A DNA stretch of 34,040 nucleotides from Clostridia bacterium (GCA_019689585.1 JADGHG010000007.1:1-34040); one strand, 5' to 3'; numbered from the stretch's first letter, positions 1 to 34,040 are shown. Translations and numbers: made by a program. The notes: generated by a model from the letters alone, not told the origin.

Positions 1-18
1 TATGTTTATAAGAGACCG
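1..18. other. Residual Tn5/Nextera mosaic-end sequence at contig start
   Basis: From memory of the 19-base Tn5 mosaic end, bases 1-18 match its positions 2-19 at 15 of 18 places, including an uninterrupted TATAAGAGAC. The mismatches are at 1, 6 and 17. The other end of the window carries a longer adapter match, so I read this as library adapter left on a contig end. Genomic sequence probably begins near base 19. Confidence 0.75.
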
Positions 19-51
19 GGGCGGCGGGGGGCAAGGGAGGAGACGATCGAC

Positions 52-1047
52 ATGGCGTATGACGGGCGCCACATCCGGCGCATGGTGCGGGCGGGCCACG
101 AGGCGATCGCCCGCCACATCGACGAGGTGAACGCGCTGAACGTGTTCCCCGTCCCCGACGGCGACTCGGGCACGAACCTGACACTCACGCTCGAGGCGGC
201 CGTGCGCGCGCTCGGCGACGACGAGGAGCGGCACGCGGGCCAGGTGGCGGCGAAGGCGGCGCGGGGCGCGCTCCTCGGGGCGCGGGGGAACTCGGGCGTC
301 ATCTTCTCGCAGATCCTGCGCGGGCTGGCGAAGGGGCTCGAGGGGCTCGCGTCGTTCGAGGCGCCCGACTTCGCGCGCGCGCTCAAGGAGGCGAGCGCCT
401 ACGCGTACCGGGCCGTCATCGAGCCGGTCGAGGGCACGATCCTCACCGTCGTGCGCGAGGCGGCCGAGCGGGCGGAGGAGGCGGCCCAGGGCGGCGCCGA
501 GCTCGTCGCCGTGCTGGAGCGAGCGGTGGCGGCCGCCGAGGCGGCCGTGGCCAAGACGACGGAGCTCCTGCCGGTCCTCAAGGAGGCCGGCGTCGTCGAC
601 TCGGCGGGCAAGGGCCTCCACTACATCCTCGACGGCATGTGCCGGGCGCTCGCGGAGGAGTCGCTCGCCGGCGTCACGGCCGACCGCGCGGGCCGGCCCG
701 AGGCGGCCGAGGCCCGGGCGGAGGGGGCGCGCGAACCGGCCGAGAGCTCGGCCGGCGCAGCTTCCGGGCGGCGCTACGGCGTCGAGGTCCAGTTCATGCT
801 GGAGGGGCGAGGGCTCGACGTCGAGGAGATCCGGCGGCGGATCGCCGAGATGGGCGAGTCGGTGCTCGTCGTCGGCGACGAGACGACCGTGAAGGTGCAC
901 GTCCACACGCTCGACCCCGACCGCGTGGTCGAGTACGCGAAGACCCTCGGCAGGCCGGAGGCGCTGACGTTCGAAGACCTCGACGCCCAGGCGGAGGCCT
1001 TCCGCGAGGCGCACGCGCGCGAGCGCGGCTCCGACCCGGCGCTGTGA
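52..1047 (+). CDS. DAK2-domain protein, short FakA/YloV-like
   Basis: A 331-residue protein related to the ATP-binding subunit of fatty acid kinase (FakA/YloV), which phosphorylates fatty acids delivered by a DegV-type FakB protein. The DAK2 domain fills about residues 1-205: the FPVPDGDSGTNLTLTLE motif near residue 35 supplies metal/nucleotide ligands, followed by GARGNSGVIFSQ and the AGVVDSAGKGL motif. Residues about 240-320 resemble the start of the middle domain (VVGDETTVKVHVHT). Family members I know run to about 550 residues, so the C-terminal part, roughly 200 residues, is absent. The stop is clean and overlaps the next start as GTGA, so this is a real short form and not a visible frameshift. 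The ATG follows an excellent Shine-Dalgarno (AGGGAGGAG). No DegV partner is in view; fatty acid kinase activity is inference. Confidence 0.88.
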   Translation: MAYDGRHIRRMVRAGHEAIARHIDEVNALNVFPVPDGDSGTNLTLTLEAAVRALGDDEERHAGQVAAKAARGALLGARGNSGVIFSQILRGLAKGLEGLASFEAPDFARALKEASAYAYRAVIEPVEGTILTVVREAAERAEEAAQGGAELVAVLERAVAAAEAAVAKTTELLPVLKEAGVVDSAGKGLHYILDGMCRALAEESLAGVTADRAGRPEAAEARAEGAREPAESSAGAASGRRYGVEVQFMLEGRGLDVEEIRRRIAEMGESVLVVGDETTVKVHVHTLDPDRVVEYAKTLGRPEALTFEDLDAQAEAFREAHARERGSDPAL

Positions 1048-1757
1048 CGCCCGGCCGCCCGGCCGCCGTCTTCGACTTCGGCCAGACGCTCGTCCAGGGC
1101 GACCCGATGTACGACCTGGCCGCCTACCTGCGCGAGCGGGGCGCCTTCGACGGCTCGCTGTGGCCCGCGGTCGAGCAGGCCATGCGCGCCTATCGCGAGC
1201 ACCTCGCGCCGTACGGCCAGGCGGTGGCCGAGATCATGCGATCGATCGCGCTCGGGCTGCGCGGGCTCGGGCTCCCGGAGTTCGCCCGGCACTGCCGCGC
1301 CTTCTACGAGGCCGGCTACCGCGAGGCCGTGTATCCATACGCACGGCCGCTCGTCGCCTGGTTCCGCCGCCAGGGCTGGGCGACCGTCGGCGTGACGGGC
1401 ATCTGCGAGACGATGGCGCGCGCGATCGCGGACGACCTCGGCCTCGACCACCTCGTCGCGACCGCCTTCGGCGTCGACGCGAGCGGTCGGCTCGACGGCA
1501 CGGCCCGCTACCCCGAGGACGACGCCTGGAAGGGGCCGGCGCTCGCCCGCCTGGCCGCCCGCGAGGGGCTCGACCTCGCCCGTTCCGTCGCCTTCGGCGA
1601 CTCCGAGGCGGACGCCCCCTTGTTCGAAGCCTGCCGCCATGCCGTCTGCCTGAACGCGCGCCCGGAGCTCGTGGCGCTCGCCCGCGCGCGCGGCTGGACG
1701 GTCGTGCCGGCCGGCCGCGACCCGCTCCCCTACGTGCGCCCGCTCGTCGCGGGCTAG
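1044..1757 (+). CDS. HAD superfamily (subfamily IB-like) phosphatase, altered motif I
   Basis: A 237-residue soluble HAD hydrolase, probably a phosphatase of the phosphoserine-phosphatase-like IB group. Motif I is FDFGQTL at residues 10-16: the nucleophile Asp11 is present, but the second Asp of the usual DxDxT is Gly13. Motif II is the VTG of VTGICE in mid-protein, the motif III lysine lies in DAWKGPAL, and motif IV is GDSEAD. The substituted acid has precedent in HADs that begin DLGN or DLGG, so loss of activity is not certain. The start is GTG 1044, overlapping the DAK2 stop by four bases (GTGA), which implies translational coupling. Substrate unknown; coupling to the DAK2 gene is the only functional hint. 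Confidence 0.85.
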   Translation: MTPGRPAAVFDFGQTLVQGDPMYDLAAYLRERGAFDGSLWPAVEQAMRAYREHLAPYGQAVAEIMRSIALGLRGLGLPEFARHCRAFYEAGYREAVYPYARPLVAWFRRQGWATVGVTGICETMARAIADDLGLDHLVATAFGVDASGRLDGTARYPEDDAWKGPALARLAAREGLDLARSVAFGDSEADAPLFEACRHAVCLNARPELVALARARGWTVVPAGRDPLPYVRPLVAG

Positions 1758-1766
1758 CCGTGCCTT

Positions 1767-1797
1767 CCGCCGAGCGCCCGCTCCCGGGCCTCGGCGG
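1767..1797 (+). terminator. Strong GC hairpin after the HAD gene
   Basis: Ten bases after the HAD stop, CCGCCGAG (1767-1774) pairs perfectly with CTCGGCGG (1790-1797). Inside it GCCCG (1776-1780) pairs with CGGGC (1785-1789) around a CTCC loop, with one unpaired C at 1775. No T-run follows, so this is a GC-hairpin terminator candidate, not a canonical intrinsic terminator. Confidence 0.45.
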
Positions 1798-1800
1798 CTG

Positions 1801-1809
1801 TGGGATACT
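1801..1809 (+). promoter_or_regulatory. Possible extended -10 element for transketolase
   Basis: TGGGATACT resembles an extended -10 (TG, one base, then a hexamer matching TATAAT at 4 of 6). It sits just after the hairpin and about 50 bases before the transketolase start. No good -35 is visible. This is pattern reading only. Confidence 0.25.
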
Positions 1810-1859
1810 GCAGGCGTAGCCCGGCGCGGCCGCGGCCGCGTCTTCGAGGAGAGTGACGC

Positions 1860-2765
1860 GTGCCCGCTTCCCCGGAGCTCCCGGCGGTCGGTCCGGCCTC
1901 GGCCCTCGGAGCGAGGACCGGGGTCGACCTGGCCCGGACGGCCGACCGGCTCCGACTCCTCGCCCTCGAGATGATCGCGAAGGCCGGTTCCGGCCACCCC
2001 GGCGGCTCGTTCTCGGCCGCCGAGATCGTCGCCGCCCTCTTCTTCCGCGTGATGCGCCACGACCCGAAAAGGCCCGAGTGGCCGGCGCGCGACCGCTTCA
2101 TCCTGTCGAAGGGGCACGCTGCGCCGATCCTCTACGCGGCGCTCGCCGAGGCCGGGTACATCGAGCGCGGGGAGCTCGACACGCTCCGGCGCGTCGGGAG
2201 CCGGCTGCAGGGACACCCCTCCGTGCGCGACCTGCCCTACGTCGAGGCCTCGACCGGCTCCCTGGGCCAAGGGCTTTCGGTGGCCGCCGGGCTCGCGCTC
2301 GGCGCGCGCATGGACGGCGCGGACGTCCGCGTCTTCGCGCTCCTTGGCGACGGCGAATGCCAGGAGGGCCAGGTGTGGGAGGCGGCGATGTTCGCCGCGC
2401 ACCACCGGCTCTCGAACCTGGTCGCCATCGTCGACCGGAACGCGTTCCAGCTCGACGGCCCGACGGAGGCGATCGTGGCCCTCGAGCCGCTCGCCGCCAA
2501 GTGGCGGGCCTTCGGCTGGGACGTGGTCGAGGTCGACGGCCACGACGCGGAGGCGGTCGCGGCCGCCCTCGACGTGCCGCGCCCGGACGGGCGCCGGGCG
2601 GCACGGCCCCGCGCCGTCGTCGCGCGCACCGTGAAAGGGCGCGGCGTCTCGTTCATGGAGGGCCAGAACGAGTTCCACGGGCGCGCCCCTACGCCCGAGG
2701 AGCTCGAGCGCGCGCGCGCGGAAATCGTCGCGCGCCTGGGCGAGGCGGGGGTACGGCGCGCGTGA
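1860..2765 (+). CDS. Transketolase, N-terminal (TPP-binding) subunit
   Basis: A 301-residue protein equal to the N-terminal half of transketolase, which transfers two-carbon units between sugar phosphates in the pentose phosphate pathway in the cytoplasm. Seen: HPGGSFSAAEI near residue 46, SKGHAAPILYAAL near 83, and the thiamine-diphosphate/Mg motif beginning GDGECQEGQVWEAA and continuing to the conserved Asn in VDRNAFQLDG. The start is GTG 1860 with GAGGAGAG about 8 bases upstream. The stop overlaps the next GTG (GTGA), so the two half-subunits are made from coupled genes, the usual arrangement of split transketolases in Bacillota and Archaea. An apiose- or dihydroxyacetone-specific variant is possible. 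Confidence 0.93.
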   Translation: MPASPELPAVGPASALGARTGVDLARTADRLRLLALEMIAKAGSGHPGGSFSAAEIVAALFFRVMRHDPKRPEWPARDRFILSKGHAAPILYAALAEAGYIERGELDTLRRVGSRLQGHPSVRDLPYVEASTGSLGQGLSVAAGLALGARMDGADVRVFALLGDGECQEGQVWEAAMFAAHHRLSNLVAIVDRNAFQLDGPTEAIVALEPLAAKWRAFGWDVVEVDGHDAEAVAAALDVPRPDGRRAARPRAVVARTVKGRGVSFMEGQNEFHGRAPTPEELERARAEIVARLGEAGVRRA

Positions 2766-3715
2766 GCCGGCCGCTCGGCCCCGCCACCCGCGAGGCGTAC
2801 GGGCAGGAGCTCCTCGCCCTCGGCCGCGAGCGGCCCGAGATCGTCGTCCTCGACGGGGACCTCTCGAAGTCGACCATGACGAAGCACTTCGCCGAGGCCT
2901 TCCCCGAGCGCTTCTTCAACGCGGGCATCGCCGAGGCCGACATGGTCGGGCTCGCCGCCGGGCTCGCCCGCTGGGGGAAGCTGCCCTTCGTCTCGAGCTT
3001 CGCCGCCTTCCTCATGAGCAAGGCCTTCGACCAGATGCGGATCTCGGTCGCCTACGCCGGCCTTCCCGTCAAGTTCGTGGGAAGCCACGGCGGCATCAGC
3101 CTGGGCGAGGACGGCGTCTCCCAGATGAGCGTCGAGGACGTGGCGCTCGCGCGGGCGCTCCCCGGCTTCGCCGTCTTCGTCCCGGCCGACGCCGAGGAGA
3201 CGCGCCGCGCCGTGCGTGCCGCGGCCGACTGGCCCGGGCCCGCCTTCGTCCGCGTCGGCCGGCCGAAGGCGCCCGTCGTCTACGAGGGCGGCTGCCCCTT
3301 CCAGCCCGGCCGGGCGCTCCGGATCCGCGAGGGGCGAGACGTGACGCTGGCCGCGAACGGCCTCATGCTGGCCGCGGCGCTCGACGCGGCCGACCGGCTC
3401 GCGTCCGAGGGCGTCTCGGCCCGCGTGCTCGACCTCTGCTCGGTCAAGCCCCTCGACGAGGACGAGGTGGTGCGGGCGGCGCGCGAGACGGGGGCGATCG
3501 TCGTCGCGGAGGAGCACCTTCTCGCGGGCGGCCTCGGCAGCGCGGTCGCCATGGCCGTGGCGGCCGAGGAGCCTGTGCCGATGGCGTTCGTCGGCCTCGC
3601 CGACACGTTCGCCGAGTCGGGCCGGCCGGAGGAGCTCATGCAGAAGTACGGCCTCACGGCCGAGCGCATCGCGGCGGAGGCCCGGCGCCTCCTGCGCCGG
3701 CGCGCGCGCGCCTAG
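2762..3715 (+). CDS. Transketolase, C-terminal subunit
   Basis: A 317-residue partner of the preceding protein, holding the pyrimidine-binding and C-terminal transketolase domains. Seen: DGDLSKSTMT and FFNAGIAEADMVGLAAGLA, where Glu in the IAEA motif activates thiamine diphosphate; HGGISLGEDGVSQMSVED; then the C-terminal domain with DLCSVKPLDEDEVV and VAEEHLLAGGLGSAVA. The start is GTG 2762, overlapping the previous stop by four bases. The stop codon at 3713-3715 overlaps the stop of the convergent small gene on the minus strand, so the two units meet without spacer or terminator. Confidence 0.93.
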   Translation: MSRPLGPATREAYGQELLALGRERPEIVVLDGDLSKSTMTKHFAEAFPERFFNAGIAEADMVGLAAGLARWGKLPFVSSFAAFLMSKAFDQMRISVAYAGLPVKFVGSHGGISLGEDGVSQMSVEDVALARALPGFAVFVPADAEETRRAVRAAADWPGPAFVRVGRPKAPVVYEGGCPFQPGRALRIREGRDVTLAANGLMLAAALDAADRLASEGVSARVLDLCSVKPLDEDEVVRAARETGAIVVAEEHLLAGGLGSAVAMAVAAEEPVPMAFVGLADTFAESGRPEELMQKYGLTAERIAAEARRLLRRRARA

Positions 3716-4047
3716 GGGGCGAGCCGTCCCGCCACTTCCGCCAGGTCGCGCCACATCTCGCCGTCCCAGGCCTGGACGTGGACGAGGGGCGGGCTCCCCC
3801 ACTCCCACTCGTCGGCGAGGTAGCAGACGAAGCGGAGGCCGTGCCGCTCGACGATCCGCGGGTACTCGCGTTGGGCGAGGAGGGCCTCGACGATCGCGAG
3901 GGCCTCGGCGGCGGCCTGGACCGGCCGGCCTTCCGGCAGCGGCTCACGTTTGGCGCCCGGCGCTCGCGGCTCGGGAAGCGGGAGGAGCGACGCCAGGCGG
4001 GCGAGGACCTCGGGGTGGCAGAGCGCCTCGCCGTCTCCCGGCGTCAC
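3712..4047 (-). CDS. Small conserved-looking protein downstream of korB, unknown
   Basis: A 111-residue protein I do not recognise. It reads as coding because it follows korB on the same strand by 22 bases and has a mixed, globular composition: a helical N-terminal half (CHPEVLARLASLLPLPEP, then AAAEALAIVEALLAQ) and a C-terminal half rich in aromatics (HGLRFVCYLADEWEW, then VHVQAWDGEMW). No signal peptide or membrane segment. The start is GTG 4047; the Shine-Dalgarno is only G-rich, so translation may depend on korB. The position suggests an accessory role for the ferredoxin oxidoreductase, which is inference. Confidence 0.6.
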   Translation of the reverse strand: MTPGDGEALCHPEVLARLASLLPLPEPRAPGAKREPLPEGRPVQAAAEALAIVEALLAQREYPRIVERHGLRFVCYLADEWEWGSPPLVHVQAWDGEMWRDLAEVAGRLAP

Positions 4048-4069
4048 GCCGCCGCGCCCGCCGGGGCCG

Positions 4070-4936
4070 TCAGCGGAACTCCGCGAGGAGCTTCTCGAAC
4101 TCCTCGGGCGCGAGGTGAAGGTCCTGCTCGACGATCGGCTCGGCGCGGAAGCCGGGCAGCTGGTCCTCGTAGCTCGGGCCTTCGCGCCGGTAGAGGACGC
4201 CCGTGAGGAGGCCATCGTGCTCGATCACGGCCTGGAGCGCCTTCGCGCGGTCGGTCGGGTCGTAGCCCGGCAGGTCTTCGACCTTCTTCAGCCGCTCGCG
4301 GTAGAAGTCGTAGGTGTTGACGAGGTTGTACGTCACGCACGGGCTGATCGCGTTGATGAGGGCGAAGCCGCGGTGCTGGACCCCGGCCTTGATGAGCTCG
4401 ATGAGCTGCGGCACCCAGCCCGAGAAGCCCTGCGCGACGAAGCCGCAGCCCGAGGCGAGCGCCAGCTCGAGCGGCCTCACCGGGTGCTCGACGTTTCCGC
4501 TCGGGGTGCTCTTCGTGACGAAGCCGGCGTCGCTCGTCGGCGAGACCTGGCCCTTCGTGAGGCCGTAGACGTGGTTGTCCATCACGAGATAGGTGATGTC
4601 GACGTTGCGCCGCAAGGCGTGCATGAAGTGGCCCATGCCGATCGCGTAGCCGTCGCCGTCGCCGCCCGCCGCGATCACCGTGAGCCTCCGGTTCGCGAGC
4701 TTCAGCCCCGTCGCCACCGGGAGCGTGCGGCCGTGCGTCGTGTGGATGTTGTAGCAGTTGATGTAGTTGCCGATCTTGCCCGAGCAGCCGATGCCGGCGA
4801 CGATCGCCACCTCGTGCGGCTCCTTCTGGAGGTCGACGAGCGCCTTCTGGAGCGCAGAGAGCACGCCGAAGTCGCCGCAGCCGGGACACCACCACGACTT
4901 CTCCGTCGTGCGGAAGTCGGCGAGCTTGACCGGCAT
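4070..4936 (-). CDS. korB: 2-oxoacid:ferredoxin oxidoreductase, beta subunit
   Basis: A 288-residue beta subunit of a CoA-dependent 2-oxoacid:ferredoxin oxidoreductase, most like the 2-oxoglutarate (Kor) type. It binds thiamine diphosphate and one 4Fe-4S cluster and passes electrons to ferredoxin. Cluster ligands are visible: WCPGCGDFG gives Cys17 and Cys20, GIGCSGKIG gives Cys51, SPCVTYN gives Cys200. The TPP/Mg motif GDGDGYAIG is at 93-101 with Asn121 in MDNHVYGLTKGQ. Substrate is not fixed by sequence; pyruvate or branched 2-oxoacids are possible. The ATG at 4936 overlaps the alpha stop (TGATG). GTG 4939 is an alternative, but the ATG is better spaced from GAGGTG. Confidence 0.93.
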   Translation of the reverse strand: MPVKLADFRTTEKSWWCPGCGDFGVLSALQKALVDLQKEPHEVAIVAGIGCSGKIGNYINCYNIHTTHGRTLPVATGLKLANRRLTVIAAGGDGDGYAIGMGHFMHALRRNVDITYLVMDNHVYGLTKGQVSPTSDAGFVTKSTPSGNVEHPVRPLELALASGCGFVAQGFSGWVPQLIELIKAGVQHRGFALINAISPCVTYNLVNTYDFYRERLKKVEDLPGYDPTDRAKALQAVIEHDGLLTGVLYRREGPSYEDQLPGFRAEPIVEQDLHLAPEEFEKLLAEFR

Positions 4937-6666
4937 CACGCCACCACCTCTCCTGCGCGCACGTAGAGCTGACGCGGCAGAAACGGCAATCCGTCGTAGC
5001 GGAGCGCCGAGTGGAGCTTATCGTGGAAGCCGAGCTCCTGCTGGATGAGACGGCGCAGCTGGCCGGTCGCGTTCTGCTCGACGACGAGGACGCGGGGCGC
5101 CCGCGTGAGGAGCGGCGCGAGCTCCTCCTTCGGCAGCGGCCAGAGCCGCGTGAGGCAGGCGAAGCCGGCCTTCTGGCCGTCGGCGGCGATCATGGCGAGC
5201 GTCTCCTCGATGGCGCCGAAGGTACTGCCGAAGGAGACGAAGAGGATGTCGGGCTCCGGGTCGCCCAGGTAGCGCAGACCGCCGCCCCGCACCCCTTCGA
5301 GCTTCCGCCACCGTTTGTCCATCTGCGCCACGCGGTTCTCTGGGTTCTCCGTCACCTTGCCGGTCGGGGCGTGCTCGACGCCCGTGGCGAGGTACTGGCC
5401 GTTGGGCTGGCCAGGCAGGGACCGCGGCGAGACGCCGCTCGCCGTCACCTTGTAGCGCGCGAACTGGCCGGCCGGCACGGCCGCGAGCTCTTCCTCGCTC
5501 GCGAGCTCGCCCCGGTCGATCGTCACCTTCGCGAGATCGAGGGGCTCCTCGACCGTCTGGCGCGAGAGGCCCAGCATGAGGTCGGAGGCGACGATCACGG
5601 GGCACTGGAAGCGCTCCGCCAGGTTGAAGGCCTCGGCCGTCACGTAGAAGCAGTCCTCGAGCGTCGCCGGGGCCACGACGATGCGCGGGGCGTCGCCGTG
5701 GGTGCCGCCGATCATCGCGAAGAGGTCGCTCTGCTCGACCTTCGTCGGCATCCCGGTCGAGGGGCCGGCGCGCTGGACGTCGACGACGACGATCGGCACC
5801 TCCGCCGCCGACGCGAGCCCGATCGCCTCCTGCATGAGCGAGAACCCGGGCCCGGCCGTGCACGTCATCGCCCGGGCGCCGGCGAAGCCCGCGCCGACGA
5901 GCGTCGTCACCGAGGCGATCTCGTCCTCGCACTGGAGGACGACGCCCCCGAAGCGCGGCAGCCGCTTCACGAGGTACTCCATGACGTCGGAGGCCGGCGT
6001 GATCGGGTAGGCGGCCATGATGCGGCAGCCGGCCGCGATGGCGCCGAGCCCCGTGGCGTCGTTGCCGCTCATGATGGGGCGCGCGACGCCGTCGCCCGGC
6101 GCGACGGAGAAGTGGACCTCGCCGAGGTGCTCCTTCGCGAAGTCGTAGCCGGCCCGCAGAGCGGCGAGGTTCTGCTCGACGACCTCCCGACCCTTGCGGC
6201 CCCAGCGCTCGTGGATGAGGTCGTGGAAGAGCTCGTGGGGAAGCCCGAGCGCGTACGCCGTGGCGCCGATCGCGACGACGTTCCGCATCAGCTGGCTCCC
6301 GTTCTCCTGCGCGATCTGCGTCAGCGGGATGTCGAGGAGCGTCGCCTGGATGCCCTCGGGGAGCTTCGGCTTGAAGTGGCTGTCGGCGATGACGACGCCG
6401 CCCGGCACGACCTCCGTGGCGTTCAGGTCGATCGACTCCTGGTCGAAGGCCACGAGGATGTGCACGTCCTCGTTCGGCGTGCGCACCGGCCGGGTGCTCA
6501 CGCGCACGCGGTAGTTGGTGTGCCCGCCCTTGATGCGGCTCGAGAAGACGCGGTACCCGTGCACGTGGTACCCCCGGCGCGCGAGCACGGCGGCGAGGAT
6601 GTCGCCCGAGCTCTCGATCCCTTCGCCCTGCTGGCCGCCGACCTTCCAGGCGAACTCGGAGAGCAT
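4936..6666 (-). CDS. korA: 2-oxoacid:ferredoxin oxidoreductase, fused gamma-alpha subunit
   Basis: A 576-residue subunit. Residues 1 to about 190 are the gamma domain (VGGQQGEGIESSGDILA, then SSRIKGGHTNYRVRV). From about 205 comes the alpha domain (SGNDATGLGAIAAGCRI, AAYPITPASDVMEYL, CEDEIASVTTLVGAG), followed by a C-terminal segment. Fused gamma-alpha plus a separate beta and no delta ferredoxin subunit is the KorAB plan known from aerobic or microaerobic bacteria. I chose ATG 6666 because the conserved gamma domain begins there and a G-rich Shine-Dalgarno precedes it; the extension to 6717 is poorly conserved in composition. It is translationally coupled to korB. The divergent partner is the pyruvate dehydrogenase operon. 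Confidence 0.93.
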   Translation of the reverse strand: MLSEFAWKVGGQQGEGIESSGDILAAVLARRGYHVHGYRVFSSRIKGGHTNYRVRVSTRPVRTPNEDVHILVAFDQESIDLNATEVVPGGVVIADSHFKPKLPEGIQATLLDIPLTQIAQENGSQLMRNVVAIGATAYALGLPHELFHDLIHERWGRKGREVVEQNLAALRAGYDFAKEHLGEVHFSVAPGDGVARPIMSGNDATGLGAIAAGCRIMAAYPITPASDVMEYLVKRLPRFGGVVLQCEDEIASVTTLVGAGFAGARAMTCTAGPGFSLMQEAIGLASAAEVPIVVVDVQRAGPSTGMPTKVEQSDLFAMIGGTHGDAPRIVVAPATLEDCFYVTAEAFNLAERFQCPVIVASDLMLGLSRQTVEEPLDLAKVTIDRGELASEEELAAVPAGQFARYKVTASGVSPRSLPGQPNGQYLATGVEHAPTGKVTENPENRVAQMDKRWRKLEGVRGGGLRYLGDPEPDILFVSFGSTFGAIEETLAMIAADGQKAGFACLTRLWPLPKEELAPLLTRAPRVLVVEQNATGQLRRLIQQELGFHDKLHSALRYDGLPFLPRQLYVRAGEVVA

Positions 6667-6725
6667 CGCCCGTCCCCCCCGACTGCGGCGCCGGGCCGCG
6701 CTCGGCGCGGCTTTCACGCACCCTC

Positions 6726-6754
6726 ATACTACTGCGCGCCCATCGTGATTTGAA
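6726..6754 (-). promoter_or_regulatory. Candidate sigma-A-type promoter for korAB
   Basis: On the minus strand TTCAAA (6749-6754) and TAGTAT (6726-6731) are separated by exactly 17 bases. Each matches its -35 or -10 consensus at 4 of 6 positions, in an AT-rich patch that stands out from its surroundings. The start of transcription would be near 6719, about 50 bases before korA. The pyruvate dehydrogenase operon must also be driven from this 157-base divergent region, but I see no equally good plus-strand promoter. Confidence 0.5.
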
Positions 6755-6823
6755 TAACAATGGACGTCGGACGGCGAGGGTTCGCGCGCGGCGCGACGAA
6801 CCCCAGAGGGGAGGAGGCGCCCC

Positions 6824-7864
6824 ATGACCGACTTGCGACGGGTCGTCGGCCCGGCCGGCGAGCCGCTTCACCCGGACGCCGTGCCGCTTGCGGTGGCGAA
6901 GGCGCTCCTTCGGGACATGATCTTCCTTCGCGCCTTCGACGAGCGGGCGGTCGCCCTCCAGCGGCAGGGGCGCATCGGCACCTACCCGCCCTACCGCGGC
7001 ATGGAGGCGTGCCAGGCGGGAGCCGCCCGGGCCCTCGCGCCGGGCGACTGGCTTCTGCCGACCTACCGCGACCACGGCGCGGCCATGATCCATGGCCTGC
7101 CCGTAGTCGAGGCCCTCGCCTACTGGAACGGCCGCGTCGAGTCGTACCGGGCGCCCGAAGGCGTCCACGTCTTCCCGCCGGCCGTGCCGATCGCGACCCA
7201 GATCCCGCACGCGGCCGGCATCGGCTGGGGGCTGCGCCTCCAGCGCTCCCAGGCGGCCGTGCTCTGCTTCTTCGGCGACGGCGCCTCGAGCGAGGGCGAC
7301 TTCCACGAGGGCATCAACCTGGCCGGCGTCGTGCGCGCGCCCGTCGTCTTCTTCTGCCAGAACAACGGCTACGCGATCAGCGTGCCCTTCCGGCTCCAGA
7401 CGGCCGCGGCCACGATCGCCGAGCGCGCCCCCGGCCTCGGCGTACGGGGCGAGCGGGTCGACGGGAACGACGCGCTCGCCGTCCACCTCACCGTGACCGA
7501 GGCCCTCGCGCGGGCGCGGGCGGGCGAGGGACCGACGCTCATCGAGGCCGTCACCTACCGGCAGGGGCCGCACACGACCTCCGACGACCCCGGCCGCTAC
7601 CGCGACCCCGAGGAGATGGCGCGCTCGGGGCTGGGCGACCCGATCGAGCGGCTCACCGCCTACCTCCGCGCCCAAGGCGCCTGGAGCGAGGCCGAGGACG
7701 AGGCCGCGCGCGAGGACGCCCGCGCCCGCATCCAGGCGGCGGTCGCCGAGCTCGAGGCCATGCCGCCGCCCGAGCCGCGCGACATCTTCGACCACGTCTA
7801 CGGCGCCGAACCGGCCTGGTTCTCGCGCGAGCGCGAGGCGTTCCTCGCGGGGCTCTCCCGATGA
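6824..7864 (+). CDS. pdhA: Pyruvate dehydrogenase E1 component, alpha subunit
   Basis: A 346-residue E1 alpha that decarboxylates a 2-oxoacid on thiamine diphosphate with E1 beta. Seen: RGMEACQAGAA near residue 58, YRDHGAAM at 81, and the TPP motif GDGASSEGDFHEG at 151-163 ending at Asn180-Asn181 (CQNNGYAIS). The phosphorylation-loop-equivalent region reads GPHTTSDDPGRYRDPEE, closer to pyruvate than to branched-chain E1. A branched-chain 2-oxoacid enzyme remains possible. The start is ATG with GGGGAGGAGG upstream. It overlaps pdhB as ATGA. First gene of a four-gene operon divergent from korAB. Confidence 0.93.
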   Translation: MTDLRRVVGPAGEPLHPDAVPLAVAKALLRDMIFLRAFDERAVALQRQGRIGTYPPYRGMEACQAGAARALAPGDWLLPTYRDHGAAMIHGLPVVEALAYWNGRVESYRAPEGVHVFPPAVPIATQIPHAAGIGWGLRLQRSQAAVLCFFGDGASSEGDFHEGINLAGVVRAPVVFFCQNNGYAISVPFRLQTAAATIAERAPGLGVRGERVDGNDALAVHLTVTEALARARAGEGPTLIEAVTYRQGPHTTSDDPGRYRDPEEMARSGLGDPIERLTAYLRAQGAWSEAEDEAAREDARARIQAAVAELEAMPPPEPRDIFDHVYGAEPAWFSREREAFLAGLSR

Positions 7865-8928
7865 CGCCCTCGGAGCGGCGCCGGGCGGGGACGGCCGCGC
7901 CGGCCGCCTCCCGCGAACCGCTGCAGCGCGCGGAGGCGCCCGGCCGCCGGGAGCTCACGCTGCTTCAGGCGGTCACGGAAGGGCTGGCCACCGCGCTCGC
8001 CGAGGACGAGCGGGTGATCGTCCTCGGCGAGGACGTCGGCAAGAACGGCGGCGTCTTCCGCGCGACCGACGGCCTGCAGGAGCGGTTCGGCCCCGAGCGC
8101 GTCGTCGACACGCCGCTCGCCGAGTCGGCGATCGTCGGCGCCTCGATCGGGCTCGCGGCCGCAGGCCTCCGCCCGATCGCCGAGATCCAGTTCATGGGCT
8201 TCGTCTACCCGGCCCTCGACCAGCTCATCTCGCACGCGAGCCGGCTGCGCAGCCGCTCGCGCGGCCGCTACGGGGCGCCCCTCGTCGTCCGCATGCCGTA
8301 CGGAGGGGGCGTGCGGGCGCCGGAACTCCACTCGGAGAGCGCCGAGGTCCACCTCGTGCACACCCCGGGGCTGAAGGTGGTCGTGCCGAGCACGCCGGCC
8401 GACGCCAAAGGGCTCATCCTGGCGGCCGTCGCCGACCCGGACCCGGTCGTCGTCATGGAGCCGATGCGCCTCTACCGCTCGGTCAAGGGCCACGTGCCGG
8501 AGGAGGCGGTGCCGACGCCGATCGGGCCGGCCCGGGTCGTGCGCGAGGGCGAGGACGCCGTCGTCTTCTGCTGGGGTGCGATGGTACCGCCTGCCCTCGC
8601 CGCCGCGCGCCTTGCGGAGGAGCGCCTTTCGGCGCGGGTCGCCGTCGTCGACCTGCGCACGCTCGCGCCCCTCGACCGCGATGCCATCGGCGAGTGGGCG
8701 CGCCGCACGGGCCGCGTCCTCGTCGTGCACGAAGCCCCGCGGACGGCCGGCCTCGGGGCCGAGGTGCTCGCGATCGCCCAAGAGGAGGCGTTCTGGCACC
8801 TGAGGGCGCGGCCGCGCCGGGTGACGGGGCCCGACGCGCCCTTCCCGTACTTCTCGCTCGAGGACTGGTACCTGCCCGACGCGCAGCGGATCCTCGCCGC
8901 GCTCGAGGAGACGCTGGCCGAGACGTAG
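7861..8928 (+). CDS. pdhB: Pyruvate dehydrogenase E1 component, beta subunit
   Basis: A 355-residue E1 beta subunit. After a non-conserved, charged N-terminal tail of about 30 residues come the typical blocks: VIVLGEDVGKNGGVFRATDG, VDTPLAESAIVGASIGLAA, IAEIQFMGFVYPALDQL, and GGGVRAPELHSESAE. The C-terminal transketolase-type domain has CWGAMVPPALAAA, VVDLRTLAPLD and VVHEAPRTAGLGAEV. The start is ATG 7861, overlapping the pdhA stop (ATGA). Length is slightly above the usual 325 because of the tail. It forms the heterotetrameric E1 with PdhA. Confidence 0.93.
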   Translation: MTPSERRRAGTAAPAASREPLQRAEAPGRRELTLLQAVTEGLATALAEDERVIVLGEDVGKNGGVFRATDGLQERFGPERVVDTPLAESAIVGASIGLAAAGLRPIAEIQFMGFVYPALDQLISHASRLRSRSRGRYGAPLVVRMPYGGGVRAPELHSESAEVHLVHTPGLKVVVPSTPADAKGLILAAVADPDPVVVMEPMRLYRSVKGHVPEEAVPTPIGPARVVREGEDAVVFCWGAMVPPALAAARLAEERLSARVAVVDLRTLAPLDRDAIGEWARRTGRVLVVHEAPRTAGLGAEVLAIAQEEAFWHLRARPRRVTGPDAPFPYFSLEDWYLPDAQRILAALEETLAET

Positions 8929-8940
8929 GGGGCGTGCGAC

Positions 8941-10155
8941 ATGGAATTCCGCTTGCCCGACCTGGGCGAGGGCATGGCCGAGGCGGAGGTCGTCCGCTGG
9001 CTCGTGGCCGAGGGCGGCCGGGTGGCCGAGGACGAGCCGCTCGTGGAGGTCGAGACGGACAAGGCGCTCGTCCAGATCCCTTCGCCCGCGGCCGGCGTCG
9101 TGGTGCGGCACGGCGCGCGCGAGGGGGAGCGCGTCCCGGTGGGCGGCGTGCTGGCCGTGATCGAGGCCGCGCCCTCGGCCGACGCCGGCGCCATCGTGGG
9201 CGACCTGAGCGAGCCGGGCACGCTCGCCGTGGAGGACGACGGCCGAGCGGCCCAGCCGCCCGCGGGCGGGCGCCGTCTCGCCTCGCCCGCCACGCGGCGC
9301 CTCGCGCGCGACCTCGGCGTCGACCTGGACGAGGTGCGGGGCACGGGACCGGACGGGCGCGTGACGCCCGACGACGTCCGCCAGGCCGCCCGGGCGGCCG
9401 CGACGGCAGCGGCGGCCGTCCCGGCGGGGGCGCATGCGGCCGCGCCGTCCCCGGCGCCCGCCGCCCCGGGCGAGCGCATCCCGCTCCGCGGGCTGCGCCG
9501 GCGCATCGCCGAGCGCATGGCGCAAGCGCACCGCGCCGTCCCGCAGGTCACCGTGGTCGAGGAGGCGGACGTGACCGAGCTCGTCCGGCTCCGCGCGCAG
9601 CTCAACGACCAGCTCTCGCCCGAGCGCGTCGGCTACCTCCCCTTCTTCGCCGCGGCCGCCCTCAGGGCGCTCGCGCTCCACCCCATCCTGAACGCGAGCC
9701 TCGACGGCGACCGCGAGGAGATCGTCCTCCACCCGCACGTGAACCTGGGCGTCGCCGTCGACACGCCGGAGGGGCTCATGGTCGCGGTGCTGCCCGAGGC
9801 GGAGGCCTTGGGCGTGCGCGAGCTGGCGCGGGCGCTCCCGCCGCTCGTCGAGGCGGCGCGGCGCCGGGAGCTCCCGCCGGAGCGGCTGCGCGGCAGCACC
9901 TTCACGATCACGAGCGCCGGCTCGGTCGGCGGCCTCTTCGCCACGCCGATCGTGAACGCGCCCGAGGTCGCCATCCTCGGGGTCCACCGGATCTTCGAGA
10001 AGCTGGCGCTCCGGGAGGGGCAGGTCGAGCCGCGCCACGCCGTCTACCTCTCGCTCTCCTTCGACCACCGCGCGCTCGACGGGGCCGAGGCCTCCCGCTA
10101 CCTGGTCGACCTCGCGCGCCTTCTCGCGAGGCCGCTCCAGCTTCTCTGGAGCTAG
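8941..10155 (+). CDS. pdhC: Dihydrolipoamide acetyltransferase (E2)
   Basis: A 404-residue E2 core that moves the acyl group from E1 to CoA. Domain order is visible: one lipoyl domain (about 1-78) with the lipoylated Lys41 in VETDKALVQI; a short linker; a peripheral-subunit-binding domain (about 110-150, ASPATRRLARDLGVDLDEVRG, then GPDGRVTPDDV); an Ala/Pro linker; then the catalytic domain, with the active-site motif FDHRALDGA near the C-terminus. It follows pdhB by 12 bases. The E3 gene (dihydrolipoamide dehydrogenase) is not in the window, so E3 must be encoded elsewhere. Confidence 0.94.
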   Translation: MEFRLPDLGEGMAEAEVVRWLVAEGGRVAEDEPLVEVETDKALVQIPSPAAGVVVRHGAREGERVPVGGVLAVIEAAPSADAGAIVGDLSEPGTLAVEDDGRAAQPPAGGRRLASPATRRLARDLGVDLDEVRGTGPDGRVTPDDVRQAARAAATAAAAVPAGAHAAAPSPAPAAPGERIPLRGLRRRIAERMAQAHRAVPQVTVVEEADVTELVRLRAQLNDQLSPERVGYLPFFAAAALRALALHPILNASLDGDREEIVLHPHVNLGVAVDTPEGLMVAVLPEAEALGVRELARALPPLVEAARRRELPPERLRGSTFTITSAGSVGGLFATPIVNAPEVAILGVHRIFEKLALREGQVEPRHAVYLSLSFDHRALDGAEASRYLVDLARLLARPLQLLWS

Positions 10156-10166
10156 GGGGCGAGGCC

Positions 10167-10529
10167 GTGGAGGCGTGCCGGGCCGTCGAGCCCCACGAGG
10201 CGCCCGAGCACGTGCGGCGGGCGGCCCGGGGCAAGGCCGGCGAGGAAGGGCTGCACGCGCTCGCCGACGGGTTCTGGCTCCTTGCGGGGCCGCTCGAGCG
10301 GAGCGCCGGCCACCGCTTCCGGCTCGTGGCGGCGGAGCTCGTCCCGGGCGGCGCGGGCGGCGCGCGCGCCGTGCGGGCGGTCGTGGAACACGAGCGGCCG
10401 GCTTCGGGTACGCCGACCGCTCAAGTGCTGACGCGTCCCACGCTCCTCCTCGCCACGGCGCCCGGGCTCCGGCTGGAGGTCGTCCTGCGCGAGCCGGACG
10501 GGAGCGAGAGGAGCTATCGGGCCGTCTGA
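10167..10529 (+). CDS. Small unknown protein at the end of the pdh operon
   Basis: A 120-residue protein I do not recognise, 11 bases after pdhC. The start is taken as GTG 10167, preceded by GGGGGCGAGG. It has a helical N-terminus (EACRAVEPHEAPEHVRRAARG), the aromatic motif DGFWLLAGP, and a C-terminal half with alternating hydrophobic stretches typical of a small beta-rich fold (HRFRLVAAELVPGG, TLLLATAPGLRLEVVL). No Cys, signal peptide or membrane segment. Its last 16 bases overlap the convergent ArsR gene. Operon position is the only clue to function. Confidence 0.55.
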   Translation: MEACRAVEPHEAPEHVRRAARGKAGEEGLHALADGFWLLAGPLERSAGHRFRLVAAELVPGGAGGARAVRAVVEHERPASGTPTAQVLTRPTLLLATAPGLRLEVVLREPDGSERSYRAV

Positions 10530-11107
10530 GAGCCGGCCGCGCCGCCCGCGCTCGAGCCGCAGCCTTCCTCGCAGCAGCAGCAGCACGAGCCGCCCTCCTC
10601 GCACTCGGGGCAAGAGGCCCCGGAGTGCGAAGCCACCCAGGCGGAACCGTCCGCCATCCGCTCCACCGCGTCCACCTCCCCTCCCTCGGCCGCGCGCGCC
10701 GAGGCCGAGCCCGCCGGGTGCGCGCGAAGCCGCGCAGCGCGCGCGCGGGCGGCCAGCCCGGCGAGCGCCCGGGAGACGGCCTCCAAGGCCTCGGGGAGGA
10801 CCTCGTAGTAGGTCCAGCGTCCGCACCGCGTGGCGCGCACGAGGCCCGCCTCGGTGAGGACGCGCATGTGGTAGCTCACGGTCGGCTGAGCCAGGCCCGT
10901 GAGCGCCTCGAGGTCGCAGGCGCACACGGCCTCGCCGCGCGCAGAGCCAAGCCCGGGCGTCCCGCGCGCGAGGACCCGCACGACCTGCAGCCGGTGAGGG
11001 TCGCCGAGCGCGCGGAAGGCCGCCGCGAGATCGGCCGCGCCTGCGCCCTCGCCTCCGCCCTCGCCGGCCGGGCGCCCGGTCGCCTCCACCGGACGCGTGA
11101 CGGCCAT
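10514..11107 (-). CDS. ArsR/SmtB-family metalloregulator with polycysteine tail
   Basis: A 197-residue winged-helix repressor of the ArsR/SmtB family. The core is at about residues 27-112: FRALGDPHRLQVVRVLA, then VCACDLEALTG with the CxC pair Cys62/Cys64 at the arsenic/cadmium site of the family, then the recognition helix QPTVSYHMRVLTEAGLV and the wing. After an Arg/Ala-rich helix, the last 35 residues hold eight cysteines: CPEC at 166-169, five consecutive Cys at 175-179, and Cys183. The classical family is about 100-120 residues, so the tail is an addition. ATG 11107 is chosen because the conserved fold follows and an operator lies just upstream, but AAGGAG abuts the ATG directly, an odd spacing. 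No resistance gene is adjacent. Confidence 0.85.
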   Translation of the reverse strand: MAVTRPVEATGRPAGEGGGEGAGAADLAAAFRALGDPHRLQVVRVLARGTPGLGSARGEAVCACDLEALTGLAQPTVSYHMRVLTEAGLVRATRCGRWTYYEVLPEALEAVSRALAGLAARARAARLRAHPAGSASARAAEGGEVDAVERMADGSAWVASHSGASCPECEEGGSCCCCCEEGCGSSAGGAAGSQTAR

Positions 11108-11115
11108 CTCCTTCG

Positions 11116-11133
11116 GATCGAAGATATTCGATC
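11116..11133. promoter_or_regulatory. Palindromic operator upstream of the ArsR gene
   Basis: GATCGAA (11116-11122) and TTCGATC (11127-11133) are a perfect 7+7 inverted repeat around GATA, in an AT-rich patch 9 bases before the ArsR start. Size and placement fit the imperfect palindromes bound by ArsR/SmtB dimers, so autoregulation is likely. A -10-like GAATAT lies inside it on the minus strand. Confidence 0.6.
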
Positions 11134-11502
11134 TATTGGTCGGCCGCAACCGCCCGTAGCGGCCGAAGCGTTTGTCGATGGTCCGGTGCGGTGCCATCCG
11201 GCCGGGAACATGAGGCTTCGCGCTGACGCTGACCGTCTGGTGTCGCCGCGGCGCTTCGGGGCGTCGAGCTACGATCCCTCGTGAGCCGGTGGCCCCTCGT
11301 AACCTTCGCCGGGCCGGCCTCGACCACCCCGCCCGCTTGAGCATGGCAGATCTATAACGAGAGCGACCGGGAACGCCAGCGCGGCCATGTGTACGCCAGC
11401 CTCCAGGAAAGCTCCGGCCCGGCGCAGATTGAAGGTTTACTGACTCGTTAGCGGATAGCCCCTCGCGTCCCGATACTACCAGCGTGGAAGAGGAGGCCGA
11501 AA
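11134..11502. other. Intergenic region with island left junction
   Basis: 369 bases without an intact gene. The first about 200 are ordinary high-GC DNA. From about 11340 the composition shifts to the lower-GC style of the following cassette. It includes the remnant reading frame listed separately. A weak TTGAAG (11429) and a GATACT (11472-11477) could be promoter elements for the cassette, but their spacing to partners is poor. Confidence 0.5.
11341..11451 (+). pseudogene. Possible 3' remnant of an unidentified gene
   Basis: A 36-codon open stretch without a start, ending at TAG 11449-11451. It reads like a normal soluble protein tail (IYNESDRERQRGHVYASLQE, then SGPAQIEGLLTR). Its composition matches the island and not the host. 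The frame is closed by TGA at 11338-11340, right where composition changes, so it may be the broken end of a mobile-element or former cassette gene. Family not recognised. Confidence 0.3.
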
Positions 11503-12096
11503 ATGGGTGGCGAACGCTGGTCCATGCGCTGGAAGCCCTCGACGGTCACAGCGAGGCAGGCCGCCGTCGTCCGGGCGCTCTACGAGCTCGGCGGCGCTGA
11601 GTCCGCAGTGGATACTGAGGACATCGCGATTCAGGCGCACCGCCTCCTGGATGGCGCGTTCACGTGGCGCAAGTACCCTCAGTACATCAATCCAGACCTG
11701 GTGCGGATCACGCTTGTCGACGCCTCCCGCATGGGACTTGTCACCGGGAACGGCAGGAGTGGATGGCGTCTCAGCTTCGAGGGCATTTGCGTCGCGACCC
11801 GCGAGGGCCCTGAGCTCCTTCGCGCGGCGCGTGCAGCCCGGCGTCGTAACCCGCTCGCGGAGCGCATCGCACAGAGCGCGGCCGTACGCACGGCCCGGCG
11901 GGCAGGCGTAGAAGCCGTCACGTTCCGGGATGCTGAGCGCCTCTTCGGCCTGAACGGATACGTGAGGAACCGCCGACTGCGTCGGAGCGCGATGGAGCGA
12001 GGTCTGGAAGCTGTGCGCGGTGAGCCAGATCTCTACGCCATCGTGAAGTCGATTGCCGATCGGTTCGCCCCAGAGCTGGAGGCAGGGCAAGGATGA
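11503..12096 (+). CDS. Island protein A: winged-helix-like, unknown
   Basis: A 197-residue protein without a family name I can give. Residues about 14-100 look like a winged-helix domain: a first helix TARQAAVVRALYELGG, intervening helices around TEDIAIQAHRLL and INPDLVRITLVDASRMGLV, and a wing ending GRSGWRLSFEG. Residues 105-150 are Arg/Ala-rich and helical (LLRAARAARRRNPLAERI), suiting nucleic-acid contact. The C-terminal 45 residues are helical. The ATG follows GAGGAGG at good spacing. The stop overlaps the next ATG (ATGA), so it is coupled to the GHKL ATPase. Predicted role: DNA-binding or regulatory partner of the cassette (inference). Confidence 0.75.
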   Translation: MGGERWSMRWKPSTVTARQAAVVRALYELGGAESAVDTEDIAIQAHRLLDGAFTWRKYPQYINPDLVRITLVDASRMGLVTGNGRSGWRLSFEGICVATREGPELLRAARAARRRNPLAERIAQSAAVRTARRAGVEAVTFRDAERLFGLNGYVRNRRLRRSAMERGLEAVRGEPDLYAIVKSIADRFAPELEAGQG

Positions 12097-13766
12097 CACG
12101 GCAGCTTCGTAGCCACGCGGCGCGCGACGTCCTCGCGGTGGCCGAGGAGTTCAGCAACCTTAACAAGGCGGTTTGGGAGTACGTGACGAACGGTCTCCAG
12201 TATGTGGCCCCCGGCCGCCCTCCGCGCATCGACGTCTCCATCGACACGCGCAGGGAGCGCATAGCCATCCAGGACAACGGGCGCGGCATGGACGCGGCCG
12301 ATTTGGACCGCTTCCTCATGATGCACGCTCCCAACGAGGAACGGCTGCGCGGGAACCTCGGGCGTGGTCGGTTCGGAACGGGAAAGGCAGCCGCCTTCGG
12401 GATCGGCAAGATCCTTCGTGTGACCGCCGTCCGAGGAGGACTGCTGTGGGAGATCGAGATCCGGCGCGCTGATCTCGAGGCGCTCGACCGCAACCCTCAA
12501 GCCGTTGACGCTCCTGTCCGTTCGTTGCGCGAAGGGGTGCGGACTAGTCGACCCGACGGGGTTTTGATCGAAATCGAGGGCTTCCGCATTCAGGTACGCC
12601 CGAGGGACGTGGAGCGGTTGCGACGCTTCATGGCAGCACGCCTGCGCCGTTTTCCCGCCGGGAGCGTCCGCGTCAACGGGCGTCCTTGTGTGCCGCCGGT
12701 CATCGACCGGATCCCGCGATACGACCGTCACGCCGATGCGCCGCCCGAGGTAGCTCGCCTCACGGGCCCGGCGCATTTAGAGTTGCACGTCGCGGTGGGG
12801 CCTCTCGATGCCGACTCTCGCGGCGTTTACGCGTGGATTTCAGGTCAGCGGCTAGCTTTAGGTCTCTGCGGCAACTCGGATACCCCTTGGGCTCATCGGA
12901 TATTCGGGGATGTCGACGCCGACGACCTTGATCCCGATCGCCACCCCGACTGGCCGGCGCCGTTCAGCCAAGGTCGCCGAGAGGAGATCAACCTCGACAA
13001 CCCCGGAGCCGCCGCATTGTGGAACTGGGTTGGCTGGGAGATCCAAAAGCTCATCCACGAGCTAGAGGAAGAGGAGCGCGCGAGGCGGGATATCGAGGAA
13101 CAGCGCCATCTTCGCGCTATCGCCCGCGAAATCGCCAGGGTCCTGAACGACGACTACCAGCGAGATGAAGACATCTCGCTTCAACGCTCGCGGTACACGG
13201 CCGGGCCTGACCCGAATCGGCTGCCTAATGCGGTTCCGGGGCAGGTCGAGGCACTCGTGCTTGGGGGCGAGGAACTCGCCGCAGCATCCGATCTTCCACG
13301 CTCCGCGGACGGCGAGGGCTTAAGTAGCGGCCCTCCGGGACCGAACGATGGACGCGAGCCGTCCTTGGAGCGCGATGATGCGGGGGAGCTGAGCGGGCAT
13401 AGGGAAGTAGCGAGCCCCGGTGCTCCGCGGCGCCAAGGTGGCTTCGCGATCGAGTTCCGGCACCTCGGGGAGGGCGACGATCGGGGCCGGTATGAGGCCG
13501 CGTCTCATGCGATCGTCATCAACTTGGACCATCCTGAGGTCCGGTGGGCGCGGGACATGGGTGGGGACGTGGAGCGGACCGTGTTTCGGGAGATCGCCGT
13601 GGTGGAGTACGCGTTTGCGCTTGGTCAACACCAGGCCGAGCGTGAAGGCGGCCCGCTCGCGATCGAATCCACTCGGGTCCTGGTGGATACGCGCGAGCGG
13701 GTTCACCGCGTGACGCGACGCCTCCCGGCGTCACGGGACTCGCGGAACGATGAGGCTACGCCTTGA
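12093..13766 (+). CDS. Island protein B: GHKL (HSP90/MutL/MORC-type) ATPase
   Basis: A 557-residue ATPase. The Bergerat fold is clear: N-box Glu29...Asn33 (EYVTN), G1 motif DNGRGM at 61-66, G2 glycine loop GRGRFGTGK at 90-98. Residues about 180-300 would be a transducer-like domain (FPAGSVRVNGRPCVPP, then YAWISGQRLALGL). Residues 315-355 form a charged coiled coil (QKLIHELEEEERARRDIEEQ). A low-complexity linker (about 385-450) leads to a C-terminal domain with ASHAIVINLDHPEVRW and ERTVFREIAVVEYAFAL. Proteins of this plan are ATP-driven clamps, and MORC-like ones occur in prokaryotic conflict systems. No nuclease motif is seen here. It overlaps both neighbours (4 and 17 bases), implying stoichiometric expression. 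Confidence 0.82.
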   Translation: MTRQLRSHAARDVLAVAEEFSNLNKAVWEYVTNGLQYVAPGRPPRIDVSIDTRRERIAIQDNGRGMDAADLDRFLMMHAPNEERLRGNLGRGRFGTGKAAAFGIGKILRVTAVRGGLLWEIEIRRADLEALDRNPQAVDAPVRSLREGVRTSRPDGVLIEIEGFRIQVRPRDVERLRRFMAARLRRFPAGSVRVNGRPCVPPVIDRIPRYDRHADAPPEVARLTGPAHLELHVAVGPLDADSRGVYAWISGQRLALGLCGNSDTPWAHRIFGDVDADDLDPDRHPDWPAPFSQGRREEINLDNPGAAALWNWVGWEIQKLIHELEEEERARRDIEEQRHLRAIAREIARVLNDDYQRDEDISLQRSRYTAGPDPNRLPNAVPGQVEALVLGGEELAAASDLPRSADGEGLSSGPPGPNDGREPSLERDDAGELSGHREVASPGAPRRQGGFAIEFRHLGEGDDRGRYEAASHAIVINLDHPEVRWARDMGGDVERTVFREIAVVEYAFALGQHQAEREGGPLAIESTRVLVDTRERVHRVTRRLPASRDSRNDEATP

Positions 13767-15699
13767 AGCGCTAGCTCAGGCCGTGTGGCCGGAGGAGTGG
13801 CCACACGGCCCCGTTTCTTCCCTGCGGCCCGGTCAGCCGCTGCCCGCAGATACATTCGCCCCGCTTACCCCGCAGACGATCCATCAGTTGACAGAGCGGC
13901 TTCGCCAGAAGATTCCTCCGGCCACCAGTCAACTCCGTCGGGTACTGTCCTTACCAGTGTGGTGGCTGTCCTGGCTTCCCGCGCACCCGCTTGTCATTGA
14001 TCGGCTTCCCAGCAGGGTCCGCACGACCTTTCGGCGACGGGGCATCTTAGCCGACGGTTCCCGTCTCCGCGAGCTTACAGGTCACCGGTTTCTCTCCCTT
14101 CGCGGACTGGGCTGGCGGTCGCTCGTGGATCTTATCGGACTTGAAGAGTCCCTGCTCACAATGTCTCGCCACGGACAGACCCATACCCGAGCGCCGGCGC
14201 GGCCGACGAGCAGAGTTGGCAGGGCCACGCCGCAACCATGGACGCAAGCAAATTGCGACGCGACGACGCCACACGCGGCCGTGCCTCAACATCGGGCGAG
14301 GGCCGAGCCAATCGTCGCCAAATCCCTGGATGATGAGATCGAGCTCATTCTTAAGCGCTGCACCCGCAGCGCTCGGGACGCGGACATCGTCTCGCGCCGC
14401 TTTGGCCTCCGCGGGCCCGGGACAGAAACATTGCAGCAGATCGCAGACCGCCACGGCCTGACGCGCGAGAGGGTTCGCCAAGTCGTCGCGGCGTTCGAAC
14501 GACGGGCAAGACGGCAAGCCCGAATGATTCAGCCTGTGTACCTCGCGCGTCTCGTCGACGAGCTCAGGGGGCAATCCCCCATCACCCGTGACACAGCCGA
14601 ACGGATCTTAGCTGGTCACAGCGGTACTTCCCGGCGCGTAGACGGTCTCCTCCGGCTGGCAAGTTATGTGCACGTACAGATCGACGGCGTCCACGTGCTC
14701 GAAAATCGTGTAAACCCCGGCCTGCGACACGCCCTGCGCGCCGCCATGAGGGTGAGCGGCGTAGGGCACATAGATGAGGTTCGAGCCATCGCTCGGCAAT
14801 GTGCGCGCCCATGGTTGGACGACAACAATGCGGACCCTGAGAGGATCGCCGTGCGCCACGCGGTGCGTGCGGACTGCACATTGGCTTGGCTCGACGCCGC
14901 AGAGACCTGGTTCTGGCGCCCAAATGCACCCAGGCAGCCAATCGAGACCCGCGTGCGGAAGATGCTTTGGGTCGCGTCTGAGCTCACATTGGGCGAAATT
15001 GTGGCCGGGCTTGGCCGAGACCGTCGCCTCTCCGGCCGCGTGCCCCCCGATCACGTCGTGGCCGCCCTGCTTGGCCGCTTGCGCAGCGTGGTGGAGACGG
15101 CTGATGGCCGGTACACGCTGGCCCCCCAAGCGCTAGGCTCAGATCAGTCACCACTGAGTAGCTCTGAGGCCCTCGTCGTCACCGCCATACGGCATGAGGG
15201 CGACGCCGCAAGTTTGCGCCGCATGGAGGAGCTCCTCGTCACGACCGAGCTGATGACCATGCCCACCCTGCATGCGCTTCTGGCGGGACCACTATTCTTT
15301 CGACCGGCGCCACGCGTGTACAGCCCTGTCGGCGGCCGGCCGACGCGAGATGCGCTGGCACGTGCGCTGGAACGCTCCCGACCTACGCGGAATCGAGTCG
15401 CCATTCGGAGGATTGACGCCGATATCCTTGAGGCTCGGATTACGGCCGGAGATGCTCTAGTCATGCGGGGCATGCTCTCGCTCCCGTCCGAGATCGCTCC
15501 GCTTTTCCGATCGGACTATAAGCTCCACCATGACGGCTTTGCCAGCACCATCCGAACCAAGGGCACAACCCAGTGGGGGTATTCACCCTTAGTACGACGT
15601 CTTCGGCTGCGGCGGGGAGACGTGTTGTCGCTCGCAATATCCGTGCGGGAGCGCGCGATCGTGGTAGTGGTCGTGGAGCGAGCAGGGGGCCGGGTCTGA
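13750..15699 (+). CDS. Island protein C: alpha-CTD-like plus sigma-70 region-4-like fusion
   Basis: A 649-residue protein. Residues about 80-134 resemble the RNA polymerase alpha C-terminal domain (LVIDRLPSRVRTTFRRRGI, then LRGLGWRSLVDLIGLEE). A polar Pro/Thr-rich linker follows. Residues about 197-256 match sigma-70 region 4: DADIVSRRFGL, TLQQIADRHGLTRERVRQ, AAFERRARR, with the HTH recognition helix at about 237-254. Regions 2 and 3 are absent, so it is not a complete sigma factor. Residues about 265-500 hold two wHTH-like segments (VHVQIDGVHVLENRV; VVETADGRYTLAPQAL). The C-terminal 90 residues look like a small beta barrel (MRGMLSLPSEIAPLF, then RLRLRRGDVLSLAI). ATG 13750 overlaps the ATPase stop by 17 bases; the Shine-Dalgarno is poor, so coupled translation is likely. 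Confidence 0.8.
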   Translation: MRLRLEALAQAVWPEEWPHGPVSSLRPGQPLPADTFAPLTPQTIHQLTERLRQKIPPATSQLRRVLSLPVWWLSWLPAHPLVIDRLPSRVRTTFRRRGILADGSRLRELTGHRFLSLRGLGWRSLVDLIGLEESLLTMSRHGQTHTRAPARPTSRVGRATPQPWTQANCDATTPHAAVPQHRARAEPIVAKSLDDEIELILKRCTRSARDADIVSRRFGLRGPGTETLQQIADRHGLTRERVRQVVAAFERRARRQARMIQPVYLARLVDELRGQSPITRDTAERILAGHSGTSRRVDGLLRLASYVHVQIDGVHVLENRVNPGLRHALRAAMRVSGVGHIDEVRAIARQCARPWLDDNNADPERIAVRHAVRADCTLAWLDAAETWFWRPNAPRQPIETRVRKMLWVASELTLGEIVAGLGRDRRLSGRVPPDHVVAALLGRLRSVVETADGRYTLAPQALGSDQSPLSSSEALVVTAIRHEGDAASLRRMEELLVTTELMTMPTLHALLAGPLFFRPAPRVYSPVGGRPTRDALARALERSRPTRNRVAIRRIDADILEARITAGDALVMRGMLSLPSEIAPLFRSDYKLHHDGFASTIRTKGTTQWGYSPLVRRLRLRRGDVLSLAISVRERAIVVVVVERAGGRV

Positions 15700-15899
15700 C
15701 GGAGCCGGCTCGACCATTGTGGGTCGGACCCAAGGACGAACGCGCAGCCACCACGCTCGGGTCCTGGGACGCAGCCCTCTCTTCATGGAGCCCAGTCTTC
15801 TGCACACTGCCGTCGGTGACGACATCCGACTGCGCCGAAACGGTCTTTGGTCTCGCCTATTGGGCGCCGGCTACGCGCCGCGCCCCCGGCCCGGGCCGG

Positions 15900-16982
15900 C
15901 TACCCGCCCCGACCGAGGCGCACGCGCTTCAACCGGAAAGTCTTTTCGAGGCGCTCGGCCACGATGCGGTCGGCCGCCTCGCTCGTCGGGATGCCCAGGG
16001 CCTCGGCGAGGCGGAAGATCGCGGTGAGCGTCTCGCCGATCGCCCGCGTCCTCTGGATCACGCGCTCGGGGTTCGGCCCCCGCGGGTGCAGCTCGTCCGC
16101 CACCTGGATGAGCCCGCCCGCGTTCACGATGTAGTCGGGCGCGTAGAGGATGCCGCGCTCCATGAGCATGCGGCCGTGCCGGTCCTCGGCGAGCTGGTTG
16201 TTCGCCGAGCCCACGACCGCCCGGCAGGAGAGGCGCGGGATCGTCTCGTCGTTCAACACGCCGCCCAGGGCGCAGGGCGAGAAGATGTCGCACTCGACCT
16301 CGAGGATCTCGGCGGCGGAGACGGCCGTCCCGCCCGTCTCGGCGGCGAGCTGGCGCGCGCGGCCGCTCTCGAGGTCGGCGAGGACGAGCTTCGTGCCGTC
16401 GGCCGCGAGGAGGCGGGCCAGCTTGGCCCCGACCTTGCCGACGCCCTGGACGGCCACGGTGCGCCCGGCGAGGGAGGGCTGGCCCCAGAGGTGCTGCGCC
16501 GCCGCCTTCATCCCCTCGTGGACGCCGTGGGCCGTGGGCACGGAGCTGTCGCCCGAGCCGCCGTACTCGACCGGCAGGCCGACGAAATAGCCGCTCTCGC
16601 GAGCGGCCTGGGCGAAGTCCTCGGGGTAGGTGCCGACGTCCGTGCCGGTGTAAAACCGCCCGCCGAAGCCGCCTACGAAGCGGCCCAGCGCCCGGAAGAG
16701 CTCGGGTGACTTGTCCTTCGCGGGATCGCCGATGATGACGCACTTCGCGCCGCCGAAATCCAGGTCGGCCGCGGCCGACTTGTACGTCATGCCCCGGGAG
16801 AGCCGGAGCGCGTCCCGCAGCGCCTCCTCCTCGCTGCCGTAGGCGCGCATGCGGGTGCCCCCGAGCCCCGGCCCCATCGTCGTGTCGTGGAAGGCGATGA
16901 TCGCCTTGAGGCCGACGTCCGGCTGCCAGCAGAAGGCGACCTGTTCGTGCCCGTGCTCGGCCATCAGATCGAAGACGCCCAT
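15900..16982 (-). CDS. Leucine/valine dehydrogenase (Glu/Leu/Phe/Val family)
   Basis: A 360-residue NAD-dependent amino-acid dehydrogenase, most like leucine/valine dehydrogenase, which oxidatively deaminates branched-chain amino acids to 2-oxoacids in the cytoplasm. Seen: GPGLGGTRMR, catalytic lysines Lys68 (GMTYKSAAA) and Lys80 (FGGAKCVIIGDP) at the numbering of Bacillus leucine dehydrogenase, the TGTDVGTYPEDF motif, and the Rossmann glycine motif VQGVGKVGAKLARLL. Length is normal. The ATG follows GGAAGGTG, and the gene lies two bases after the aldehyde dehydrogenase stop. Last gene of a six-gene operon. Phenylalanine dehydrogenase is the main alternative. Confidence 0.92.
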   Translation of the reverse strand: MGVFDLMAEHGHEQVAFCWQPDVGLKAIIAFHDTTMGPGLGGTRMRAYGSEEEALRDALRLSRGMTYKSAAADLDFGGAKCVIIGDPAKDKSPELFRALGRFVGGFGGRFYTGTDVGTYPEDFAQAARESGYFVGLPVEYGGSGDSSVPTAHGVHEGMKAAAQHLWGQPSLAGRTVAVQGVGKVGAKLARLLAADGTKLVLADLESGRARQLAAETGGTAVSAAEILEVECDIFSPCALGGVLNDETIPRLSCRAVVGSANNQLAEDRHGRMLMERGILYAPDYIVNAGGLIQVADELHPRGPNPERVIQRTRAIGETLTAIFRLAEALGIPTSEAADRIVAERLEKTFRLKRVRLGRGG

Positions 16983-16984
16983 GC

Positions 16985-18460
16985 TCACACCTTCCAGGGG
17001 AGGACCGGCCTCGGGCTGGTGAGGATCATGACGCTCTTCACCTCGGTGTAGAGCTCGAGCGCCTCGAGCCCCATCTCGCGGCCGAAACCCGACTCCTTGT
17101 ACCCGCCGAAGGTCGTGCCGGGGAACGCGGTGAAGGGGTGGTTGACCGTCACGACCCCCGCGCGCAGGGCGGCGGCCACGCGGTGCGCGCGCGCCGCGTC
17201 GCGCGTCCACACGGTGGCGGCGAGCCCATAGCGCGTGTCGTTCGCCTGGCGCACGGCGTCGGCCTCGTCCTCGAACGGGATGACGCAGACGACCGGCCCG
17301 AAGATCTCCTCGCGCGCCACGCGCATGTCGTTGCGGACGCCGGCTAGGACCGTCGGGCGGTAGTAGTGGCCGCGGGCGAGCGCCGGGTCGTCGGGCCGGC
17401 CGCCGCCGACCGTCACCCGCGCGCCCTCCTCGACGCCCGCCTGGACGTAGCCGTCGACCCGCCGCCAGTGCTCCGCCGAGATGAGCGCGCCCACGTGCGT
17501 CTCCGGGTCCATGGGGTCCCCGACCTTGAGCGCGGCTGCCTTCTCGCTGAAGCGCTCGACGAACTCGTCGTAGCGGGAGGCTTCGACGAGGATGCGCGAG
17601 CGCGCCTCGCAGCTCTCGCCCCCGCTCGTGTAGATCGCCCACAGCGAGCCGGCGACGGCCGCGTCGAAGTCGGCGTCGGCGAAGACGAGGTTCGGCGACT
17701 TGCCGCCGAGCTCGAGCGACACGCGCTTCACGCCGTCGGCCGCCATCCTCATGATCTCGCGGCCCGTCGCCGTCTCGCCGGTGAAGGCGACCTTGTCCAC
17801 GCCGGGATGGCTCACGAGCGCGCGGCCGACGGTGGCGCCCGGCCCCGTGACGACGTTGACGACGCCCTCGGGGAACCCGACCTCCGCGACGAGCTCGGCG
17901 AGCCGGAGCGCGGTGAGCGGGGTCGCGCTCGCCGGCTTCAGCACGACCGTGCAGCCGGCCGCGAGCGCGGGCGCGAGCTTCCACGAGGCCATCATGAGGG
18001 GGTAGTTCCAGGGCACGATCTGCGCGCAGACGCCGACCGGCTCCCGCAGGGTGTAGTGGAGGAGGTAGGGCGCGGCCGGCGTCGTCTTGCCGAAGATCTT
18101 GTTCGCGGCACCGGCGAAGTACTCGAAGTTCTCGCACGCCTGGTCGAGCTCGCCGCGCACCCCGGAGATGGCCTTGCCGTTGTTGCGCACCTCGAGCGCG
18201 AGAAGCTCGTCGAAGTGCTCGCGCATCTTCTGGGCGAGCGCGTACAGAAGCCGCGCCCGGCGCGTGGGGGACGTGCGCGCCCACTTGCCCTCGAAGGCCT
18301 CGCGGGCGGCCCGCACCGCCCGGTCGACGTCGGCCTCGCTCGCCTCGGCGACCCGGGCGATCTCCTCGCCGGTCGCCGGGTTGAAGGTCGGGAAGGAGCG
18401 CCCCTCCGAGCCCTCGACCCACTCGCCGCCGATGAACATCTTCTTCACGCCGTCCGCCAC
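16985..18460 (-). CDS. NAD(P)-dependent aldehyde dehydrogenase
   Basis: A 491-residue aldehyde dehydrogenase oxidising an aldehyde to the acid. Seen: PWNYPLMMASWKLAPALAAG at 150-169, the Rossmann region with FTGETATGREI, Glu250 in LELGGKSPNLVF, nucleophile Cys284 in GGESCEARSRI, and EEIFGPVVCV near 380. All catalytic residues are present. Closest in style to betaine/phenylacetaldehyde-type enzymes, but the substrate is open. The start is GTG 18460 with GAGGGGGAG about 7 bases upstream, 14 bases after the thiolase stop. Operon context suggests an aldehyde from amino-acid or aromatic catabolism. Confidence 0.92.
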   Translation of the reverse strand: MADGVKKMFIGGEWVEGSEGRSFPTFNPATGEEIARVAEASEADVDRAVRAAREAFEGKWARTSPTRRARLLYALAQKMREHFDELLALEVRNNGKAISGVRGELDQACENFEYFAGAANKIFGKTTPAAPYLLHYTLREPVGVCAQIVPWNYPLMMASWKLAPALAAGCTVVLKPASATPLTALRLAELVAEVGFPEGVVNVVTGPGATVGRALVSHPGVDKVAFTGETATGREIMRMAADGVKRVSLELGGKSPNLVFADADFDAAVAGSLWAIYTSGGESCEARSRILVEASRYDEFVERFSEKAAALKVGDPMDPETHVGALISAEHWRRVDGYVQAGVEEGARVTVGGGRPDDPALARGHYYRPTVLAGVRNDMRVAREEIFGPVVCVIPFEDEADAVRQANDTRYGLAATVWTRDAARAHRVAAALRAGVVTVNHPFTAFPGTTFGGYKESGFGREMGLEALELYTEVKSVMILTSPRPVLPWKV

Positions 18461-18474
18461 GCCACCACTCCCCC

Positions 18475-19686
<1,212 letters not shown>

Positions 19687-19704
19687 GCGGGCCGCCTCCT
19701 TCCG

Positions 19705-20523
19705 CTATGCGCCGGGCGGCCGGCGCGTGAACGCGGCCGGCCGCTTCTCGAGGAAGGCGCGCATGCCTTCCAGGTGGTCGGCCGTGCGGCCGGCCATCTC
19801 CTGGAGCTCGGCCTCGTACTCGAGCGTGTCGGCCAGGCTGTGGCCGGCCCCGAAGCGCAGGGCCCGCCGGATGAGCCGGACGCTGTACGGCCCCTCGGCG
19901 AGGCGCAGGGCCGCCTCGCGCGCCGAGGCCGGAAGCTCCTCGTCGGCCACGACCCGGTGGAAGAGGCCGAGCTCGCGACATTCCTCGGCGTCCACGCGGC
20001 GGCCGCTCAGCGCGATCTCGAGAGCCCGCGAGAGCCCGATCATGCGGGGCAGGAACCAGTTCGCGCCCGAGTCGGGCACGAGCCCGACCTGCACGAACGC
20101 GAGCACGAGGCCGGCCCGCGGCCCGGCGATGCGCAGGTCGCAGGCGAGGGCGAGGCTCGCCCCGGCGCCGGCCGCCACCCCGTTGACGGCCGCGACCACG
20201 GGCTTCTCGCAGTCCCAGATGCGCTCGACGATCGGGTTGTACCGTTCCCGGAGGATGCGGCCGAGCCCCGACTCGGCCTCGGCCCTCCCGGCCTCGCGCG
20301 CGCCGAGCCGTTCGCTCTGGGCGCGCATGTCCTCGCCCGAGCAGAAGGCGCGCCCGGCGCCCGTGAGGACGAGCGCCCCGACGGCCTCGTCGCGCTCGGC
20401 GCGGCGGAGCGCCGCAAGGAGCTGGGCTCCCATCTCGTCGTTCATGGCGTTCAGGACCTCGGGCCGATTGAGCGTGATCGTGGCCACGCCGTCGGCCACG
20501 TCGTAGAGGACCGTCTCTGCCAT
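19705..20523 (-). CDS. PaaG-like enoyl-CoA hydratase/isomerase
   Basis: A 272-residue crotonase-fold protein. It matches PaaG (1,2-epoxyphenylacetyl-CoA isomerase) in several blocks: LNRPEVLNAMNDEM at 18-31, GRAFCSGEDM at 57-66, AAVNGVAAGAGASLALACD, and VGLVPDSGANWFLPR, where Asp151 aligns with the catalytic Asp of PaaG. Its C-terminal FLEKRPAAFT is typical of hydratases. No other paa gene (paaABCE, paaK, paaZ) is in the window, so an isomerase or hydratase for other unsaturated acyl-CoAs is equally possible. ATG start; 36 bases after the second hydratase gene's stop on the same strand. Confidence 0.87.
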   Translation of the reverse strand: MAETVLYDVADGVATITLNRPEVLNAMNDEMGAQLLAALRRAERDEAVGALVLTGAGRAFCSGEDMRAQSERLGAREAGRAEAESGLGRILRERYNPIVERIWDCEKPVVAAVNGVAAGAGASLALACDLRIAGPRAGLVLAFVQVGLVPDSGANWFLPRMIGLSRALEIALSGRRVDAEECRELGLFHRVVADEELPASAREAALRLAEGPYSVRLIRRALRFGAGHSLADTLEYEAELQEMAGRTADHLEGMRAFLEKRPAAFTRRPPGA

Positions 20524-20559
20524 CGCCTCACCCCGTCTCCCGGGGCCGCCCGGCCGGGA

Positions 20560-21330
20560 CTAGCGCCCCGTGAACTTCGGCGGCCGCTTCTCGACGAACG
20601 CGGCCATGCCTTCCTTCTGGTCCTCGCTCGCGAAGAGGAAGTAGAAGTTGCGCCGCTCGTAGGCGAGCCCTTCGCTGAGCGTCGTCTCGAAGGCGCGGTT
20701 GATGGCGTCCTTCGCGAGCCGCACGGCCAGCCGGGGGCGGGACGCGATCGTGCGCGCAAGCCGCACCGCTTCGGGCAGGAGCGCCTCCTTCGCCACGACG
20801 CGGCTCACGAGCCCGAGCTCGCGCGCCCTCTCGGCGGAGATCGGCTCCCCTGTCAGCACCATCTCCATCGCCGCCGACTTCCCGACGGCGCGGGTCAGCC
20901 GCTGGGTGCCGCCGGCGCCCGGCATCACCCCGAGCAGGATCTCGGGCTGGCCGAAGCGGGCGGTCTCCGAGGCGACGATGATGTCGCACGTCATGGCGAG
21001 CTCCAGGCCGCCGCCCAGGCAGTAGCCCGAGACGGCCGCCACGATCGGCTTGCGCACCTCGCGGAGCGCGTCCCAGTCGACGAAGTGGTCGGCGTACTCC
21101 ATGTCGACGGCGCTCAGGCCGGCCATCTCCTTGATGTCGGCCCCGGCCGCGAACGCGCGCTCGTCGCCGGTGAGGACGATCGCCCCCACGCGGTCGTCGG
21201 CGTCGAGCGCGAAGAGCGCCTCGCGCAGCTCCGCCATCAGCCGGGCGTTCAGCGCGTTCAACGCCTCCGGGCGCCTCAGGCGGACGACGGCCACGCCGGC
21301 CTCGGGCGCGCCCACCTCGACGAGCGTCAT
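20560..21330 (-). CDS. Enoyl-CoA hydratase (ECHS1-like)
   Basis: A 256-residue enoyl-CoA hydratase that adds water to trans-2-enoyl-CoA. It is close to the mitochondrial short-chain enzyme: oxyanion-hole Ala/Gly in FAAGADIKEM (60-69) and GYCLGGGLELAMTCD, and catalytic Glu110 and Glu130 (FGQPEILLG, then PGAGGTQRLTRAVGK), with the same 20-residue spacing as Glu144/Glu164 of the rat enzyme. ATG 21330 overlaps the EthD-like stop (ATGA). Function as a short-chain hydratase is well supported. Confidence 0.94.
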   Translation of the reverse strand: MTLVEVGAPEAGVAVVRLRRPEALNALNARLMAELREALFALDADDRVGAIVLTGDERAFAAGADIKEMAGLSAVDMEYADHFVDWDALREVRKPIVAAVSGYCLGGGLELAMTCDIIVASETARFGQPEILLGVMPGAGGTQRLTRAVGKSAAMEMVLTGEPISAERARELGLVSRVVAKEALLPEAVRLARTIASRPRLAVRLAKDAINRAFETTLSEGLAYERRNFYFLFASEDQKEGMAAFVEKRPPKFTGR

Positions 21331-21644
21331 CGCGCCGACTCCTGACGGACCTCGCCGTAGGCGAAGCTGACGATGTGCCCGGCGAAGCGCATGAGCGCGT
21401 CGGCCGCGGCGCGGCCTTCGGGCGAGCGCATCGAGGCCTGCAGGTCGACCTCGGAGTCGAAGTAGAGCTCGGCGATCATGTGGTACGGCGGCCGGCCGCC
21501 CCCCGGCTGGCCGGCGAAGCGGCAGACCTCGACCTTGCGGAGGCCCGGCATCTTCCAGACGAGCGGCATGTGCTCGTCGCGGTAGCGCCGCTCGAACTCG
21601 TCGACGTCCTCGGGATGCCGGTAGAACGCCACCAGCTTCACCAT
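21327..21644 (-). CDS. EthD-domain protein
   Basis: A 105-residue protein of the EthD/dimeric alpha-beta-barrel type: MVKLVAFYRHPEDVDEFERR, then YRDEHMPLVWKMPGLRKVEV, with the conserved His of the DEHMPL motif and a second strand set (YHMIAELYFDSEVDLQASM). EthD-like proteins accompany oxygenase or CoA-ester degradation genes; the molecular role is often unknown. It is first in the operon, preceded by GGGAGGGAG. ATG 21644 is preferred over an upstream start at 21668 because the fold begins there. The stop overlaps the hydratase start. Confidence 0.85.
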   Translation of the reverse strand: MVKLVAFYRHPEDVDEFERRYRDEHMPLVWKMPGLRKVEVCRFAGQPGGGRPPYHMIAELYFDSEVDLQASMRSPEGRAAADALMRFAGHIVSFAYGEVRQESAR

Positions 21645-21671
21645 CGCGCTCCCTCCCCGCCAAGACACGCC

Positions 21672-21700
21672 GAAACGGTGCCCCTTGGGAGCACCGTTTC
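21672..21700. promoter_or_regulatory. Long palindrome upstream of the catabolic operon
   Basis: GAAACGGTGC (21672-21681) and GCACCGTTTC (21691-21700) form a perfect 10+10 inverted repeat with a 9-base centre (CCCTTGGGA) that is itself partly symmetric. It lies 28 bases before the EthD-like start and about 110 before the divergent aquaporin gene. No T-run follows on either strand, so it is more like an operator (for example for a TetR-type acyl-CoA-responsive repressor) than a terminator. Confidence 0.55.
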
Positions 21701-21811
21701 AGACTCGTTCTCCACGCGGGGCCGGCTCACCTTCGTCGCGGCCGGGCCAGGGGCGCCGCGAGGAGGGAACCCGGGTGGCCGCGGGGGAATCCTCTCCCCG
21801 GGGGGGTCGCG

Positions 21812-22516
21812 GTGAAGGAAGCCGCCTGGTACCAGAAGATGATCGCCGAGGCCGTCGGGCCGTTCTTCCTCACGTTCGCGGGCGTCGGCGCGATCGTGGC
21901 GGCGGCCGGCGGGGGCGCGGGCGGGCTCGTCGCCGTCGCCCTCGCGCACGGCCTCGCCCTCGGGATCGCCGTCTACGCGACGGCCGCCGTCTCGGGCGGC
22001 CACCTGAACCCGGCCGTGACGGTCGCGATGTGGGTGACGCACCGCATCGGGGCCGGCATGGCCGCCCTCTACCTCGCGGCCCAGCTGGCCGGCGCCGCCC
22101 TCGGCGCCTGGCTCGTGAAGCTTCTCTTTCCGCACGCGGCCGTCGCCGCCGTCCAGCTCGGCGCCACCTTGCCGGGGCCAGGCGTGTCGGCCGTCCAGGC
22201 CATGGGCCTCGAGGCCGTCCTCACGTTCTTCCTCGTCTTCGTCGTCTTCGCGACGGCGGCCGACAGCCGCGCCGCGCCGGGCGTCTACGGCTTCGCCATC
22301 GGCCTCACGGTCGCGTTCGACATCCTGGCCGGCGGTCCGTTCACCGGCGCCTCGATGAATCCGGCCCGCTCGTTCGGCCCCGCGCTCGTCCTCATGCAGT
22401 GGCGCGACTGGTGGGTGTACTGGGCCGGTCCGCTCCTCGGCGGGATCGTCGCCGGGCTTCTCTACGACGGCCTCCTCATGGACCGCGCCGAGAGCCGCAT
22501 CCGGCCGCGCGTCTAG
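21812..22516 (+). CDS. Aquaporin (MIP family), TIP-like filter
   Basis: A 234-residue six-helix channel of the inner membrane. Both NPA boxes are present: GGHLNPAVT (66-68) and GASMNPARSF (183-185). The aromatic/arginine filter positions read His46 (ALAHGLAL), Ile171 (FDILAGG), Ala180 and Arg186. This is the His-Ile-Ala-Arg set I associate with some plant tonoplast intrinsic proteins and not the Phe-His of bacterial AqpZ or the Trp-Gly of GlpF. The C-terminal WWVYWAGPLLGGIVAGLLYD also resembles TIPs. Likely permeants are water and small neutral solutes such as ammonia, urea or hydrogen peroxide (inference). GTG start after a G-rich Shine-Dalgarno. It stands alone, divergent from the catabolic operon. 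Confidence 0.92.
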   Translation: MKEAAWYQKMIAEAVGPFFLTFAGVGAIVAAAGGGAGGLVAVALAHGLALGIAVYATAAVSGGHLNPAVTVAMWVTHRIGAGMAALYLAAQLAGAALGAWLVKLLFPHAAVAAVQLGATLPGPGVSAVQAMGLEAVLTFFLVFVVFATAADSRAAPGVYGFAIGLTVAFDILAGGPFTGASMNPARSFGPALVLMQWRDWWVYWAGPLLGGIVAGLLYDGLLMDRAESRIRPRV

Positions 22517-22522
22517 AAGGCC

Positions 22523-23731
22523 TCAGCCGCCCGGGCGCGGCGGAAGCTCGATCGTGAAGACGTGGTCGTCCCGGGGCACGACCCAGGCGAAGCCCCGCCC
22601 GTCGGCCGCGGCGCACGCCTCGGCACGGGCCTCCTTCGTCGCCGGGCGGGCCGTGACGCGGAAGCGCTCGAGCGGGGGAAGCCCGAGCCGCACCCAGGCT
22701 TCGACCGCATCCTCGAGCTCGGCGACCGGGGGCTTCCCGCCCCACACGCGGATGGCCGCGTCGTGGCCCATGGCGGCGCCCGCGAGCCCGTCGGGCCCGA
22801 CGAGGCCGACGAGCTCGGCCGGGCGGCTCAGGAAGAGGCGGCCGCCCGCGCGAAGCCCGAGGAAGAACGAGAACGAACGCCAGTCCGCAAGCCCGATGCG
22901 CCCGGCCAGGGCGATCGGGCAGCGGTCGGGGCGCGCGCGGATGGCGTCGGCCCAGACTTCGACCTGGCGCGCTTCGGGAAGGCCCGGCACCGAGACCCAG
23001 AACCCGGCGCGCGCCTCGACCGGCCGCAGGCCCCGGGCCGGGTCGGCTTCGCCATCGAGCCAGGCGACGGCTCGCCAGCCGTCGCCCGTCCGCTCGAAGA
23101 GGGCGACGACGTTCTGGAGCGGCGAGGTGAGCGCGAACGGGACCGCGACCCTGCCGCCCGGCGGGACGACGTCGTCGCAGGCCTTGGGGAGGTCCGCGAG
23201 GCCGCCACGGAAGACGACCCGGTCCCAGCTGGCGCCCCGCCCCCCCCCCGCCGCCCAGTCGGGCGAAGCCACCACCTCGACGCCGGGCGCCTCGCGCGCG
23301 AGCCGGCTCCGGGCCGCGCGGCGGAGCGCCCCGTCCTCCTCCACCACGACGACGCGCCCCGAGCCGCCGACGAGCCTCCGGAGAAGGGCGGCGCCGTAGC
23401 CGCTTCCGGCGCCGATCTGCATGACGCGCATGCCGGGTTCGATCTCGAGCGCCTCGAGCGTGCGCGCGATCTGCGACGGCCGCCGCGCGACGGCCTGGAC
23501 GCGCCCGCGCCGGTCGCGCAGGGCCAGCGAAGTGTCCCGGTAGGCGTAGGCGCGCAAGGCGGGCGGGAGGAACAGGTGGCGCGGCACGGCGAGGAAGGCC
23601 GCCGCGACCGGCTCGCTGCGCAGGGCGCCGATGCGGATGAGCCGGCGCACGAGCGCATGCCGTTCCGCCCAACGGGGCAGATCGCGGGCGGGGCCGGCCG
23701 TGGGCTCGCCTTCTCCGGGCAGGGCGCGCAC
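22523..23731 (-). CDS. Protein-L-isoaspartate O-methyltransferase-like, C-terminally extended
   Basis: A protein of about 402 residues. The N-terminal half is a PCMT-type SAM methyltransferase: FLAVPRHLFLPP near residue 47, RRPSQIARTLEALE, and the SAM motif MRVMQIGAGSGYGAALL at 101-117, then VVVVEED. PCMT methylates isoaspartyl residues to start protein repair. About 190 further residues form a C-terminal domain (GFWVSVPGLPEARQ, then SFSFFLGLRAGGRLFLSRP, ending FAWVVPRDDHVFTIELPP) seen in some long PCMT homologues but absent from the about 210-residue classical enzyme. The usual ISQP block is altered. The start is uncertain; GTG 23731 with GAGGGAAGGGG is chosen. It converges on the aquaporin gene with a 6-base gap. 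Confidence 0.82.
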   Translation of the reverse strand: MRALPGEGEPTAGPARDLPRWAERHALVRRLIRIGALRSEPVAAAFLAVPRHLFLPPALRAYAYRDTSLALRDRRGRVQAVARRPSQIARTLEALEIEPGMRVMQIGAGSGYGAALLRRLVGGSGRVVVVEEDGALRRAARSRLAREAPGVEVVASPDWAAGGGRGASWDRVVFRGGLADLPKACDDVVPPGGRVAVPFALTSPLQNVVALFERTGDGWRAVAWLDGEADPARGLRPVEARAGFWVSVPGLPEARQVEVWADAIRARPDRCPIALAGRIGLADWRSFSFFLGLRAGGRLFLSRPAELVGLVGPDGLAGAAMGHDAAIRVWGGKPPVAELEDAVEAWVRLGLPPLERFRVTARPATKEARAEACAAADGRGFAWVVPRDDHVFTIELPPRPGG

Positions 23732-23840
23732 CCCCTTCCCTCGCTTCGAGAGTTCGGCCCCGAGCCGGCCGACCCTCCGCCCGCGCGGCCGCCCGGGCGG
23801 TCTCGGCGCCCGGCGTACAATGCGGTCGGGGAGGCGGCCC

Positions 23841-24803
23841 GTGGAGCTCCTCGGCATCCACCACGTCTCGGCCTTGACGGCCGATGCGCCGCGCAACGTC
23901 GCATTCTACACCCGCGCGCTCGGGCTCCGCCTCGTCAAGAAGACGGTGAACCAGGACGACGTCGCCTCATACCACCTCTTCTACGGCGACGAGCGGGGGA
24001 CCCCGGGCACGGAGCTCACCTTCTTCGACATCCCGCACCTCGCACCGACGCGCGAGGGCACGGGCGCCGTCGCGGAGGTGGGGCTCGCCGTCTCCGACGA
24101 CGCCTCCCTCGCCTGGTGGGCCGAGCGCCTGCGCGACCTCGGCGTCGAGTGCGGGGAGATCTCGGAGGAAGGCGGCCGCCGGCGCCTTCCGTTCCGCGAC
24201 TTCGAAGGGCAACGGCTCGCGCTGGTCGCGCGGTCGCCGGGCGAGCCCCTTCCGGGGCGGCCGTGGGCGCGGAGCCCCGTCCCCCCGGAGCGCGCCGTCC
24301 TCGGCCTCGGACCGCTCCGCCTGCGGCTTGCGGACGTCGAGCCGAGCGCGCGCGTCCTCGTCGATGTCCTCGGCTTCCGCGAGAGGGGACGCTACCGGGC
24401 GGTCGACGACGACGGGCGCCCGGCCGAGGTCCTGGTCTTCGCCACGGGCGCGGGCGGCCCGGGCGGGGAGCTCCACCTTTTCGCGCGGCCCGACCGGCCG
24501 CGGGAGCGGCTCGGGCGGGGCGCCGTGCACCACGTCGCCTTCCGGGTGCGGGATGACCAGGACCAGGCGGAGTGGCTCTCGCGGCTCGAAGCCTTGGGGT
24601 TCCACACGTCCGGCGTCGTCGACCGCTACTGGTTCCGCTCCGTCTACTTCCGCGAGCCGGGCGGCGTGCTCTACGAGCTCGCCACGGACGGGCCGGGCTT
24701 CCTCGTCGACGAGGACTTCGAGCGGCTCGGGGAGACGCTCGCGCTCCCGCCTCGCCTCGAGCCCTTGCGGTCGTCGATCGAGGCGCGTCTCCGCCCCCTC
24801 TAG
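23841..24803 (+). CDS. VOC-family ring-cleaving dioxygenase (MhqO-like)
   Basis: A 320-residue protein of two vicinal-oxygen-chelate modules, related to MhqO/MhqA of Bacillus (hydroquinone-type ring-cleaving dioxygenases). Module 1 starts LGIHHVSALTADAPRNVAFY and contains YHLFYGDERGTPGTELTFF. Module 2 contains GAVHHVAFRVRD and ends VLYELATDGPGFLVDED. Candidate metal ligands are the His in IHHV, the His in VHHV and the Glu in LYELATDGPGF. The start is GTG 23841, with GGGGAGG 6 bases upstream; the in-frame ATG 23820 lacks a Shine-Dalgarno. TACAAT at 23816-23821 resembles a -10 element, without a -35. In Bacillus the family protects against quinones. Confidence 0.88.
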   Translation: MELLGIHHVSALTADAPRNVAFYTRALGLRLVKKTVNQDDVASYHLFYGDERGTPGTELTFFDIPHLAPTREGTGAVAEVGLAVSDDASLAWWAERLRDLGVECGEISEEGGRRRLPFRDFEGQRLALVARSPGEPLPGRPWARSPVPPERAVLGLGPLRLRLADVEPSARVLVDVLGFRERGRYRAVDDDGRPAEVLVFATGAGGPGGELHLFARPDRPRERLGRGAVHHVAFRVRDDQDQAEWLSRLEALGFHTSGVVDRYWFRSVYFREPGGVLYELATDGPGFLVDEDFERLGETLALPPRLEPLRSSIEARLRPL

Positions 24804-24846
24804 GCCGCCGGGGCGCCTCGGCCGCGCCGCCCTCCAGCCGATGCCG

Positions 24847-24864
24847 GCGGGCTCCAGAGCCCGC
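24847..24864. terminator. Hairpin between convergent genes
   Basis: GCGGGCT (24847-24853) and AGCCCGC (24858-24864) form a perfect 7-base stem with a CCAG loop. It directly abuts the ribokinase stop on the minus strand and lies 44 bases after the dioxygenase stop on the plus strand. It could end transcription from both sides, but there is no T-tract. Confidence 0.4.
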
Positions 24865-25794
24865 TCAGCCTTCGAGCTCGTGCCGACGGGGCATCGAGGG
24901 CTGCGCGCCGGGACGCGTCACCGAGAGGGCGGCGGCGCGGTTCGCGTACGCCACCGCCCGCCGCCAGCCGTCTCCCGCCGCCAGCCGGGCGGCGAGCGCC
25001 CCCGCGAAGGCGTCGCCTGCGGCCGTCGTGTCGACGACGTCGACCGCAAGCGCCGGCTCGTGCCATATCTCGCCCTCGACGTCGACGAAGACGCCGTCCC
25101 CGCCGAGCTTCACGACGGCCGTCCGCGGTCCCAGCGACCGGAGCGCGCGCGCCGCGGGGCCGGCCGCGCCCGGCCCGGGGACGGCGATCCCGGTGAGCGC
25201 CTCGGCTTCGAGCTGGTTGGGCAGGACGGCGTCCGCCGCCTTGAGGAGGCGGGCGACCTCGGGGGCCAGCCCGCCCGCCCGGGGCGGCGCGGGGGCCGGG
25301 TCGAGGAGGACCAGCATCCCGCGGCCGCGCGCGATCTCGGCCGCCCGCACGACCGTCTCCCCCGGGACCTCGAGCTGGAGAAGGAGGACCCGCGCGCCCT
25401 CCCAGAGCCCGGCCCGGACCGACGCCTCGACGTCGCCCGGGCGGAGCCCGCCGTTCGCCCCCGGGACGACGACGATGCGGTTCCCCCCGTCCCGCTCGAC
25501 GACGATGAGCGCGACCCCGGTCGGCCCCTCGCCGTCGTCCGAGACCCCGCGCACGTCGACGCCCTCGGCCGCGAGAAGGGCGACGAGCGTGCGGCCGAAG
25601 GGGTCGCGCCCCACGCGGCCGACCATCGCCACCTGCGCCCCCAGGCGGGCCGCGGCCACCGCCTGGTTCGCGCCCTTTCCGCCCGGGAAGGTCTCGAACG
25701 ACTCGCCGCTCACCGTCTCGCCCGCGACCGGCGCGCGCGCGACCCGCGCGACGAGGTCCATGTTGAGGCTTCCCACGACGACGACGTCCGTCAC
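24865..25794 (-). CDS. rbsK: Ribokinase (PfkB family)
   Basis: A 309-residue sugar kinase that phosphorylates ribose at O5 with ATP. Seen: VVGSLNMDLVARV at 6-18, the substrate motif PGGKGANQAVAAARLG at 37-52, VGRVGRDPFG, LPNQLEAEALTG, and the catalytic anion-hole motif DTTAAGDAFAGAL with Asp255 and Asp261. Length is that of ribokinase. No ribose transporter or regulator is adjacent, so ribose may come from nucleoside salvage; another pentose or nucleoside substrate is possible. The start is GTG 25794, overlapping the peptidase stop (GTGA). Confidence 0.92.
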   Translation of the reverse strand: MTDVVVVGSLNMDLVARVARAPVAGETVSGESFETFPGGKGANQAVAAARLGAQVAMVGRVGRDPFGRTLVALLAAEGVDVRGVSDDGEGPTGVALIVVERDGGNRIVVVPGANGGLRPGDVEASVRAGLWEGARVLLLQLEVPGETVVRAAEIARGRGMLVLLDPAPAPPRAGGLAPEVARLLKAADAVLPNQLEAEALTGIAVPGPGAAGPAARALRSLGPRTAVVKLGGDGVFVDVEGEIWHEPALAVDVVDTTAAGDAFAGALAARLAAGDGWRRAVAYANRAAALSVTRPGAQPSMPRRHELEG

Positions 25795-28016
25795 GCCTTG
25801 GCCTCGCCGACCTCCGCCCGCTCCGCGCCGGCGCCCGCCGACCCGCCCTCCCGGAGGAAGAGGAGGAACCAGTCGAGGTGGCGGCGCAGCCGGTCGACCC
25901 GGTGGCTCGGGCGGCCGGTGCGCGTGAAGCCGTGGCTCTCGCCCGGGTAGCGCACCATCGCGACCGGGAGGCCGAGGCACATGAGCGCCGTGTACCACTG
26001 CTCGGCCTGCTCGACGGGGCAGCGCAGGTCGTCCTCGCCGTGGAGGATGAGGACGGCCGCGCGCACGTTCTCGACGTACCGGAGCGGGGACATGAGCCAG
26101 AGCGGCTCCTCCCGGTTCCAGGGCACGCGGTCGCGCGAGAGCCGGTCGCGCACGAAGCCGAAGTCGCTCGTGCCGAAGTCGCTCGCGCGGTTGCTGATCG
26201 TGCCCTGCGTCACCGCCGCGCGGAAGCGCGGGTCGTGGGCGACGATCCAGTTCGCCATGTAGCCGCCGTAGGAGTTCCCCATGACGCCGAGACGCTCCGG
26301 GTCGACCTCGGGCCGGCCGAGGGCGGCCTCGACGAGCGCCTCGAGGTCGCGGAAGTCGCCTTCGCCCCAGTGGCGGTCGACGGCCGCCGTGAAGGCCTGC
26401 CCGTACCCCTGGCTGCCGCGCGGGTTGCCGTAGACGACGGCGAAACCGGCCCCCGCGAGCATCTGGTTCTCGAACATGAGCGTGTAGCCCCACGTGCCGT
26501 GCGGCCCGCCGTGGACGTTGAGGACCAGGGGCACGCGCTCGCCGGGGCGGCGCCCCGGGGGCAGAAGGAGCCAGCCTTCGACCGGCCAGCCGTCCGCGCC
26601 CCGACACTCGATGCGCTCGGGCTCGGCGAGCGAGAGCTCCCGGTAGAGCTCGTCGTTCACGGCCGTGAGGCGGCGCTCGGCGCGTAGAAGGAGCTCCCCG
26701 CCGGCCTCTTCGAGGTCGACGACGTGGACGTCTCCCACCGACGTGGCCGTCTCGACGACGGCGGCGAGGCGCCGGCCGTCGGCCGACACGGAGAAGCTCG
26801 GCACGACGCGCCTCTCACCCGGCCCGACCCGGACCGGCTCCCCGCCGTCGGCCGGCACGGCCCAGATCGGCTGCTCGCCCCCGTCGGTCGCGACGAAGAG
26901 GACCCAGCGCCCGCCCGGGCCGAAGGCGGGCTGGAGCGCCGGCGGGCTCGCGCGCTCGTACGAACGGTTGTGGTTCCCGACCGAGCGGTCGAACGTCGGC
27001 ACGAGGTCCCTGGCCGGCCCGCTCGGGCGTCCCGTGGGGGCGAGGTCGAGGCGGAAGACGTGCACGTTCGTCGAGCCCTCGGCCTCACGCCCGTGGCCGA
27101 AGAAGGCGAGCGCGTAGCCCGGGCCCCCGACCGCCTCGGGTGGGAACCAGGCCGGGTGGCTCGCCGGCCCGGCGAGGCGAGCGGCGAGCCAGCCCTCGCC
27201 CGTCTCGGGCGAGGCGATCCAGATCTCGCTGCGGCCCCAGCCGCCGTCCTCCGTGTCGGCGGGTCGCCGGCGCGTGAACGCGAGGAAGCGGCCGTCGGGC
27301 GACCAGGCCGGGTCGCCGTCGTCGTAGGCGCCGGGCGGGTAATGGCGCGCCCCCCGGCCCGGCGGCGGCTCGTCGGCCGGGTCGAGCGTCGTCGCCCGCC
27401 CGTCGAGCCCGAGGACGACGATGCGCCGGCGCAGCGGTTTGCGGTAGCCTTCCCCGTCCTCGCGGTAGAAGGGCGTCGCGATGACGCGCGCGTCCTTCGC
27501 GTACTCCTCGGCCGGCCCTTGGAAGGCGCGGCGGACGAGCTCGGGCGCGGGCTCGGGGAAGACGGGCGCCGTCACGGCCACGCGCCGGCCGTCGGGCGAC
27601 CAGGCCGCCGGGGACGACCCCGGGGGTGCGCCGGGGAACGGCCGGGCCTCGCCGTCCGTAAGCGAGGCGAGCCAGAGCCGCGGCCCCCGGCCGACCTCGC
27701 CCGGCCCTACATCGCCCTCGGCTTCGGGCCCGCCCCCGATCGGCCGGTCGCGCAGGAACGCCAGACGGGAACCGTCCGGCGACCAGCGCGGAGCCCAGTC
27801 GCGGCCGGCCGCTTCGTCCCCTTCGCCCGCGAGCGGGGTGGCCTGCGCGGCCCCTCCGCCCTCTACATCCGCGATCCAGATGCGCGACCGGTACCCGTCC
27901 CTCGCCTCGTCGACCGACGTGAGCACGTAGGCCACGCGGCTCCCGTCGGGCGCGAGGCGGCCGTCGCTCACGAGCTTGAGGCGCAGGAGGTCCCTCGGCT
28001 CGGGTGGTCTCGGCAC
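25791..28016 (-). CDS. S9 family peptidase (acylaminoacyl-peptidase-like)
   Basis: A 741-residue serine peptidase of the prolyl-oligopeptidase family. The N-terminal two thirds is a WD40/PD40-like beta propeller with repeated WSPDGSRLAF, WSPDGRRVAV and WSPDGRFLAF units. The C-terminal alpha/beta-hydrolase domain contains NVHGGPHGTWGY, the nucleophile Ser in GNSYGGYMANW, Asp in HGEDDLRCPVEQ and His in PGESHGFTR, so the triad is intact. No signal peptide, so it should be cytoplasmic and act on short or acylated peptides. GTG 28016 with GGGAGGGG upstream is chosen; ATG 28040 has no Shine-Dalgarno. It is translationally coupled to ribokinase. Confidence 0.92.
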   Translation of the reverse strand: MPRPPEPRDLLRLKLVSDGRLAPDGSRVAYVLTSVDEARDGYRSRIWIADVEGGGAAQATPLAGEGDEAAGRDWAPRWSPDGSRLAFLRDRPIGGGPEAEGDVGPGEVGRGPRLWLASLTDGEARPFPGAPPGSSPAAWSPDGRRVAVTAPVFPEPAPELVRRAFQGPAEEYAKDARVIATPFYREDGEGYRKPLRRRIVVLGLDGRATTLDPADEPPPGRGARHYPPGAYDDGDPAWSPDGRFLAFTRRRPADTEDGGWGRSEIWIASPETGEGWLAARLAGPASHPAWFPPEAVGGPGYALAFFGHGREAEGSTNVHVFRLDLAPTGRPSGPARDLVPTFDRSVGNHNRSYERASPPALQPAFGPGGRWVLFVATDGGEQPIWAVPADGGEPVRVGPGERRVVPSFSVSADGRRLAAVVETATSVGDVHVVDLEEAGGELLLRAERRLTAVNDELYRELSLAEPERIECRGADGWPVEGWLLLPPGRRPGERVPLVLNVHGGPHGTWGYTLMFENQMLAGAGFAVVYGNPRGSQGYGQAFTAAVDRHWGEGDFRDLEALVEAALGRPEVDPERLGVMGNSYGGYMANWIVAHDPRFRAAVTQGTISNRASDFGTSDFGFVRDRLSRDRVPWNREEPLWLMSPLRYVENVRAAVLILHGEDDLRCPVEQAEQWYTALMCLGLPVAMVRYPGESHGFTRTGRPSHRVDRLRRHLDWFLLFLREGGSAGAGAERAEVGEAKA

Positions 28017-28052
28017 GGAGCATCCCCTCCCCCGGCGCATCGCTTGCGCGTC

Positions 28053-28069
28053 GCGGGAGGGATTCCCGC
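28053..28069. terminator. Hairpin between lipoprotein and peptidase genes
   Basis: GCGGGA (28053-28058) pairs with TCCCGC (28064-28069) around GGGAT. On the minus strand this lies 35 bases after the lipoprotein stop and before the peptidase start. A possible terminator or attenuator; no T-tract. Confidence 0.3.
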
Positions 28070-28103
28070 AGCCGGCCCACCGTCCCTGCGGGCGGCCTTG
28101 CGC

Positions 28104-28910
28104 TTACTTGCCGTTCACGTAGGTGCGGCGCAGCGCCTCCACGGCGGCGATGAAGCGGCGGGCGTCGGTCGCGAGCGCGGCGGCGTCCTTTTGCGCTACG
28201 TCGTCCGCGAGCGCGTCGAGGCGCCGTTCGAGCTCGGGCAGGTCGTCGGGGGCCTTCGTGCGCGCCGTCGGGAAGAAGGCCAGCATGGCCGCGTCGAGGG
28301 CGGCCGCATGCGCCTCGGCCGCCTTCCACTCGCCGAGGCGTCCCGCGATCGCGGCCGCGCGCGCCTGCGCGTCGAGGGCGGGGAGCGCCGCCGGGACGGT
28401 CATGGAGAAGAGGTTCATGAGGCCGGCCGCGTACGCGGCGAGGCCGTTCGCCTTCTCGGCGAGCGGAAGGAGCCCGCCGGGCCGGACGTCGGCCGCCGAC
28501 GCGCCGAGTTCGCGGACGAGCCCGTCGATCCGGCGGAGAAGCGCGGGGTCGACGGCCCGTTCGGCCGCCGCCGCCCGCACGGAGGGCCAGAGCCGGACGG
28601 CCTCCTCGGCAGCCTGGGCCGCCCGGGCGCCGTCCCCGGCGAGGGCGGCGTCGGCGGCCGACTCGGCCCGGTCCTCGATCTGGAGAAGCGTCGGCGGCGC
28701 CCACGGCATGCGGCCCGGTCCCGGCATGCGGAGGGGGCTCGCGTCGCAGGAAGCGGCGAAGAAGGCGGCGAGGACCAGGAAGGCGAAGGCGGCGCGGCGC
28801 GCGCCGGAGGACCTAAAGGCCCCCGCTGCCTCGGCCCTTTTCGCCGTCCGGGTCGCTGCGCCCGCCGTCGCCGGCCGCTTCGTCCGAGACGGCCTCCTCC
28901 GGCGTAGCAT
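28104..28910 (-). CDS. Probable lipoprotein, unknown function
   Basis: Up to 268 residues. A hydrophobic stretch AAFAFLVLAAFFAASC ends in a lipobox-like AASC (Cys55 if ATG 28910 is used), so the mature protein is probably a membrane-anchored lipoprotein outside the cell membrane. The mature part is almost entirely Ala/Leu/Arg/Glu helix (IEDRAESAADAALAGDGARA, then LPELERRLDALADDVAQKDA), suggesting a helical bundle with no recognised domain. There is no ATG, GTG or TTG in frame between 28910 and the signal segment. The first 32 codons overlap the end of hflX, and the n-region would be over 35 residues, which is odd. True start uncertain; the C-terminal two thirds are secure. Confidence 0.6.
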   Translation of the reverse strand: MLRRRRPSRTKRPATAGAATRTAKRAEAAGAFRSSGARRAAFAFLVLAAFFAASCDASPLRMPGPGRMPWAPPTLLQIEDRAESAADAALAGDGARAAQAAEEAVRLWPSVRAAAAERAVDPALLRRIDGLVRELGASAADVRPGGLLPLAEKANGLAAYAAGLMNLFSMTVPAALPALDAQARAAAIAGRLGEWKAAEAHAAALDAAMLAFFPTARTKAPDDLPELERRLDALADDVAQKDAAALATDARRFIAAVEALRRTYVNGK

Positions 28911-30177
28911 GGCCGGGCGGGGCGCCCTCGTTGCGCGGCCGGGCGGCGAGCCGGCGCGAGACGAGGGCGGCGACCTCGTCGTCGCAGATCGCGGCCACGA
29001 ACACGCCCTCCGGTTCGTACCGCTCCTCGACGATCTCCGCGCGGCCGCGGAGCCACGCGACGAGGTCGGCCTCGCGGTAGGGGATGCGCCAGGTCCGCGT
29101 CGCCCGGACGCGCGCGATCGCCGCGACGAGCGCCTCTTTGAGCGCGTCGAGGCCGAAGCCCGTCGCCGCCGAGACGGGGACGCCGTCGGGGAGTCCGAGG
29201 GGCGGCTCGGCGCCCGCGGCGGCGAGCCGGTCCCACTGGTTCTGGGCCAGGACGCGCGGCTGGCGGTCGGCGCCGATCTCGTCCAGCACGGCCTCGACGG
29301 CACGGAGGCGGAGCTCCCATCCGGGCCGGCTCACGTCGAGCACATGGAGCAGGACGTCGGCTTCCGCGACCTCTTCGAGCGTCGCCCGGAAGGCGGCCAC
29401 CAGGTGGTGGGGCAGGTCGTGCACGAAGCCGACCGTGTCGCTCAGGAGCACCTGGCGGCCGCGGCCGAGTTCGGCGCGCCGGAGCGTCGGGTCGAGGGTG
29501 GCGAAGAGCGCGTCCTCGACGTGGACGCGCGCGCCCGTGAGGCGGTTGAAGAGGGTCGACTTGCCGGCGTTCGTGTATCCGACGAGCGCCACGACCGGGA
29601 GCCCGAGGCGGCGGCGCCCTTCGCGCGAACGCCGCCTGCGCCGGCGGATCTCGGCGATCTCGGCTTCGAGCTGCCGGATGCGCTCGCGCAGCCGGCGCCG
29701 GTCGACCTCGAGCTTCGTCTCCCCCGGTCCGCGCGTGCCGATGCCGCCGCCGAGGCGCGAGAGGAGGCGGCCGACGCCGGCGAGCCGCGGGAGGAGGTAG
29801 CGGGCTTGGGCGAGCTCGACCTGGAGCCGCCCTTCCCGGGTCCGGGCGCGCTGCGCGAAGATGTCGAGCACGACCTGCGTCCGGTCGAGGACCGGCCGGC
29901 CGAGCGCCTCCTCGAGGTTGCGGGCCTGCGCGGGGCTCAACTCCCGGCTGACCACGGCGAGCTCCGCGCCGTTCTCGTCCATCGCGGCCCGCACCTCGGC
30001 CAGTTTCCCGGCGCCGACGACCGTGGCCGGGTCGGGCCGCGCGCGCCGCTGGAGCGACGTCCCCGCGACCTCGACGCCGGCGGCGGAGACGAGCGCCGCC
30101 AGCTCGCGCGCTTCGTCCTCCGGCGCCCAGCTCGCCCGGCCGGGCAGGTGGACGACGATGAGGTGCGCGGCCGTCAG
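28813..30177 (-). CDS. hflX: Ribosome-associated GTPase HflX
   Basis: A GTPase of about 454 residues that binds and splits stalled or hibernating ribosomes. The HflX N-terminal domain is at about 1-155 (VVGAGKLAEV, ELSPAQARNLEEALG, VLDRTQVVLDIFAQRARTRE, GTRGPGETKLEVDRR), followed by a basic coiled coil (about 160-190). The G domain has P-loop GYTNAGKS at 200-207, DTVGF, and the G4-equivalent NQWD where NKxD is usual. The C-terminal tail is acidic and Gly-rich. No ATG, GTG or TTG fits the conserved N-terminus. The best start is CTG at 30177, which overlaps the previous stop as CTGA and has GGGGAGG four bases upstream. Confidence 0.88.
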   Translation of the reverse strand: MTAAHLIVVHLPGRASWAPEDEARELAALVSAAGVEVAGTSLQRRARPDPATVVGAGKLAEVRAAMDENGAELAVVSRELSPAQARNLEEALGRPVLDRTQVVLDIFAQRARTREGRLQVELAQARYLLPRLAGVGRLLSRLGGGIGTRGPGETKLEVDRRRLRERIRQLEAEIAEIRRRRRRSREGRRRLGLPVVALVGYTNAGKSTLFNRLTGARVHVEDALFATLDPTLRRAELGRGRQVLLSDTVGFVHDLPHHLVAAFRATLEEVAEADVLLHVLDVSRPGWELRLRAVEAVLDEIGADRQPRVLAQNQWDRLAAAGAEPPLGLPDGVPVSAATGFGLDALKEALVAAIARVRATRTWRIPYREADLVAWLRGRAEIVEERYEPEGVFVAAICDDEVAALVSRRLAARPRNEGAPPGHATPEEAVSDEAAGDGGRSDPDGEKGRGSGGL

Positions 30178-30944
30178 ACGGCCTCCCCGGGGACCGCGCC
30201 GCCGGCCGCGGGCTCCGTCTCCACGGAGAGGAGCTCCCGCGCCAGGGCGAAGACCTGGTCGAACATCGCCTCGCTCAGCTTGCCGGTCTGCGTGTTCTGG
30301 CGGCTCGGGTGGTAGCTCGTGACAAGGCGCGGCAGCCCCGGCCCGAGCTCGTGCGCCTCGCCGTGCCGGAACTCGACGTGCCGCGGCACGGGATGGCCGA
30401 GGTCGCGGAAGAGCCGCAGCATCACCTCGGTGCTCACCCGGCCGAGCGTCACGACGACCTCGAGCCGCCGGAGGAGCCGGAGCTCGCGCTCGAGGTAGGG
30501 CCGGCAGTTCGCGAACTCCTCGGGCAGCGGCCGGTTGCCCGGAGGGGCGCAGCGGACGGGGGCGGAGACGTAGCAGTCGCGAAGGCGGAGCCCGTCCCCT
30601 GGCCGCTCGCTCGTCGGCTGGTTGGCGAAGCCGGCGCGGTGGAGCGCGCGGAAGAGCCAGTCGCCCGAGGCGTCCCCGGTGAAGATGCGGCCCGTCCGGT
30701 TGGCGCCGTGCGCGGCCGGCGCGAGGCCGACCACCCAGAGCCGGGCGCGGGGGTCGCCGAAGCCGGGGACCGGCCTGCCCCAGTACTCCCAGTCGCGGTA
30801 GAGCAGCCGCTTGCGCCTCGCCACCTCCTCGCGGTAGGCGACGAGCCGCGGGCAGAGGCGGCAGGCGATGACCTCCCGCTCGAGCGCGGCCCAGGCGTCC
30901 CGATCCGGGCGGGCCCCCACGCGCTCTCCCTCCTTCGACATCAT
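30174..30944 (-). CDS. Family 5 (UDGb-type) uracil-DNA glycosylase
   Basis: A 256-residue DNA repair enzyme that excises uracil from DNA. Iron-sulfur cluster cysteines are visible: CRLCPRL (Cys28, Cys31), and Cys132 and Cys147 in RCAPPGNRPLPEEFANC. Motif A GLAPAAHGANRTGRIFTGD (73-91) and motif B TSYHPSRQNTQTGKL fit family 5, in which the first motif lacks the polar Asp/Asn of other families. Family 5 enzymes are known from thermophiles and actinobacteria. Two adjacent ATGs (30944, 30941) are possible, with GGAG upstream. It is translationally coupled to hflX. Confidence 0.92.
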   Translation of the reverse strand: MMSKEGERVGARPDRDAWAALEREVIACRLCPRLVAYREEVARRKRLLYRDWEYWGRPVPGFGDPRARLWVVGLAPAAHGANRTGRIFTGDASGDWLFRALHRAGFANQPTSERPGDGLRLRDCYVSAPVRCAPPGNRPLPEEFANCRPYLERELRLLRRLEVVVTLGRVSTEVMLRLFRDLGHPVPRHVEFRHGEAHELGPGLPRLVTSYHPSRQNTQTGKLSEAMFDQVFALARELLSVETEPAAGGAVPGEAV

Positions 30945-30967
30945 TCGCGCTCCGGCGACCAGGCTCC

Positions 30968-31038
30968 CTTCCGTCCGGGGGCCCATAGCATGGTGCGGAC
31001 CGAGGCCTGAGGCCGCCCGCCGCGCGGCCGGCCGGAAG
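30968..31038 (+). promoter_or_regulatory. Inverted repeat reaching the cysH ribosome-binding site
   Basis: CTTCCGTCCGG (30968-30978) is complementary, with one mismatch, to CCGGCCGGAAG (31028-31038). The right arm contains most of the GGAAGAG region before cysH, so a folded leader could mask the ribosome-binding site. The loop of about 49 bases is long and GC-rich, and competing pairings (GGCCTGAGGCC) exist. Confidence 0.25.
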
Positions 31039-31049
31039 AGGTGAAGCCG

Positions 31050-31754
31050 GTGACGCACGAGGCATCGACGTGGGACGCCGGGGCGCTCGCGCTCCTTTCC
31101 CGCCGCTTCGAAGAGGCGCCGCCCGAGGAGATCGTGCGCTGGGCGGTAGAGACCTTCCACCCGCGCATCGCCCTCGCCTGCAGCTTCGGCGCCGAGGACG
31201 TGGCCCTCGTCGACATGGCGGCCCGCGTGCGCGAAGGCGTGCGCGTCTTCTACCTCGACACGGGCCTCCACTTCCCCGAGACGTACGACGTGCGCGACCG
31301 CATCCGGGCCCGCTACCCGATCGAGCTCATCCGCGTCGCGCCGGCCCTGACGGTCGCCGAGCAGGCAGAGATCCACGGCCCGGAGCTCTGGCGGCGCGAT
31401 CCCGACGCCTGCTGCCGCATGCGCAAGGTGGAGCCTTTGCGCGCCTTCCTCAAAGGGTACGACGCGTGGATCACGGGCATCCGGCGCGAGCAGGCGCCGA
31501 CGCGCGCGGCCGCCCGGCCCGTCGAGTGGGACGCGAAGTTCGGGCTCGTCAAGGTGAACCCCCTCGTCCGCTGGCGGGCGGGCGACGTGTGGGCGTACGT
31601 GCTCGCGCACGACGTGCCGTACAACCCCCTCCACGACCAGGGCTACCCGAGCATCGGCTGCATGCCCTGCACCACGCCCGTCGCGCCTGGAGAAGATCCC
31701 CGGAGCGGCCGCTGGCGGGGTGCCGGCAAGACGGAGTGCGGCCTCCATGGCTAG
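31050..31754 (+). CDS. cysH: Assimilatory adenylylsulfate (APS) reductase
   Basis: A 234-residue reductase that converts APS (or PAPS) to sulfite using thioredoxin. Seen: CSFGAEDVALVDM (44-56) at the nucleotide-binding loop, DTGLHFPETY (70-79), and the iron-sulfur cysteine pairs Cys121-Cys122 (CCRMRKVEPL) and Cys204/Cys207 (SIGCMPCTTP), which mark the 4Fe-4S APS-reductase type. The catalytic Cys is 230 in KTECGLHG. GTG 31050 is chosen because GAGG lies 8 bases upstream; GTG 31041 directly abuts it. The stop overlaps the sat ATG by 8 bases. Sulfite reductase and APS kinase are not in the window. Confidence 0.93.
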   Translation: MTHEASTWDAGALALLSRRFEEAPPEEIVRWAVETFHPRIALACSFGAEDVALVDMAARVREGVRVFYLDTGLHFPETYDVRDRIRARYPIELIRVAPALTVAEQAEIHGPELWRRDPDACCRMRKVEPLRAFLKGYDAWITGIRREQAPTRAAARPVEWDAKFGLVKVNPLVRWRAGDVWAYVLAHDVPYNPLHDQGYPSIGCMPCTTPVAPGEDPRSGRWRGAGKTECGLHG

Positions 31755-33018
31755 GCGCCCTTTCGATCCGCCGGAACCCGAGCCCTGGTCGCCGGCCGAG
31801 GCGGCCGGCCCCATCGAGCCGTACGGGGGGCGGCTCATCTGCCGCGAGCTGAGAGGCGAGGCGCGGGACGGCCTCCTCCGCCGGGCGCGCCGGCTCCGGC
31901 GCATCCCCGTCGCGCGCCACGTCGCCTCGGACCTCGAGCTCTTGGCGAACGGAGCCTTGAGCCCGCTCGGCGGCTTCATGACCCGCGAGGACTACCGGTC
32001 GGTCGTCGAGGGCATGCGGCTTTCATCGGGGCTCCCGTGGACGCTGCCGGTCGTGCTCGCGCTCCCCGAAGGCGAGCCCGACCTCTCGCCGGGGGAGCAC
32101 GTGTCGCTCGTCGAGCCCGGCCGCCGGCGCATCCTCGCCGTCCTCCGCGCGGACGACGTCTTCCGGCGCGACCTGCGGCGGGAGGCCGAGCTGGTCTACG
32201 GGACGGCCGACCCGCGCCACCCGGGCGTCCTTCGCCTCCTCGGCGAAGGCCGCCGGCTCGTCGGCGGGCCGGTCTGGGTCCTGCGCCGGCCGGCACCCGT
32301 CGTCCCCGGCTGCCAGCCGGACCCGGTCGAGACGCGCCGCATGTTCCGCGAGCGCGGCTGGCGCCGCGTCGTGGCCTTCCAGACCCGCAACCCGGTGCAC
32401 CGGGCCCACGAGTACATCCAGAAGTGCGCCCTCGAGGTGACGGACGGCCTGCTCCTGCACCCGCTCGTCGGCGAGACGAAACCCGACGACCTGCCCGCCC
32501 GCGTCCGCTTCGCCGCCTACCGCGCCGCCCTCGCCCACTACTACCCGTCGGGCCGGGTCGTGCTCGCCGCCTTCCCGGGCGCCATGCGCTACGCCGGGCC
32601 GCGCGAGGCGGTGCACCACGCGATCGTGCGGCGGAACTACGGCGCGACGCACATCGTCATCGGGCGGGACCACGCGGGCGTCGCCGGCTACTACGGCCCC
32701 TACGACGCCCAGGCCATCTTCGCCCGCATCGACCGGACGGCGCTCGGCATCGAGCCCTTCTTCTTCGAGGACGCCTTCTTCTGCCGCGCGTGCGCGGGCA
32801 TGGCGACGGCCCGCACCTGCCCCCACGGCCCGGAATGGCACGTGACGCTCTCGGGCACGCTCGTGCGCCAGATGCTGCGGCGGGGCGAGGCTCCGCCGCC
32901 CGAGGTGACGCGGCCCGAAGTGGCCCGGGTCCTGATCGCGGCCCTCGCGCGGCCTCAGGCGACCGGGCGGCGCCTCGAGCCGCGGCGCGGCCCCGGACGG
33001 CGCGCGAGTTCGCGGTAG
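31747..33018 (+). CDS. sat: ATP sulfurylase (sulfate adenylyltransferase)
   Basis: A 423-residue enzyme forming APS from sulfate and ATP. Seen: SDLELLANGALSPLGGFM (61-78), the active-site motif QTRNPVHRAHEY (212-223), GAMRYAGPREAVHHA, GRDHAGVAGYYGPYDAQ, and FCRACAGMATARTCPHG, a Cys/His cluster resembling the zinc site of thermophile ATP sulfurylases. The C-terminus is a stand-alone monofunctional type (no APS kinase domain). ATG 31747 overlaps the cysH end, so the two sulfate-activation and reduction steps are coupled. Its last 64 bases overlap the convergent minus-strand gene. The assimilatory direction is expected because cysH is APS-type. Confidence 0.94.
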   Translation: MARRPFDPPEPEPWSPAEAAGPIEPYGGRLICRELRGEARDGLLRRARRLRRIPVARHVASDLELLANGALSPLGGFMTREDYRSVVEGMRLSSGLPWTLPVVLALPEGEPDLSPGEHVSLVEPGRRRILAVLRADDVFRRDLRREAELVYGTADPRHPGVLRLLGEGRRLVGGPVWVLRRPAPVVPGCQPDPVETRRMFRERGWRRVVAFQTRNPVHRAHEYIQKCALEVTDGLLLHPLVGETKPDDLPARVRFAAYRAALAHYYPSGRVVLAAFPGAMRYAGPREAVHHAIVRRNYGATHIVIGRDHAGVAGYYGPYDAQAIFARIDRTALGIEPFFFEDAFFCRACAGMATARTCPHGPEWHVTLSGTLVRQMLRRGEAPPPEVTRPEVARVLIAALARPQATGRRLEPRRGPGRRASSR

Positions 33019-33302
33019 CGGAGGTAGTAGGCCACGTCGCGGGCCACCGCCAGCGACCGTTCGCTCGGCACGTCGGGCACGATCGCCTCGGCGCGCCGGC
33101 GGTACCAGTCGTCCTCCTGGCCCTCGTAGACGACGTGCAGCTCGAGCTCCGTCTCGATCGTCCGCAGCATGGGAAGGTAGAGCTTCATGAGCTTCCGGTA
33201 CGGCGGCCGCCTCTCGAGCGGGAGCGACAGGTAGAAACGGAAATGGCCCGTCCACAGGCGGATGTGGAACTCGTCCAGCGGCAGAAGGCGCGGCCCGGGC
33301 AC
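32955..33302 (-). CDS. Small aromatic-rich protein, unknown
   Basis: A 115-residue protein I do not recognise. It has strongly protein-like composition (LDEFHIRLWTGHFRFYLSLP, then YRKLMKLYLPMLRTIETELE, HVVYEGQEDDWYRR, SLAVARDVAYYLRYRELARR), unlike a GC-rich shadow frame. No signal peptide or membrane segment. The start is GTG 33302 with only a weak GGGGA. Its basic C-terminal tail overlaps the 3' end of sat by 64 bases on the opposite strand. It follows the alkyltransferase gene by about 50 bases and may be co-transcribed with it. Confidence 0.65.
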   Translation of the reverse strand: MPGPRLLPLDEFHIRLWTGHFRFYLSLPLERRPPYRKLMKLYLPMLRTIETELELHVVYEGQEDDWYRRRAEAIVPDVPSERSLAVARDVAYYLRYRELARRPGPRRGSRRRPVA

Positions 33303-33351
33303 GTCCCCAGGCTACGCGCCGTTCGCCCCGCGGGTGCCGCCTCGGCCGCGC

Positions 33352-33894
33352 CTAGCCGGCCTGCACCCCGCGAAAGCCCTCGAGCGCGAGCAGCCGCGCC
33401 TTCGTCTCGGGCCCGCCCATGCCGTACCGACCGACTCCCCCGGCGGTCGGCAGCACCCGGTGGCAGGGCGTGAGGAGCGGGACCGGGTTGGCCCGCATGG
33501 CGAGCCCGGCCGCGCGGAACGCGCGCGGGCTCCCGGCCTCTCGCGCGAGCCACGCGTAGCTCCGCGCCTCCCCCTTCGGGATGCGCCGGCAGGCCTCCCA
33601 GGCGCGGGCGAAGAAGGGCGGCGCCCCGGGCAGGTCGTACGGACCGGCGAACGCCTCCCCCTCTGCCAGCGCCGCGACGAGCCCCGGCCAGCGGCGCGCA
33701 AGGGCGCGCCGCGCCTCGGCCTCGGCGAGCCGCTCCACGCGGACCGCGCCCACCCGGCGGGCCGCTTCCTCGGCGACGGCGCCGAGCTCCTCCTCCCACC
33801 CGAGCCCGACCAGGCCGCGGTCGGTCCAGGCGAGGGCCACCCGGCCCCAGAACGATTCCGACGCGGCGACGGAAAGAACGCTTGTTCGGTCCAT
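33352..33894 (-). CDS. ogt: Methylated-DNA-[protein]-cysteine S-methyltransferase
   Basis: A 180-residue suicide DNA repair protein that moves the alkyl group from O6-alkylguanine to its own cysteine. The acceptor is Cys144 in TPCHRVLPT, with the upstream Asn hinge in MRANPVPLL, the DNA-binding helix region PKGEARSYAWLAREAGSPRA, and the C-terminal YGMGGPETKARLLALEG. The N-terminal domain (1-80) is degenerate, as is usual. ATG 33894 with AGGA 7 bases upstream. Confidence 0.92.
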   Translation of the reverse strand: MDRTSVLSVAASESFWGRVALAWTDRGLVGLGWEEELGAVAEEAARRVGAVRVERLAEAEARRALARRWPGLVAALAEGEAFAGPYDLPGAPPFFARAWEACRRIPKGEARSYAWLAREAGSPRAFRAAGLAMRANPVPLLTPCHRVLPTAGGVGRYGMGGPETKARLLALEGFRGVQAG

Positions 33895-33933
33895 GGCCCG
33901 ATCCTGACACAGAGGGCGGCCGGCGGCAAGGGG

Positions 33934-34002
33934 TCAGCGGCTGCTTGTGGGCGTACCCGCCCACGCCGCCTGGACGGCGCTCGCGAGGTCCCCCTGGCTG
34001 CC
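33934..34002 (-). CDS. Possible 3' end of a truncated gene
   Basis: A frame of 22 codons before TGA 33934-33936 (SQGDLASAVQAAWAGTPTSS). It reads plausibly as a helical C-terminus of a gene cut by the contig end. Upstream bases are adapter, so nothing more can be read. It may equally be non-coding. Confidence 0.2.
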   Translation of the reverse strand, partial: GSQGDLASAVQAAWAGTPTSSR

Positions 34003-34004
34003 CC

Positions 34005-34037
34005 CGGGCGCTTATACACCTCGGACGCGGCCGACGA
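34005..34037 (-). other. Degenerate Nextera read-1 adapter at contig end
   Basis: Read on the minus strand from 34037 to 34005, the bases match the 33-base Nextera read-1 transposase adapter (from memory) at 27 of 33 positions without gaps. All six differences are A to C or T to G. The block includes an uninterrupted GTGTATAAG of the mosaic end. This is library sequence, not genome. Confidence 0.88.
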
Positions 34038-34040
34038 AGG

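Follow-up and report, generated by a model that had tools for sequence, protein, structure and literature searches.

A rare, horizontally mobile three-gene module combining a GHKL ATPase with predicted DNA-reading proteins

Three overlapping genes, termed here g1, g2 and g3, lie between housekeeping operons of a Clostridia bacterium (GCA_019689585.1), and the initial annotation of this locus proposed that they encode a defence or conflict module that could not be matched to any named system. This raises two questions: whether the three genes form a genuine module, and what such a module would do. The window, that is the whole stretch of DNA analysed, comprises 34,040 nucleotides (JADGHG010000007.1:1-34040). 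All three reading frames are intact and in frame, and the coordinates, frames and overlaps of 4 and 17 bases given in the initial annotation are exact (Table 1).

Insertion of the cassette and spread of the trio

The genes had been placed in an island of lower GC, and the composition of the window bears this out, with a GC content of 0.64-0.68 in the cassette versus 0.72-0.79 outside it. GC at third codon positions (GC3) is a sharper sign of foreign origin than overall GC, with values of 0.75, 0.74 and 0.70 for g1, g2 and g3, respectively, versus 0.95-0.98 in the operons on either side (upstream dehydrogenase E2 gene, 0.98; downstream operon, 0.97-0.98). An ArsR-type gene adjoining the cassette (window 10514-11344) has an intermediate GC3 of 0.89, and no close counterpart of it was found at the corresponding site in two relatives of the same taxonomic order (G001 and G007). 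Searches detected no tRNA, no structured RNA and, around the cassette, no convincing attachment-site repeats. Separately, a perfect-looking 13-pair hairpin at window 13779-13810, at the beginning of the g3 reading frame and close to its overlap with g2, possibly serves translational or transcriptional control.

Comparison with relatives revealed an empty site. In G001 (locus L140), genes are collinear with the window on both sides; between the end of the E2 gene (8552) and the start of the dehydrogenase gene (8990) lie 0.44 kb that contain one short reading frame only. The corresponding distance in the window is 5.7 kb and encloses a similar short frame, the ArsR gene and the trio. In G007 (L141:8440-12000) the same site is occupied by a phosphonate-type ABC transporter cassette, showing that it accepts different insertions. 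When 399 genomes of the phylum were searched, including the window's own, a g2 homologue was absent at E 1e-6 from all 398 others, and the best match to g2 among 60 relatives reached only 1.6e-5. The empty site and codon composition thus identify the cassette as an insertion foreign to this genome, and the empty site and the 0/398 count rule out that the trio is a core gene set of the lineage.

Table 1. Features of the cassette, numbered from the first nucleotide of the window
Feature	Position	Strand	Description and basis
Inserted low-GC cassette, ArsR gene to Leu/Glu-type dehydrogenase gene	11345..15899	.	GC, GC3, empty site in G001/L140
g1	11503..12096	+	197 aa; winged-helix protein with helical C-terminal half; new family; AlphaFold2 pLDDT 92
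g1 winged-helix DNA-binding domain	11551..11772	+	Residues 17-90; three helices and beta wing; AlphaFold2 secondary structure
g2	12093..13766	+	557 aa GHKL ATPase; central protein of the module; 4-base overlap with g1
g2 GHKL ATP-binding domain	12150..12722	+	Glu29, Asn33, DNGRGM, GRGRFGTGKAAAFG; HATPase_c_3 1.8e-14; presumed S5-like transducer after
g2 C-terminal domain	13425..13766	+	Family-conserved motif I-x-INLDHP...E-x2-AF-x-EYA; alignment of homologues
g3	13750..15699	+	649 aa predicted multi-domain DNA-reading protein; 17-base overlap with g2
g3 alpha-CTD-like module	14005..14139	+	Residues 86-130; iterated family profile 2.6e-12 in window protein
g3 sigma-70 region 4	14302..14526	+	Residues 185-259; Pfam Sigma70_r4 2.6e-6; Foldseek prob 1.0
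g3 tandem winged-helix / HARE-like region	14527..15330	+	AlphaFold2 model; weak Foldseek matches
g3 C-terminal B3-like (EcoRII-N type) fold, tentative	15367..15696	+	Foldseek

To locate further copies of the trio, approximately 85,000 species genomes (GTDB) were scanned at the DNA level for a pattern encoding RGxxGTGKxAAF, a motif of g2. Of the 71 loci obtained, 59 code for a homologue of g2 (lowest E 3e-79), and 46 of the 59 also have a g1 homologue. When the context of the loci was analysed, with 8-20 kb of flanking DNA per locus, both g1 and g3 were found next to g2 in 30/30 loci, excluding solo loci and those cut at a contig end, and the trio was recovered from at least nine bacterial phyla. 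Cultured bacteria that carry all three genes include Maritimibacter alkaliphilus HTCC2654 (L106) and Allopontixanthobacter (L109). The order of the genes varies, with three layouts observed (g1-g2-g3 as in the window, g3-g1-g2, and g3 divergent); the linkage of the trio thus survives rearrangement. Spacing is tight, mostly overlaps or gaps within 20 bp, and the g1-g2 junction varies between a spacer of 15 bp and an overlap of 86 bp among the 29 loci in which both genes were called. The three genes also co-diverge, with Mantel r values of 0.873, 0.852 and 0.847 for the gene pairs and none of 2000 permutations as high.

The tree of g2 intermixes phyla, requiring 18 label changes versus a possible minimum of 8, and the window protein forms a long divergent branch whose best identity to any homologue is 35%. 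In samples of three trio-containing classes, g2 was present in 2/241, 4/249 and 3/289 genomes, counts that include loci already known, so that even there it occurs in about 1% of genomes; one genome (G869) contains a truncated g2 only. The distribution of the trio is accordingly accessory, rare and patchy. Taken together, the 30/30 co-occurrence, the mixing of phyla and the empty site support a conserved, tightly coupled and horizontally mobile module, and the coupling and apparent mobility that the initial annotation read from a single locus hold across genomes.

Several observations made during these searches concern individual loci. Just upstream of the module, eight or nine independent loci have a reading frame of 75-86 residues that follows the pattern F..LA..RTNKAL..I..I.NLSNR..Y.Y, located upstream of g1 in L079, L040, L095, L058, L071, L090 and L064 and upstream of g3 in L111; as the window lacks it, this fourth gene is optional. 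Two adjacent frames make up the g3 homologue of Arthrobacter sp. 18067 (L118:5969-8490). A Rhizobium leguminosarum plasmid encodes a protein distantly similar to g2 (L030:11956-13500); its gene adjoins that for an FeeM-type N-acyl amino acid synthase and is not accompanied by g1 or g3. Searches with g3 alone were rejected as a route to homologues, returning housekeeping sigma factors and a Pseudomonas megaplasmid gene. Two genomes that are not related to each other (L113 and L126) carry the trio close to the dnaG-rpoD region, and apparent second copies of g3 there proved to be RpoD beside DnaG. A phage-borne origin was also discarded: no g2 relative turned up in phage records, and in viral contigs neither the pattern nor a search for relatives recovered one, a short unrelated frame being the only pattern match.

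Domain content of the encoded proteins

The assignment of g2 to the GHKL ATPase superfamily is secure. Pfam matches to HATPase_c_3 and HATPase_c (3.3e-6) are both above cut-off, and all of the ATP-binding motifs noted in the initial annotation are present. Glu29, Asn33, Gly65, Met66, His78 and Asn81 are invariant in 48/48 homologues, and all six lie outside the motif by which homologues were selected (R91-G92, GTGK and AAF). The closest solved structures, at weak scores, are the ATPase domains of topoisomerase, HtpG and MutL. The coiled coil suggested earlier was not confirmed, as it corresponds to a sub-threshold Pfam match (0.062) over part of the region only. The additional C-terminal domain is conserved across the family alignment, and its approximately 110 residues include near-invariant polar positions (N477, H480, E505, Y506 and R539). 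This domain has no nuclease profile match in Pfam and no convincing match in the PDB; it could nonetheless be catalytic, and the absence of a nuclease is thus not proven.

Both flanking proteins had been described as DNA-binding-like, and both fit that description. The AlphaFold2 model of g1, built from a 44-sequence alignment (43 homologues besides the window), is of high confidence and shows a winged-helix domain of three helices with further helices after it. Foldseek aligned it with DtxR- and MarR-type winged helices (prob 0.9-1.0), although the best E value of 0.06 means that none of these matches is significant, and no match to g1 was found in Pfam, PADLOC or NCBIfam.

For g3, the match to Sigma70_r4 is above cut-off, and both halves of the proposed alpha-CTD/sigma-region-4 fusion were recovered, but that description is incomplete: the AlphaFold2 model (37 sequences; pLDDT 82) adds winged helices in tandem and a B3-like fold at the C-terminus, and relatives carry one to six alpha-CTD-like modules, the longest array being six consecutive modules in a 1362 aa homologue (L078:1063-5148). 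Pfam RNA_pol_A_CTD is matched by 23 of the 37 family members, the window protein not among them. The R-x-x-N motif by which alpha-CTDs bind UP elements is common in the g3 modules; the window copy retains the Arg only. The sigma region 4 of g3 superimposes on that of sigma-A with a Foldseek prob of 1.0 and an rmsd of 1.7-1.8. In housekeeping sigma factors the helix equivalent to TRERVRQ of g3 reads the -35 box, and within it R239, E240 and R243 are conserved in 36/36 ungapped homologues, R241 in 35/36 and Q244 in 37/37. Sigma region 2 was not found in any of the 37 homologues and region 3 only weakly in one, so that g3 does not combine the regions 2 and 4 that define a sigma-70 factor. From the lack of region 2 it follows that g3 should read promoter DNA but should not start transcription.

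The remainder of g3 is less clearly assigned. Its middle region gave weak Foldseek matches to tandem winged-helix proteins, Vps25 and Nse1/Nse3, and one homologue matches Pfam HARE-HTH at 1.1e-5. The beta-rich C-terminal domain resembles the plant B3 domains of VAL1, FUS3 and LEC2 (prob 0.90-1.00, E 0.04-0.18), a tentative assignment for which a sequence-level search gave no confirmation.

Genomic context and proposed function

We compared 125 near neighbours of the trio from non-syntenic loci with 125 distant genes on larger contigs of the same genomes at E 1e-10. The neighbours matched 139 PADLOC families versus 9 for the control genes, a difference to be read qualitatively, since the families are redundant and several models may match one protein. 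This agrees with the expectation that the trio would be enriched in defence islands. Among the neighbours are LmuB (3.7e-105, beside the trio in L107), Dsr1 (1.2e-64, immediately downstream of g2 in L130), a type II methyltransferase (5.4e-125, beside g3 in L115), members of the AbiEi, SoFic and DruM families, and integrase and transposase domains. Many other neighbours are housekeeping genes, and some matches are false, with DnaG matching reverse-transcriptase models and RpoD matching MzaA at 5e-75; these models are thus unspecific. In the window itself, no other defence gene lies beside the cassette. The conflict role originally proposed therefore stands in part, backed by the context of homologous loci and not by that of the window. 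As that context is mixed, we infer rather than observe a defence or conflict role, which we consider reasonably likely and which would probably be directed against phages or plasmids. A conflict role would also be in keeping with the prokaryotic GHKL proteins of MORC/paraMORC type, which have been predicted mainly in restriction systems (Iyer et al. 2008, PMC2292703).

Our preferred model treats the trio as a mobile conflict module whose GHKL clamp is directed to promoter DNA. In this model g2, which has a MORC/MutL-like domain order, would bind ATP, dimerise and close as a clamp on DNA. It would be aimed by g3, whose alpha-CTD module or modules and sigma region 4 would recognise a promoter by its UP element and -35 box, while the winged helices and B3-like end may provide further contacts to DNA or to partners and g1 may act as a small winged-helix adaptor on the same complex. 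Since g3 lacks the sigma parts for opening DNA or holding core RNA polymerase, the complex would mark or clamp promoter DNA instead of starting transcription. The outcome would most likely be that incoming promoter-rich DNA is silenced or excluded, a prediction favoured over cleavage because no nuclease domain was found. Joining complex formation, clamp closure, promoter targeting and defence in one statement, we judge the chances that the full model is right to be evenly balanced. If true, components of the host's transcription machinery would direct a MORC/MutL-class GHKL clamp, tying promoter recognition to foreign-DNA control and offering a bacterial parallel to eukaryotic MORC silencing, the origins of which are an open question.

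It is unlikely, in our estimation, that the module instead works like a restriction system, with the g2 C-terminal domain, or a partner encoded elsewhere, cutting DNA on clamp closure and g1 and g3 reading sequence or modification. The strong conservation of the g2 C-terminal domain and its polar residues would suit such a role, as would the methyltransferase gene adjoining the module in one locus (L115) and a weak similarity of the g2 ATPase region to the restriction enzymes BbrUII and HgiDII, and MORC-type GHKL proteins are mostly found alongside nucleases and SFII helicases (PMC2292703). However, the trio is not constantly accompanied by a nuclease, helicase or methyltransferase, the C-terminal domain matches no nuclease by profile or structure, and the restriction-enzyme similarity covers the GHKL region only, at 35 bits versus a cut-off of 550.

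Some observations that count against a conflict reading come from Chloroflexota and Poribacteria. Synteny around the trio is conserved in sponge/marine Chloroflexota (L108, L110, L114 and L119) and in Poribacteria (L117 and L136), as for a stable chromosomal function. Chloroflexota additionally carry solo g2-like genes that lack g1 and g3 and fall into two groups (L035, L045 and L055; L039, L050, L054, L059 and L069) of 73-89% internal identity, in conserved housekeeping contexts, and these genes are possibly domesticated. Together with the assembly of g3 from the promoter-reading parts of RNA polymerase, this would suit a chromosomal transcription or nucleoid regulator, in which g3 blocks or tunes host promoters and g2 is an ATP-driven DNA organiser, serving regulation and not defence. 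The rarity and patchiness of the trio, the foreign composition and empty site of the window cassette, and the enrichment of defence and integrase neighbours all argue against this, and we doubt that it is the correct account.

Phage T4 is the precedent for one further alternative: in T4 infection the alpha-CTD is ADP-ribosylated, and AsiA acts on sigma region 4. That g3 is a decoy of these two RNA polymerase parts, the ones most often subverted by phages, and that tampering with it would activate g2 and so halt the cell or the infection, is very unlikely, even though Foldseek also matches g3 to sigma-A region 4 bound by the phage protein G1 ORF67 and DNA-reading residues are kept in both parts, since a plain DNA reader would equally keep its DNA-contact residues and no killing or effector domain was recognised. 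Were it true, it would constitute a bacterial integrated-decoy immune sensor comparable to those of plants.

Comparison with known systems

Searches of the trio against PADLOC v2, NCBIfam 20 and Pfam returned domain-level matches only, and no named system combining GHKL, sigma region 4 and winged-helix proteins was found in the literature, a search limited largely to open-access publications. The trio, whose gene order the initial annotation could not match to a named system, corresponds to no system in PADLOC v2 or NCBIfam 20 either.

In the MZA anti-phage system, too, a GHKL ATPase (MzaB, 5.7e-6) occurs together with a protein that contains sigma region 4 (MzaA, 6.1e-9). The scores are far below the model cut-offs (35.3 bits versus 800 for MzaA and 25 bits versus 850 for MzaB), the Z1 helicase and AIPR of MZA have no match among the three cassette genes, and g3 is set apart by its alpha-CTDs, winged helices and B3-like end. 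An identity of g3 with MzaA was rejected, as the MzaA model matches ordinary RpoD as well, and the match to g3 therefore reflects sigma region 4 only.

MORC and paraMORC proteins resemble g2 in having an N-terminal GHKL domain, a presumed S5 part and a C-terminal extension, and in being sporadic, horizontally moved and conflict-associated (PMC2292703). The motif that defines MORC proteins, GhXhhpXXRhl in the S5 domain (PMC2292703), is not present in g2; read by eye, the window protein has GVYAWISGQRL, with the Arg one place late, and the family has GIxIxSxGxxH. Unlike MORC/paraMORC operons, the trio has no constant SFII helicase, endonuclease or methylase (34 loci, up to 20 kb; none in the window cassette), its partners being g1 and g3.

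More limited likenesses were found to three other groups of proteins. PglW of BREX type 2 is a defence protein that likewise contains an alpha-CTD-like domain and several winged helices (PMC12839542), and 16 of the 37 g3 homologues match the PglW model, in L078 via the alpha-CTD region; g3 differs in lacking kinase and NERD matches, and the cassette lacks the BREX partner genes (PglX/Y/Z). VcSduA, a GHKL-Shedu protein with experimentally shown anti-phage activity and an N-terminal GHKL ATPase (PMC12137116), carries a C-terminal DUF4263 nuclease in the same polypeptide, whereas g2 has no DUF4263 match. The similarity of BbrUII and HgiDII to g2 lies in their GHKL-like N-terminal region (4.3e-9, residues 45-185) and ends after it, at 35.5 bits versus a cut-off of 550, and the cassette has no cognate methyltransferase. 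No tested family therefore takes in the trio; its nearest relatives are MZA and the MORC/paraMORC operons, from both of which it departs in their defining features, and it provides a three-gene signature that is not yet catalogued and escapes defence finders.
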